The translations under genes were made by a program, and so were the position numbers. From Apostichopus japonicus (taxonomy: Eukaryota; Echinodermata; Holothuroidea; Aspidochirotida; Stichopodidae), in the NCBI RefSeq assembly GCF_037975245.1, contig NC_092576.1, positions 17,256,111 through 17,320,110 on the forward strand: 64,000 nucleotides of DNA. Reading direction: 5' to 3'. Shown here in pieces: positions 1-64,000 of the stretch (its first letter is position 1; every line of letters begins with the position of its first letter). The notes below the pieces were generated by a model. It was not told the DNA's origin. It ran no database searches and was given only the letters and a program-made list of their open reading frames with translations.

Positions 1-289
1 CTCGGAGGTACTGTATATATCCTGTTCTGTGTATTCCTTAAAAGACTTTCTCAGAACGACACATCGAAGATAGAATCCGTTTCAAAATGTACCTTGACCA
101 CTTGACCAATTTGGATCTTAACGGGCAAGGCCGTCGGATGCATGGCCAAAAGAAAAAGCTACTTTCATCAAGAAGCAGGGAAAGCATGTCAAATGTGCCT
201 CAAGGGAAACCTTTTTTTTTCACTTTCTGGGGCTTTTTTTCCTTCCTTTTGGGGGGGGGTTGGAGAGGGAGGGGGGTTTCATTACTCAC

Positions 290-418
290 CTTAGAATCGC
301 CCCGTTCTTTGATAATCAATTCATCATGGCCTTGTACATCATTCAACTCTATCTTCGACTTCGCTCCTTCTCGTCCGATAATTTCGGAAATGTCGTTCAG
401 TTTGTTTGGAGTCTGAGG
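290..418 (-). CDS. MYB: Myb exon 14: PQTPxxLxDI block (last visible exon)
   Basis: Acceptor CTTACCTGCAG, donor GTGAGT, phase 0 in and out, 43 codons. It encodes PQTPNKLNDISEIIGREGAK and ends DELIIKERGDSK. It continues the family order '...LPQTPhLeeDLkEvL...ELII'. The donor implies at least one more exon beyond position 1. Confidence 0.88.
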
Positions 419-3400
419 CTGCAGGTAAGAAAATGGTTCCTACTGTTACAACCACGAAAAGCCCAACATCAAAATCACTTTTACTTACTTGAAAGTCTTA
501 AAAATGACTCAAAAGGTTGGTCTACTCTTTCTGAATAAAAAATCTAACCTACAATCCTTTTATTATTCTCATACATAATTGGTCGTCATAGACGTGCGTG
601 ATTTTTTACGGCATCAGAGAAAACTGATTTTACAGATGTGCTAAGAAGATGTATCTCCTAAAATAATGACATTATAGCGTGGAAAAACAAAATCAATGTT
701 AAATATAATGTAAAAATATGTTTATGACGAACACAATTTCAAAAGCCTACCAAACATGCACACACTTCTTCATTTGGTGAGTGATGATGCAACAAATGAC
801 AACACAGTTTCTTGCCCTCACTCCCCCTCCCCGCTCCACTGCCCGATGTTGGCTTGTATACCTTGCTTTCATTTTTTTCATTTTTTTATTTTGTTTCTAA
901 TATTTATACTTATTGTCTTTATAATTTATATATTAGTTAGCGTGTCCGCATATACAGCAGGAGGCCGGGGTTCGAATCCCAGTCGAGGCTGGAAGTTCTT
1001 TCGCTGTTCTGGATTTTCCAACTCACTACAATACATATATATAGACATATTATGATATATTTATGATCTCATACCATTCTGAGATTTTCAATGTTTACCG
1101 ATTACCACAAAATCAACTTTTCAGTTAATGGGTTTCTTTTACTTTCAAAATTTTTAAAAGCAGCAAACCAAGAACAAAAAAAACGAGACAATTCATTTGT
1201 TTTTGATCAGCTCTAATATTTACACTGGACAAAATGGAAAATTTTGTTGTTGTCATAACCTTACTAACTCCGGAACAGAGTTCACAATTTTCATTTTTTC
1301 CACGGTTTTGCCCACTAAAAGCATCTCTGACGTGTTAAAAAGTAAAGACAATGGCTACGTTTGATTATCTCTGAAATAAAGCTTAAAAATCCCTTTGTAA
1401 CATAAATAAGAAAAAATTTCTTGTTTTGGAAAAAAATAAATACAGCCAGATTTGCTTCTAAGGTTTGTTTGCAGAGAGCCACAAGGTTAGAAACATTAAT
1501 AATTTAAACTCTGTAGTGAACTAGCCAAACACCATTTTAACAGCCAGGCCACATTAAGAGCTTTTCGAGCAATAATCTGTCCATCCATATTAAAACAAAT
1601 CTTTATTCACTAAGTGTGCTTACTCTGTGCATTAAGACAATGTGGCTTTTAGCTTTTCTTTCCTTTTCTACTTTATTAACAATGGTTTGTTGACAGTTGT
1701 GCAGTGTCAATTATGGAAAAGATATTAATTTGGAGCAAGTTATTAATTTTCATTCATAACAAAAAGGATGCTAAGAGACCATTTGGGTACTTTTGTGTCA
1801 CGGAAGTCTATTGTAGTCGAGACGAGTGTTGTTAAAAGCAGGAGAGAGGTAGCAATACTACCACTTAGAAAATTGAAAAAAAAGATTAAATGCGTTTTGT
1901 AGTCTCTATTAGTATACTACAAATATTATTTCAAAACTTAACTCTCTATTAAGTAAGAACTTCTGGAGCTATCGGCTATTAAAAGTTTTTCACTCATAAA
2001 AGTCAACATATCCCAGTCAAGTTCACAATTCAAGAACACTTCTCGTTCGAATATTTGAATTTTTTTTATATTGGGGAACGTGTTTGCTATATATTTTTTA
2101 TCCTCGTCTGAGTTTCTTAGACCTGAGAGGCAGAGTCGTGGCAAATATTAAACTTATGCAAATTATCTATTCAACAGGTAACAAACACAGCTCCATGAGT
2201 CGTCTTAAAAGATATTCATGCATATCTAAATCATTTCTCCTTAAAGGCAGGGAATATGTTGGGTTCAAATATTGGGTCGTTGTTTTGATGGTTCCTTTAT
2301 GGTCATCTAAAGTACCGTGTGGTTCCAGTGTACAGAAACTGCCATAGAACCTTTTTAGCCTTTGTATTGCCATCTGCCCATTTTGCATGGCGTCTCGCGA
2401 TGCTACACACACGATAAATCGTCATTCCCTAAAGAGGTTAGCGGCATTGACCCCAATTATGCTAGAGTCTGTTAATGGTCACTCATGCGCCCAACATCAA
2501 GGAGCATTTTACTACCGTCCTTTGAAGTATTTATTTATTTATTCGTCACGTATGACACTCATCGATGAATGTCTGGGAGTAGTTTGTAGACACACGACGA
2601 ACAGTAACAGACTCTTTGAAAATTTCTTGCAGTTTTTAGCACGCTAAAACTTTTGAGCGAATCCTGACGAACTCTACCATAAGAGAGTGAGATGACGGCA
2701 AATGGAAGGAAGCAGAAGTCCTACAGCAATTTATGAGGTTCCTTAAACAGGGATGAGCCTGGGGTAAAAAAAAAATCACGGAACTTTGCAAAAAGTGCGG
2801 TATAGGCTCCACTTTGCATATGCTACAGTGTGTTAGGATAATATTTTTTGTCCCAGAGGTAGAAAAGAAATCACGGATATTCCGCAAATTCGCGGAAAAA
2901 GCTCATGCCTGCTTAAAAGTCTTACCAGCTGCTTCAGGGCTCCTCCTTTCCTCTCCATCGCTGCTAGGGCGTCCTTGAAGGGGGTGGGGGTCCTAGGGGT
3001 GTTATCAATCAGCATAGCCTTGGGAGTTCTGAAGGATCTAAGTAAAGAATAAGGTATGGAAAAGGTCAACATATATTAATCTTTCAAATTAAATTTCTTT
3101 CATTTACAAGAGTTAAGTTACGTATAATACTCATAAACAGAATAAACCAAAAAAAGTGTAAGTCTTGGTGTATCAATCCTTGTAGAATCCTTTCTTTTTC
3201 AGATACTAGCTGGATCCTGGCAGGATCTTTTCCAGAGGCAGATCCTGGCAAAATCTTCTTCCGAGGCAAACTAAATGCTGTCAGGATCTTCTTCAGAAGC
3301 TAACTGGATCCTAGCAGGATCTTCTTCAGAGGCTACTGGATCCTGGCAGGATCTTCTTCAGAGGCTGACTGGATCCTAGCAGGATCTTTTGACACCAGCT

Positions 3401-4026
3401 GTTGAAGATCCTTCAGGTCCTGAAGAAAATCGTGCCAGGATCGAATGGACTTTTTGCAGTAGAAAAAGCAATTTCCTAACAGCTTTGTGTTTCTTTTTTT
3501 AACATAGTAGCATTTTCATTGAGGTTGCATAATATCACACAGTGGAGCGTTAGCTCAGTGGTTAACGCAAGTGCCTTGCAATCACAAGGTCCCCGGTTCG
3601 AGTCACTCCAAGATTAATGTATGTCATCCAGTTTACAGAGTTGTTGACAATTGAGAATTCATAGTCATGGACGTTAAATATGAATGTTAGAGACTGACTT
3701 CGGTCAGCTTGCGGCTTTGATAAGCCTGTGAAAGTGTGAGGCTTCTTCACGAGTTCCTGCTAACAGGAGGATCTACAAATACATACAGGGTTCTAAGGGT
3801 CACTGACAGCGTAGATTACGTACCCTTCACTCTTGGGATGTGAATTATACACTAACGGCGATATCATGGAGGTCACATGTTCGGATGACTTCCCGATCGG
3901 AGTGGAGGTGACCATGATGGGTGGTGCGGGGCTGTCTGGTTCCGGTAAAGATGACACATTCAGGAACTGGGAGATGGTGAAAATGTAAAAAAAACAATGT
4001 AAACAAAGTCTTATTGTTATATATAG

Positions 4027-4057
<31 letters not shown>

Positions 4058-7000
4058 TATAACAAAGGTTATTGCAACTGTGCTAAAGTTAATAACTGTA
4101 TTAATATTAATAAAGACAAAAAAATAAAAATAAAAATTTAAAAGACAATGTGGCAGTGAATATTTCAAAACATTAACGTTCTTGTTTACAGTCAATTTAT
4201 CCTTCAATGTGACCAAACTCACATTTTGAAAAATGAAGTGTTTAAGTGAGATTTTTCTAATTCATGCAAAAATATCATTCAGTCATGGAGATACTGAATT
4301 TAACTGAAATATACTCAAAATTTAACAGCACTTGATCAAATATTTTGCACCACATCATGTCATAAAGATGAGTCATTAGTTCATCAAACACTACAATTAA
4401 AAAAATATTTTCTGGTGGCTGAGCAAAAGTTGCTGAAAAAAAATTTCTGCCTCGTGAGGTCGACAGTACATTCTCATACTCATAGCACTTTGTTTCGCGT
4501 AGATTTAAATTTTTCTCTTGGGTGATATTTCATAAAATTTTTAATTTCAAAATCTTGACTTTTCATCACAAAATTAAGCCCTTTTTTTTGGACCTAATAA
4601 GCCAAAATTTTGACTTTTTATCTCACAATTTTGACTTTTAATTCTACGTACAAATGTATTCAGGTTTTAAGCATAAATCAGATTTTGGGGAAGCATACCT
4701 AACAAGATGGCATTGCAGAACTACCTACTGCAATCTACTTCACTAGAGTAAGGAAGGCTCTAGCCAATCAAAATAGTTCCATCAAATATTTCTCAAGTAA
4801 AGGACAAGATATCGAGGTGAGGGTTTTTAACGGTCTGGGACTCTTTTCATTTTCTGCCGAGGGAATTCCCCTTTAATTAAACATATGTACATTATAAAAC
4901 ACCGGTATTGCAGACTGGTTTGAGTTTTAGTTTACACCAGTTATTTTGACACGTTATTTCGACTCTGTTACCTGTGAAGGTGAGAACGGCAGAGTCTTCA
5001 GGGGAGTAGACTTGGGTGGGGTCTCCAATTCTCTGGCGATGGATTTGGCTGGAGTCCCCAAGGAAGACGTTATTGAGGTATCCAAGGAGGTATCTCCGGT
5101 GAATGAACTGTGATTTCGCCGCTGTAGACAAACAACAATAACAACAGAGTAATGATCAATAGTATTAGAGTAAATCTTCTCTTTCAAAGGAAGTCATGCA
5201 CTTACAAGGTCTTTTCCACAAAAAAAAAAAACATCTTTTATGATACTTTTAAGATAGCGTGGTGGCCAATTGGCTGAGGCGTCGGACTCATGATCCAAGG
5301 ATTGCTGGTGCAATTCGTGCCTAGTTCATTATGTTGTGTCCTTGGGCAAGATGCTTCATTTCACTTGCCTCTGTCCACCCAGGCTATAATTCAAAAGCAG
5401 TTTATGTGTAGTGCTAGTTTGTAGTCGAGTAATCGCAACTTAGGTTTTGAACGCGATTAATCAAAATTCCAAAGTGTAATCGCGACTAATGGCGATTACA
5501 CGATCACAACTATCAGCACTACCGTATGGTGATTGAATAACAATTTAATCAAGTTTCTTCGAGGTTAATCTTACAAAAGCAACAGTTGACCAGATAAGTG
5601 CTGATGTTTATATGACATACTTATGGAATTACAAACAGCCACAAAAAAAAAGGGTAAAAAACAACAAACAATTTTTGTCAAAACAATATTTTATAAGATC
5701 AAATGATGAATTATAGAACTGAATTATCTGGCAGTCTGCCTCGCAGATCCGCTCGGAAATATCATAACTTACCCTTTTCCGTTGGCTCTTCTTCAGTATC
5801 GTTGGTGGGGTGCTGAATTTACTAAACTTGGATGTCTGGGGTGATGTGATGGAGATGAGGGACCCTGCGCTCTCCCTCGACAGGTCGTGCATAGCATGGG
5901 CGTCAAATCTATATCCTGTAAGGGTAAAGAGGGGCAGTTAGGGTGGATAGTGTTGAAACATATATTGCATTTTGCTACGATAAAAAAAATCATTTTTTTT
6001 AAACTAAATCCTTCGTTATTTTTTTTTCATGAGAGATCCCCATCCTGTGGAGGAAATTCTTGCAGACAGAGGAGGGAGAGTCACGACTTAGTTTTATTTG
6101 TAAATAAGCAATCGTGGATACTTGATATGTTACGGTAAATAAGCAAACGCGGATCCTTGATATGTAAGGTTAGCATGATAACAGTGACACAAGTCAAATT
6201 TGAGCAACTAATGTTGTCCAATTTTGCCTTACACATCTGTATGCCTGAGAATGTCTGAGAAGCTCACAGCACCAATGTTAACTTCCAATGATCACATAAA
6301 CTTGTAAATAAAATAGAAGGTTCTCTGTGGATGCTCCAACTGAATACTTTTTTTACTCAACAGCCGATTTTAGTTAGTGTATATGATTAGGGTTAAGTAC
6401 AGCGTTACTGTGTGAGGAAAGGTTCACATTGCATTGAAGTATCCCAGTAGCTATTGCATTAAAAGATAGTTATCTGTGTCGGCTATAATTATCATGTTTG
6501 TGATCTACAAGTATAAACTTAAAATTGTATTTCTAATCAATGAATACTGACTTAAAGGAAGCATTATTGGTGCCAAGTGGAAGCGGGTAATGAGAGGAAG
6601 GTCTTGCATGCATGGTAAGGTCATGCAAGAATTTGACAGTTATGCTAAAGAAAGAAAAACCTGCAGCTTCCTTCGGTACAAGAGATATAATTTTATCAGG
6701 GAAAATTAAATAATGATAAAGAGCAAAAGTTACCAAGAGTCAAGATCGGGAGGATATTATATTATGGGATATTGGAGGATGGAATGTATTTTGAAAGTAG
6801 GACTAAATAGAAGGTCAAGAAACAAAATGAAAAGAAATAAACAAAACTGGTGCAAGACGATACAAACATCTGAAAGGACCACCTCTGTGGTCTACGACAC
6901 AAAAGTGGCTATGGCTGTAGGTGGTATAACAAGTAACCATTGATAGAGAGAGACTGGCAGGGTGCTTGTGTGTGGTGGAAGTGGGTGAGGTGGGGTGGGG

Positions 7001-10000
7001 TGGGAGTGGGGTGGGGTGGTAAAAGGTACGAGTACACAGCAGGGTACATGTGCAGGGTGGAATCAATATCAAATAAATGTCCTGACCACTATTTATCCTG
7101 TCACCTGTTGATGCCTTGGACGGCAGCTTTATCCCAGGGACCGGCGACAAGTTCTCCTTGTTGGTGTAGCCGTAGACGATATCGGACAACGAGTCCTCCG
7201 TCTCGAAGGGCATGTACTCCGACGCACTCCTGAGATCAGAATAACTAGGAGAGAAAATCATTAAAGAAATATATTACAAGGTTTTTATTACAAGGTTTTT
7301 TTTTATTTTATTTCTGGATCCTGAACGGAGAGTCACTTTCGACCAGCACATGAGAAGATGTTTTACTAATAACACTTTGAGCACAGGCAAGCATTTATCT
7401 ATTGCTACATGTGATGTACAGTATACTGTAACATGTGGTATCAGGGTATGTGGTATTTAAGGTTATGTGGTATGTGTATCTAGGGCATGTGGTATGTGGT
7501 ATTTAGGGTAAGTATTAATGGGCATGTGGTATTAAGGGGTTTGTGGTATTAGGGATATGTGGTATATAGGGGTAAGTGATATTTCGGGGTATGTGGTATT
7601 TATGGTATGTGGTATTTAGGGTATGACGTGTTTAGGGTGTGGTCATGTGGTATTTAGGGTACATGGTATTTAGGGTATGTGGTATTTAGGGGTATGTGGT
7701 TTTTAGGGGTATGTGATATTTAGGGGTACATGGCATTTGGGGAATGTGGTATTTAGGGTATGTGGTATTTACGGGTATGTGGTGTTTAATGGTATGTGGT
7801 ATGTGTATTAAGGGCATGTGGTATTTAGGGGATGTGGTATTTAGGAATATGTGGTATTTAGGGATATGTGGTATTTAGGGGTATATGGTATTTAGGGTAT
7901 GTAGTGTTTAAGGTATGTGGTATTTGGGGTATGTGGTATTTAGGGTCTGTGGTGTTTAGGGTATGTGGTGTTTAGGGTATGTGGCCATGTGGTATTAGGG
8001 TATGTGGTATTTAGGGGTATGTGGTATTTAGGGTATGTTGTGTTAGGGTGTGTATGTGGTATGTGGTATGTATGTGGTTTGTGTATGTGGTTTTAGGGGA
8101 ATGTGATATTTAAGGGTATGTGGTATATGGTATTTAGGGTATGTGGTGTTTAGGGGATAAGGCCATGTGGTATGAAGGGTATGTGGTGTTTAGGGATATG
8201 TAGTGTTTAGGGTATGTGGTATTTAGGGGTATGTGGTATTTAGGGTATGTAGTGTTTAGAGTATGTGACATGCGGTGTTTAGCGTATAGGGTGGATTTAC
8301 AATGATAACAGCGGGAACAGGTCTTTCAATTGGGATACATTGGTTCCCAGAAATTCTAGTCAGGTGAGATTGATTCACAGCTTTGAAGATTGAAAGCGTG
8401 AAATTACCATGTAACATGCCAAAAATACTATAACTCTGTTCATTCTCTTGCTCATGTCTTAAAAAGTATTCATAAGAGCAGGGATGAACCTATTTCTTGG
8501 AAATAATTTGACATATCCTTCTAAGATTTGTAGGAATTTGTTGTAGGCAGTCTGGTTAATTAGGCTATACTGTAAGCTAAACTGCTGTTGATTTATTTAT
8601 TTATTAAATATATCAAAACCATTTAACAACCTCAAGATCGCACATTGAGTCTTCTAGAAGTTACCAACATATAGAGAGAAAGACATAACATTTTAAACTT
8701 CATGAGACTTTGTTTGTGGTCATATTTAGCATATTTTAGCATATTCTGCAAGATTTGGTTAATTTCTTAACGAGCAGTTCAAGTAAACACAGGTAAACAA
8801 ATGACATTTGTGCAGGCTGTGCTGTTAACGCAATATTACTCACCCTGTAAACGGTTGCGATTCGGAATCGTCGGATGCGGTACCATCTACCTCCTGTGAA
8901 CCCCCAAAGCCACTGTCTTGGCTGCTACTGCCGCTGGGCTGGTGGCCATATCCTATGGGGTTCAGAGTCTGGGTGATGCGCTGGCCAGCTTCCATCATCT
9001 GCATGGTAGCTGGAGACAAAGTAAAACAATTTGTGAAACCCATTACATTCGTAATGCCAGGGTGGTGGTGGATGGGTGGGGTGGGGTGGGGGGAGCCATC
9101 CGTTGGTGGTGGCAACAGGGTGGTAGTGACATTCCAGAAAAACAATCCATGAAACCCATCACATTTGTAATGCCAGGGTGGTGGATGGGTGCGGCGGGGG
9201 GGTAAGGAGCCGTCTGTCAGTGGTGACAACAGGGGGGTAGTGACATTCCAGAAAAACAATCCATGAAACCCATCACATTCGTAATGCCAGGGTGGTGGAT
9301 GGGTGCGGCGGGGGGGTAAGGAGCCGTCTGTCAGTGGTGACAACAGGGGGGTAGTGACATTCCAGAAAAACAATCCATGAAACCCATCACATTCGTAATG
9401 CCAGGGTGGTGGATGGGTGCGGCGGGGGGGTAAGGAGCCGTCTGTCAGTGGTGACAACAGGGGGGTAGTGACATTCCAGAAAAACAATCCATGAAACCCA
9501 TCACATTCGTAATGCCAGGGTGGTGGATGGGTGCGGCGGGGGGGTAGGGGGAGAGGAGCCGTCTGTCAGTGGTGACAACAGGGGGAAGTAACATTTGAAT
9601 AATTTTATCAGGTGAAGATCACCATTTCGACAACTTACATAATTTCTCTTCCTCTACCTCCTTATCAAATTTGCCCTATACAGGGTGTTTTGGGAGCCAG
9701 AAGACTTCAAATTTAATGTAAACACATTCACAATCGGTTAAATTCCAGAGAAACGTTCATAAATAAATGTATTACGGTGACAAATATATCATATTCAATA
9801 TATAGCATCATTAATAGCAGGTAGGGATCCAGGAAGACGTTGGTGTGTACAACCTACCCCTCCCAGCTCCCCCCCCCTACCTGCCCCATTCCAATCACAC
9901 TCAAATATTTTAAAGTAGCTCTAAGCACCTTCTCATTTATTTACAGCCTAAATAATGACTCAGAATGCCACAAGGCTTTTAAGTAACGTATTATGGACTA

Positions 10001-13000
10001 AATAATATGAGTACCACTACATACTGAATAGAAATCAAATCATATTGTATCTGAAATGGTCGACGAGCTCCCTGAGATAGATAAGAAGCATTATGAAATG
10101 ATCAAACACAAGAATTCACGGTTTACCTGGTAAACACATATGATTCTACCTTCAGTAGAGTACAATGGACTAACAACTAATGTACACACTGAAATATTTA
10201 TTATGCAGATGAAACTATACCTTTCACAGTCCCCGTGTATCCCACAAAGCCAACGCTGAAGTCCTGATTCGACGAAGCCTTCGAAAGAAAAGGAAATGGG
10301 GAGAGAGCAAAGTGAGCGGTACCATTCTCATGAGTCGACAATGTATGGTATGCATTTTACTGTGACTAGGCAGTGTCATGCTTAGTCATCCAAAGGAACA
10401 GATTGATACTTGTTATCAACTTGTTATCAACTTGTTACCTTTCATGTCACACACGAAGACTTGAACGAAAAGTTAGTTTTTAAGTCAACTCAAAATGTAA
10501 AACTGAATGGATAAAAAAAAATTTAAAAAATTGTAAAAGCATAAAAGTTTTCGGCTAGAGTAAAGCATTTGAACCAAATGACCTCAGGACTACACGTACA
10601 GTATCCTGTACTGTGTGTGCTAACTTAGGTGCTATACCAACTACTGTATGCTATCCAGCTATTAGTCCATGATGATCCCTAAATAACCAAATCAATAACC
10701 AAATAAATAATCAAATAAATAACCAAATAAATAACCAAATAAATAATCAAATAAATAACTGAATAAATTAATGGATGACCGGATGAATGAATGGATGATT
10801 GAATGGATGGATGAATGGATGGGATGCATGAATTGGATGAATCAATCAATCAATCAATCAATCAATGGATGGATGAATGAATGAATCGATGAATGAATCG
10901 ATGAATGGATGAATGAATGAATAAATAGTCATTACTTTGCTGGGCATTTTTTTTTATCTGATGCCATATTGTCTTGCATATACCATGTAACCAGAGGTCA
11001 CACCCTGATTCCTTTAACACACATTTAACACAGCATGGATGAGATTTCAAGAGAGAATTGTTAGGCTTGTTGTGTTGATCAAGTACTCCAAGACATACTG
11101 TACAGTACTGTACCTTATCTGTTCAATTTGTACACCAAAACTTAAGATCATAGCTGAAACAATAACATCGTCATGGAAAACCGAATTTCTTTTCCTAAGG
11201 TCTTAACCTTGTTTGTTACCTTAATGTTTCCTTTTAGATATTCTGTCCCTGCCTTCCATTTCCCCTATACCCTCCCTCCCCCCCCCCCCCCGACACCTCC
11301 CTCTCCACAACCTTCCTGACTTCACAGACAAAATAATAACATTGTCATGGAAAACCCAATTTTTTTTCCTAAGGTTATAACCTTAGAGAAATGTTTGTAA
11401 CCTTAAAGTTTCCTTTTAGGTGTTCTGTCCCTTCCTTCCCCTTCACCTGCACCAGCCCCCACCCCCCCCCCCCCCCCCGACACCTCCTTCTCCACAACCT
11501 AACTGCCTTCACAGACAAATAACCAATGAATCTTACCTCTGGTTGTGCCTTTTGTACTGTTGTCCTCTTCATCGGTGTGTAAGGGTTACAGTTTTCAACT
11601 TTTCTCTTCATAGATGAGTTCCAATGGTTCTTGATGGCATTGTCAGTCCTAAATAATAAATAACAAAACATTGGGTTTAGTGTATGTGAAAAAGACTAAG
11701 ACAGAAACTATTATCATGGTGTGTGATTTTGACTCACATACCAAACAGCAACAAACCAGAAGATATGACAGACATTTTGTTACAGTAAATTTACCTTTTT
11801 TCACATCACTATATTTGTAATCAAATGAGACACAGGGGGGGCAATGCACAGAGTTGCATATCGCAATGATATCAAATCAACAGTTAATTACATCCTGACC
11901 ATTAAACATGTGACCTTTGTCCTTGGTTCCCATGGCAACCACATATTTTTTGATAGTACTTGACATTTCCATTATACCAGTGAAGGTTACATGAAGGGTT
12001 TACCCTGGGGTACCTTCACATCGAGACAATCATCCCAGCCGTTTAGGAGGAGCTTTGACACAACATTGGACACACACGTTAACCATGTGACCTTTGTCCT
12101 CGGTTCCCATGACAACCACATATTTTTTGATAGTACTTGACTTTTCCATTATACCAGTCAAGGTTCCATGAAGGGTTTACCCTGGGGTACCTTCACATCG
12201 AAACAATCATCCCAGCCATTTAGGAGGAGCTTTGACACAACATTGGACACACACACAGAGTGCCCTCCATCATGGAGTTCTGGTCACCCTGGGTAACCCC
12301 CCAAGAGTAGCTATTCAGGAAAATGAAAACCATTACCATGGCAACTGTTGCTATAGCAACTGACATAGCTGTATATGACCCAACTGGCAAAGGAACTACA
12401 ATATCTCATCCTCACCTATAGAAGTGATGAGATAGTATGGAGAAACCAAAGAGAGGAATGTTGCTGTTTGGGAGAACTGTGAGTTTGCACCTGGTTACCA
12501 CGGAGACTAATATCTCTGGTTCTATACACACTCACCTTCCGGGCAGTAGTTCAGCTATCTTGGCCCATCTGTTTCCCAGTTTTTTGTGAGCCTCGTAGAT
12601 GATTCTGTCTTCTTGAGGCGTCCAGGCAGATTTTTTAATCTCAGGATTTAGGTGGTTGTGCCACCTTGAAAATATTACGATCAAAACGTGAATATATTTA
12701 ACAAAGAATGTCTTGCATCTTTTATCTAAAAATTCCCTAAATTTAAATCCTAACAAAGTAATAAAAAAGACTTAACAGCATCATGAAATAAAGAAAACTA
12801 ATAACATAATTGGCAATGCCTTAGCACATGTACATTATTTAACCAATTTCATATGCTTTTCTGTGTAATATACAGACAAACATTTTACACATGAATGGAG
12901 AATTAATTAATTATTTACTACAGTAGATCTATTGGCCAGGGTTGCAAAACCTTGCAAACCAAATTAGTGGGAAATTCCTTGTTCTTTCATGAATCCACCC

Positions 13001-16000
13001 GCACAACCAATTGAAAAAGAAAGAGTGTTTAGTTGTCCTTTTTGCTAGCAGGAAATATCAGCTAGGTGTTCCAACCCTGCTCTCAGCTCTGAACAAATCT
13101 AATTATTCGAGTGTGATTGGAAGGGGGGGTTGGGAAAGGGGGGTTGGGAGGGGGGTTGTTCACACCAACGTCCTCCTGGATCCCTACCTGCTATTAATGA
13201 TGTTATATTGAATATGATTTATTTATCACCGTAACACACTTATTTATGATCAGTTCTCGGGAATTTAACCGACTGAATGTGTTTATATTTAATTGGAATA
13301 CAAAAATTTGGTTATTGAATTCATGTCGAAGGGATCAAACTTGTCGAATAATTCGTAGATGGGAAGAGATCATTTTCTGTTTTATTGCCTTGCAAGCTCT
13401 GTACTTTCCTTTTAAGGATTAATAAAGTAATTCTTACTCTTACTCGGGTATGTACTAATTCCGTGGCACAGACGCTTCGAAGCTTACCTTTCTCTGCACT
13501 GCTTTCCAGTCCTCCCGACCAATTCCTTTGAGATCACGGACCAACGTTTGGGTCCGTGTTCGTCCACTAATGACACCACTAGGTCGTCCTCCTGTGACAT
13601 GGTGAGGGGGGAAGGGTGGGTCGGGGGTTAGGTGTCAAAGTTCAAATATATCATCATCAAACATTTCGGCCAGACTGTGTAAATATGACGGCTAAATTTC
13701 TAAAAGATTGCCCCGGCATTTAACCCAAGATTGGTGCGAAATGATGCAAAAGGTGCGCTATTCTAAATTTTGTTGATACTTTTAGCATTAGAATGATGCA
13801 GGATGCAAATGTTAGGTGGTTATAATGAGGACGAACAGAGTGCATTTTACCGGAAATTGTCGGGCAGATGCCATGAAAAGGACAAAAGCATGCAAAAGAA
13901 ATCGGAAGGATTTTCTTCAAGGGCAGACAGATGCGAATAACCAGACTACGGACACATTTTAAACAACAATTTTTTATTGGAAGTTATCTTTTCCTCTGTC
14001 AAGTTTCAATGTATATATTTTTGGTTCAACCTTTGAAGAAGATCCTGCTAGGATGGTGAGAATCAGGCCCACCCTCTTTTCTATACTACCTACAAAGGTT
14101 TTTTTTTTTTTTTTTTGCAGTTTGTCGACAGTTTATACGTCTTCTCTCTCTCATATATTTGGCACATAGGACAGTGAATTTAAATCATTTGGCATGTCTC
14201 TTTACAGATTTTGAAGGCCTCTGTCAGGTTTTCCCTCCCGTTTTAGATTGAGCATGTCAAGAGCTTGAAAAACTCTGACAGAGAAAAGTGGATGGAGTTG
14301 TTGATGCCAGAAGGTTATCTATGTTGTCAAGGGAAGATGGGAGAGGTGGAAGAGGTTGTCGCTGAATACAAGATGAGAAGGAGGAGGAGGAGGAGGAGGA
14401 GGAGGAGGAGGAGGAGGAGGAGGAGGAGGAGGAGGAGGAGGAGGAGGAGGAGGAGGAGGAGGAGGAGGAGGAGGAGGAGGAGGTGCGTGATGAAGATAGG
14501 AAAGCAGTGCAGATGAGAGATGTAGGAAAGCTTGAAGGAAATGAAAAGATTTTTTTTTCTAAGAAAGGTAACATATATTACCACTTTGACTCACGATGAC
14601 CACAAGGCAATTTTTCTTCTTTATTTGTAGTTGACAAGTGAAGAGAGTAAACGTGCCTTCACCCTCTTTGCATTAGGATGAGCGATTGTGGGATTCCCCC
14701 AAATTTATCCAAAGGGTCCAACAAGAAAACACTTTCTCTTCTAAGGGGGAATTTCTCGCAACGATTACCGGTACTTCCCCCAACTTGCACCATTACTGTA
14801 GTTACAAAACTTGCCAATAATGAGCTTGATACTGATACCTACAGTAGCCAACTAGTTGGGCAACAGTCAAGTCATAAATTAACCTTGTGTTTTTCATAGC
14901 TAGATACAAAGTACACAGGTAGACTAACTTGCTAATTTGCTACATGCAAAGATGTATCATAGCAGGTTTACTACAAACAATTTGCTTGGAGGATTTTCAG
15001 TAATTATCCATGATAAATTTAACATCACAAGACCTCACTTTTGTACCATAGAAATTACGTAAGCACTATAAAGACTCCCCTGCGTCATATGAGAACTTAA
15101 ACCATGCTCGGGGAAACAATTTATCTGGTATTGTATTGCATTCATCGCAAACTGCTACAGTATGCTAAACTGCTCAAAATGCCATACGAGTCAACACAGA
15201 TGTACATGGAGTAGCAGTCTGTCACACAGGAGCCATAGGATATCATAAGAGACAAATGGTCAGTGGCTACACGACTGCTACAATATTTTCATATTATTCC
15301 CTGACACTGTGGTAGTACCTTTCCCTGCATTGCTTAGAAGACCGTCCGAGAAGCTTTGAAGCTATAAATGTCCACTCTCTGCATCCGTACTTTTCCACTA
15401 GTTTGGACAATCTCTTATCGTCCTACAGAGGGCAGCAGCAAAAAAACCAAATGATAATGGCCATAAGAAGGTAGAGAAAGAGAGATAGAGAGTTTATAAT
15501 GAAAAATGAACACAGCCTGTTTTTACTCCATTTTTTTCTTTCCCACTGCGCTTTTAGAAATGGATGATGATGATGGGTGCAACAGAAAAGTGAGAAGAAA
15601 AAAAAATTGACAATTTTTTAAACAGGAAAGTGAATTTGTAAAATGATAGAAGAAATGAGACCATTAGTGCACATCTTGAGCAAGGAATTTCACCGTATAT
15701 TGGCAAAATCAGAGTTGGCCATGCAGAATGTAGGTGAGAGCAAGGATGAAATGTTATCGATGATAGAGAAGCTACAGTAGTTTGAGAGGTTGCAACAGAG
15801 ATGTTAGGAAGACTCGTTGATTTCATAAGAAAGTGCATGCAAGACAGTTAGAACAGCCATTACACTTTTGCCATTTTATCTATGATGATATCAAACAGAT
15901 GGCAAAGGGGTAAACGTGGGTCATTTATAAATAAAACATGTGATTAAATACACCCAGCTAGAGTAGCTCTATCTTACACACATATATAGTATGATGATTA

Positions 16001-19000
16001 TTTGTTAAATTTCATTTCACAAAGTTGGTTTTCAATAAATAAGCATATATACAGTAGTCAAACATCTAAAGTAGTAGTGTACAGCAAGGATTGGCAATAA
16101 ATACCACCCATAATTAAGTTCAGGACCGCGTCTCTGAGAATTCTATGCAAAACGGTGAAATTGCTAAACATGTACAACTACAGTATGTATAGCAGTTTTT
16201 GTACACAGGGAACTGTAGTATATATATTACAAGAGACAAAAAGTCAGAGAATTCAACTGTTTCAGGTAAATGTAATCACTAAGTAATTCTCTTTCAGACT
16301 AGTCCTCATGGATTCGTATTCATTCGGACAACATTTATCTATTCCATAGTTAACTTTAAGCGTACAGTTCATCATTCAGTTTTAAAAGTAACAAGTTTGA
16401 ATTCAAAATATTTCTGTTTGCCAATTAATTTGTTCATATGTTAATTAATAAATACAGACCTCTTTGGTCCATGGTCCTTTGACCAGCTCTGGATCAAGAA
16501 CTTTCTGCCAGCGTTGGAAACACTGAACCTCTGATCTGTTTGGAAGAAAGGATGCTACCAGCTTCCAATTGCTACGTCCGTACTGTTCCACTTGATCTCT
16601 TAAAGTATTGTCCTATAAATATGAAAATGCAAAAGAAAAAGAGTCTGTAAATAAATAGAATGAAAATTCTTCTGATTTGGTAGACGTACAGTACCAATAA
16701 GCAAATTATTTCAAAACCTTTATTGCCAGATTTCTGAATATTCAGGGGTACAAGGATATTACAGTATATGAATAATTGAGATAAAAATTTCAAAAAATTT
16801 CATCCATACAGAAGACTTATGAAAAAAGAAAATGACAGTAAAGTTAATTGTAGTAATTACTTAAAACTTTCATGCCATTATAACATTGTTTATACAGGTA
16901 CCTTTAATCATTACTTGATTGCTCACAGCCTCACACAAGGATACATAACAATTTAATGACAAATATCTCTCAGAATCCCTCTCCTATCCCTGGTTCTTAT
17001 CTCATTTGCTCGGAATGATACTCAGCTACTGTAGTATCAGTGCTTAATGTTTTCATTACTTATCAAACATGTCACAACTGACCATTAAAATAATCATCAT
17101 TGATCATGTCAAACCTTTTCCATTCATACATACATGATCACTAACAACCTCAAAGGGCAACAAGGGGCCTTTTCTTCTCTTACTGCCTTTCAATGGAACT
17201 CATCAGGTAATGACCTCAACCACAAGAGGATAATGAACCCATGAGTAACTTCCCTTGTAATCCTACTACCCCTATTCATCACATTCACATTCAACTTGGA
17301 AACTGTACTGTACTTACCAACAGTAAGCTGCTTAAATTGAATTAGAGGTTAGCTTAAGAAAAGAAAGAGGCTCTGTTTGGACATTGTCATATATAATAGT
17401 GATTGTGCTATAGTACTTCCTGCATAGAATCAAGTATTTAAGAATATAAACTACTTGCACTGTAAGTGCTATAAATTAGTAGTGCACTAAGCTTATATTG
17501 CTTGTGTACAAGACAGTGTCACACACAACATGTGGTCATCCCAACCTTTACCAAGTTTACTATTACAGCCTCACCTCCCTCTCTGACAGGCTAATTGAAT
17601 GGTTTATAGAGCTTACCTTTCAGGGGAACAATCTGGTTTTGCACAGCAGAATGCTATACAAAAATGACAAGAGACTGTGCAAGTCCAAACATGTTTAATT
17701 AAACATTTCTGGTACACAAGAACCATAGTTTGCTAAATGAGACAAAATTCAGAGCTTTCAATACTGCTACACAAAGTTTATATTTACTGCCGGTTTGTGT
17801 AGCAACTGGGGTGGGAGTGGGGGTTATAATTGGTTTGTGACATATTTGTACATGTATAGAGATTGTCCAGTGACTCGGGTTAGAAAGATTTGTATTTAGT
17901 GACTCAACTCAAAATAAAGTTATTCGTTAGATTCCTGCTTCAGATCTACTTACTGGGTGTGGCCCTCAAACACTATACGTACGTAACTCATAATGGTTGT
18001 AAACTGAATATCACTTTAGGAATCTAGAGAAAATGGGATTAGCCCAATATTTGGGCTGGATTTATCTAAGGTAGGTTGGAATATCTACTGTAAAGAACAA
18101 TACTTGCTACAGTATTTGCAGATCACTTGTTTTCACTGAACATTAGTGAGCCTCTTTTAATAAAAAACTTTCAAAATTCTGTCATTGTCAAATTGTTTAC
18201 CCTAAATTGTGCCACCTATCTTTGATAGACTTCACTACAACATAACAACACTCTCTCTTTATTAAAAGACTAAGAACCCGAATAAAAGACTATTAAAACC
18301 AAAATAACTCACTTCTTGTTTTGTCCATCTGGATTTACTGGACTTCTTGCTGCTAAATGAATCAAATGAACTGTCATAGTCATGGTCAGTGCTGTAGTTA
18401 AAAGAGTATTCCTCTTCATCACTGGAACTATCACATTGCCTGAGGAACGAAATGTGAAAAAGATAGCTCTAGGATAACCCCTTTAGTACATTATGATACA
18501 AAATATTATAGAGTCAAATTGCTCATCGTGATGTTTATTCTCCTCTGTCTGAAAATTCTTAGTTTTCTTTTTCTTTGCAAATGTTATGTTCTCATAAGTG
18601 TTCTCATTAGTGTAGCCTACTGCTAGTATTAGTGTTAACTTTGAGCAGCCCCTGGATTAGTATGACTGGTCATGGCTATTGAAGTCAGTATTTACATCAC
18701 ATTCACAATCAAAAGATGACAGGGTACTAATTTAGAATCCATACCAATCGACCCGACTTCCTAACCCCTAACCATATTCCCTACTTCCTAACCCTAATTC
18801 CTAACCCTACTCCTTAACCGTACTTTCTAACCCCTAACCTTATTCTGCCAATTCTAAGTAAGCTTTCCCATTTATATGGTACGGATTCTAAAGTTAGGCC
18901 GATGACGGGAAACATTTTACATATGTATGGGAATTTGAGCAGTATCATATTTGTTTCCCATTAATACAGAAGTTTTGCATTAGGCCAAGCCTAAGAAAGG

Positions 19001-19504
19001 GACTGTTTCTGTTGTTACTACTTAGTACTAGTCTGTGAGCCTAAACTACAACTAGGCTAAGTAAAGTTAGTGACAGTGGAGGCCTGTTTAGCTTAACTAG
19101 GCCTATCGTTTGGCCTACTGTACAGTATGTATATTTATGCTAGTTAGGCTGGACTGTATCACACAAACGTTATACCATTGGCCAGGCAACATATCTCTTA
19201 TATCTTGACAATTCTTGTTCAAGGCTAGTCTTTAGCTGAATGTTATGTAGGCTAAGTCCTATCTGGCGTAAAGTAGGCTAGCTAAGCCTTTAGAACTCCG
19301 CAAGGCTACACTGCACTATGTGTCACTGCCAGGCTAGGCATGTAACGCTAACATAAACTGAAGTTAGTTTTGACTAGTCAGCCTAACGTGTACGGTGCGT
19401 TTCATTCTAGGCCCTACGGGAAATTGTGATTGTGAAATATTCTGTAGACGTGGTCCTCAACTTGCAAAAAAAATGATTTTTACTTACCCATATCCCCCTT
19501 GCAT
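290..19504 (-). CDS. MYB: Myb-family transcription factor (R1R2R3), gene span, 3' end outside window
   Basis: Fourteen phase-compatible coding exons on the minus strand give 556 codons without a stop; the last visible exon ends in a good donor, so the gene continues off the left edge. The product should be a nuclear DNA-binding regulator of cell-cycle and progenitor genes, as Myb/A-Myb/B-Myb are. Seen directly: an acidic Ser-rich N-terminus, then R1 (from W44), R2 and R3 with the Trp spacing of Myb repeats, KQCRERWHNHLNP at the R2/R3 join and GRTDNAIKNHWNS in R3. The C-terminal blocks match the vertebrate family: TPPTILKK, KTLPFSPSQ, DNTPRTPTPFKDAL and PQTPNKLNDI. The start is the first ATG, in a 17-nt coding exon (MQGGYG). 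R2 is encoded by two alternative exons; the lengths given count only one. Invertebrates usually have a single Myb, so I do not assign MYB versus MYBL2. Family assignment is very secure; exon edges are inferred from splice signals. Confidence 0.93.
419..2925. other. Myb intron 13, no gene seen
   Basis: AT-rich intron with one SINE fragment (936-1,005). No convincing exon on either strand; open frames here are short and lack splice context. Confidence 0.6.
936..1005 (+). mobile_element. tRNA-derived SINE fragment
   Basis: Contains TTAGCGTG and a perfect pol III B box, GGGGTTCGAATCCC, with tRNA-like spacing, but no complete clover-leaf. Probably the head of a degraded SINE. Confidence 0.45.
2926..3037 (-). 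CDS. MYB: Myb exon 13: TPRTPTPFKDAL block
   Basis: Acceptor TACTTAG, donor GTAAGA, phase 2 in, 0 out. It encodes SFRTPKAMLIDNTPRTPTPF, then KDALAAMERKGGALKQL, matching the vertebrate 'DNTPxTPTPFKNALEKYGPLKPL' region. Confidence 0.93.
3185..3445. repeat. Minisatellite built on GGATCCTGGCAGGATCTTC
   Basis: About six diverged units of roughly 35 bp, each carrying GGATCCT(G/A)GCAGGATCTTC and TTCAGAGGCT. Single copies of the same core occur at 14,035-14,053 (reverse) and 21,204-21,221, so it is also dispersed. Confidence 0.8.
3541..3790 (+). mobile_element. tRNA-derived SINE, family A copy 1
   Basis: The head is tRNA-like: GCGTTAGCTCAGTGGTTAAC (A box) and GGTTCGAGTC (B box). The body then runs from GATTAATGTATGTC to GAGTTCCTGCTAACAGGAGG. 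A second, inverted copy at 51,425-51,640 shows that the body is a dispersed family rather than a tRNA gene. Confidence 0.75.
3824..3966 (-). CDS. MYB: Myb exon 12
   Basis: Acceptor CACCATCTCCCAG, donor GTACGT, phase 0 in, 2 out. It begins FLNVSSLPEPDSPAPPIMVT, continuing the PFSPSQF(L)N motif from exon 11, and ends VYNSHPKSE. The donor choice is fixed by the phase needed for exon 13. Confidence 0.9.
4027..4055. repeat. (AT)n microsatellite
   Basis: TA/AT dinucleotide run in Myb intron 11. Confidence 0.9.
4972..5121 (-). CDS. MYB: Myb exon 11: conserved KTLPFSPSQ block
   Basis: Acceptor TTTGTCTACAG, donor GTAACA, phase 0 in and out, 50 codons. It encodes RRNHSSFTGDTSLDTSITSS and ends TPPKSTPLKTLPFSPSQ. 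The final block is a signature of animal Myb C-termini. In B-Myb the conserved C-terminal part has been tied to MuvB binding and Cdk phosphorylation; the several Ser/Thr-Pro sites here fit that. Confidence 0.93.
5255..5400 (+). mobile_element. tRNA-derived SINE, family B copy 1
   Basis: Begins GTGGTGGCCAATTGGCTGAG (A box), with a decayed B box (GGTGCAATTCG) and the family body TTGTGTCCTTGGGCAAGATG. It is closely related to the copy at 39,815-40,118. Confidence 0.75.
5773..5915 (-). CDS. MYB: Myb exon 10: conserved DLS/TPPTILKK block
   Basis: Acceptor TTACCCTTACAG, donor GTAAGT, phase 1 in, 0 out. It encodes YRFDAHAMHDLSRESAGSLI, SITSPQTSKFSKFSTPPTIL and KKSQRKR. This matches the family's conserved 'DLS...LIPISP...TPPSxLKxxxKRR' C-terminal region. 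Confidence 0.93.
7105..7229 (-). CDS. MYB: Myb exon 9: acidic segment
   Basis: Acceptor TGATCTCAG, donor GTGACA, phase 2 in, 1 out. It encodes SASEYMPFETEDSLSDIVYG, then YTNKENLSPVPGIKLPSKAST. Codon usage is GC-rich against AT-rich flanks, as expected for coding DNA. Confidence 0.85.
7400..8290 (+). repeat. 16-bp minisatellite, ATGTGGTATTTAGGGT
   Basis: About 890 bp of imperfect units of about 15-17 bp around ATGTGGTATTTAGGG, with longer variants containing GGCCATGTGG. It lies in the intron between Myb exons 8 and 9. TTTAGGG resembles plant-type telomere repeats but is embedded in the longer unit. Confidence 0.9.
8844..9009 (-). CDS. MYB: Myb exon 8: Ser/Gly/Gln-rich segment
   Basis: Acceptor TTTGTCTCCAG, donor GTGAGT, phase 1 in, 2 out. 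It encodes TMQMMEAGQRITQTLNPIG and SSSQDSGFGGSQEVDGTASD, a polar, probably disordered, transactivation-type region. A 114-bp minisatellite starts within about 50 bp upstream of its acceptor and is open in the same frame. Confidence 0.82.
9040..9595. repeat. 114-bp minisatellite beside Myb exon 8
   Basis: GTAATGCCAG recurs at 9,051, 9,167, 9,281, 9,395 and 9,509 (steps of 116, then 114, 114, 114). Units carry GGTGGTGGATGGGTGCGGCG and ACATTCCAGAAAAACAATCC. At least the last three units are almost identical. A unit of 38 codons keeps one minus-strand frame open across several repeats. Confidence 0.93.
9712..9908 (+). repeat. Left arm of inverted repeat pair flanking Myb exons 5-7
   Basis: Roughly 195 bp, from GTAAACACATTC through AATCGGTTAAATTCC, CATCATTAATAGCAGGTAGG and ATCCAGGAAGACGTTGGTGTG to CCAATCACACTC. 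The reverse complement is at 13,101-13,294 with roughly 85% identity by eye. Confidence 0.85.
10221..10278 (-). CDS. MYB: Myb exon 7: short linker exon
   Basis: Encodes ASSNQDFSVGFVGYTGTVK between exons 6 and 8. A pyrimidine-rich tract precedes the AG at 10,280-10,279, and the donor is GTATAG. Phase is 0 in, 1 out. A second AG 15 nt downstream (NAGNAG-like, also in frame) could give a form five residues shorter. No domain is recognisable; the assignment rests on phase and splice signals. Confidence 0.65.
10683..10925 (+). repeat. AAATAAATAACC and GGATGAATGAAT simple repeats
   Basis: A run of (AATAACCAAATA)n passes into degenerate (GGATGAAT)n and (AATC)n, within the intron between Myb exons 6 and 7. 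Confidence 0.9.
11161..11518. repeat. Tandem duplication of about 175 bp beside Myb exon 6
   Basis: Two copies share AACAT(C/T)GTCATGGAAAACC, TTTCCTTTTAGxTxTTCTGTCC, a long C run and GACACCTCC. The second ends about 20 bp from the exon 6 donor. Confidence 0.85.
11537..11648 (-). CDS. MYB: Myb exon 6: R3 recognition helix
   Basis: Acceptor TTATTTAG, donor GTAAGA; ends in phase 0. It begins with TDNAIKNHWNSSMKRKVE, the R3 recognition helix (the Asn and Lys that contact bases in c-Myb are present), then NPYTPMKRTTVQKAQPE, which is less conserved. Confidence 0.93.
11898..12256. repeat. Tandem duplication of about 177 bp in Myb intron 5
   Basis: Two near-identical copies, each with CATGTGACCTTTGTCC, GTTCCCATGxCAACCACATA, GGTTTACCCTGGGGTACCTT and GGAGGAGCTTTGACACAACA. 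Confidence 0.92.
12536..12664 (-). CDS. MYB: Myb exon 5: end of R2 and most of R3
   Basis: Acceptor TTTTCAAG, donor GTGAGT, phase 2 in and out. It encodes WHNHLNPEIKKSAWTPQED, then IIYEAHKKLGNRWAKIAELLPGR. The first Trp completes R2 whichever R2 exon is used. If both R2 exons were skipped, this exon would be read in a frame that stops after seven codons (GTG GCA CAA CCA CCT AAA TCC TGA). Confidence 0.93.
13101..13294 (-). repeat. Right arm of inverted repeat pair flanking Myb exons 5-7
   Basis: Reverse-complement partner of 9,712-9,908. It sits in the intron between exon 4b and exon 5, so exons 5, 6 and 7 lie between the arms. Probably two insertions of one repeat family in opposite orientation. 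Confidence 0.85.
13488..13591 (-). CDS. MYB: Myb exon 4b: alternative R2 exon (canonical form)
   Basis: Also 104 nt, phase 0 in and phase 2 out, with acceptor ATGTCACAG and donor GTAAGC. It encodes EDDLVVSLVDEHG, then PKRWSVISKELVGR, then TGKQCRER. This is the form closest to vertebrate c-Myb R2, which has PKRWSVI and GKQCRER at these places. Of 34 complete codons, 14 residues are identical to exon 4a. Splicing exon 4a directly into 4b would read AGG AGG ACG ACC TAG and stop. Confidence 0.9.
14378..14481 (+). repeat. (GGA)n tract, about 34 units
   Basis: A nearly pure GAG/GGA trinucleotide run. On the Myb gene strand it is a (UCC)n pyrimidine tract lying between the alternative exons 4a and 4b. 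The Arg-, Ser- and Leu-rich open frames across it are artefacts. Confidence 0.97.
15319..15422 (-). CDS. MYB: Myb exon 4a: alternative R2 exon (divergent form)
   Basis: 104 nt, phase 0 in and phase 2 out, with acceptor CTCTGTAG and donor GTACTA. It encodes the body of R2: DDKRLSKLVEKYG, then CREWTFIASKLLGR, then SSKQCRER. The central Trp and the KQCRER of the recognition helix are kept. The usual PKRWSVI is replaced by CREWTFI, and the Gly before KQCRER is Ser. It is open, has good splice sites and conserved repeat landmarks, so it does not look like a dead copy. It is an alternative to exon 4b; including both shifts the frame. Confidence 0.85.
16460..16612 (-). CDS. MYB: Myb exon 3: rest of R1, first part of R2
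   Basis: Encodes 51 residues from DNTLRDQVEQYG through FLPNRSEVQCFQRWQKVLDP and on to VKGPWTKE, the first helix start of R2. The acceptor is TTTATAG and the exon ends in phase 0. Its donor, GTCTGT, is weak compared with the gene's other donors. This is notable because this exon must choose between two alternative next exons. Confidence 0.9.
18313..18439 (-). CDS. MYB: Myb exon 2: acidic N-terminus and start of R1
   Basis: The acceptor is TTCCTCAG and the donor GTGAGT. It encodes a Ser/Asp/Glu/Tyr-rich stretch (CDSSSDEEEYSFNYS), then a basic SSKKSSKSRW in which W44 is the first Trp of repeat R1 (RWTKQE). It ends in phase 0. Confidence 0.88.
19488..19504 (-). CDS. MYB: Myb coding exon 1 (start codon, MQGGY)
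   Basis: ATG at 19,504 is followed by five codons and a split Gly codon, then a consensus GTAAGT donor (19,487-19,482). The exon ends in phase 2 and fits exon 2 exactly. The 5' UTR lies above it, towards 19,600. Confidence 0.75.
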
Positions 19505-19539
19505 GGTAGATATAGGTTAAAGTAGTACCAATGACACTG

Positions 19540-19680
19540 TTATACTTCACACTCGATCTGTATACATTCTTCCGGCATTTCTGAGTTCTGATTGAGAGAA
19601 CGCTTCCCGCTGATCAATATGCAATATGAACAATCAAAATAGGCGCGCTGATCAGCTGGAAAATGACGTCATGGGTTGAT
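19540..19680 (-). promoter_or_regulatory. Probable Myb promoter with E2F-, ETS- and CRE-like sites
   Basis: Just above the Myb start codon are GCTTCCCGC at 19,602-19,610 (E2F core GCGGGAA on the gene strand), CTTCCGG at 19,569-19,575 (ETS core CCGGAAG on the gene strand) and a perfect palindromic CRE, TGACGTCA, at 19,664-19,671. E2F control is known for vertebrate B-Myb. The sites are seen; their use and the transcription start are inferred. Confidence 0.45.
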
Positions 19681-22600
19681 TAACCTGACCATTATCCGTT
19701 ACCAGTGATATGCTAGATACACAATTACCTGCTTTTTCATAGTTTCGTTCCATTGGGTTCATTTTCATACATGGATTTGTACAGAGCTCAATACACCCTA
19801 TTATCAGGGAGTTGTTCCATAACAACTCCCTGCTATTATCAACCCACAAACATCCACCGGTATGGAATATCCATAGGAAAAGTGCTTCTTTGTGAACATA
19901 CAATCATTTGCAGTGTTATTACCTTTTCATATTGGTTATAATTATCGGGGAAGTCGCTACAATAATAATGATAATAATAATATAATTTTAACCACTGAAA
20001 AACACATTGCAAATTATATTTCTTTCAGTAGGTGCCCTTAAAATTCTCAGCATAATTGCATTGGCACTGAACCCCCCCCCCCCTGCTCCCCCGCCTCCTA
20101 CGCCTATGCTTCAAACCCTTATAGGGACAATGAAGAAAGATTCAGGGGCAAGGTAAGAAATATTTTCTTTTTTTTACCCGAGGTTGCACTTTTCTTAAGA
20201 CTTCTCCAGCTGTCTTGTCAAAGCGTATATAAGTCAGTTCATTAATTGCCCCTTTGTTCTCCCGTTAATATTTTACCAACACAATCGTTCTCCCATGCAC
20301 ATGTGCGCATTACACTCTCGCAACAGAGAGAACGCCATCCAGTGACGTCACACGCTGACCTGGACGGGTTCAAAGTCATTTACTTTTCTTTTTTGCATAT
20401 GTCAATGGTATACTTCGAACTTCAAAACTCGGAAATTCGACGCCATTTTTTATCATTTAACTCTTTTCTCCCTTTTTTTTTTTTTTTTTTTTTTGAGTGG
20501 GGGTATCACTTAGGTTTTTTTGGGGGTCCAAAACGTCAAAAAAAAAACGTCAAAAACTGCAAATTGGCTGCAAAAACTCGATAATTTCTTTCATTTGGGT
20601 CACCATTGTTGATGTTTACCATATACTTCCCTTATATGAGTGAAATGAAAATATAGGCTTCTGTTATAGTCATGACAGTGAAAATACCGACACATCATAA
20701 GATTCCCTAAGGGAACATTCCCCCCTCGCGTCACCAACACCGCCCCCCCCCCCCTTCCATCATAACCACCAACGTATTTAAAGTTATTACTGTTCAGACT
20801 CTCATAGTGACATTGACAGAATCCATGGAGATGGAAGAGACACTCAACGTATTTGGAATTTGACCAATTAACTTGAAACGCATATCTTATTAAGATCAAC
20901 ATCATGAAACTGCATGCACACAAAAAGTGTCTTTTTAGTTATGTTGCTTTCATACACGGCACATCTACCAAGCGCCGTACAAACTATTCGACGGCTGAGG
21001 ATATTTGAGACATGCGCGATCGTTTTTATGTTCAGTATTATTTGTGGTCGGCTGCAGTTGACATTCGTTACAGCTTCCATAGCCTGAAAGGGTAAGTCTA
21101 GATCATATTATCAACATTAAATAAAACTGTTAGCAAACTGCTTATCCACTAAAGAGCCTGTGTAATAGAATGTGTCAAAGTAAGTTGGCCTGATGTTTCG
21201 TTCTTAGCAGGATCTTCTTCAGATGCTTAATGACAAGTAACGGTAACAGAAGGGACAAAAACATGCACAGAATAAATAATTTTATCAGAGATCTTTATCT
21301 CCCCTTGTGTGCACGATTGAATATTTTTAAACTCAAAGTCTACGCCTATTGTATAATTATTAAATCGATTTTGTGTCTTTTTTCATTTATTTGAAGCTTC
21401 GTAAATACTAATATGTAATGAAACTAAATTCTCCCTAACATAATATAGGACATTATGCTTGTGAAGCAAAAAATGTGATGTTTTTTATAGTGATATGTAT
21501 ATGTATTGGCCTATGATATATCATTACGCCATGTAGGTGTGTTTGAGTATACATCAATGTAGATGCCAGCCGATTGCATGTATATAGGCCTATAGTGTAT
21601 TCGTGATTGATAACACGATATGTTTATTTTTTATAAGTATGATCGGGAGGGGGTGGGCGGGGGGGAGGGGGGTAATTCACATGATACGTAATGGTTTGAT
21701 CATCGACGGTATAATGCATTTTTCGAAGCCTGTTCGTTTTCTTAATCATGGCTGTGCAAGTTATTCATGTTTAATAACCTAGAAGTTAAAATAAATTTCT
21801 TCAAGTCGAGTTTATTGTAAATATTGCACGGAAGAATAATATCCGCTTTGGTACGAGCAAAGTCCACACTTGAAATCTTTATAGATCGTATCATGTGTGT
21901 CTATTTCATGTCAAGATTTAAATTCCCTCTTCGGTCGTCTGCTCAATAATTGAAAGCATTCGTGCGGTAGTAGATCTGAATTTCTCATAATTGGACCACA
22001 TAGCTCTGTGTCCATGCAGGGAGTTTGTTATGAAACTCCATTGTTTATGAATGTAGTCTGATATTTATGCCGAAAAACCATGCTGTTGGTGATGTTGTTG
22101 TTTTCAAAGTTAATCTTTAATTATGTCTTTGTCGTGTCATGTCATAAATGTGAATACAAACATTAATTTGATTTATTAAGGTATAGAAAGTTGGAAACGA
22201 AAATAAGTTATAATTAAGCTGATAAACTAAATAATTGGTATAAGCTACCGTCAAACGACTTCTACAAGTCTAACACCCACGCCCCGAAAGTAGGCCTACA
22301 CTCAAAATAATGTGACGGGAAATATCAGTGCGGGTAGTTGTGCGTTTGTATAGCGTGGTAGGCTATAGGCCTAGCAGTTTGGGAAATTTCTCTGCAAACG
22401 ACTTTAGAGCGGCAACCATGAGAAGGAACAGTCATTTGTGGAGAATCGCGTTTCACGTATAGACCATATAAAGGAATAACGCAATTTTGCCTATAACGGT
22501 TAAAATGGTGTAGTATGCTATTTAGCCTGTGTTACCATATTTTATACAAAACTCACGGTGGGAGATGGGAGAGATAGGGGGAAGGGTTGATGACCGTGTG
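19681..22600. other. Intergenic region above Myb, no gene seen
   Basis: Between the Myb promoter and the first MITE I see C-runs, AT-rich DNA and one single copy of the GCAGGATCTTC core. A GTAAGT after TAGCCTGAAAGG near 21,093 could be a donor of an untranslated exon, but there is nothing to confirm it. Confidence 0.5.
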
Positions 22601-22930
22601 TATGGAAAGCCGTTTTAATATTCAATCCGTTATATATGAGATATGAACTCGAATTTCAGAAATCTGAAGTTTTAAATTCAGATATCTCAATTTTAGGCTA
22701 TTTGTAATATCTATACAAATAATTACTGATGTCTATTAAGTCAAGTTTCAGATATATCACACACAAAAATATCATAGAACTTCAGATATCTGAAACTAAC
22801 ATTCAGGTAACTCGAATTCAATTTCAGCTATCAAAGAAGTTATAGATTTTAAGATATTTTTGAGATAACCTACTAAATGTCAGACATCTGGGAAGAATTC
22901 CGTAGTAAATGTTTCAAACGGCGTTCCATA
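22601..22930. mobile_element. MITE with TTCAGATATCTGAA-type palindromes
   Basis: The ends are TATGGAAAGCCGTTT and AAACGGCGTTCCATA, a 15-bp inverted repeat with one mismatch. The interior repeats TTCAGATATCT/AGATATCTGAA motifs. A TA duplication would be included in the ends. No open frame. Confidence 0.65.
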
Positions 22931-23454
22931 TTCGTGCGTGATACATCCAAACGATGACTAACACGAGATTTTTCTTCCAAGAAAAAAATAACAAGTTGCA
23001 GTCATGTTTATATATAAGCGTCCGAGAACAATTCTCGTTCGAATAAGTGTTGTCATAGATAGATTTAAAGGCAAACAGTAATAATAATTATGGAAGCTGC
23101 TATTCGAATTGCAGCTCAACCCCCCTCACCCCCCCCCCCCTTATCATACATGTGCTCGTCTTTGTATTATATTATCAATCTTATTGTCACTCTTGCGCTC
23201 GCTTCCGTCACAGTTGCTTCCCTTAATGTGTGTTTATATAACAAAGATCTTACACAACCTGCAACAGATTTATGGAGAGACGATAGGTTTATTTGGAATA
23301 GGAATGGAAGAGAACGCCTCCATCAAATTAAAGGAGTACAGTGTTAGTATACCGTCAGTTGTTTTACATATACATTTGAATTCTCGTCTCTCTTTCGTTC
23401 GTTCTTTCTTTTTCTTGTTTAGCTATTTATGTTAAAAGATTTCCGTCATTTTAT

Positions 23455-23642
<188 letters not shown>

Positions 23643-23961
23643 TTTTAAACTTGTCACTTTTGTACGGCAAATGATATAGGTAATTTTTTTTGGGTGGCAA
23701 CGATCAAACAAATTGAAACCAATTTAAGAAAATAAGAATCTATACTGCATAATATACCAGGAAAGGCAAATGTATACCGATATAAGTCGTCTACAAGTAT
23801 GAATGAAGAAGTAAATACTTGATCAGAGTTAGAGAATACAAATTTGTTGTAAGATGTACGGTACTTCCTACTTCCATCCTCCCCCCCCACATCCCCCCCC
23901 CCCATCCATTTAAGTGCCATTTAAGTGTTACATTTCCTGCCTTGCACCTGTGTATCCCTTT

Positions 23962-25099
23962 CAGGCGCGGCGGAACGGGAAAATTATTGGGGGGGGGGCT
24001 AATGTGTGGAGACTATCTAAGCGGAGCGCCACCATCGGTTGGCGCGGAGCGTACAAGAAAATTTTGGGTTTTTCAAACCCCCAGATTGCCGGAAACGGCA
24101 CTTCCCGATTGTTTTATGCTGCGAATACCTGCCCTAAAATATGGGTCTCAAGCCGGCAATTTCTCAGATTGCATGTAAAAATCTGTAAAAACATTGTAAT
24201 TTGTATATTCGATGGTGTTTTAAGAGAGTAACTAGTACTTGTATAGTGTACTCGCAAAGACGTTTTTGAGTGTAGTAAATTACTACTTACAATTAAATGC
24301 AACAATTAAATAAATGTCATAAGAAAAAACAGAAAGCATTTCTTAATGTCAACAAATGGGTAATTCCAAAACCATGTGCAGTTGCCAACAAATTTCTATG
24401 AACCAAGCACAGTCACGAATGCATGTACCCTATAGAGATACAGGTGAAATGCTAATATTGTGTTTTTGTTCGTTTAATAATTGATTGCGTTTAAACATAG
24501 AGCCATGTTCCACGCCTTGCGTGTACTCGTATAGTGTAAACGCAACTTTTGATGAGTGTAGCGTTTAGCTTATTACACTCTTATTTAAAACACTTATTTA
24601 AAACTGTTCCATATGCAATGCACAAACGAAATGAGCACCCAGTTATCACACTTAAGGGCATTTTAGAAGGATATACCCTACGAAAGATACATCTCCAATT
24701 AGAAGGAAATGTACCTGAAGGATATATCCATGGGAAATGTGCTACCATTAGAAGGATATATCTTTCAGGGGATGTTGGAGAACTGAGAGCTGATATGAGG
24801 CAAGTCAATTAGCCTAAGACCGTTGTGTTGCGCTTACCGGTACTCACACTCACTGCTTCCACTTTTCACGGGGCGTGAAGACGCGGTTGAGGTGACAATG
24901 TGGTCTATAGCCAGGGGACGGGCCGAGCATTTACTAAAATTATTACACCTATATAGTTTACGTGTGCATCGGACAGATCGACAAGTATGCATTGAAAAAT
25001 GGGCAGATGCACGTTTCGGAGCCTTGGTAAATATTGGGGGGGGGGGCTTATTATGCATTTGCCCCCCCCAACCCCCCCCCCCCGGTTCCGCCTCCACTG
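23962..25099. mobile_element. Non-autonomous hAT-like element 1 (8-bp TSD ATCCCTTT)
   Basis: The element is flanked by perfect 8-bp duplications, ATCCCTTT, at 23,954-23,961 and 25,100-25,107. The ends are CAGGCGCGGCGGAAC and GTTCCGCCTCCACTG, imperfect inverted repeats beginning CAG. Inside is the core GCGGAGCGCCACC-ATC-GGTTGGCGCG (24,021-24,046). No transposase frame of length. 8-bp duplications and CAG-type ends are hAT hallmarks. Confidence 0.8.
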
Positions 25100-25302
25100 A
25101 TCCCTTTGTTTTAATAGTATACTTCCGTTATCCAGTTATCCGTTAACCAGTTGTTACATATAGGCCTATATTTTCTGTTAATCGGCGCCGCCATAACAAC
25201 TGCATTGAATATGTTTATTTACCACTAAACCGTTTCCATGCAACAGAGGCGTACAATTCCGTCACAATCTTGGAGACTGGACCTCAATATATACCTTAGG
25301 CT

Positions 25303-25434
25303 ATGGGAGTCGCAGAATCCCATAAACTATCGGCGATTACCACGATGGAGGGGAATTCCTGTCAATTTAAGTGTGGTGCTGCCTTGCAATACAATCTCGA
25401 CCAAGATGGAAATGCCGAGTCACCGCCTTCATAT
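25303..25434 (+). CDS. PLSCR: Scramblase-like exon 1
   Basis: From ATG 25,303 (preceded by an in-frame TAG) to donor GTAAGT at 25,435; 44 codons, ending in phase 0. It includes MEGNSCQFKCGAALQYN and DQDGNAESPPSY. No Pro-rich N-terminal domain of the vertebrate type is seen. Upstream untranslated exons are possible. Confidence 0.5.
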
Positions 25435-28400
25435 GTAAGTTACTATATACAGCTGATGGTGTCGTCGTACCACAATGTTAACGTTATTGCTCCCATTGAC
25501 TCACACATTAAATTTTGTCATTTTCCAAGGCCACTTATGGAACATAGCTAGAAGACTGAGTTGTTGCCATTCGGCAACTCCTTGGCTACCCCACCTACCC
25601 ACCACATGATAGTTGACGGTTGGAGCTAGCCCCCAAATATTTGTATTGGCCACTATAACAATTTTTCAGAAAAAAAAAGTTTTTCTCTTTATAAAAAAAA
25701 AGGTAATGCCTGCCCCCAAAGAAAAGCATTTACCACCCCCCCCCCCGCCCCTAAAAACAGAAGCCTACCTACGCCTTGTCTCCCCTTCCCTTCCTCCGTC
25801 TCTTATCCCACCCATCCATTCAACCCCACAATCTCCCGTTCCCATTTGGAGAAACCCTAACCATGCGTTCAATATTTGATTCACAAATAGAGGGCGTTAA
25901 TGGCTACGGATGAACGATTTGCATGTTTGAGAGAGCTTGCGTCCTTTGTGGTTCGATTTGAACAACTAGACCTCTACTACTGTTGTGTTCCCTGCAAGAC
26001 AACATCGTTCCACAGTATGGAAGTCATTGAAAATGAAGGAGAAAAAGTGAGTCTCGTTTCTTCTAGAATGTTTTCGTCTTTTTCTTTCAATTTCATCCAT
26101 GTTGCTTAATTCTTCAGCCCAAAACTCCGTCGTCATTTCCCACTTCACAATGACAAAATATTTATTACTTTGAAAAAAATATTACTAAATATTTACAATG
26201 GGTCACGAAATTTGACAATAATTGTATTTATAGAATGTATATACCTGGAACCGGGGGGCTGGGGGGCGCCAGCCCCCCCGGTGAAAAATGTGGAGGGGCG
26301 GAAGTATCATTCCGCCCCCCCCCCACTTCGCAAGTCAGAAAACCCCTTTTTCATTTCCAAATGAGAAAAAAAATCTCATTTGGAGCCCCAAATTGCATCT
26401 AAGGCCAGGTGAAAATACAAAATTAAGTTTACAAAATGGAGTGGGTGTTGAGTTGTGCTATATTGCACCAAATTACATCTGAAGTCACCTGGAAATGCAA
26501 AAAAAAATTCCAAAGGGGAGGGGGAACCCCCTCCCCTTAGACCCCTCCCCCAAGCCGGCCATCAGTCTTCAGCCCCCCCACTCAAAACTACCTTCCTACG
26601 CCACTGCCTGGAAATGATGTTAAAATAATGCTAAAAGACTAACAAGGATAACATATATACGTGCGGGGTTTCATCATATCACATCGGTGACCGATACCCA
26701 TGAAAATATTGTTGCCAATATGATAAAGACATCAACATATTGATAAGGCTATGGTGATTAATACGTTTAGATAAATTTTTCCATCATTATAAATGAAAAA
26801 AATTACAGATTTTTATTTTTATTAGTCTATGATTTTTTTTGGCTTCAGATGTTGAAGATACTACGATTGCCAAGAGCAAAGAATTTCTTTTCTCGAGAAG
26901 TTGTCATCCCAAGACTAGATTTCTATGACCGTTTTGGAAGACCCCTCTTCCGATTGACCACGTTTGATGTTTGTACGGATTCGAATTCCATACCAAGTCC
27001 TCCACAAAACCAACTCATTGGCTATATTGAACAATGGGGGTGAGCGAACGCCCTAACATCGGAGTCGTTTCAATGACTCCAGGACCGTACCGTTGCGTAT
27101 AGTATTATTATACCCTATTCTTAACTCCCCATATGTTGTGGATGGGGTGGGGTAGGTGGGGGAGGTAGCCTTAAGCCCGGGTCACATCTGCGCGATTCAA
27201 CACGCGATTCAACTCGCAATACAATTGAAGGTTGAATCGCGTAGTTAGACACGGGTATCAACTTGTTGCGCAATAAAAGTTGCGCCGTCGATTTGCAATA
27301 GAGCAATGTCCTAATCAGCGCAACTTCTCAGAAGCAACTTTTCTGATTCGCGTGATTTTAGTTGCGAGTTGAATCGCGTGTTGAATCGCGCAGATGTGAC
27401 CCGGGCTTTAGATGTTGAAACGGTAAGTTTTCAAGCAATGCTGTGAAGGCCTTTAATCTACACTGATCGCTGTGTTGTTTAATTGTATATAACACCTAAA
27501 CTAAGTAATTAATAAATTAGTCATCATTTGTTGCCAAATGACATCATTTGAAACTTCTAGATCGCGTTTCACATAAGTATATATGTCATTTAACCAAGGT
27601 GCAAGTTTCTGTGTTGCCAATTGCAGGGTATTTTGGGTTGTATTTAGCTGGAAAAAAGGTGTCTCAGCGCCCCCCCCCCCCCCCCGGTGTCTCTCAAATC
27701 TGACAATGCAAACTGAATTACTTTGTTTTGGCCAGCAAATAAATTCAAAAGTTATATGATGATGATGATATTTTACAAGTATGAACAGAAATATGGAATC
27801 GAAATCAACGTAAAACGGAGTTGAATAAAAGCCAGCTCACGACTGGTTTCGTCCTTAATACCTAGCTGCATGGTATCAGAAAATAGCCGTGGAAAAAATG
27901 GAATATGGACTCTCGGGCTGTTACACGAGATTTACAAGGTGCAATCATCCTACCTTAAATTTGCCTGATGAGGCACAAAAACCAGTGAATTTCATAAATT
28001 TGAATAAAGACCTAATACCTAATAGACCTAATATAGATTTAATATAGATCTTTTACAATTTGCTTTTTATTTCCTGAACAAAAACCAGGCAATTTTTCGT
28101 CACATTTTTTTTTACATTTCTTCACAATTGTTATTAAAAAATTGGAGGGGAAAAAAGGGATAATGTAAACACACACTGCTCATTAACAAATGGGAGCACT
28201 TGTCATTTATGAAAAGGGGCACATTTTATGTTTTAAACAAACTGACCAGTATGCATCCCCCCTCCCCGGCTCTCACCATCCCTGTTTACGCACAAATAAT
28301 GTTTGTTTTAGTAATGATCTTAAGATTGTTTTGTTTGTTGCAGACATAATTACCAGATACAAGACAGTAATCGAGTCGGGGTTTTCTCACTTAACACAAA

Positions 28401-29520
28401 AAGAAAGGTAAAGTTACGAAAGCCCATTAGTGCCAAACAAAAAATATTTTTAATTCGTAATAACAAATTATTAATTCGTAATTAAGAATGATTGTTTCGT
28501 AATTACGATTTATTTTCTCGTAATTACGAATTATTAATTCGTTAATACGAATTATTCTTTCGTAATTACGAATTATTATTTGTAATTACGAATTATTATT
28601 TGTAATTACGAATTATTATTTCGTAATTACGAATTCATAAATCGTAATTACGGATTATTAATTCGTAATAACGAATTATTATTTCGTAATTACGATTTAT
28701 TAAATTCGTTATTACGGATTGTTAATTCGTAATTACGAAATATTAATTCGTAATTACGAATTCAAATTATTTTTTTGTTTGGCACTAATGGGCTTTCGTA
28801 TAAGGTTGATATCAACTGTAACAAGAAAGGAGTTAATATTAAACGAGCAAACATTTTATGCTAAGCTCATAAACACGCTGGTTTATATAGAGGTATGACG
28901 TTGTAATGATCACGTGACCCGCAATCCTCGATATAAAGACATTTATAGGCTGATGCTGCTGTAATGGCCACAGTTGGGCAAGCTTTCAAGTTATCGTTAT
29001 GATTGGATTTATGTGTTCAATTATCATGATATTTTTCAGTTTTCCTTTAAATGGCTTTTTCAACTGCTGTTGTTACGTAATATTTGCAATTGTCTCGTTG
29101 TATACATTTTAACATCACCTTTTGTCCACCTTTTTACTGCTCCCCCTCCCCATCCTTTTTCTCTCCTCATTTTCCTCCTTCCTCACATCTCCCGCCCCCT
29201 CCCATACCCCCTTCCACGTGTTCCTCATCTCCGCTTATCTGCAGATCTAGCTCCAGCATATTCCATCCTCTTCCTCCCCCCCTCCCCTCCTCCACCCTGC
29301 CTCCTTGAAAATGGTGACTTGGCTCGAACATGTCCTCTTACAGGGTGGACCTCTTTTGAGGATATACGATAACGCAGAGGTTGGCTATCTGGTGGACTCT
29401 CCGCACAATTATAATGTACACGTCCATGTACTGCAGACGCTGGACATTTGGGCAAAGGCCTGTGTATTAGCTGCAGTAGCGGAAAGGATATTAACAAAAG
29501 TGGAAGCTGTGAGAACATGA
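25303..29520 (+). CDS. PLSCR: Divergent phospholipid scramblase-like gene, five exons
   Basis: Five exons with matching phases (0,0,2,0) give 239 aa ending in TGA at 29,518-29,520, followed by AATAAA at 29,773. I recognise the scramblase (PLSCR) fold from an ordered series of weak matches. These are SMEVIENEGEK (family: 'YxVxNxxGxxV'), RLDFYDRFGRPLFRLTTFDV ('RxfxxxIxDxxGxEVixLxRP'), PPQNQLIGYIEQWG ('ApPGxxIGYVxQTW'), NYQIQDSNRVGVFSL ('FxIqnexxexVLkIxGP'), and a final NYNVHVHVLQTLDIWAKACV ('FGIqFPlDLdVkxKAvxiGA'). Scramblases move lipids between membrane leaflets or act in the nucleus. Odd points: no Cys palmitoylation cluster, no acidic calcium motif before the last block, a shortened core between them, and a C-terminal helix interrupted by charged residues. 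It may be a non-scrambling relative. The first ATG (25,303) follows an in-frame stop; ATG 25,345 is the alternative. Confidence 0.62.
25891..26046 (+). CDS. PLSCR: Scramblase-like exon 2
   Basis: Acceptor ACAAATAG, donor GTGAGT, 52 codons, phase 0 in and out. It contains ERFACLRELASFVVRFEQLD and ends SFHSMEVIENEGEK, where the first conserved strand of the scramblase domain would start. Confidence 0.6.
26251..26606. mobile_element. Probable hAT-like element with one degraded end
   Basis: The right end, CTTCCTACGCCACTG, is typical of hAT-type ends. CCTGGAA (7 bp) occurs just before 26,251 and again at 26,607-26,613. The left end is replaced by a G-rich hairpin (GGGGGGCTGGGGGGCGCC), so the left boundary is uncertain. 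Confidence 0.45.
26849..27039 (+). CDS. PLSCR: Scramblase-like exon 3 (core strands)
   Basis: Acceptor TTTGGCTTCAG after a T-rich tract, donor GTGAGC, phase 0 in, 2 out. It encodes FFSREVVIPRLDFYDRFGRP, then LFRLTTFDVCTDSNSIPSPP, then QNQLIGYIEQWG. This is the best-matching part to the family, but CTDSNSIPSPP stands where other scramblases carry a run of cysteines. Confidence 0.68.
27174..27407. mobile_element. Harbinger-like MITE (TTA TSD, about 48-bp TIR)
   Basis: The ends AGCCCGGGTCACATCTGCGC and GCGCAGATGTGACCCGGGCT begin near-perfect inverted repeats of about 48 bp that continue through GATTCAACACGCGATTCAAC. TTA flanks each side (27,171-27,173 and 27,408-27,410). A 3-bp TTA target is characteristic of PIF/Harbinger. 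It lies in the third intron of the scramblase-like gene. Confidence 0.85.
28344..28407 (+). CDS. PLSCR: Scramblase-like exon 4
   Basis: A strong acceptor (TTTTGTTTGTTGCAG) and donor GTAAAG bound 64 nt, phase 2 in, 0 out. It encodes HNYQIQDSNRVGVFSLNTKR, fitting the family segment after 'GYVxQTW'. A palindromic MITE starts 19 bp after the exon, just beyond the donor. Confidence 0.65.
28427..28798. mobile_element. MITE filled with ATTCGTAATTACGAAT palindromes
   Basis: The ends CGAAAGCCCATTAGTGCC and GGCACTAATGGGCTTTCG are perfect inverted repeats extending to about 28 bp (through AAACAAAAAA), flanked by TA. The interior consists of more than a dozen variants of the palindrome ATTCGTAATTACGAAT separated by TATT. 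It starts 19 bp after scramblase-like exon 4. Confidence 0.85.
29344..29520 (+). CDS. PLSCR: Scramblase-like terminal exon
   Basis: Acceptor CCTCTTACAG, phase 0, 58 codons plus TGA. It encodes GGPLLRIYDNAEVGYLVDSP, HNYNVHVHVLQTLDIWAKAC and VLAAVAERILTKVEAVRT. The last part aligns with the C-terminal 'FPxDLdvkxKAxxxGAxFLID' helix but carries Glu, Arg and Lys within it. The acidic residues of the calcium motif are not seen. Confidence 0.65.
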   Translation, partial: GGPLLRIYDNAEVGYLVDSPHNYNVHVHVLQTLDIWAKACVLAAVAERILTKVEAVRT

Positions 29521-29772
29521 TGGTCAAACGATCGCCATAAAAGTGCTGAAGTCAATGGTCTATACATATATATACATGTCAAAGAGAGGGAAGACTTTTT
29601 TCCACCATGCATGCATCTTTGATGGACACAAATGGGAAGCAGAGGGACATTTCCACCTGCCCCTTACGCCTCTGTATGGATCCATTTTCGAAACAGAGGG
29701 ACAAATGACATAGTTAACGCAGAGGACATTATGATCAGCTAAGGAAACATTTCAAATTGATCAGATTTCAAG

Positions 29773-29778
29773 AATAAA
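29773..29778 (+). promoter_or_regulatory. Polyadenylation signal AATAAA of scramblase-like gene
   Basis: This AATAAA lies about 250 bp after the stop codon at 29,520, in a plausible 3' UTR. Cleavage site not visible. Confidence 0.4.
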
Positions 29779-29894
29779 CTATATAGAAAATGTGGTTATC
29801 GCGCGAATCGGAACCTTTTTCAGGAAATGTTAAATTTGCAATTATATTCACACATTGAGACAGACGACATGACACTTTACAGTTTCTTTATAAG

Positions 29895-30775
29895 CATGGG
29901 CGTCAGCAGGTTTCAGAAAGTGAGGGGGACACTATACTATCTATGCGGAGCGCCACCATTGGTTGGCGCGTAGCGTACCAGAAAATTTTGGATACATAAG
30001 ACCCCCTAGATCGCAGGAGACGGCCTTCCTGAGTCGTTTTTAGTTACGTCAGAACCAGATCTGTGAGGAGAAATTTTGTCTCACAAAACTAAATTCCGAC
30101 AGAAAGTACTGGTAGAAAGATGCCGTTCTGACACCAAGGGAGACGAATTACACAGCGTCCATCTCAAACGAAATATTGAAAAAGTGGCGCCGTCACCTCC
30201 GGGATGAGTGGAGTGGTAAATATAATACATGCATGTAGGTGCGAGACGTCAGTTGTTATGTGCCCAGGTACTTTAATAATAATAATCAGAAAAAGGCACC
30301 GCGCAGAGCGTGTGTAGCGCCTAGCCGGCACTCAACAATAAAGATCTACCATATCCGGCGAATACATGTACCCCTATTCGTCCGTCCAGTCCAAGGAGCT
30401 GGAGGTAGTGATATGAACATGGTAACTCATCACCATCTACCTGTATGGCTTACCTAATCCCTTGGAACCCATACAAACAACATGTGTGCAAGATTCAATA
30501 CACTTTCGAATGGTCTCCCCCCCCCCCCGAACGAATTAAATGGGCAGATTTAGGATATTGGGAGAATGGGAGATAAATGACGGTGCAAGTGATAGATAGC
30601 AGGGGCCCAGTGAGTCCAGATTTCTTGACCTTAAATAGAAAATCGCGCATATGCATGTGATTTTTTTTAATAACTGCTCTGAAAAGTGGGTGGGACAAAT
30701 GATATGATATCCCCTCCACTTTTGAAAGTGGGGGGGGGGACATGTCCCCCCGTCCCCCACCTGTTGACGCCCATG
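29895..30775. mobile_element. Non-autonomous hAT-like element 2 (8-bp TSD TTTATAAG)
   Basis: Perfect 8-bp duplications, TTTATAAG, lie at 29,887-29,894 and 30,776-30,783. The ends are CATGGGCGTCAGCAGGT and ACCTGTTGACGCCCATG. It carries the same core as element 1 (GCGGAGCGCCACC-ATT-GGTTGGCGCG near 29,945). No transposase seen. Confidence 0.88.
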
Positions 30776-30785
30776 TTTATAAGCA

Positions 30786-30925
30786 AAAGTGTTATTGATT
30801 TGATTTGATTTGATTTATTTGATTTTCCACTGGATATATACATGTGGAGGGAAGTCCTCTAAAAAGCCAATTCAGGCTTAACAAGGTAAAGGACTCCCAG
30901 GAAAGAAAGAAAGAAAGAAAGGGAA
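30786..30925 (-). mobile_element. Probable retroelement 3' end with (AAATC)n tail
   Basis: Read on the minus strand, GAGGACTTCCCTCCACATG and ATATATCCAGTGGAAAATC lead into an (AAATC)n tail that abuts the target duplication of the hAT-like element. Simple tandem tails like this are common for CR1/L2-type LINEs. No coding part is seen. Confidence 0.4.
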
Positions 30926-33159
30926 AACAAAAAACAAACAAAAAGCATATATACATAAATGAAAATATAACTAGTGTCTTAATAAAGAATAATTAATAAC
31001 ATACAATATAAACGATGTATCAATACTGATATGTTTGAAATGTTTAAAAACGAAATGATTGAAATGTTTAAAAACGAACTGAAATTAATGTATGCAGAAA
31101 TCGAGTTGTATTGAGTTTTATTGTAATATTAAAGAACTCACAAAATATCATGCATGTCTATTTGTATAAATGTCAACGAGTCAATAAATAGATGGAAGGG
31201 GATAAAATGTATGTAGAACTTTCTAAGATGCTTCTTATCTTGTAACTTGTAAATAAGAAAAAAATGTGAAAACGAAATAAAAGTGAAATACCGCCACTAT
31301 TTTGGGATGCTTTAAACATTCAGGTGTCGTTTCATTGTTACGTTACCTTATATATTTACATATCAAATTTTATAGCAAGATTATTTTATGATATGAATGA
31401 ATAACTTATTGAACCGGTGATTTTGCACGTCGATTTAGGTAGAATTCCTCACTCACTTACCAGCTGTATATTAAAAGTATATACAAAGACTATAAAACGA
31501 AGGCTGAATGTATTAGATCTATGTTTATATGACGTTATACATTTATGTACATTATATCATATGTTGCATATATGATTATAGAATATCAAGAACAACAAAA
31601 TCCACTTGACTAATGGTAAACACAATTTTGGTATGTTATTAATATAATACCATATTCAAAACGGTTCAACATAATGCAGTCACATTTCTGTACGTATATA
31701 AGTTTCATTTTTTGTCGAGAGAACGTCCAGCCATGTACGGTATACATTTGACGTCTAAACTTTCATCTTTTTTTGGGGGGGGGGCTGGAAAGGGACCCCA
31801 GACCCCTCCCCTACATGGTGGTCACATTCAAGAACGACCCCACAGCCACAGCCCTCTACCGTAACATGTTTCATCAGACCCTTCTACAGGTCATCCAGGA
31901 TGGATCATATGTCCCTAACAAATTCAGTCAGGCGGGGAAAATTTAAATTTGGCCCTGTGCATGTACTCCACTTTTTGTTTCTCCGCTGTGTATACTGACG
32001 ATATTAAATACTTACATTACATAGACTGAAGTACTAAAATGATGGCTCTAAACAGGTATAACAGGATTGTTAAAAGTGAGACTATATAGCGAGTAGCAAA
32101 GACTATAAATTATCGAAAGGTTTTAGAAAACTCACCCAAGGTAGAACCCATGGGCACGAAAACCAACCCACTTGATCCACTCTCAGCTCCAGTACCTGTA
32201 ATATATCGAGACTATTATCGTATGATTATGAAGATACTATATTACGAAGAGTGTCACCAGTCCCATTGGAAAGTGAATAAATTATCGATATTAAAAAATA
32301 TCGATGCCGTTTAAAGAAAAGTCTCTCAAGGTAAGTAGAGCTTGAGCACCAAAATCAAACAACTGGATCATCTCTCAACCCCAGTCGATATTCGATATGT
32401 CGATATATCGATATGTCGAAATGTCGATATGTAGGCTAAGCGTGCCGACATGACGATCTTACTACAACTGAGGTATAATGCGTCCCTTGGTAATTAAGTG
32501 AATAAATGATTGATTATTGATGATCACTGATGCAGAATCCGAGCTCATCAGTGGCAAATCAAAGATTACAAAAGTACGACTGAGACCCTTTCTGATTCGA
32601 ATGCTTCCCGAATCTGAAGAGCTGTTTGGGCAAAGGAGTTGGGGGTGGGGGAGTGGGGGGGGGGAAATTCGAGAGAAGCTACTATCATGGGAAATGTTGT
32701 GTACAAACTCGTGGTTGGTCGAATAACAAGACAAATGCAAAAATATGACTATAGTAGTTATCACGTTGTTCCATTAAAGAACCATTCTGAAGTAATGAAG
32801 CCAGAACATTCCAAGCCGTCTAAAACTGAATAAATGGCTAAAATCTCACTTGGGGGAATCGGATGAATCGAAAGCCAAGTCAAAAATTATTTAGTTTTGT
32901 TATAATCAATAAACTGTGAGCAACTGAAATAGAATATTCTCCACTGAGGGTTTCAATAAAAATATCGGCATTATTTCCAGAGCATATAGCTACTAGGAGC
33001 TTACATACTTAAATTAATTATACTAGCTCCATAAGCAGTAATAATCTCAAGACTCACACTTTGTCGCGGGGTTTTCAATAACGCTTTCACTTGGGTTCTG
33101 ACCTTCACTTTATTTTAAGACATATTAATGGTGTTAAATTAAACACCGGTTTAATGTCT
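30926..33159. other. Intergenic region, no gene seen
   Basis: AT-rich DNA. The run ATCGATATGTCGATAT near 32,390-32,430 is a short TCGATA repeat. Two diverged copies of a segment with GAxCAxCTCTCAxCxCCAGT lie near 32,160 and 32,360. No exon recognised. Confidence 0.5.
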
Positions 33160-33167
33160 TACTATAT

Positions 33168-34390
33168 CATGGGCGGCGATCATGGGGGGGACGGGGGGGA
33201 CATGTCCCCCCCAATATTTTAGGTGGGGGGGATATAGTATCTAATATCCCCCCCAATATTTGGTGGCATAGTTTTTTTTAAGCATATGTTTTGTATTTTT
33301 TTATGGCATCGCTAGTAATTTCAAAATAGAAAATGCTTAGATGCAACTTACAAGGCCTGGGAAGTGCCATTTCCAGCGATCTGGGAGGCATTTTCGGCCA
33401 AAATTTTCTTTTGCGCTTCGCGTCAACTAATGGGGGCGCTACGCTTAGAAAGTCTGGGTACAAGCTTTGCCCCTCTCTTGGCAAATTCCTCGCAAGGCGC
33501 CTGTCTAACCGTGTCACAATTTGTTATTATATATGACCGAAAGTAGTTTTTACTTTTTTTCGAAATGAATAGCTAGACGGACCGCAAACGTAATGAAATT
33601 TGGTTTGCATCTTGTGTAAGTACGTATATGATCCACATCGATATGGGTTCACCGGGTTTCCATTTGGCCTCTTTCCTACAAGATTTCTAACCGCAGGTGC
33701 GTAGCCAAGGGGGGTATGAAGAGTGGAGATCGCCCCCCCCCCTCGAGCATATTTTTTGGGTATTTTTTATGATATCGAAGTTTTATAGTAACCGTTATAA
33801 GAGGTTTTAATATTTGTACACCGATAATTTAACTGTGTCTGAATTTGCGAAAATTCCTTGACCAACATTCTTCATCATATTTCCCTCTTCTCGTGCAATT
33901 TTGACCGGTCTGTTAGGGGTTGAGGGGTTTTTCTATATTGGTTGTCCATAGATGAAATTTTGTACAACATTATGGGTATGTTTTGAAGTGAATTTATTAT
34001 TCAAATTCTGAACAAATAATGGGCTTAAAACCTTGAAAGGTGGGGCTGATGGGTATTGTGGGGCGTTACGTAGAATTACCTACAAAAGCAATGATCCACA
34101 GGAGATGCAATGAGGTCGAACATGATGTGTGACTGGTGACAATCTTGAAAAAAAGGTTATGAATGAAAAAAAACTATTAGGAAAAACTTGGTTCTCAGGC
34201 AAAAGTGTACATCTGGTTGGTCAGTTTCAAGCCCGAAAAGTGCCATTTCCGGTGATCTGGGGGGCTATCAAAACCAGAAATTTTCTTGTACGCTGCGCGC
34301 CAACCAATGGTGGCGCTCCGCTTTGATAGTAATTCCCTTGCATCCAAGCAAATGTCCCCCCCCAATATTTGAAACAGATCGCCGCCCCTG
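33168..34390. mobile_element. Non-autonomous hAT-like element 3 (8-bp TSD TACTATAT)
   Basis: Perfect 8-bp duplications, TACTATAT, lie at 33,160-33,167 and 34,391-34,398. The ends are CATGGGCGGCGATC and GATCGCCGCCCCTG. The element holds two reverse-oriented copies of the GCGCCACC...GGTTGGCGC core region (about 33,350-33,450 and 34,219-34,325). A nested CAGGTGCGTAGCCAAGG at 33,694 looks like another hAT-type left end. Confidence 0.88.
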
Positions 34391-35149
34391 TACTATATTA
34401 CTAGACAACCGTTGCGCACTATAGTGTCCGTAACATTATACTCGTAACAATATCAATGACGCTCAAGTGAATCATTTTTAACTTTTCCTTTTGGATTACA
34501 TACTGCAAATACGTGACTCAAAAAAGGTGAGAATATTACATCAACATTGTTGTAAACGAGCTAAAGTTGCATTCAGTACATACAATAAAAAAGTTGTTCA
34601 AACCGTGTGAGATCCTGGATTGACAAAAGAACCGCACCTCCTACAGGCGCGACTCGTAGGACACCTTATGTACAAAGACGTGTCTTTCAAAAACTTGAAG
34701 TGCGCCATCGTTTACATCGCCCTGAGCTAGATCGTTTGTAATATTGCCCATATTAAATTGAACATATGATCTATTCCTTTTCCGCAGGATATATTTCTAG
34801 TATTTGAATGCCGTAGCCGGTATGTGATTCAAACACATTGATGCAAGTGAAAAGAAAAGGGTTACTATTTGGGGTTAAACATTATTGTGGCATACGTTGA
34901 GACTGTTTTGGAACTCAAAAGTGCATTGCCCCCGGTTTGGTTATCGCTGCGGAGTTGATTGACAGGTGGCCGTGAATAACACTAGCGATATGCTTGGCGC
35001 AATGTTTACAATAAAATACAAAACAGCAGGCTAGGCTAGTCGACACTGAACAGACAACATGTCCAATGAATAAGCAGAGTCGCACATCATGTCATCATCT
35101 GATCAGTAATACTAACGTGAATTATCACTGGCTGATTTTAGACTTCTCG

Positions 35150-35271
35150 CACAAGAGGCCTTGTTACCAGGTGGTAGATCATAAAAACTCAAGTTTTGAA
35201 GCAGCATTCGTACTAATGAACTCCTAAAGAGGTCCAACAAGGACTGAAGGACAGGATTAACACCAACGAAG
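35150..35271 (+). other. Candidate non-coding first exon of kinesin gene
   Basis: The sequence ends ACCAACGAAG followed by a consensus GTAAGTAAGT donor at 35,272. It lies about 2.5 kb above the kinesin start codon, in a stretch with balanced base composition. The 5' edge is a guess; there is no transcript evidence. Confidence 0.3.
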
Positions 35272-37754
35272 GTAAGTAAGTGACTATGACTTAGTATTAG
35301 TAATCGTACTAGCCTAGTACTACAGTACTAATGTACTAACTATGCTCGGCCTAGTCCCAAAGTTACTTCAAAATAAGACTAACGGTAGGTCAACTGTAGC
35401 GTAGGCTACGGCTGAGGCTAAGCCTGGACTAAGTTTATCATAGATGCTACTACTGTAGTACTGTTGAAGTACCATGCCAAATATAACATGTAAGACCCAT
35501 TTTTAGGTTATGCCCAAGCTTAACGTTATGGCTTAACTTTATTGTATTGGTAGGCATACAGTAGCCTAGATACATTAATCTAAAATTAAGTAAAGGCTTC
35601 ATAATTGACACATCTTCGTATTTGATGCCCCTTCAAATATTAGTTATTACTACTGTAGCAACAATACAGCAGGCAGCCTAAACTTTTCGCAGCCAAGCAG
35701 AGTTACAGTACATATTTGATGAGTTTTAATCCATTTCATTTTCAGGTATAGGGCCTAGGCTAGCTAATCAAATTGCCTTTTTTAAGCTTTTAACACCCCC
35801 CCCCCCACCCACCCAGTTTTGCACACTTGGCATTTGGATAATCTTACTCCCCAAAAATTACCTCAATATGATACCACTACGCTCTGGGACCTGACCTGTC
35901 TGAGATTAGACTAGGCTCAGAGCATGGCAATCAGCATTTGTCAATGGATGTATACAGATACTTTAATGATACTTGATAGGCCTACACTGCAGTAAGCTTA
36001 TCGACAAATGTGTAGGGGTATGAAAGAACTTTACAGGGGAGACATTTTGTGGTCAAATTTTGCTCAATTGTACATTGCGTAGGCACAGAACAATAAATAT
36101 GTTTAGATCATTGCATTTCTGAGGAACTTCACCTATGAAAAACGCATGCAGTTAAGTGATTTGGCTTTTTCGTTGCTAGACATTGTTAATCAAATCTTTA
36201 AGTGCGTCAATTATGAGCCCACCATTCTTCTAGTAGGGTATAGTTTTAATACTTCGGCTTTTATATAGCTTACTGTAGGGGCCTAGCAAAAAAATATTGA
36301 AGATGTCACAATGCGCTTTACAATGAAATTATGACAGAGAAAAACAAAAAGATATAAACAATAATAAGCTCTAAATAAAGCAAAAGCAAAAGATATTTTT
36401 TCAATATTAGATTTTTAAATTGAGTAATATGTGCCTAGGCCTTTAGTCTATGCTATAATGTTGGGTAGCTCTACTCTAGACCTATTCTATTGCTTGGGTC
36501 ATAACCAGTAAGCAAAATGTTACTTACAGTAGCTTTCACCATACGTTGAGCCTGATGTAACTTCAAACTTCAAAGATAGTTGCTTTAGCCTTAGGCCTAG
36601 CCTCTAGGCTATGTTTAAACTTGAAAGACAGGTTATGAAATTAACTTACACTGACAGGCTAGACCTGGCTATATGTTAGGCTAGTATTGTAGCACTGTAA
36701 CCAGTGCAAGCTCACAACCAGATTGTAGAACAGCCGTATAGTATAGTGACAGTAAAGGGCTTTTTGCACAGGGCACTCAAAGGGAAACTAAACTTTTGCA
36801 TAGACAGAAGTTTTGATATAACCTGTAGCCTATTTTGTAAGAAAGAAATTTCAAAGGTACAGTAGTCTAGTCCCATGCCCATTTTTTTCTTTGGGTGAGT
36901 GGGGGGTGGATTTGGGAATGTCTATAGCTATCCCACTCTTAGCTGACCAATAGGGCAGATCCACAGGTTACACAATGACAGCTGTACAGTAGAATGCTTT
37001 GCAAAATGGGGGTTCGAGAAGGAAATGAATAATCAAAAGCTGAATTTGAAATGTTATAGACCTAGCCTACACGTGTTTCAACTTATGTAAAGTAAATATT
37101 GGACTTTGATATCCAACTTTCATTTTCAGTAAGGAAATGGCTAGATTGCCACTAAGTACAGTAAGGCCTAAGGGCATGATAGCTCAGTTTGAACCCATCA
37201 AAAGTCATCTTTTGAATCCTTCTACAGTACTTGGCCAAAATTTTGGCCAAAAATGTGATGACTACTGTACAGTATGGATAGAGGTGATTGTAGTATTTCA
37301 GAAGAATTTTAATTTTTTTTAAATGGACGATCAAATTCCCCACCAAATTGATATGCATGAAACTGTGTATGAGCAATTTATTTGGAAGAAACACTAGCCT
37401 ATCCTTCACGTACCTTCTGTTGTATGATTTACTCTATTAGACCATGATTACAGTAATCAGGAGCCAAGGCCACTGGGTGCATAAGATTTTTCAAGCCCTG
37501 ATCTAAAAGCACGGAATTGAACTGATTCTTTATCTCTTGATCCACATAGGTACTGTAGGGGCTTGTAGACTTTTATAGAGCTACTGTATGAGATAGCCAC
37601 TAACCTACAGTAAGCCTCCTGTCTTTTTCTCAGTTCTACAAGTAATAGCACCATCAGACACATGGTTCACATATTAAGTTAAGGTTACTTCTACCTCAGG
37701 TCTCTCTATTTAGTTTATCAATTCTCTTTCTGTTAACATTTTTCAATTCAAGCA
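35272..37754. other. Probable first intron of kinesin gene
   Basis: AT-rich, with frequent AGGCCTA and CTACAGTA words and no convincing coding exon on either strand. Confidence 0.4.
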
Positions 37755-37852
37755 AACTTCATTTTTCTGTGACGTGGTGAAGTCTTACAAATCTAGACTC
37801 GATGTCCAGGCACACTACATTTGACTGAATCTAAAGCAGTGGAGTTTCAACG

Positions 37853-37902
37853 ATGCCGGAACAGACCGACAATGAAGACACCAGCGTGCGGGTCGCTGTA
37901 CG
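37853..37902 (+). CDS. KIF21: KIF21 coding exon 1
   Basis: ATG in CAACGATGC, then [15 protein letters not shown] and a split Arg codon; donor GTGAGT. The 5' UTR part of the exon probably starts after the AG at 37,754, preceded by a T-rich tract. Phase 2 out. Confidence 0.88.
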
Positions 37903-40900
37903 GTGAGTACAATGAATAGTCAGTTATTACAGTAGTATACATGTACTGGGACACAGTACAGGTATGTAGTATGACTGAGTGTCAGTCCAGTAGTATATGT
38001 ACTGATCAAACAAAAAAAACAGCCTGTTAATGCATTATTTACGTACAGTTAATACATGTACTAGTGCTATCAACAGTGTGTTTTAATTTGTTTTGCTGTC
38101 AACAGGATTCGTCCCCAGCTGGCCAGAGAGAAGATCGACATGTGCCGTACGTGCACTACAGTCGCTGCGGAGACCAAACAGATCTCTTTGGGTTCAGATC
38201 GCATGTTTACATATGACTTTGTCTTTGATATGGACAGTCAACAGAATGAGATCTATGATACCATCGTGAGGTCATTAATCGAGGGGTATGTGTAATGTTT
38301 TCATTGTTATAAGTCATGAATATTCATGAAAAGAAACAGATCTCTATGGGTTCAGATCGCATGTTTATATATGACTTTGCCTTTGATATGGACAATCAAC
38401 AGAATGAGATCTATGATACCATCATGAGGTCATTAATCGAGGGGTATGTGTAATGTTTTCATTGTTATAAGTCATGAATATTCATGAAGAGAAACAGATC
38501 TCTTTGGGTTCAGATCGCATGTTTACATATGACTTTGTCTTTGATATGGACAGTCAACAGAATGAAATCTACGATACCATCGTGAGGTCATTAATCGAGG
38601 GGTATGTGTAATGTTTTCATTGTTATAAGTCATGAATATTCATGAAGAGAAACAGATCTCTATGGGTTCAGATCGCTTGTTTACATATGACTTTGTCTTT
38701 GATATGGACAGTCAACAGAATGAGATCTACGATACCATCGTGAGGTCATTAATCGAGGGGTATGTGTAATGTTTTCATTGTTATAAGTCATGAATATTCA
38801 TGAAGAGAAACAGATCTCTATGGGTTCAGATCGCTTGTTTACATACAACTTTGTCTTTGATATGGACATTCAACAGAATGAGATCTATGATACCATCGTT
38901 AGGTCATTAATTGAGGGGTATGTGTAATGTTCTCATTGTTATGACTCATGAATATTCATGAATATTCATGAATATTTATCAAAGCAGTTAAGTGTATCAA
39001 AGGGGAGATGGTGAAGAACTGGTGCCAAATGGGTTCAGAAATACATACCGTGTATAGTCTGTAACACTATATCACTAAATAATCTTTTACAAGAGTTTTT
39101 TTAAAGGCAAAATTAACTTTAAGGCTTAGGAATTGTCGTTTTCAGTTTATATAACATTTTTGAAATAACCTGAAATTTTACAGAGAAAATGCCATGGTTG
39201 ATTGTTAAGTTCGCTGAAAACACTCTCTAGGGAGTGTCGATTCTTACAGTTGGGGAATTGTATACTGTATCCCACAGCGAATTGATGACAGTGACAAATT
39301 GCTGCCGTCGTTTTCACATTTGCCGTTACATCTCTCTGTCAAATTTCCTAATCAATCTGCCGAGCATGTTATCAACAGAAAGGTTCACCCATTCATAATG
39401 TGTTTGGCACAGTTAGTCATTTTGATCTTGTCATTTTATCCACACAATTCTTTTTAACCTATAATAAACATTCTGTTTTAATTGTTTATATCTTGTTCAC
39501 CTTTAGATGCTTTGATGGTTACAATGCCACTGTATTCGCCTATGGACAGACCGGATCAGGTAAGACCTACACCATGGGGACAGGATTTGAACCAGGGATT
39601 AAAGCCGAGGAGGAAGGGATTATCCCCAGGGCTGTGCATCACCTGTTTGCAGGGATTCAGGAGAGGAAGGAGAAAGCAGAGGCAGCCAAAGAACCAGCTC
39701 CAGAATTCAAGATCCACGCACAATTCATGGAGGTAAGTGATTGGCTATTTAATCCGTTACCATGGCTACAATGGCCAGTTAGAATGTCCATGAAGAGTAA
39801 TATTTGCTTATTTTTATTTTATTATTCGCTTTTTATATAGTGCTTTATACCAGTGATAGGTCGCAAAGCACTCTACGTTAAAATACCATGGTCAAAGATT
39901 ACCTGTCCCAGAGACAATCCCTCCAGTCGGCAGCAGTTATATAATGCACCCAATGACTAGTTACCTCACAGGTACCCATTTAACCCCTGAGTGGAGAGAG
40001 GCAAGTGAGATAAAGCATCTAGCCCAAGGACACAATGTAATGAACTTAGGCAGGAATCGAACCAGCAATCATTGGATCACGAGTCCGACGCCTTAGCCAA
40101 TTGGCCACCACCCTCTCACTGAGTAGTTTAACAGTGCTGTAACACTGAGTAGTTTAACACTGTGTTTGAAGTTATCGACTTTTCAGTCTGGTCAAATCCC
40201 CGAAATGTTCTTATAATGTCAAAAGTAATTGATGTGTTTGTGTGTGTTCTGTATGTATGTGTTCTGTGTGTACAGTATGTCTTCTGTGTGTATGTGTAAT
40301 GTGTGTATGTGTACTGTGTGTATGTATTCTGTGTGTCTGTCTTCTGTGTGTGTATTCAGTTTGTGTATTCTGTGTGTCTGTCTTCTGCGTGTATGTGTAC
40401 TGTGTGTTTGTGTGTGTTCTGTGTGTATGTGTACTGTGTGTGTGTGTTCTGTGTGTATGTGTTCTGTGTGTACAGTATGTCTTCTGTGTGTATGTGTAAT
40501 GTGTTTTTGTGTTCTGTGTGTATGTGTTCTGTGTGTACAGTATGTCTTCTGTGTGTATGTGTTCTGTGTGTACAGTATGTCTTCTGTGTGTATGTGTACT
40601 GTGTGTGTGTGTTCTGTGTGTATGTGTTCTGTGTGTACAGTATGTCTTCTGTGTGTATGTGTACTGTGTGTTTGTGTGTACTGTGTGTATGTGTTCTGTG
40701 TGTACAGTATGTCTTCTGTGTGTATGTGTACTGTGTGTGTGTGTTCTGTGTGTATGTGTACTGTGTGTGTGTGTTCTGTGTGTATGTATACTGTGTGTGT
40801 GTGTTCTGTGTGTATGTGTTCTGTGTGTACAGTATGTCTTCTGTGTGTATGTGTACTGTGTGTGTGTGTTCTGTGTCTGTCTTCTGTGTGTGTATTCTGT

Positions 40901-43900
40901 GTGTTTGTGTTCTGTCTGCATAATAGACAACATACAACATGAACATTTCACATGGATAGATCTGCTTTCCTCTCATCAGGAAGTTTTTCAGGGAATGTGC
41001 TCATGTTTAAGCCAAATATGGTTTACAGCATATTGTACTTCCCCTTTAATATTGACATAATTTTGCTTAAATACTGTTTATACTGTATGTTCTTTGCATT
41101 GTTGTATTGCCATTGTGAAGCTAACAATAATGAATAAATATATACCCCATAGGTTGTACATAGTCTACATTTCAGAAGTCTTAGAGTGAAGGTCTTGTGT
41201 ATACAATTTAAACGTTTAGCCTCCAATTTGGGTTCTAAAGATATGTAGAACGTTAGATGATATTATTCTTAGGGAGGCCATGCATGGAAAGTGAGGAAAC
41301 TATAAAACTGTATTAATATCTTATCACCTAAACTACAGTAACATGCTTGTAACATCAGTTGTACTTTTTGTGGGTTGAATGTGTGGGGAGGGGTTGGGGG
41401 TAAGATCCATAGGGATGGGGGCAGGAGTTTGTCTTTCACTTACCATATTCCACCCCTTAAAAGATTCAACTAAATTTCTCTGTTCCACAAAAGTACCACA
41501 AATTTGTTTTAGTACATTAGCCTTAAAGGTCGCTGACATTTATGGCTTCGTCCCAGATTCTTAAAGAAGAGGCTTGAAGTGTTGTGCCAGGGAGATCCAA
41601 GGTGAGGGGGGGTGGGGGGGGAGAAGAGGGGTATGAGGGTACATGAACATGCAACCAATATTAAAAGTAGGCCTGCAGTAAAGTTTATTGCCATCAATAA
41701 TAGAAGCAATTTTTAATATTTTTTTTTTATCATTTGTTTTATATATTTTTTTTATCGGAACTACATTTCCTAGCATGTACCCTTAGCTCCATGCCTTCAA
41801 GTAACCTTTGTCTTTGAAAACCATATGTTATGACCAATCTCTGAACCGAAATCACATCTGTCTAACAATCAGAACTGGTCGAGTATTGTCCCAGATCGTG
41901 ATTTCAAAAACATCTTGAGAAATCTGTCTCTGAATAAGTTTACCAAAAAATATAGGTCATCGCATATCGGTCATAGTTGTCGTCGGTTGGACTGGTTGTT
42001 TGTGTAACTTGTGCTAACCATGACAAGAAGTTGAGTGTGTTTAAGTAATATTGTGCTGTGTGGGACTACATCACGATGATGATAATGATGGTGATGATAT
42101 GATTGGATTAACCTATCGGCAGCATATCTTAAGCGGCAATCTTTTAATAGCTTCCTATTCTCTTTAAGTCATTTCCTCTATATAGATACATGTCTTCCAT
42201 GCACACCACCTGCAAAACTGCACTTTCAGTGTAATATCATTGAAACATTGAGAGAGAAACAGTTTATGGTCCGAAACTCGATTGTAACAGCAGCTGTTGA
42301 AACAATTTATGAGCAGTTTGGCACTGTATATAAAATAATATAAAAAAGAGTAATTTGTTTTTCAAGTTTCTATTTTGAAAAAAAAAATGGTTGTTTGAAC
42401 AGAGCGTTAATAGAGAGTCAAAGTAACAGAATAAAAAATAGATGAAAAAAAAAAAAAAAAATTTGGAAAGATTATTGAGGTGAGAATAATTTTAAGATTA
42501 AAAAGACCTTATTTTGGCTTGTAGGGTTTAGGATGGGCAAACTAGTATGATCCTGGCACATTGTGCGAAATAAACCGTTTGTGTTTGAAATGAAACATCT
42601 GTCAAATGCAAAAAAAAATAAAAACAGATAAACATATGCATTGTTCAGAAATTTATGGTTTAACTGCCTTTGTATGAATACATTTAATGACATATGATTT
42701 TTATGGTCACTTTTTTGTTTCAAATGTTTTAATTCTCTGCTTTTATAATGTTTCAGTTGCACATATGAATGTTGGTACCAACTGTGTTAAGGGATGTGTG
42801 TAGGCTCAAAGGGAGAGGGAGAAGGGAGTGGCTTGCAGTGGATAAACTATCTGTCTCTATTAATGCATGCATAGTACTAAAATATTGTGTACAATACTAT
42901 AAGCGTCCAACATGCATTGGTTTTGTGGGTGTACTCTATGTCTTTTTGGGGTGAACTATTTGTATACATGTACATATACAGCTTTGTACCTGAAGGTCAA
43001 AATTGCCAAACTTTGAATTTTATATTGAGACACTGAAAATGTCTATTTTTATTTCTCTACAACTGGAAGAACATACATGAATACGTATAAGTAGAAGAGA
43101 TTGGCTGACAACATCAGATAGACATTTGTGCGTGTACAGTACAGGGCAATGAAACTACTTTGTCTATTCGCTTACCTGTCTCCTCACAACATAAGCCCTC
43201 TTGTTCTGCCGTGTCCGGAGTGAGATGGTAGCCTTTCAAACACCTGTACCCCCTTACGTGCTACCAGTCAACAACAAACTGAATGTTGTGAACATTATCC
43301 AATGCACATTTTACACATACGTGTATGGGAATATAGTTAGTAAAGTCAGATGGAAGATTGTAGCGGTGAAAAGCACATTGAAAACCAATTGGGATTATCA
43401 ATTACGTGTTAACCTTCAAATGGTGGAAAACCAAAGACATAAAGATCAACTCTCAAGGGATGTCTTTCTATATATGGTAGTTCCATCTCAAGTACTAATC
43501 ACTGTTAGTTTCAATGGTAAACTTGCTGACAAAACACATTTAGAGCTTAAAGTACGGAGGGCGTTGTGGTCAAGTGGTTAAGGCAGTGGACTTGTGATCT
43601 AAGGATTACAGGTTTGAGCCCTGGCCAGATCATTGCGTTGTGTCCTTGGGCAAGGCACTTTATCTCCATTGCCTCTCTTCACCCAGGTGTATACTGTATA
43701 TGGGGACTTGTGAGGTGACTTGTAAATATAGTTGCGTGCGCCGGTTTGTGGCTGCACCCTATGGGAGTTCCCCCAGGGGACACGTGGCTGTGGTGCACTG
43801 TGGTGCCCCAGGAGAGATTGATTAATTGTGCACACTTTGGTGTGTAGGTGTGACAATTTACCAATGACCAGGGTTAAGTACAGCACGGCGAGACTTTATT

Positions 43901-46900
43901 GTAAGTTGCGCTATTATGAACTGAGAATTATTATTATTATTAAAGTACAGTATATACTTCAAACGTATACAAGTAGCTTTTAAGACCACACGCTTGAAGG
44001 CCATTGATCAGTTATAATGGCCGCAAAGTTTAGCAGACTGAAAATTGATAGACATTTCAAAAGCAGTCGAGTTTACATGAAGTTTAAATGAGGCTTTGAT
44101 CTACCAAAATTATTTCCAGAGGATGATTTAAAGAAGAAAAAGAACAATTTCAGTGTCTCAGTGTGGATATAAACATTTTGTATAAGTTTGGCTTGTTGAA
44201 ATTACAGTACAGTATGTGTGACCATTATCTGTCTTCTAGCATATTTGGGGAGGTGGGACAATATTGATGACCTTTAGAATATAAAGTAAGTACTGTTGGC
44301 ATTAAAGACTTGCCCTAAACCGTGTGCCGCGCTGTGAAAAAGTTAACTTTCCGTTGCTTGCAAGTGAAGTTTTTTTCTTGTCGCTACAAAATGCAGACCG
44401 CAATGAAACGTGATACCTTGTTATCTTCAGCTGGTCCTGAGATGTCCATCTCTGCTATGCACACTGTGTTGTGGGTATTGACCGTAGCTGTATGTATTGA
44501 CTGTACACTAGTGTCTAATTACCGAAGTTAGCAAGCTGTGTGCGTATTTTCTGGGATCGAGGGTGGTGACTTTAAGACCTGCAGTAAGTTACTGTAATAT
44601 TACAATATGAAAACTGGATACAAACTTTTGCAGTCATTTGGTAAAATTTATAAACAAATTCTGTCTTCCAGGTGTATGCATAGTACACATGTCCATTTTA
44701 TATACAAAAGTTTGCATGTTATACTGACACACACATGACCCTCGCATTATAACACACACATGGCACATGTGACACACACATGTTTAAATATCACTTCAAG
44801 GAGTATGTTGATTACCAGCACATTTGTGAGTAAAATTAATAAAGATTGGAAGGGGATTCAGAGAAGTCAATGTGAGGGTCTCTAAATCTGCAGTCCTGAT
44901 TGTATCATGCAGTATAGATGTGTAAACTAAGAGGCAGATTTGAGTTTTTACTTTTAAATATATGAAAGAAATTCAAGATGCATTTCTTAAAGAAGTTGAA
45001 ATGTGAAATATGCCTGTATCCTATGGAGAACCATACAGTGTAACATGCAAGTCTTGCATGTATAATATTATTACCTCTGTGAACTTATACTGACATACTG
45101 TATGTATGTATGTCACATACTGTAGCATTACTGGTGCCAATTGCTAACAGCACAAACAATGTAACTTAATTTCCTGCTTTCCACCCCTCTTCCTCACGCC
45201 CCTCCCCCTCATGCTCCTCTTCCTATTAACAGTGTTAACTACCCTCCTCCCTCCCCTGCTCCCATCTTACCTACAGTATATCACTGTTCAGTTTGGTGCA
45301 AACATGTAGAAAATTATTTTTATCTTGGTCAATGGCAGGCTTAATTTGTGAGTGATTATTTCATGAAGATCGTTTGTTGTTAAAATTCCAGGCCTGAAAT
45401 GCAATAAGCTGTTTCAAACAGTTTTTTATGGTCCCTAGGAAGAACTTTCAAAACATCATTTTGGAAAGTCATTTCCTTTCTCACCTTTGTGTTAGTTGGT
45501 AACCAAGGACAAACAAATTTTGTTCACACAGTAAATTTAGGACATGATGAGAATATCACATCTGGTTAAGGAGAGAGCTGTGTAATTTGTCTTTTGTGTT
45601 TGTGTGTGTGTTTATGCTTTTGTTGTTGTGCTTATAAAAGGATTACCAATTTGGAAGGTCTGTTGCGGGGGGGGGGGGGGGGTGTGTTCGGTTCATTTCA
45701 TGTAGATGTGTTGAATGTTTGTTAACTTTTGTTAAATGACCTTAAAAGTCAATTGGAAGTGCAGAATAATGCAACACTTGTGGAAGGGCAAGGCCTGACA
45801 GCTGTGACATTGTACTGTAGCAGCATCAACATGAGAATTCATGGTGAGGGGAGGGAGGGTGAGGGGAGGGTGAGGGAGGTTGAGGGGGAAGGTGAGGGGA
45901 GGGTGAGGGGGAAGGTTGGTGAGGTGAGGGTGAGGGGACAGTGAGGGGAGGGTGATAGGCGGGTGAGGGGAGGGTGAGGGGAGGGTGAGACCTTTGACGG
46001 TTCAATAGGGTCTTGTAAAGTTCTGATCCATGGGACACTAAGAATAAAGTTGATTTGGCACAGAAATTGACAGACTGTCTTGCAATGTCCGTAAATTTGA
46101 AGCTCAGATTCACCAATCTCAAGTGGTTTTGCATCTGTTCAGGCTACTTTGCAATAATTTACTGATAGGCCTGAATTGCAGAGGTGTTTTTACCAATGGG
46201 TGAATGACTGTGTACAATGTGTAGAACTGTAATACATTAGGGTTTATCATGTGGCTAGACGGCTGGATAAGATCTCTTCTTCGACGTTGGAAACATGATC
46301 GATGCATACGGTGCAGTACCTGTCATTCTCCGTATCTGATGTGCATTTATTATCGACATGACTCACCTACAGTAGCTCCAGAATGAATAATTTGGTCGAC
46401 GGTAAACACTTAAATTCAATGTTGTTGTTTGTTGTTGTGTATCCACGGGGACGACAGATGATGTAGATAAAGAGGATGGAGTGCCGATGGAGACGGCACC
46501 TATGCGTTAAAGGAGGAGCAAATCAAAAAAGTGAGAAACACAGACTGGAGCTAAAGTTGACTTTAAAAATAAAAGCTGATTTAATGGAGTGGGTACTGTA
46601 CTGTTATATATATCCATAGGAACTTACTTAGTTCATGAGGTAACTGTCTCTGGAAAATAATTTACTATATTTACAGTAACTGTGACATACCATATATCTC
46701 GCTCTGCCACCACCAGCCCCTTCTACTTCTCCTCCCCCACCCCCCTCCCCCACCCCCGATTTAACACATGCCCACTCCAGTCAAACCTACAATAATGTGT
46801 TGCAATACATTCTAAGCACAGTTTTTTCTCCCTGTGCCCGCTTTTCAATAATTAAATTACACTGTAAGTTAAAATAAAACACACACAAACATACAGTATA

Positions 46901-49900
46901 AGATATTTATACCAAATTGTTTTGAAATGTCTTGAACTGGATATAATTTCAAACAAGTACTGTACAATAAATACTGAACTTTCTGAAAGAGAAAATGTTG
47001 ATACCTGCTTTCATTGTTGGATTTTATGCAGGGGGAGGGAAAGGGGGGGGGGAGTAGGGGAGAGGGAGGTTCTGAAGCCAAGTCTGAAGGTAACATTACT
47101 TTCACTGCTCACTTATCCGCTGGCTTATTTTAGGGATTATTCATTGGTCTCAACAAATGTCTAGGTCAACCGAGCTACAATCAGTATGTACCTTTTTTTG
47201 AAAACTTTCATAAACTTTCACTTTCAAAACCTGACCTGATGTTTTGATCACCCTCTCTCTATTAATATCAACAAGATTCATTTGTTTGGCAATATTTCAT
47301 TTAATGAAGCCATGCATGTTCTTTTATGTAAAATCGTTTTGAACAACCAGCTAAATTAATGTAACTGCAAAATGACCCAACATGGTAATACTAGGCTTCT
47401 TACAAAGCGTTTAATCACCCCGCAATATTTCGTTACCAGGGTTAAGTGACCTAAAAAAAGTTCAACAGCTCAGGTGATAAGTATCGAAGCAGTAATAATA
47501 ATATGAGTCCCAATTACCCTATTAAAGCCATCTGTTTGGTTCACGAAATATCCTGTTACTCACATTTGATTTGATTGATAAATGTGTTCGTAACATCTGC
47601 ACCAACGAACCATGAACACTCTAGGCCAAACAGTCTGGACCGTAATTCCGGAAACTCTTTCAGATATCCAAAACGTTTGGAACCTCGTAAAAATTGAAGC
47701 GATTCGTGTTGATAAGTTGTTTAAAATTGCCGTAATTAACTGTACTTTCTAAAAATAACTCCTTGAAAAAGTGCGGGTAATTTGTTAAGATTGTGGTAGT
47801 GCTATTTGTCACTCGATAATTGCTGAGGATATTAAGGCTAAGTGGTCACTTCGTGGAGTCTACGGTTATACGCTCCTCTGCTTCATTGGATTTTGTAAGC
47901 CCAACACGCAAAGTAGTTTACTCTCAAGATAAAACATTTTCGGCTCAGGATCGACTGTGGCAGATATGTTTATTCTACAATTGCAATAAATACCATAAAT
48001 ACCATCTATTAAAGTGCTGATTATCGTGAAACAAAACATGCTCATGAGCACTGTACAAAAGAACCAATGCCTGGAATATAAAATTACTAAACTTAAGAAA
48101 ACCTAAAAGTAATAACAACAATAATAAAAGTAAAAAAATGATATAAGACAGGGTTATAAACCACAATAAAGAATATAAAAATATAAATATACATAAAATA
48201 TGGGCACAGTAATGTGAATAAAACAACGAATAAGTTTAAAGCCCATACTCAAGCCTAAAAAGGTAAGTGTTCAAATGCTTCTTAAAAGTGTCAATAGATG
48301 TGACATTTCTCAAGTGATGAGGAAGAGAATTCCAGAGTTTTTGTTTGTACAAGGTTTGTAAGAAGTCATGACTTGAGGACTTTTGTTACATTTCAAAAGT
48401 TCAGTGACCCAAACATTTTCTCCACAGAAATATAATACAGTGACTCCAGTAGCCCATGTTACTGGAGTACTCAAGCCAGGGATATCACTTGCAGCAACTT
48501 GACCGTTGAAGTTTAGTGACTTGCTAAATCTCTGCTTTTTTGCAAATATAAAACCCAGAGAGGTTGTGAGTTTTGTACAACAGATGCTTCCAATTTCCAA
48601 ACTACTGTATAATTGCACATCGATTTTACTATAGGCTAGAGGACTGCCTGTAGATTGTGTACCAAACCCAGTTACTTTTGTGTTTAAACATAGGTTTACC
48701 TCGTCAAACTTGTATCGGAGCCTTTGAACATCCATTTAATGCTTTCTACAAACACAGGCAGCCTGTGTAAACAAGCTGTTTGGTTAAATCTTATTTTGGT
48801 AATTAGTAAATTTACTTCACTCCTCACTTATCTGTCTCCCTTACCTACACACACCTATCTACCTTTAGCCTAATAACTGGTACCATTGGTAAAACTGCAC
48901 CCCCAATGACCCTGTCCAAGATAACTGTCCTCCCCCTTTGGAATCTACCATTTTGAAGCCTATTAAGCCAAAAGGTGTGAACCTAAAGTGGGTTCAGTAC
49001 ATACCACAGTTTAAGCCTACAGTAATGTAAGCAGTAACAAATTGTATTTAATTCCAAGATACACCCACTGTATTAATTATATAAATAGTAAAGACAGATT
49101 GACAGCCTCACAGAAGGGGCATCATGTGACATTTCTATAAAACCATGATGCCCATAGAAAGAATCAATATTTGCTGAGATGTGCATACAGTACATATCCT
49201 GTAGGGATATCTAGTACTCTGTACATACTTTTAGATCTTATCTTGAGCAGATTCAAATACTTTGCGGGACCATGAACGTTTTGACGTAAATTACATGTAA
49301 GTTACTGTACCTCTAACTATATGGGGGCAGCCATAGAGGCCTAAATTGTCCTAAAGCTGGTTTCACAATGCATTGTAACAGTTTTTGCATGTTGTTGACT
49401 TGTTTTGCATTTACCTGGCAAAGCAACCACCATGTAAATCAACAGATACTGTGTATAGACCCATTGTACATAAAACTATCAGCACTTTCACATTAGATGA
49501 TGCATGCTTGAGAACACTCTACAGTGTAGGTTTACTAGGTCACACTGTTGTACCATTGCTCAAAGATTGTGTACATGTATGTACAAGGTCTCAGTACTAC
49601 CATCATTTATCATGATGGCAGCATCCACATGCAATGTGCTTACACGTAGATATAATTTAAATGTTTGACAATCGTGGTCTGTACAACAACCTTGCTCTTT
49701 AAGTCAGGTGTGAATATCTGTACAGTGTGTGTGTATACATTGTATTTAATGTGTTAGTTCTTCTGATAATGAATAACAGAGTTTGCCATACAGTACAGTA
49801 AGTCAGTGATCAAACTTGCTTGGACACCGGTTGTTTTCATTTTCCCCAGCTAACTCGGAAACCTGTTGACACACCATAGTGCTGCAGTGGATAATGCACG

Positions 49901-52900
49901 TGGCTTGTTGAATTGTAGCACAGATACTGTTGATGAATGTAGCACAGACAATGGAATAAATTATGCCTTGATAATAGATGGATGGTGCAGATAAGGTCAT
50001 TGTTAATGTGTGGTTGAATTATACATCGCAATTTCCATATATCTTGAGAGGACATACATGTAGTTGTAAAACAAATCTTGAATAAAAAATTGGTGACAAA
50101 TTTATATTTGCTGTAATGCACATGTAATTATTGTACTACAATTTGTACATGTATGCATTCACTGTGTAATACAATGTGATTGACTTATGAACAGTATTAT
50201 GCAGTTGAGTAAGTAGACAAACTGCATTGCTGTACGTATATAATATACAATTTTGCTGTTCAACAGTATATACTGTTGCTACTGTACTGTACCTTTTGTA
50301 GGTGAGCAGACATCCGATTTCAGGGCCCGACAGTCCCCTGAACTCATTAACTGTCCCTGATTATATTTTTGTAGAAGAAACAGTAGTTTTCAGAACGTAA
50401 GAGCTGTGATTGTTTTCATTGACTATACAAACATAACCTTCCTTCATACTTGTTTCTAGATGAGGTATATTTGATTTACTTTGCTCCTGGCATGTACCTG
50501 TCTCCTCACAACAACAGCACTCTTGTTGTACCGTGTCTCGAGTGAACTGGTAACTGTCTGTACACATAGACTTTATTCATACTTCTTTCTAGATGAGGTG
50601 TTTAATATTTATACTGTAATTTGTGCATTTCACCATCATCCTTAAAGGGAGTGAAGACTCGTGCACAAAGAAACATCTGATGTCGGTGATCTGACCTAGT
50701 TTCGAATGAGGTGTAACAGAAGTGTTAGACATCACCATTGATCCCAGAAATGACACACACAGCTTGCTACCGTCGGTAATTAAAGACACTAGTGTACATT
50801 CAATACATACAGCTACGGTCAATACCTACAACACAGTGTACATAGCAGCGATGGACATCTCAGGTCTAGATAAAAGATAACAAGGTATCAAATTTCACTA
50901 CTGTCTGCATTTTGTAGCAACAAGAAGAAAACTTCACTTGCAAGCAACGGAAAATTAACTTTTTCAGAGAGCTGCACATGGTTTGGGGCGAGTCTTCAAT
51001 GCCTTTAAAACATAGAACCACTAACACACAAGAGAGGCATTCAAAATTCTCTCCCTGCATTAAATTTAAACTAACCTGTGATGTCAACATGTGGGATCAA
51101 GATTGAATTCTCGTGTCTTACTGTTTCCTGGAAAAGAAAACGAAGCCTGTTCATACTTCGAGGAAGTTAAAATATTGAACAGTTTGAAACAATGTTGCCT
51201 GGGAAGTGAGCTGTGTTATAACTTGAAATGATTGTTATTAATATGACAATATATGATATCCTGCTCTGACATGCTGGTTATTAATTTTAATCCCTGCACT
51301 GTACATTGAAGTACTAACGAAACACAATGATAAGACATATACTTTTACAAGCTGATCAGTGTATCTGTCATCGTGTGGCAAATTGAAGGATTGTGGAGAG
51401 GGCTTTGGATAAGAGTAGATCAGAGACATGAAGTATGTATGTACATGTATTTCAGATCCTCCTGTAAGCAGGAACTCGCGAAGAAGCCTCATTGGCTTAT
51501 CAAAGTCAGTCTCTTAATGTATTTAATGTCCATGATTATGAATTGTCAATTATCAACTGGACAACATACATTAATCTTGAAGTGACTCTAACCGGGGACC
51601 TTATGATTGGAAGGCACCGGCGTTATAAAACCAAGTACTGTTTATGCATACACCATACTGTATCAGTCCATAAATAACACTCCGGTATGTACCTACAGTA
51701 CGTATGGGAACCAAAGGTTTACAGATCTCATATCATAACAACTTATCAACTTGCAATGGTTATAAACTTTAAAAAGCACCCTCGGTCAGTCACATTTCAA
51801 TTCTAAAAATAAATTTATATAGCTTGTGTACTTTTTTACAGTCTGGTTGATATTTGTCACAAATTGTATATTACACACTTCCAGGACTTTGGCATTGAAG
51901 AATTAACTTTGATGACAGTTGTTGATGCTTTTAGTTCTAACAATTATTGATTTTAATCAAATTCCTTGACAATTGTGAATTAATCCAGGTGCAGTGAATA
52001 CAGTTTCTGTAGTTAGTCAATTCTTATACGTCATTAAGTACAACATTAGTACTACTGATATATTGTTAAATTCTTGGCCAGATACATGCAAATTTTATAG
52101 GTACACGTTATTGATGTTGTTTCTATTCAGAGCAAACTTTTTATAAGGATATATTTCAGCAAATATGGTTGTTTGAAAAAGTGTAGCAAAACAACAATAA
52201 TCAGTTTGTCACTGTAGGATCATTAAACTGTACATTAGGAGAGAATGCGTAGGTTTGGCGAATAGAACAGCAATACATACACTGTAGGAGAGATGTGTAT
52301 GTCTGGTGAATAGAACAGCAATACATACACTGTAGGAGAGATGTGTATGTCTGGTGAATAGAACAGCAATATTTACACTGTAGGAGAGATGTGTAGGTTT
52401 GGTGAATAGAACAGCAATATGTACACTGTAGGAGAGATGTGTAGGTTTGGTGGATAGTACAGCAATATGTACACTGTAGGAGAGATGTGTAGGTTTGGTG
52501 AATAGAACAGCAATATGTACACTGTTAGAGAGATGTGTAGGTTTGGTGAATAGAACAGCAATATGTACACTGTAGGAGAGATGTGTAGGTTTGGCGAATA
52601 GAACAGCAATACATACACTGTAGGAGAGATGTGTATGTCTGGTGAATAGAACAGCAATACATACACTGTAGGAGAGATGTGTATGTCTGGTGAATAGAAC
52701 AGCAATATTTACACTGTAGGAGAGATGTGTAGGTTTGGTGAATAGAACAGCAATATGTACACTGCAGGAGAGATGTGTAGGTTTGGTGGATAGTACAGCA
52801 ATATGTACACTGTAGGAGAGATTTGTAGGTTTGGTGAATAGAACAGCAATATGTACACTGTAAGAGAGATGTGTAGGTTTGGTGAATAGAACAGCAATAT

Positions 52901-55900
52901 GTACACTGTAGGAGAGATGTGTAGGTTGGTGAATAGAACAACAATATTTACACTGTAGGAGAGATGTGTACAGTAGGTCTGGTGAATAGAACAATAATAT
53001 GTACACTGTAGGAGAGATGTGTAGGCCTGGTGAATAGAACAGCAATATGTACACTGCAGGAGAGATGTGTAGGTTTGGTGGATAGTACAGCAATATGTAC
53101 ACTGTAGGAGAGATGTGTAGGTTTGGTGAATAGAACAGCAATATTTACACTATAGGAGAGATGTGTAGGTTTGGTGAATAGAACAGCAATATGTACACTG
53201 TAGGAGAGATGTGTAGGTTGGTGAATAGAACAGCAATATGTACACTGTAAGAGAGATGTGTAGGTTTGGTGAATAGAACAGCAATATGTACACTGTAGGA
53301 GAGATGTGTAGGTTGGTGAATAGAACAGCAATATTTACAGTGTAGGAGAGATGTGTACAGTAGATCTGGTGAATAGAACAACCATATGTACACTGTAGGA
53401 GAGATGTGTAGATCTGGTGAATAGAACAGCAATATGTACACTGTAGGAGAGATGTGTAGGTTTGGTGAATAGAACAGCAATATGTACACTGTAGGAGAGA
53501 TGTGTAGGTTTGGTGAATAGAACAGCAATATTTACACTGTAGGAGAGATGTGTATGTCTGATGAATAGAACAGCAATATTTACACTGTAGGAGAGATGTG
53601 TACAGTAGGTTTTGTGAATAGAACAGCAATATTTACACTGTAGGAGAGATGTGTAAGTCTGGTGAATAGAACAGCAATATTTACGGGTTGTAAGAGTGAT
53701 GTTTTGGTGAATAGAACAGCAATATGTACACTGTAGGAGAGATGTGTAGGATAAATAGAATACCAATATGTACACTGTAGGAGAGATGTGTATGTCTGGT
53801 GAATAGAACAGCAATATTTACGGGTTGTAAGAGTGATGTTTTGGTGAATAGAACAGCAATATGTACACTGTAGGAGAGATGTGTAGGATTGGTGAATATA
53901 ATAATACCAATTTCACACAGCAGCCACTGCAGGCGAGATTGGAGGATTGGTGAATAAAATACCAATACAGTACAGTATGTACACAGCCACTGTAGGAGAG
54001 GTATATAGGTTTGGTGAATATAATATACACTGAAGAAGAGATAGTGTAGGATTGGTGAATAGAATACCAATATGTACACTGTATTAGAGCTGTGTAGGTT
54101 TGCTGATTAGAACACCAGATGTTGTGGTGATATAGCAACTTATCATTTTAACTAATAAGTACCTGTTTGGGGGTATTTAGTTACAAAGCAATTTGAATTT
54201 GATGTTGAAAACAACTCTGCGTGACAACCTCCATGTGCAGCTGATTTTTGGTTGTCGGAACAGACACTTGGTCTTCTCAGACTTCCAGACTACCATTAAA
54301 AGTTTGCCCTGGTACATTAACACTGTCTCATCATAAATAGATAGTCATGTAGTACGTATAGATTCTTTAGATTGAGTATCATAAATGGTGTTTGAAATTC
54401 TGTAAACACAAACATAGTTAAAATACCAAAAGGCAATTTGTCATTGAAATTATAACCTTGAATTTAAGTCGTGACTTGGTTCAGGGAATAGTTTATCAGT
54501 GTATTTCACATTCCAATACTTGTATGTACAGTCAGTTGCATATTATGGACATTTTGGACAATCTGTAACTAAATACAAACGCAAAGTTGTGCAGCAGTTG
54601 AGGTTTCTACACAAGAACAATGGCATTTTACAAAAGGCAAAACTTGTCAGAGCCTTGAAAACTGCTATGTACACAAAATTTGAACGTAAATTTATAGCCT
54701 GAAAATGAAGATAGCTTGATTAATGCAGTCAAACAATGGAAATTTTACAATGAACATTTGAGTTTTGAACGATTGAATCACACAGCATACATATGCAGCA
54801 TTATTGCCCAACATTGATCATATACAGTACTTATATGTTTGTAAAGGCACTGAAGGAGTTGGTGTTGATCCAAAAGTGGGTCAGTGGGGGCGCCCTGCAT
54901 GCCAAATGTTGACCCTAGATAGTTATTGGAAGGCAGGCAGTATGTTGACATGAGATGGTAAGTTACTAAGATATTGTCATTCCTAAATTGATCCACTCCA
55001 AGAATTTTTGGCATTACAGTATGTATCTAGTGGTTATCTAGGGAATAAGTTAGTGTAAACATTTTGCTAGCACTTTTGAAGGCTATGACCTTCCTCTCTT
55101 ATAAAATACTCTGGTTCTGTACATGTTTACAAAGTTACAAACATTGCTACAGTATATGTACAGCTTTGTACAAGTTTGTACAATATTATAGCAATTTTGA
55201 CAATGTTGCCTAGCATTTTGTGATGCAATATACCAGGTTAATTATTCACTGGGTTCCACTGTACCAATGGGCTGTTACTTGCTATGTTCAAGACTGTGGT
55301 ACCATACAGTACCACTACCATATACTTAATACTGTACCATACACTATATACCATATTGACTGTAAACCATATGTACCCACAGGCTGTTACTTGGTGATCT
55401 GTTCAAGACAGTGTGGTTTAGCAATTTGACAATTTTGCATAGCATTTTGTGATGCAATACCAGATAAATTATTCACTGGATTCCACTGCATATATGTACA
55501 GTATCAACGGGTTGTTACTTGGTGGTATGTTCAAGACTGTGTACCATACAGTACCATATACTGTACCATACATTACCATATAAACTAAGGTGACCATATT
55601 TTCCTGACTGGAACCGGGGACATTTATTGCGTGACTGATATGGGGGAGGGGTTTAAGGGGAGGGGGGGTCCCCCTCTCGTTTGGAAAATTTTCAAGTGCC
55701 TAAGGTGCTTAGATGTAAAATGGTGATACCTAGAAGCACTATTTAAATCAATTTTATTTTCAAAAATGTAGCTTTTTTTAGATGAAATTCACTTACTATA
55801 CGTGGTTCTTTGAGAGCTTGTGAGTTGCTCATGCTCACACTGTAAGTGTCGTTGTGGCCCCGTAGTTGCCAATTATACGGTCGAAAGAGTGCTAGGCTAG

Positions 55901-58900
55901 ATCGATCTAGCATATTTTTAACAGTGTTTCCACTTTACACTGGCCCCCCTTGTTCCGTTCTGCGACTGCTCACTTGACTAAATTTTGTTTTTACAATTAT
56001 TTTACTAATAATGTGGGATATTTTCGAAATTCCTGAACATTTTGACGAATCGGGGACATTTTCGGGGACACTTGTTCATTGGGGACAGCACACTGTAATC
56101 GGGGACTGTCCCCGAAAATCGGGGACGTCTGGTCACCTTAATATAAACAGTACCATATATACTGTATACATACAGTACCATATTTACTGAACTTTGTATT
56201 ATTATGCATTGCATGGCTTTATACTTTTGTTTGGAGCTGATATTGGTTTTAATACTATGCTATTCAACATACATGCAGTATCAATTACACCTGGTCCAAT
56301 ATACATTTAGTCTACCTGTTGTATAAATACTGTACATAAAGGATCCTGTTAGAAGTAAAACAGTTTTGTATGATACACTATCCATTAGAACAGACACTAT
56401 GAATGGTAAAAATGAGTATTACGATAAGTGTTAAAATAAGTGGGAAACTCAGGAGGAGAGGGGGATTTGGGGAGGAGGTTCACAGCTGGAACGGAAAGGG
56501 TTCAATAATTTCATATGGCGTACAATAACACCATCTTTAATGTAGTTTTACTTAAATTTGGAGTGAGATGGTATTTTGCCCTAAACAAGAAATCTGGTTG
56601 TCAAAAACAAAAAGATGGTCGTCTTGTACTATCGGGTGATCATGAGAAAATTGTACTGCGTGATGGAAGCAAAGTGTTTGTCAAATTTGGATGCTTTGAG
56701 CTTTCAAAAAGTGACCATTATTTTGACCTTTCTATCATATTTGTCACTTTTACCGATCTTGACTGGTCAAATTGTTAGCGGTTATATCATGACTAACTCA
56801 AAACCGGTAATCTTCAAAATTGGTGATTTTCTAAACTTCCATAATTTATGTCTTGCCAATCTACCTCAGATATGTATAATTAGATGCTTTCATTTTCATT
56901 CATCTTATTTTTTGCAGCTTTACAATGAGGAGATCTTGGACCTGTTTGATGCCGCCAGAGATGTTGAAGCTAGCAGGGTAAGTCAACACACAAACATAGT
57001 ACTGTGTCTGTTAAATGTGTACATAGCCTCTATGTACATTAACAATATAAATTTACTTCGCTCCTCTCTTACCTGTCTCCCACTCCACATCAGCACTTTT
57101 CCATCTACCTAACCTACACATTGGAACATTTTTAGCACTGCGCCCTCGCTCCCTGGGCACCGCCGACTTACACCTCCCGCCGAATCTACCACCCAGGAAG
57201 AAAACTACACGTTTCATCAGAAAAATTTGCTTAAATAGTTTTTCGACTGTTTTATTAGTTGCATCCAAATACTGTGTATGGGTAGACTGTGTCATGTCTC
57301 AAAACTGTCTGAAAAACACAGTTTTTGGAGGTTGGTACAGTTTAAACTTTGTCCCATCTTAATTGAACAAGCAATAAGTTATAAACATTTAAATTCATAT
57401 ACCCGTCAGTCTCACTTCGAGATTTTTTTTTTTATTTGTTCCTTTTCCTCCATAACCTGTCTCCTCCTTACAGATGCACTTTTCTATCTGATCTAACGCA
57501 AACTTTTAAATTTTAAGTTTAGCAAAATTCTGTAATAACTACTTCCTGGTCATGACCCACACATCCTTCTAAAGTTACCGTCGAAGACCCTCCTTTTCAT
57601 TCTACCCATCAGAATTGCCTAGAAGTGTGTCTTGAACTTTTTCTGCAGACTATTGGAGCTTAATATTTTGGTATATAATTAGACATCCTTTCACAGACCT
57701 AGTAAGCTTGTGACTCATAAAAATCCAAACCCAGAAAGATTTTAAATGTTCATCAGTTATGATCGCATGTTGTGAACTGAACTAGAAGATTCCTAAAATT
57801 AGTTAGGTTTACTAAAAACTTCCAGTCAATTACATTAAGTTACAGTTTTTACTATCGCACCATCATTGACCAGCTTTATACCGTACTGCGGTTTAGGCCC
57901 TTGAAGAGGAATTTTTATATCTTTGAAGGATGGGGGTGTTTCTGTTGTTGCAAGGAAGTTATCTGCCATGGTTGATACCTACTCTATGCACTGTATGCTT
58001 ACTTTGTCTACACAATTTATTATGATGTGTCTGTTGTTTTATAGTATATTGGCATCCTGCACAGTTTACAAATCCTCTACTGTCGATCCATAAGTGACTA
58101 AGGTAGCTAGCTTCTCAACCACCTGAACAAACACACTAGAGATTCCTTCCGTTCGAAACATCAACAATTATTTCCAACCCATTTGATAAGATTGCCCAGG
58201 TTGTCTTATTAAAATCCCTAGATCTGCGAGTGTTTAATAGTCTGACCTAAAAAGTAGGTCAAGTTTAAACAAGCTGAAGAAGGAAGTTATGTTCCCTTAG
58301 TTGTGTGATGCTTTACAGTAGAACTCTTGTGGTAATGAGTGGATGCAGTGCTTAACGGTTGTCAGTATTGCCCTGGCAATAATATGCTAGAAAGTTTGAA
58401 AATGGCCATCCGGTTTCAAAATTCAAAAAGTAAGTTTTTCCTGCCACTCTGAAGTAGTTACTCACTCTGGGATATTTAATACTCTTTTTAATTATAAATT
58501 TAATAATTATAAATGTAATAATATTTAATTAATAATTAAAAGTGTAACACTCCTCATTGGCTGGGATTAACTTGGAGATGCAGAAACCACCAGTACAATA
58601 CTTTCTTGAAAACTTCTAGCAATTTCTTAAGGATGCTAAAATTTGAGGTCAGATCCTGATGATCTTCAACAATTGAGATTGATAACTGGATCATTCAGCC
58701 TGTATTTTACATCCATATGTAGATAGCCATGGCTGCCATACTTTGTAACAATACGTAAGACTTGCCTGATCCCTGATCAAAGATTTTGTTGTGTGTATTA
58801 TCCCCAAATATGGATGAAACTGTTAAAAGTTGCTATATTTATATTGTCTTCTTCACATGTCACCAGATGAAGCCCTTAATTGTGTAATTTAACTCCCTTC

Positions 58901-61900
58901 AAAAACCTGTGACTTTTTGGGAGTGATTAGAACTCATATGGGAAAGTTACTAAATTTTGGCACATGTATGTAAATTTGTGGGCAATAAACTGATAGCCTT
59001 GCATTAAAGAAAGTTGGTTGCATTACTTATACTGAGACGACACCAAACAGAAGCAGAAAGGTAATTTACTCCCGAACAAAGTTACATGTGGCCTTTATCT
59101 GTTTGTACAGTAGGTTGTAGGTTGTTGTAGGCTGAGGGTTATAGTGTAATAGGCGGAGGGATACAGTGTAAGATCCAATCCTGAAATGCTTCAAAGCACT
59201 GTCATGATGCTATATTTAGCAATATTGTACTGATGTATTTATGTGCTGGGAGATGTTATGCAGGAAATGAAACTAGGTGCTGCAATTAATTGTCTTCATA
59301 CTTCTCTTGTTAAATATCTTTTAGCTTTACAGTAGATCTATTCTTGGCAGGTGCGATGTTTGATTTATGATCAATACTTGTGATCAGTTATTTTGCAGTA
59401 CTACAGTAGTAAGGACAATTCCAAAGTGTGCAGAACTTGCTGTTTTAACATAAATATAAACTTTCAGTTTGTGTGTAAATTTAAAGTAATATTAATTAGT
59501 ATCATATTTATTTGAAATGGATATGAGTTGGATATTTAGAAAGCTTTTAAACTTACAGCCTCAACCAGAAGTATATATAATATAATATAATTTAAAAATA
59601 AATAAATCTACGTACCTAAGGCCTTCAGTAACAGGGAGTCAGTTACTCTAGTGTAATATGCTTATTTCACTCCACTGTTACCTGTCTACACTCTTCTTAC
59701 TGTATGCACTTCCCTCATCTACAGTACTTAACCCACTAATTTGGTAATCTAACCCTGCACACCTAATGTTCTACTGTATATACATCAAGGAGTCAACCCT
59801 TCAGTTACATGGTCGTTATATAGTTACCATAAACACTGCTTATTGTTTTCATGTTTTCACTATTTATTATATAGATGTTAAGTGTATATTTACTTCAAAT
59901 GTTCCCCGCTTACCTGTCTCCCCACAACATTAGCACCTCATTCTACCGTGTCTAGTATGCCCTGGTAATCTTTTAACACTGTGCACCCGGGCAGTTTTCG
60001 AAAGATTTGAATCCACTACGAAAACGCATGATTAAACACTTTGGATGGTAGAATGAGAAGGAAGGGCATTGACCGGATAGGACCGGTCACTGAGGGTGCA
60101 CAGTGTTAAAAGATTACCAGGGCATATACTAGACATGGTAAAATGAGGTGCTAATGTTGTGGGGAGACAGGTAAGCGGGTCACTCGTAAATATATAAACC
60201 AGTAAGTTTTATAATAATCATGAATGTTGTAATGCTGTGTATCGTAGATGTATAATGCAGTTTTATATATTCACGGTTTGACAGTATTTGTATTACTCTA
60301 TAGTACAGTATTTTACTGTAGCCTTGGTCTATAGTACTTAAATACATGCATATTATCCCCTCCCCCCCCCCCCCAAAAAAAAAAGTCTTTGTCTGTATAT
60401 CTAGTATTTCAAATTCCTGAATAATATTACAGAGGTCTGTCTATAACACCCACCCGCTGCAAATTCAGATCTCTCCTTTAACATATTTGGACCTCAGGTT
60501 TAACCATATCACCCTATGTACGTTAACATGTAAGATACAAAGCACCCTCCACAAGGAAAAAAAAATAGAACGTGCATAAATTTCGCTCGGTATCCATTTG
60601 TCACATTTACCGGCGTAAGAAGTCTCGCGTAGACGGCGGCTTTGATTTCTCGATCCTCGTCACCGAAGCTCATCAACACTGCCAATTTACCTCCTCTCAT
60701 TCACCCACCCGGAGAGGCGGGCATGAAAGCAACATGGCAACAGACTGTGATAAATATTATGGAAAGGAAATTGATGGACATTATATACAGATAAGAGTAA
60801 GATAGAGAGAGAGAGGGGGGGGGGGGTTTACTGTACATCAGCTGTAAGGGATGATAATATTAATATGACTCGGGTGATGAAGTAGATTCCGTTGCTCTCA
60901 GACCAGACAAGCAGCTCTGAGTCACTGATATCATTATTAACCGATGTGACAGATGTCTTACAGCAACGGCTGTTTTGGCATTGATTTCTCACACTGTTTG
61001 ATATTCACAGTACTTCAATGACAAAATGAGTCAGTGTCCTAGTAGTGTTTTAAGAAATGTCAACAAAAAAAGATAAAAGAAAAAGGAACTGAGAGATTTA
61101 TGCCTTGATAATATGTAAGATGTAAGAATATGTAATAATATGAACTGTAATATGTAGTATGTATGTAATAGTACATGTAATATGTAGTATAATAATATGT
61201 AATACTGTATGTAATAGTATGAAATTATGTAGTATACATGTACTATGTAAGAGTATGTAATATGTAGCAATATGTAATCATATACATGTAACATGTAACA
61301 ATATGTAATTTAATAATAGTTAGTAGACAAAGAGAGTATGCGTAGGTTGAAGACTAGAGATTAATATTGCCTGGGTGAGTTAGTTTTTAGATTCATTAGT
61401 TATCATTAATTTTTAAAACCAATCATCTTGTGGAAACATATGTCAATGTTGATCCGGTTAATTTTATGGAATAAAATACTCATTTAGAGTAAATTTATAA
61501 CCTGTGTCTACTGTAGAACTGTATACATGTAGTAGTACTGTAAAGTGGTGTTCCATGTGTCGTCACCTGTCAAGTCTCCACGCAGTGAAGGAATTGGAAA
61601 TTATATCATAATAATACTTGTAATCAAATTGTCTGTGTATCTTTTTGCCTGTTGACAGTATCTTGTACATCACAGGAAATCCTTCATTTCTCTGGGTAGT
61701 CCATATCAATTACTGACCTAGAAATCATTTTATGTTGTAACTGCACAGTACTGTGTATTGTGCATATAGTGTACTGTATGTGCCCGCTGTACAGTAAGTA
61801 CATTTATACACAGTTTAAAGGCATTGAAGACTCGCCCCAAACCGCGTGCGGCCATCTGAAAAAGTTAACTTTCTGTTGCTTGCAAGTGACGTTTTGTTTG

Positions 61901-62997
61901 TGTCGCTACAAAATGCAGACAGTAATGAAACGTGATAACTTAATTGTTATCTTTAGCTGGACCTGAGATGTCCATCGCTGTAATGTTTGTACACTGTGCT
62001 GTCGGTATTGACCGCAGCTGTATGTACTGACTGTACACTAGTGTATAATTACCGACGGTAGCAAGCTGTGTGTGTATTTTCTGGGATCGATGGTGGTGTT
62101 TAACACTTCTGTTACACCTCATTCGAAACTAGGTCAAATTACCGGCATTAGACATTTCTTTTTGCGTGAGTCTTCACACCCTTTAAGAACTAATATTATA
62201 ATGGTCCACCTAAAGATGTTACAGTGCGCAGTAACATTAAACATGGATGGTTACTGACCATTGATGGTACAGGTTTCATATTTATATACTCTGTGTCAAA
62301 GTAAATTATCCACTTTTGCCATTACATATTCAACTGCTTGACCAGTCCTAGGTACAGCATTAAAGTGTCACCACCTTTGTTATTTCATATTAATTAAGAA
62401 GCATAATTAATTACCTCTGACATTCCAGATGAATCACTTCCTTTGTCTTAGTAAGTACACAAATTAATACCTGTTCGTCAAGCCAGACAAATTGATGAAC
62501 CCAATTGTCATGCCAGATATTAAAATAGCTGAATTATTACCCTTAATATGTCAAGTCATTAATCTGGACTTATTAATTTTCTTTGTCTTTTCATCTGGTT
62601 CCTGTGGGTAGTCAAGGTGTAAAACAATTACATTTTGTCACAGGAGAGAATACAATGTAATACAGTGTCAATCAGGAAAATGAACACCATTTGTATTCTG
62701 TGTGACAGCACACTGTAACATTAAGCATTATATTTATGTCTTTGTTAAACCAGAGCTGTTCGTATTCGATAATATGATTTATTTTTGGCAAGACTTTCAC
62801 TTTTCATTTGATCTTGTTTATATTTTGTCTCTTCTTATCAACATACTGTATATCATACACCCTATAAACCTCTTGGTGTTTAATATGACTCGTTTCGTTT
62901 ACAGAACAAGAAGTCACACATCAAGATTCACGAGGATGCAGAGGGCGGTATTTACGTTGTCGGGGTAACGACCAGGACGGTCGCCTCAGAGGAAGAG
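37853..62997 (+). CDS. KIF21: KIF21-type kinesin-4 motor, 5' part of gene
   Basis: Five exons in phase (2,2,0,0,0) give 203 codons of an N-terminal kinesin motor domain; a donor at 62,998 shows the gene runs past the right edge. Kinesin-4 proteins of the KIF21 class are plus-end-directed microtubule motors that also restrain microtubule growth. Seen: [51 protein letters not shown] with the P-loop GQTGSGKT at residues 90-97, [33 protein letters not shown], and [20 protein letters not shown]. The [17 protein letters not shown] block and the long insert after HHLFAGI distinguish KIF21 from KIF4. The switch I/II motifs, coiled coil and WD40 tail of the family lie outside the window. The start codon has A at -3. 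Confidence 0.93.
38106..38285 (+). CDS. KIF21: KIF21 coding exon 2
   Basis: Acceptor TGTCAACAG, donor GTATGT, phase 2 in and out, 60 codons. It encodes [18 protein letters not shown], then [18 protein letters not shown], then [16 protein letters not shown]. Its 3' 104 nt plus donor are repeated four more times downstream. Confidence 0.92.
38182..38972 (+). repeat. Five tandem copies (158 bp) of the 3' part of kinesin exon 2 with its donor
   Basis: The exon segment from ATCTCT to GAGGG, plus its GTATGTG donor and about 54 bp of intron, recurs at 38,182 (the functional copy), 38,340, 38,498, 38,656 and 38,814, exactly 158 bp apart. The copies differ at only a few bases and each stays open over the exon-derived part. 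Copies 2-5 lack a pyrimidine tract, and an AG entry there would be in a phase that does not fit exon 1. Only the first donor keeps the reading frame, because a TAA lies just past each donor. Confidence 0.93.
39507..39732 (+). CDS. KIF21: KIF21 coding exon 3 (P-loop exon)
   Basis: Acceptor TTCACCTTTAG, donor GTAAGT, phase 2 in, 0 out. It encodes [20 protein letters not shown], then [17 protein letters not shown] and [14 protein letters not shown]. The Walker A motif is intact. Confidence 0.95.
39815..40118 (-). mobile_element. tRNA-derived SINE, family B copy 2
   Basis: On the minus strand: GGTGGCCAATTGGCTAAGGC (A box), GGTTCGATTCCTGCC (B box), TTGTGTCCTTGGGC and a body ending near the ATAATAAAATAAAAA tail. 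It lies in intron 3 of the kinesin gene. Confidence 0.8.
40225..40925 (+). repeat. TGTGTGTATGTGTTC minisatellite, 0.7 kb
   Basis: Units of 15-16 bp, with higher-order blocks containing TACAGTATGTCTTC. Frames are open on both strands (Cys-Val-rich and His-Thr-rich) only because the repeat lacks stops. Confidence 0.95.
43556..43939 (+). mobile_element. Full-length tRNA-derived SINE (9-bp TSD TTAAAGTAC)
   Basis: Flanked by TTAAAGTAC at 43,547-43,555 and 43,940-43,948. The A box is TGGTCAAGTGG and the B box GGTTTGAGCCC; then TTGTGTCCTTGGGCAAGGCA, a long body and an (ATT)n tail. The head is related to the family B SINEs; the body differs. Confidence 0.9.
44298..44579 (+). mobile_element. TTAA-type MITE, truncated copy
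   Basis: Shares AAAAAGTTAACTTTCCGTTG, CGCTACAAAATGCAGAC, GAGATGTCCATC and GCAAGCTGTGTG with the copies at 50,646 and 61,819. It lacks the last part and clean ends. Confidence 0.8.
45843..45990 (+). repeat. (GGTGAGGGGAGG)n tract
   Basis: A G-rich simple repeat of GGTGAGGGGAGG-like units; a G-run lies nearby at 45,666-45,682. Could form G-quadruplexes. Confidence 0.9.
45991..48030. other. Kinesin intron 3, no feature recognised
   Basis: AT-rich intron with C-rich and G-rich runs. No exon, MITE end or SINE head that I can support. Confidence 0.5.
48040..48345 (-). mobile_element. 3' end of a CR1/L2-type LINE
   Basis: The minus strand encodes [20 protein letters not shown], then [14 protein letters not shown] and a stop (48,340-48,236). 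This is the usual C-terminus 'LWNSLPxxLRxxxSxxxFKxxLKTxLF' of non-LTR reverse-transcriptase proteins. About 190 bp of AT-rich 3' UTR follows. The rest of the element is missing. Confidence 0.8.
50646..51004 (-). mobile_element. TTAA-flanked MITE, copy 2
   Basis: TTAA lies on both sides (50,642-50,645 and 51,005-51,008). The ends are AGGGAGTGAAGACTCG and GAGTCTTCAATGCCT, inverted repeats. A TTAA target is the piggyBac hallmark. Opposite in orientation to copy 3 at 61,819. Confidence 0.82.
51425..51640 (-). mobile_element. tRNA-derived SINE, family A copy 2
   Basis: Reverse of the 3,541 element: GGTCCCCGGTTAGAGTCAC (B box), AAGATTAATGTATGTTGTCC, GAGTTCCTGCTTACAGGAGG. The A-box end has decayed. 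Confidence 0.72.
52245..54115. repeat. 48-bp minisatellite, about 39 copies (1.9 kb)
   Basis: Unit of about 47-48 bp: ACACTGTAGGAGAGATGTGT, AGGTTTGGTGAATAGAACAG, CAATATGT. Higher-order variants occur (TATGTCTGG, AGGTTGGTG, ACAGTAGGTCTGG). Units are most decayed at the right end. The Leu/His/Ser-rich frames across it are artefacts. Confidence 0.97.
55180..55570. repeat. Local duplication and ACCATACAGTACC repeats
   Basis: Two diverged copies share TAGCATTTTGTGATGCAATA, TTATTCACTGG(G/A)TTCCAC, GGGCTGTTACTTG and TGTTCAAGACTGTG. They are followed by CATACAGTACCATATACT runs. Confidence 0.85.
55586..56140. mobile_element. DNA transposon with 8-bp TSD ATATAAAC
   Basis: Perfect ATATAAAC lies at 55,578-55,585 and 56,141-56,148. 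The ends are TAAGGTGACCATATTTTCC and GGGGACGTCTGGTCACCTTA, with TAAGGTGACCA as inverted repeat, and subterminal CGGGGAC repeats follow. 8-bp duplications point to hAT (P elements also make them). No transposase. Confidence 0.85.
56918..56977 (+). CDS. KIF21: KIF21 coding exon 4
   Basis: Acceptor TTTTTTGCAG, donor GTAAGT, 20 codons in phase 0: [11 protein letters not shown], then AARDVEASR. It follows an intron of about 17.2 kb packed with repeats. Confidence 0.95.
57045..57115 (+). repeat. Copy of dispersed TTACCTGTCTCC repeat
   Basis: AAATTTACTTCGCTCCTCTC, then TTACCTGTCTCCCACTCC. Related copies are at about 43,170, 48,808, 50,490, 59,660 and, as a palindrome, 59,890-60,200. Confidence 0.6.
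59888..60202. repeat. Large imperfect palindrome (arms about 105 bp)
   Basis: The left arm runs from TATATTTAC through GCTTACCTGTCTCCCCACAA and CCTGGTAATCTTTTAACACT to GTGCACC. The right arm is its near-perfect reverse complement, ending TTGTGGGGAGACAGGTAAGC. The spacer is about 100 bp. It is a foldback form of the dispersed TTACCTGTCTCC repeat. Confidence 0.9.
60600..60730. other. Isolated CpG-richer island, possible promoter or exon
   Basis: Within AT-rich intron 4 of the kinesin, this stretch has many CpGs (GGCGTAAGAAGTCTCGCG, TAGACGGCGGC) and is open on the minus strand ([17 protein letters not shown]). An ATG at about 60,733 follows GGCGGGC. No splice partner or protein family recognised. 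Confidence 0.25.
61090..61315 (+). repeat. ATGTAATATGTAGTAT low-complexity tract
   Basis: Imperfect repeats of TATGTAAT and TATGTAGTA over about 220 bp in kinesin intron 4. Confidence 0.9.
61819..62182 (+). mobile_element. TTAA-flanked MITE, copy 3
   Basis: TTAA lies at 61,815-61,818 and 62,183-62,186. The ends are AGGCATTGAAGACTCG and GAGTCTTCACACCCT. The interior is homologous to the copies at 44,298 and 50,646. Confidence 0.85.
62905..62997 (+). CDS. KIF21: KIF21 coding exon 5 (last visible)
   Basis: Acceptor TTTCGTTTACAG, donor GTATGT at 62,998, 31 codons in phase 0. It encodes [20 protein letters not shown], then [11 protein letters not shown]. Confidence 0.95.
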
Positions 62998-63494
62998 GTA
63001 TGTAGGCCGTATTTTGAAAATTACAGTCTGGCAGAAAAATTAGATGAGAATCTGGCCTCATTAATGCGTATTTGGCATATTAAACGTGTGGTAGAAAGAT
63101 GGGCCACGGATTGTTAAATATTACGTACAGTACATGGTGTAGGAAACAGGTGAATCGTGTGCATCATGTGTAAAGACAAAAGCTGTGAGGTTGATAAACC
63201 GTGTGAACACATTAATTATTAATTCTTATTCTGTGCACAGAATAATACAGTGTGCTGTACACTGATGAGTCATAACTCAGGTGGCTAAGGGTGGGTTGAC
63301 CTGATTCAGCAAATTTGTGAAACTTTTCTTCCTTAATATCAATTGTTAAAATAAAGTGACTTGACACAGTGAATCAACTCTTAACCAGGGAAATAACGGG
63401 CAACGCCATGGCTGTACGTTAAAACTCTGACAAACTCTGCCTTGTGCATCCTTCACATATAAATTTGATATTACAGAGAATTGACTCTTACCAG

Positions 63495-63580
63495 GGAAAT
63501 CCCTGGAATAATAATAAAGAGTAATATTTACATAGCGCATCATCAGCAAAGCTGTTCAAAGCGCTTTACAAATGTAAAAC
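63495..63580 (-). mobile_element. SINE/LINE 3' tail fragment
   Basis: The minus strand reads CATTTGTAAAGCGCTTTGAA, then GCGCTATGTAAATATTAC and an (ATT)n tail. This AAGCGCTTTGA...GCGCTATATAAAT ending is common to L2-type LINEs and their SINEs. The body is not seen. Confidence 0.45.
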
Positions 63581-64000
63581 CTAAAAACAAATAGTAACAA
63601 AAACCTAAATATTAAATATATAGAACCAATATGGCATAAAATGCAAGCCAAAAGCAACGATATAAAAAAAAAACCACCTGTACTAAACGATAATAAAAAA
63701 AAGCCCTAAACGCATAAAGTCCAAAACAAATTCAGAAGTATGTAACTAGTAAAATAGTTTTAAACAAAGAATACACAAAAGATTAAATCATTGTCAATGA
63801 TTAAATATATATAAGAATGAGAAACTATAGTACAGTAAGACAATTATTGTAAAGCCTAAAACAGATAGTAATAAACACCCAATACTAAACGATAATATAT
63901 AGAACCCTAATTGTAGTAAAAAATAAATAAAGAAAAAGCTAAGAATGGCCATGGCTGTACATACTGTAGTAGAGTACAACTCTGACCAGGGAGTTGATAT

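Follow-up and report, generated by a model that had tools for sequence, protein, structure and literature searches.

FOXP1 carries a pair of exons, 18 and 18b, within its forkhead domain. These exons are mutually exclusive, and the choice between them changes DNA-binding specificity, according to passages of PMC11701043. In vertebrate COE/EBF genes there is a duplicated HLH exon that is always included (as stated in part of PMC2394523). For exons of the Dscam and 14-3-3zeta type, arm duplication has been proposed to create competing structures (passages of PMC6071210), and a loop-out arrangement of mutually exclusive splicing is reviewed in sections of PMC11802352. Animal Myb genes (MYB, MYBL1, MYBL2 and those of sea urchin and sea star) encode the repeats R1-R2-R3, a C-terminal domain and a canonical R2 of the form found in exon 4b of the gene described here. 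The splicing sections of one review (PMC4276956) place all alternative splicing of human MYB in the C-terminal part, where it leaves the DNA-binding domain normal, whereas the exon pair of Apostichopus japonicus Myb is located within R2. The preliminary description of this locus had likewise mentioned alternative splicing of vertebrate MYB outside the DNA-binding core.

The window, a stretch of 64,000 nucleotides of A. japonicus DNA, contains on its minus strand a gene that, judging by its sequence, is the Myb gene of this holothurian. Exons 2 to 13 join into a single frame that stays open for 512 codons, whether exon 4a or exon 4b is used, and all 512 residues of the protein joined with exon 4b are matched in P0108, which is 'myb-related protein B-like isoform X1 [Apostichopus japonicus]'. 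A Pfam search finds PF00249 in three stretches of P0108 and the c-Myb C-terminal domain PF09316 at 78.5 bits, and the protein thus has the three Myb repeats and the C-terminal domain that characterize an animal Myb. Exon 2 (18313-18439) encodes an acidic N-terminus and the start of R1, ends with RWTKQE in phase 0 and matches P0108. Exon 3 (16460-16612) encodes the remainder of R1 and continues to the first helix of R2, ending with GPWTKE. Downstream of the two exons 4, exon 5 (12536-12664) provides the third Trp of R2 and most of R3, and exon 6 (11537-11648) provides the end of R3. Exons 7 to 13 span 2926-10278 and are joined in open frame (10278-10221, 9009-8844, 7244-7105, 5915-5773, 5121-4972, 3966-3824 and 3037-2926).

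P0108 has six residues more than the join at the protein start, which come from exon 1, and another six where exon 9 ends, consistent with a second donor located 18 nt downstream. Two donors, separated by 18 nt, thus seem to serve exon 9 (7087-7105, minus strand); DRINSG is present in P0108, and the join that lacks it is also in frame. Some of the annotated isoforms may arise from this pair of donors. Exon 1 was not found with the one pattern searched, and the C-terminal end of Myb was not found within the window, where the next coding piece that was detected begins near 418. A genome search with the spliced R1-R2-R3 query returned eight matches, five in this gene and three elsewhere, with 37-39% identity and scores up to 27.3 bits, and by this search there is no close second Myb gene in the genome. 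Pfam Myb matches in the 672-Mb genome number 14, with four in this gene and ten elsewhere.

Other features are present elsewhere in the window. Translations indicate the start of a gene at 38106-38962 (plus strand) that is presumably kinesin-like, with further translation at 39.5 kb. The 3' part of its apparent second exon and the intron start are repeated head to tail in five copies of 158 bp (the exon's own included) that are 96% matching, and this array is a recent-looking tandem duplication. There is also a tRNA match at 40042-40114 (minus strand) with 36.3 bits against a gathering score of 29, and a 48-bp tandem repeat at 52229-53898 with about 35 copies, in which several minus-strand frames are open.

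Exons 4a (15319-15422) and 4b (13488-13591) are each 104 nt long, enter in phase 0 and leave in phase 2, and have AG...GT borders. The borders read CCCTCTGTAG|GACGAT...GGGAAAG|GTACTACC for 4a and CATGTCACAG|GAGGAC...GAGAAAG|GTAAGCTT for 4b. Each exon encodes residues 99-133 of R2 in c-Myb numbering, with 4b specifying the canonical body (EDDLVVSLVDEHGPKRWSVISKELVGRTGKQCRE-R), as carried by P0108, and 4a an alternative body (DDKRLSKLVEKYGCREWTFIASKLLGRSSKQCRE-R). The two share the same residue at 14 of 34 complete codons, or at 15 of 35 if the junction Arg is counted. Exon 3 (16612-16460), either exon 4 and exon 5 (12664-12536) form one open frame. When 4a and 4b are joined to each other, translation ends as ...RERRTT* (AGG AGG ACG ACC TAG), and when exon 3 is joined directly to exon 5 it ends as VAQPPKS*, with a stop after seven codons. 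The splice joins verify the coordinates, length, phases and splice competence of both exons as given in the preliminary description, as well as its account of double inclusion and of skipping, its proposal that the frame enforces exclusivity (the 512-codon frame is retained with either exon alone) and its count of 14 identical residues. The pair has several of the features by which mutually exclusive exons are recognized, being adjoining, homologous and of similar length, with equal phases, each in frame alone, and with a broken frame if both or neither are used. Thus, if both exons are used at all, their use must be exclusive. The two-exon design is real.

That both exons encode the body of R2, another claim of that description, is confirmed by Pfam. 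The spliced R2 matches PF00249 at 64.5 bits with 4a (E 9.5e-18) and at 74.0 bits with 4b, against a cut-off of 24.4, and matches PF13921 at 59.6 bits with 4a and 58.7 bits with 4b. Exon 4a alone gives a PF00249 match with E 4.2e-7 in the search of the 672-Mb genome. Neutral drift from 4b was simulated by substitutions only, AT-biased and with transitions favoured, in 10,000 runs for each of four settings; insertions and deletions were omitted, which favours the neutral case. Open results were scored against a profile built from 187 different R2s, a non-random sample in which retrieval was biased towards proteins related to the product of this gene, while positions 128-133 were partly fixed by the pattern. 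The pattern fits 322 of the 347 retrieved proteins, and P0108, P0112 and P0119 were excluded. Exon 4b scores 95.4 and exon 4a scores 87.6 on this profile. None of the 10,000 runs reached the 4a score in any setting: the best result was 50.1 at the observed number of 46 nucleotide differences (stops in 8458 runs), 62.0 at 20 amino acid differences (stops in 8035), 77.3 at 14 amino acid differences (stops in 6917) and 84.3 at 23 nucleotide differences (stops in 6992). Stops were therefore acquired in 69-85% of the neutral runs. The differences between 4a and 4b fall at codon positions 1, 2 and 3 in 20, 8 and 18 of 34 cases, and the minimum at position 2 fits coding constraint, though with p = 0.067 against equality. 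Because no drift run reached its profile score, the view that 4a is a selected coding exon now, or was until recently, is strongly supported by the sequence. Exon 4a has almost certainly been shaped by prolonged selection on its protein.

The gene thus has exon 4 in two tandem copies, each encoding residues 99-133 and each valid between exons 3 and 5. We consider it likely that these copies form a mutually exclusive pair, in which 4b is the default and 4a is used in some tissue or stage to give a second Myb protein. Transcripts that include both exons or neither contain a premature stop and would be subject to mRNA decay. Exon 4b, with its strong donor, would be used by default, and 4a, with its weak donor, would be used in the more restricted setting.

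The only full-length A. japonicus protein seen, P0108, carries 4b. Two protein searches aimed at the R2 of 4a yielded no 4a orthologue, among all 107 relatives found by one and the best 120 of 538 found by the other, and the whole-protein search covered the best 120 of 5142 matches. The protein database holds one representative for each 90% identity cluster, and an isoform differing by 20 residues is usually hidden in it. P0108 stands for a cluster of five member sequences, and a 4a isoform, which would be identical to P0108 at 492 of 512 residues, could be hidden there; DDKRLSKLVEKYGC is the sequence by which the 4a form would be told among the cluster members. Among 347 proteins, those that come closest to exon 4a, sharing 22 of its 35 residues, are plant, fungal and other distant R2s. 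Holothurian models were few among the matches, and the other two, P0112 from A. japonicus and P0119 from Holothuria leucospilota, begin after the Myb repeats and are uninformative on exon 4. Perhaps gene finders were tripped by the two incompatible exons 4, which may account for these truncated starts. A 4a-like R2 is present in none of 14 repeat-bearing proteins from other echinoderms, hemichordates, amphioxus, a mollusc and an annelid, all of them cluster representatives whose isoforms are possibly hidden, and these 14 animal Myb proteins have a canonical R2.

A different reading of these search results is that exon 4a was functional until recently and is now out of use, remaining intact since decay has only begun. 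The lack of a listed 4a product or orthologue favours this reading, as do the weak 4a donor GTACTA and residues Ser127 and Glu114, which occur in 0 of 187 R2s; together, the donor and the two residues could represent early decay and count against a second Myb protein. However, 4a has no stop or frameshift, and its AG and GT are intact. Moreover, the stops found in 6917 of 10,000 runs after drift to only 14 amino acid differences indicate that any loss of 4a must be recent. On balance we regard recent loss as unlikely.

Unproductive splicing is a known mode of control for regulators. One could accordingly propose that 4a serves as a poison exon, which joins 4b to create the early TAG described above, such that decay lowers the level of Myb and the protein sequence of 4a goes unused. 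This arrangement needs no protein conservation, and yet 4a retains its length, both phases and an R2 profile that the simulation does not reproduce. In addition, replacement of 4b by 4a gives a full open frame. These features make a poison exon very unlikely, and double inclusion of 4a and 4b may occur as a side product. Finally, it is scarcely credible that 4a is an assembly artefact or a misplaced piece of another Myb gene. Nothing in the analysis favours this reading, and against it the only match of the 104-nt exon in the genome is the exon itself (in a search scoring best candidates only), the best R1-R2-R3 match outside the locus is that of 27.3 bits, and 4a stands in its expected place, after exon 3 and before 4b, with phases that match.

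We return to the explanation that 4a and 4b are alternatives giving two Myb proteins. The R2 encoded with 4a retains the three Trp residues and the KQCRER recognition helix, while 20 of its 35 residues differ from those of 4b. Among the residues retained are W115, I118, L122, G124, R125 and K128-R133. There are 32 residues of 4a, out of 35, that are found at their own position in at least one of the 187 distinct R2s, including Leu103 (32 of 187), Cys112 (12 of 187) and Phe117 (28 of 187). The remaining three, Glu114, Leu123 and Ser127, are found in 0 of 187, and position 127 is Gly in all 187. Over these 35 residues, 4a has a net charge of +5, against 0 for 4b and +6 for human R2 (human sequence as typed), and the 4a form therefore has no loss of positive charge.

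The cavity of c-Myb R2 is bounded by V103, I118, C130 and R133, and the V103L change in c-Myb lowers R2 flexibility, DNA binding and trans-activation, according to passages of PMC3240579 that cite Ogata 1996 for the latter. Since Leu103 is common in other R2s, the effect of V103L in the context of 4a is only a prediction, and this residue need not impair R2. Position 117 is one that we take to be among the AMV v-Myb sites. Such sites point away from DNA and probably contact partners, as described in part of PMC4276956. The Myb protein with 4a would thus retain the R2 fold with changes at 20 of 35 residues that include V103L in the cavity, E114, F117 and S127, and the likely outcome of 4a use would be altered DNA affinity or partner choice. 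One gene could in this way produce two Myb proteins that differ in how they read DNA or partners.

The means by which one exon would be chosen can be considered from the donors. The U1 duplex energies are -5.7 kcal/mol for the exon 3 donor GTCTGT, -5.6 kcal/mol for the 4a donor GTACTA and -9.5 kcal/mol for the 4b donor GTAAGC. The preliminary description had suggested that a weak exon 3 donor may aid the choice. This donor is indeed weak, but exon 3 is common to both forms and its donor therefore cannot choose between them. It is also unexceptional in the gene: exons 2, 12 and 7 have donors of -5.3, -6.0 and -6.3 kcal/mol, respectively, and thus donor strength says little on regulation. Across the gene, 858 GT sites were scanned, and 9% of them pair with U1 as well as the 4a donor or better. 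Steric exclusion requires a short intron, and it is rejected for this pair since the 4a-4b intron, at 1727 nt, is too long. Minor (U12) introns are rejected as well, since by eye the donors are not of the U12 type.

A more specific candidate is an antisense element at 14492-14513 within the 4a-4b intron, which is complementary at 19 of 22 nucleotides, 15 of them in a row, to the 3' end of exon 4b (13493-13514). It adjoins a (CCU)n tract of about 36 copies (14375-14483). In 22 comparisons of 11 exons with the introns that flank them, the longest perfect antisense runs elsewhere are 7 to 10 nt. In 1000 randomised sets of the three introns no run reaches 15, and the best is 14. For the 22-nt score, the numbers of randomisations as good, out of 300, are 250, 300, 39, 292, 0 and 126 for six exon-intron pairs, where 0 belongs to 4b with the 4a-4b intron. 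When stretches of 1106 nt and 1963 nt were folded, the predicted pairing probability was at least 0.99 for 12 of the 15 core pairs and 0.56 to 0.85 for the other three; the outer five pairs of the 22-nt stem have 0.11 to 0.14 in the 1106-nt fold. The (CCU)n tract would lie inside the predicted stem, together with the 4b acceptor and most of exon 4b, and the stem would end 5 nt short of the 4b donor.

The element has a duplex energy of -36.6 kcal/mol with the 4b end versus -16.6 kcal/mol with the 4a end (rank 107 of 1772 windows). A two-way docking element is therefore unsupported, and the element is unlike the Dscam type, in which one docking site pairs with the selector of either exon. Its next best partner is a stretch near 11,474 in intron 6, at -32.7 kcal/mol. 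This near-equal value makes the element less special by duplex energy, and it is the perfect run of 15 that stands out. As modelled, the stem may loop out 4b during the use of 4a; alternatively, the element could be a functionless inverted micro-duplication. In tests for long exon-intron duplexes, the shuffles that equalled or exceeded the real sequence numbered 56, 3, 18 and 38 of 60 for four pairs, and the sole pair near the edge (3 of 60) is 4a with the 4a-4b intron. Two inverted repeat copies are apparent by eye at 13080-13300 and 9690-9900 (minus strand), in introns 4b-5 and 7-8. They could pair across exons 5-7, and they are probably a mobile-element relic.

The complete proposal is that a splice swap of most of R2, chosen by a looping antisense element, produces a second Myb in which the R2 cavity is filled and the recognition helix begins differently. 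It is rather doubtful as a whole, and we offer it tentatively. If true, the gene of a conserved cell-cycle regulator would itself contain the means to switch how the protein binds DNA, in an animal noted for regeneration.

The flanking introns of the two exons give only one match with E <1 (20 nt, E 0.009), which lies within the 3' ends of the exons themselves, and the other five have E of at least 1.4. Thus, flank similarity is gone and the exon duplication is probably old. Exon 4a is identical to R1 of its own protein at 15 of 35 residues, the count that it also has with 4b, and to human R2 as typed at 19 of 35. A derivation from R1 was considered and a copy of exon 4 is preferred, since 4a agrees with exon 4 in its phases and at both of its boundaries.

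The DNA-binding module R2 of Myb is strongly conserved. A natural second R2 would be a ready experiment on which of its residues, including V103 of the cavity, set DNA affinity, chromatin or partner choice. It would also show how a Myb gene with no close paralogues gains variety, which vertebrates obtained from three genes. No report of an exon swap in Myb R2 was found in the literature searched, to which most subscription papers are external, and the Myb passages of PMC4327956 and PMC7916379 contain nothing on splicing of R2 exons.

Among known systems, those of the Dscam and 14-3-3zeta type, as far as the passages of PMC6071210 describe them, resemble the Myb pair in having equal-length tandem exons with long-range intronic pairing beside one of them, and differ in that the Myb element pairs strongly with 4b only. 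The loop-out type, in the form reviewed in the sections of PMC11802352, resembles the predicted Myb stem, except that one arm of the Myb stem lies in an exon. In COE/EBF, as in Myb, an exon within a functional module of a transcription factor is duplicated in tandem; according to the part of PMC2394523 concerned, the duplicated COE/EBF exon is always included, whereas in Myb the inclusion of both exons would stop the frame. The nearest known case is FOXP1 18/18b, in which one of two exons is chosen and DNA binding is changed. It differs in belonging to another domain family, and the passages of PMC11701043 report transcripts, a motif change and a developmental role, whereas the Myb locus presents a genomic design only. 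By this comparison, the Myb pair would be of a known kind, namely mutually exclusive exons that alter DNA binding, and what would be new is its occurrence in Myb R2 together with a candidate looping element.
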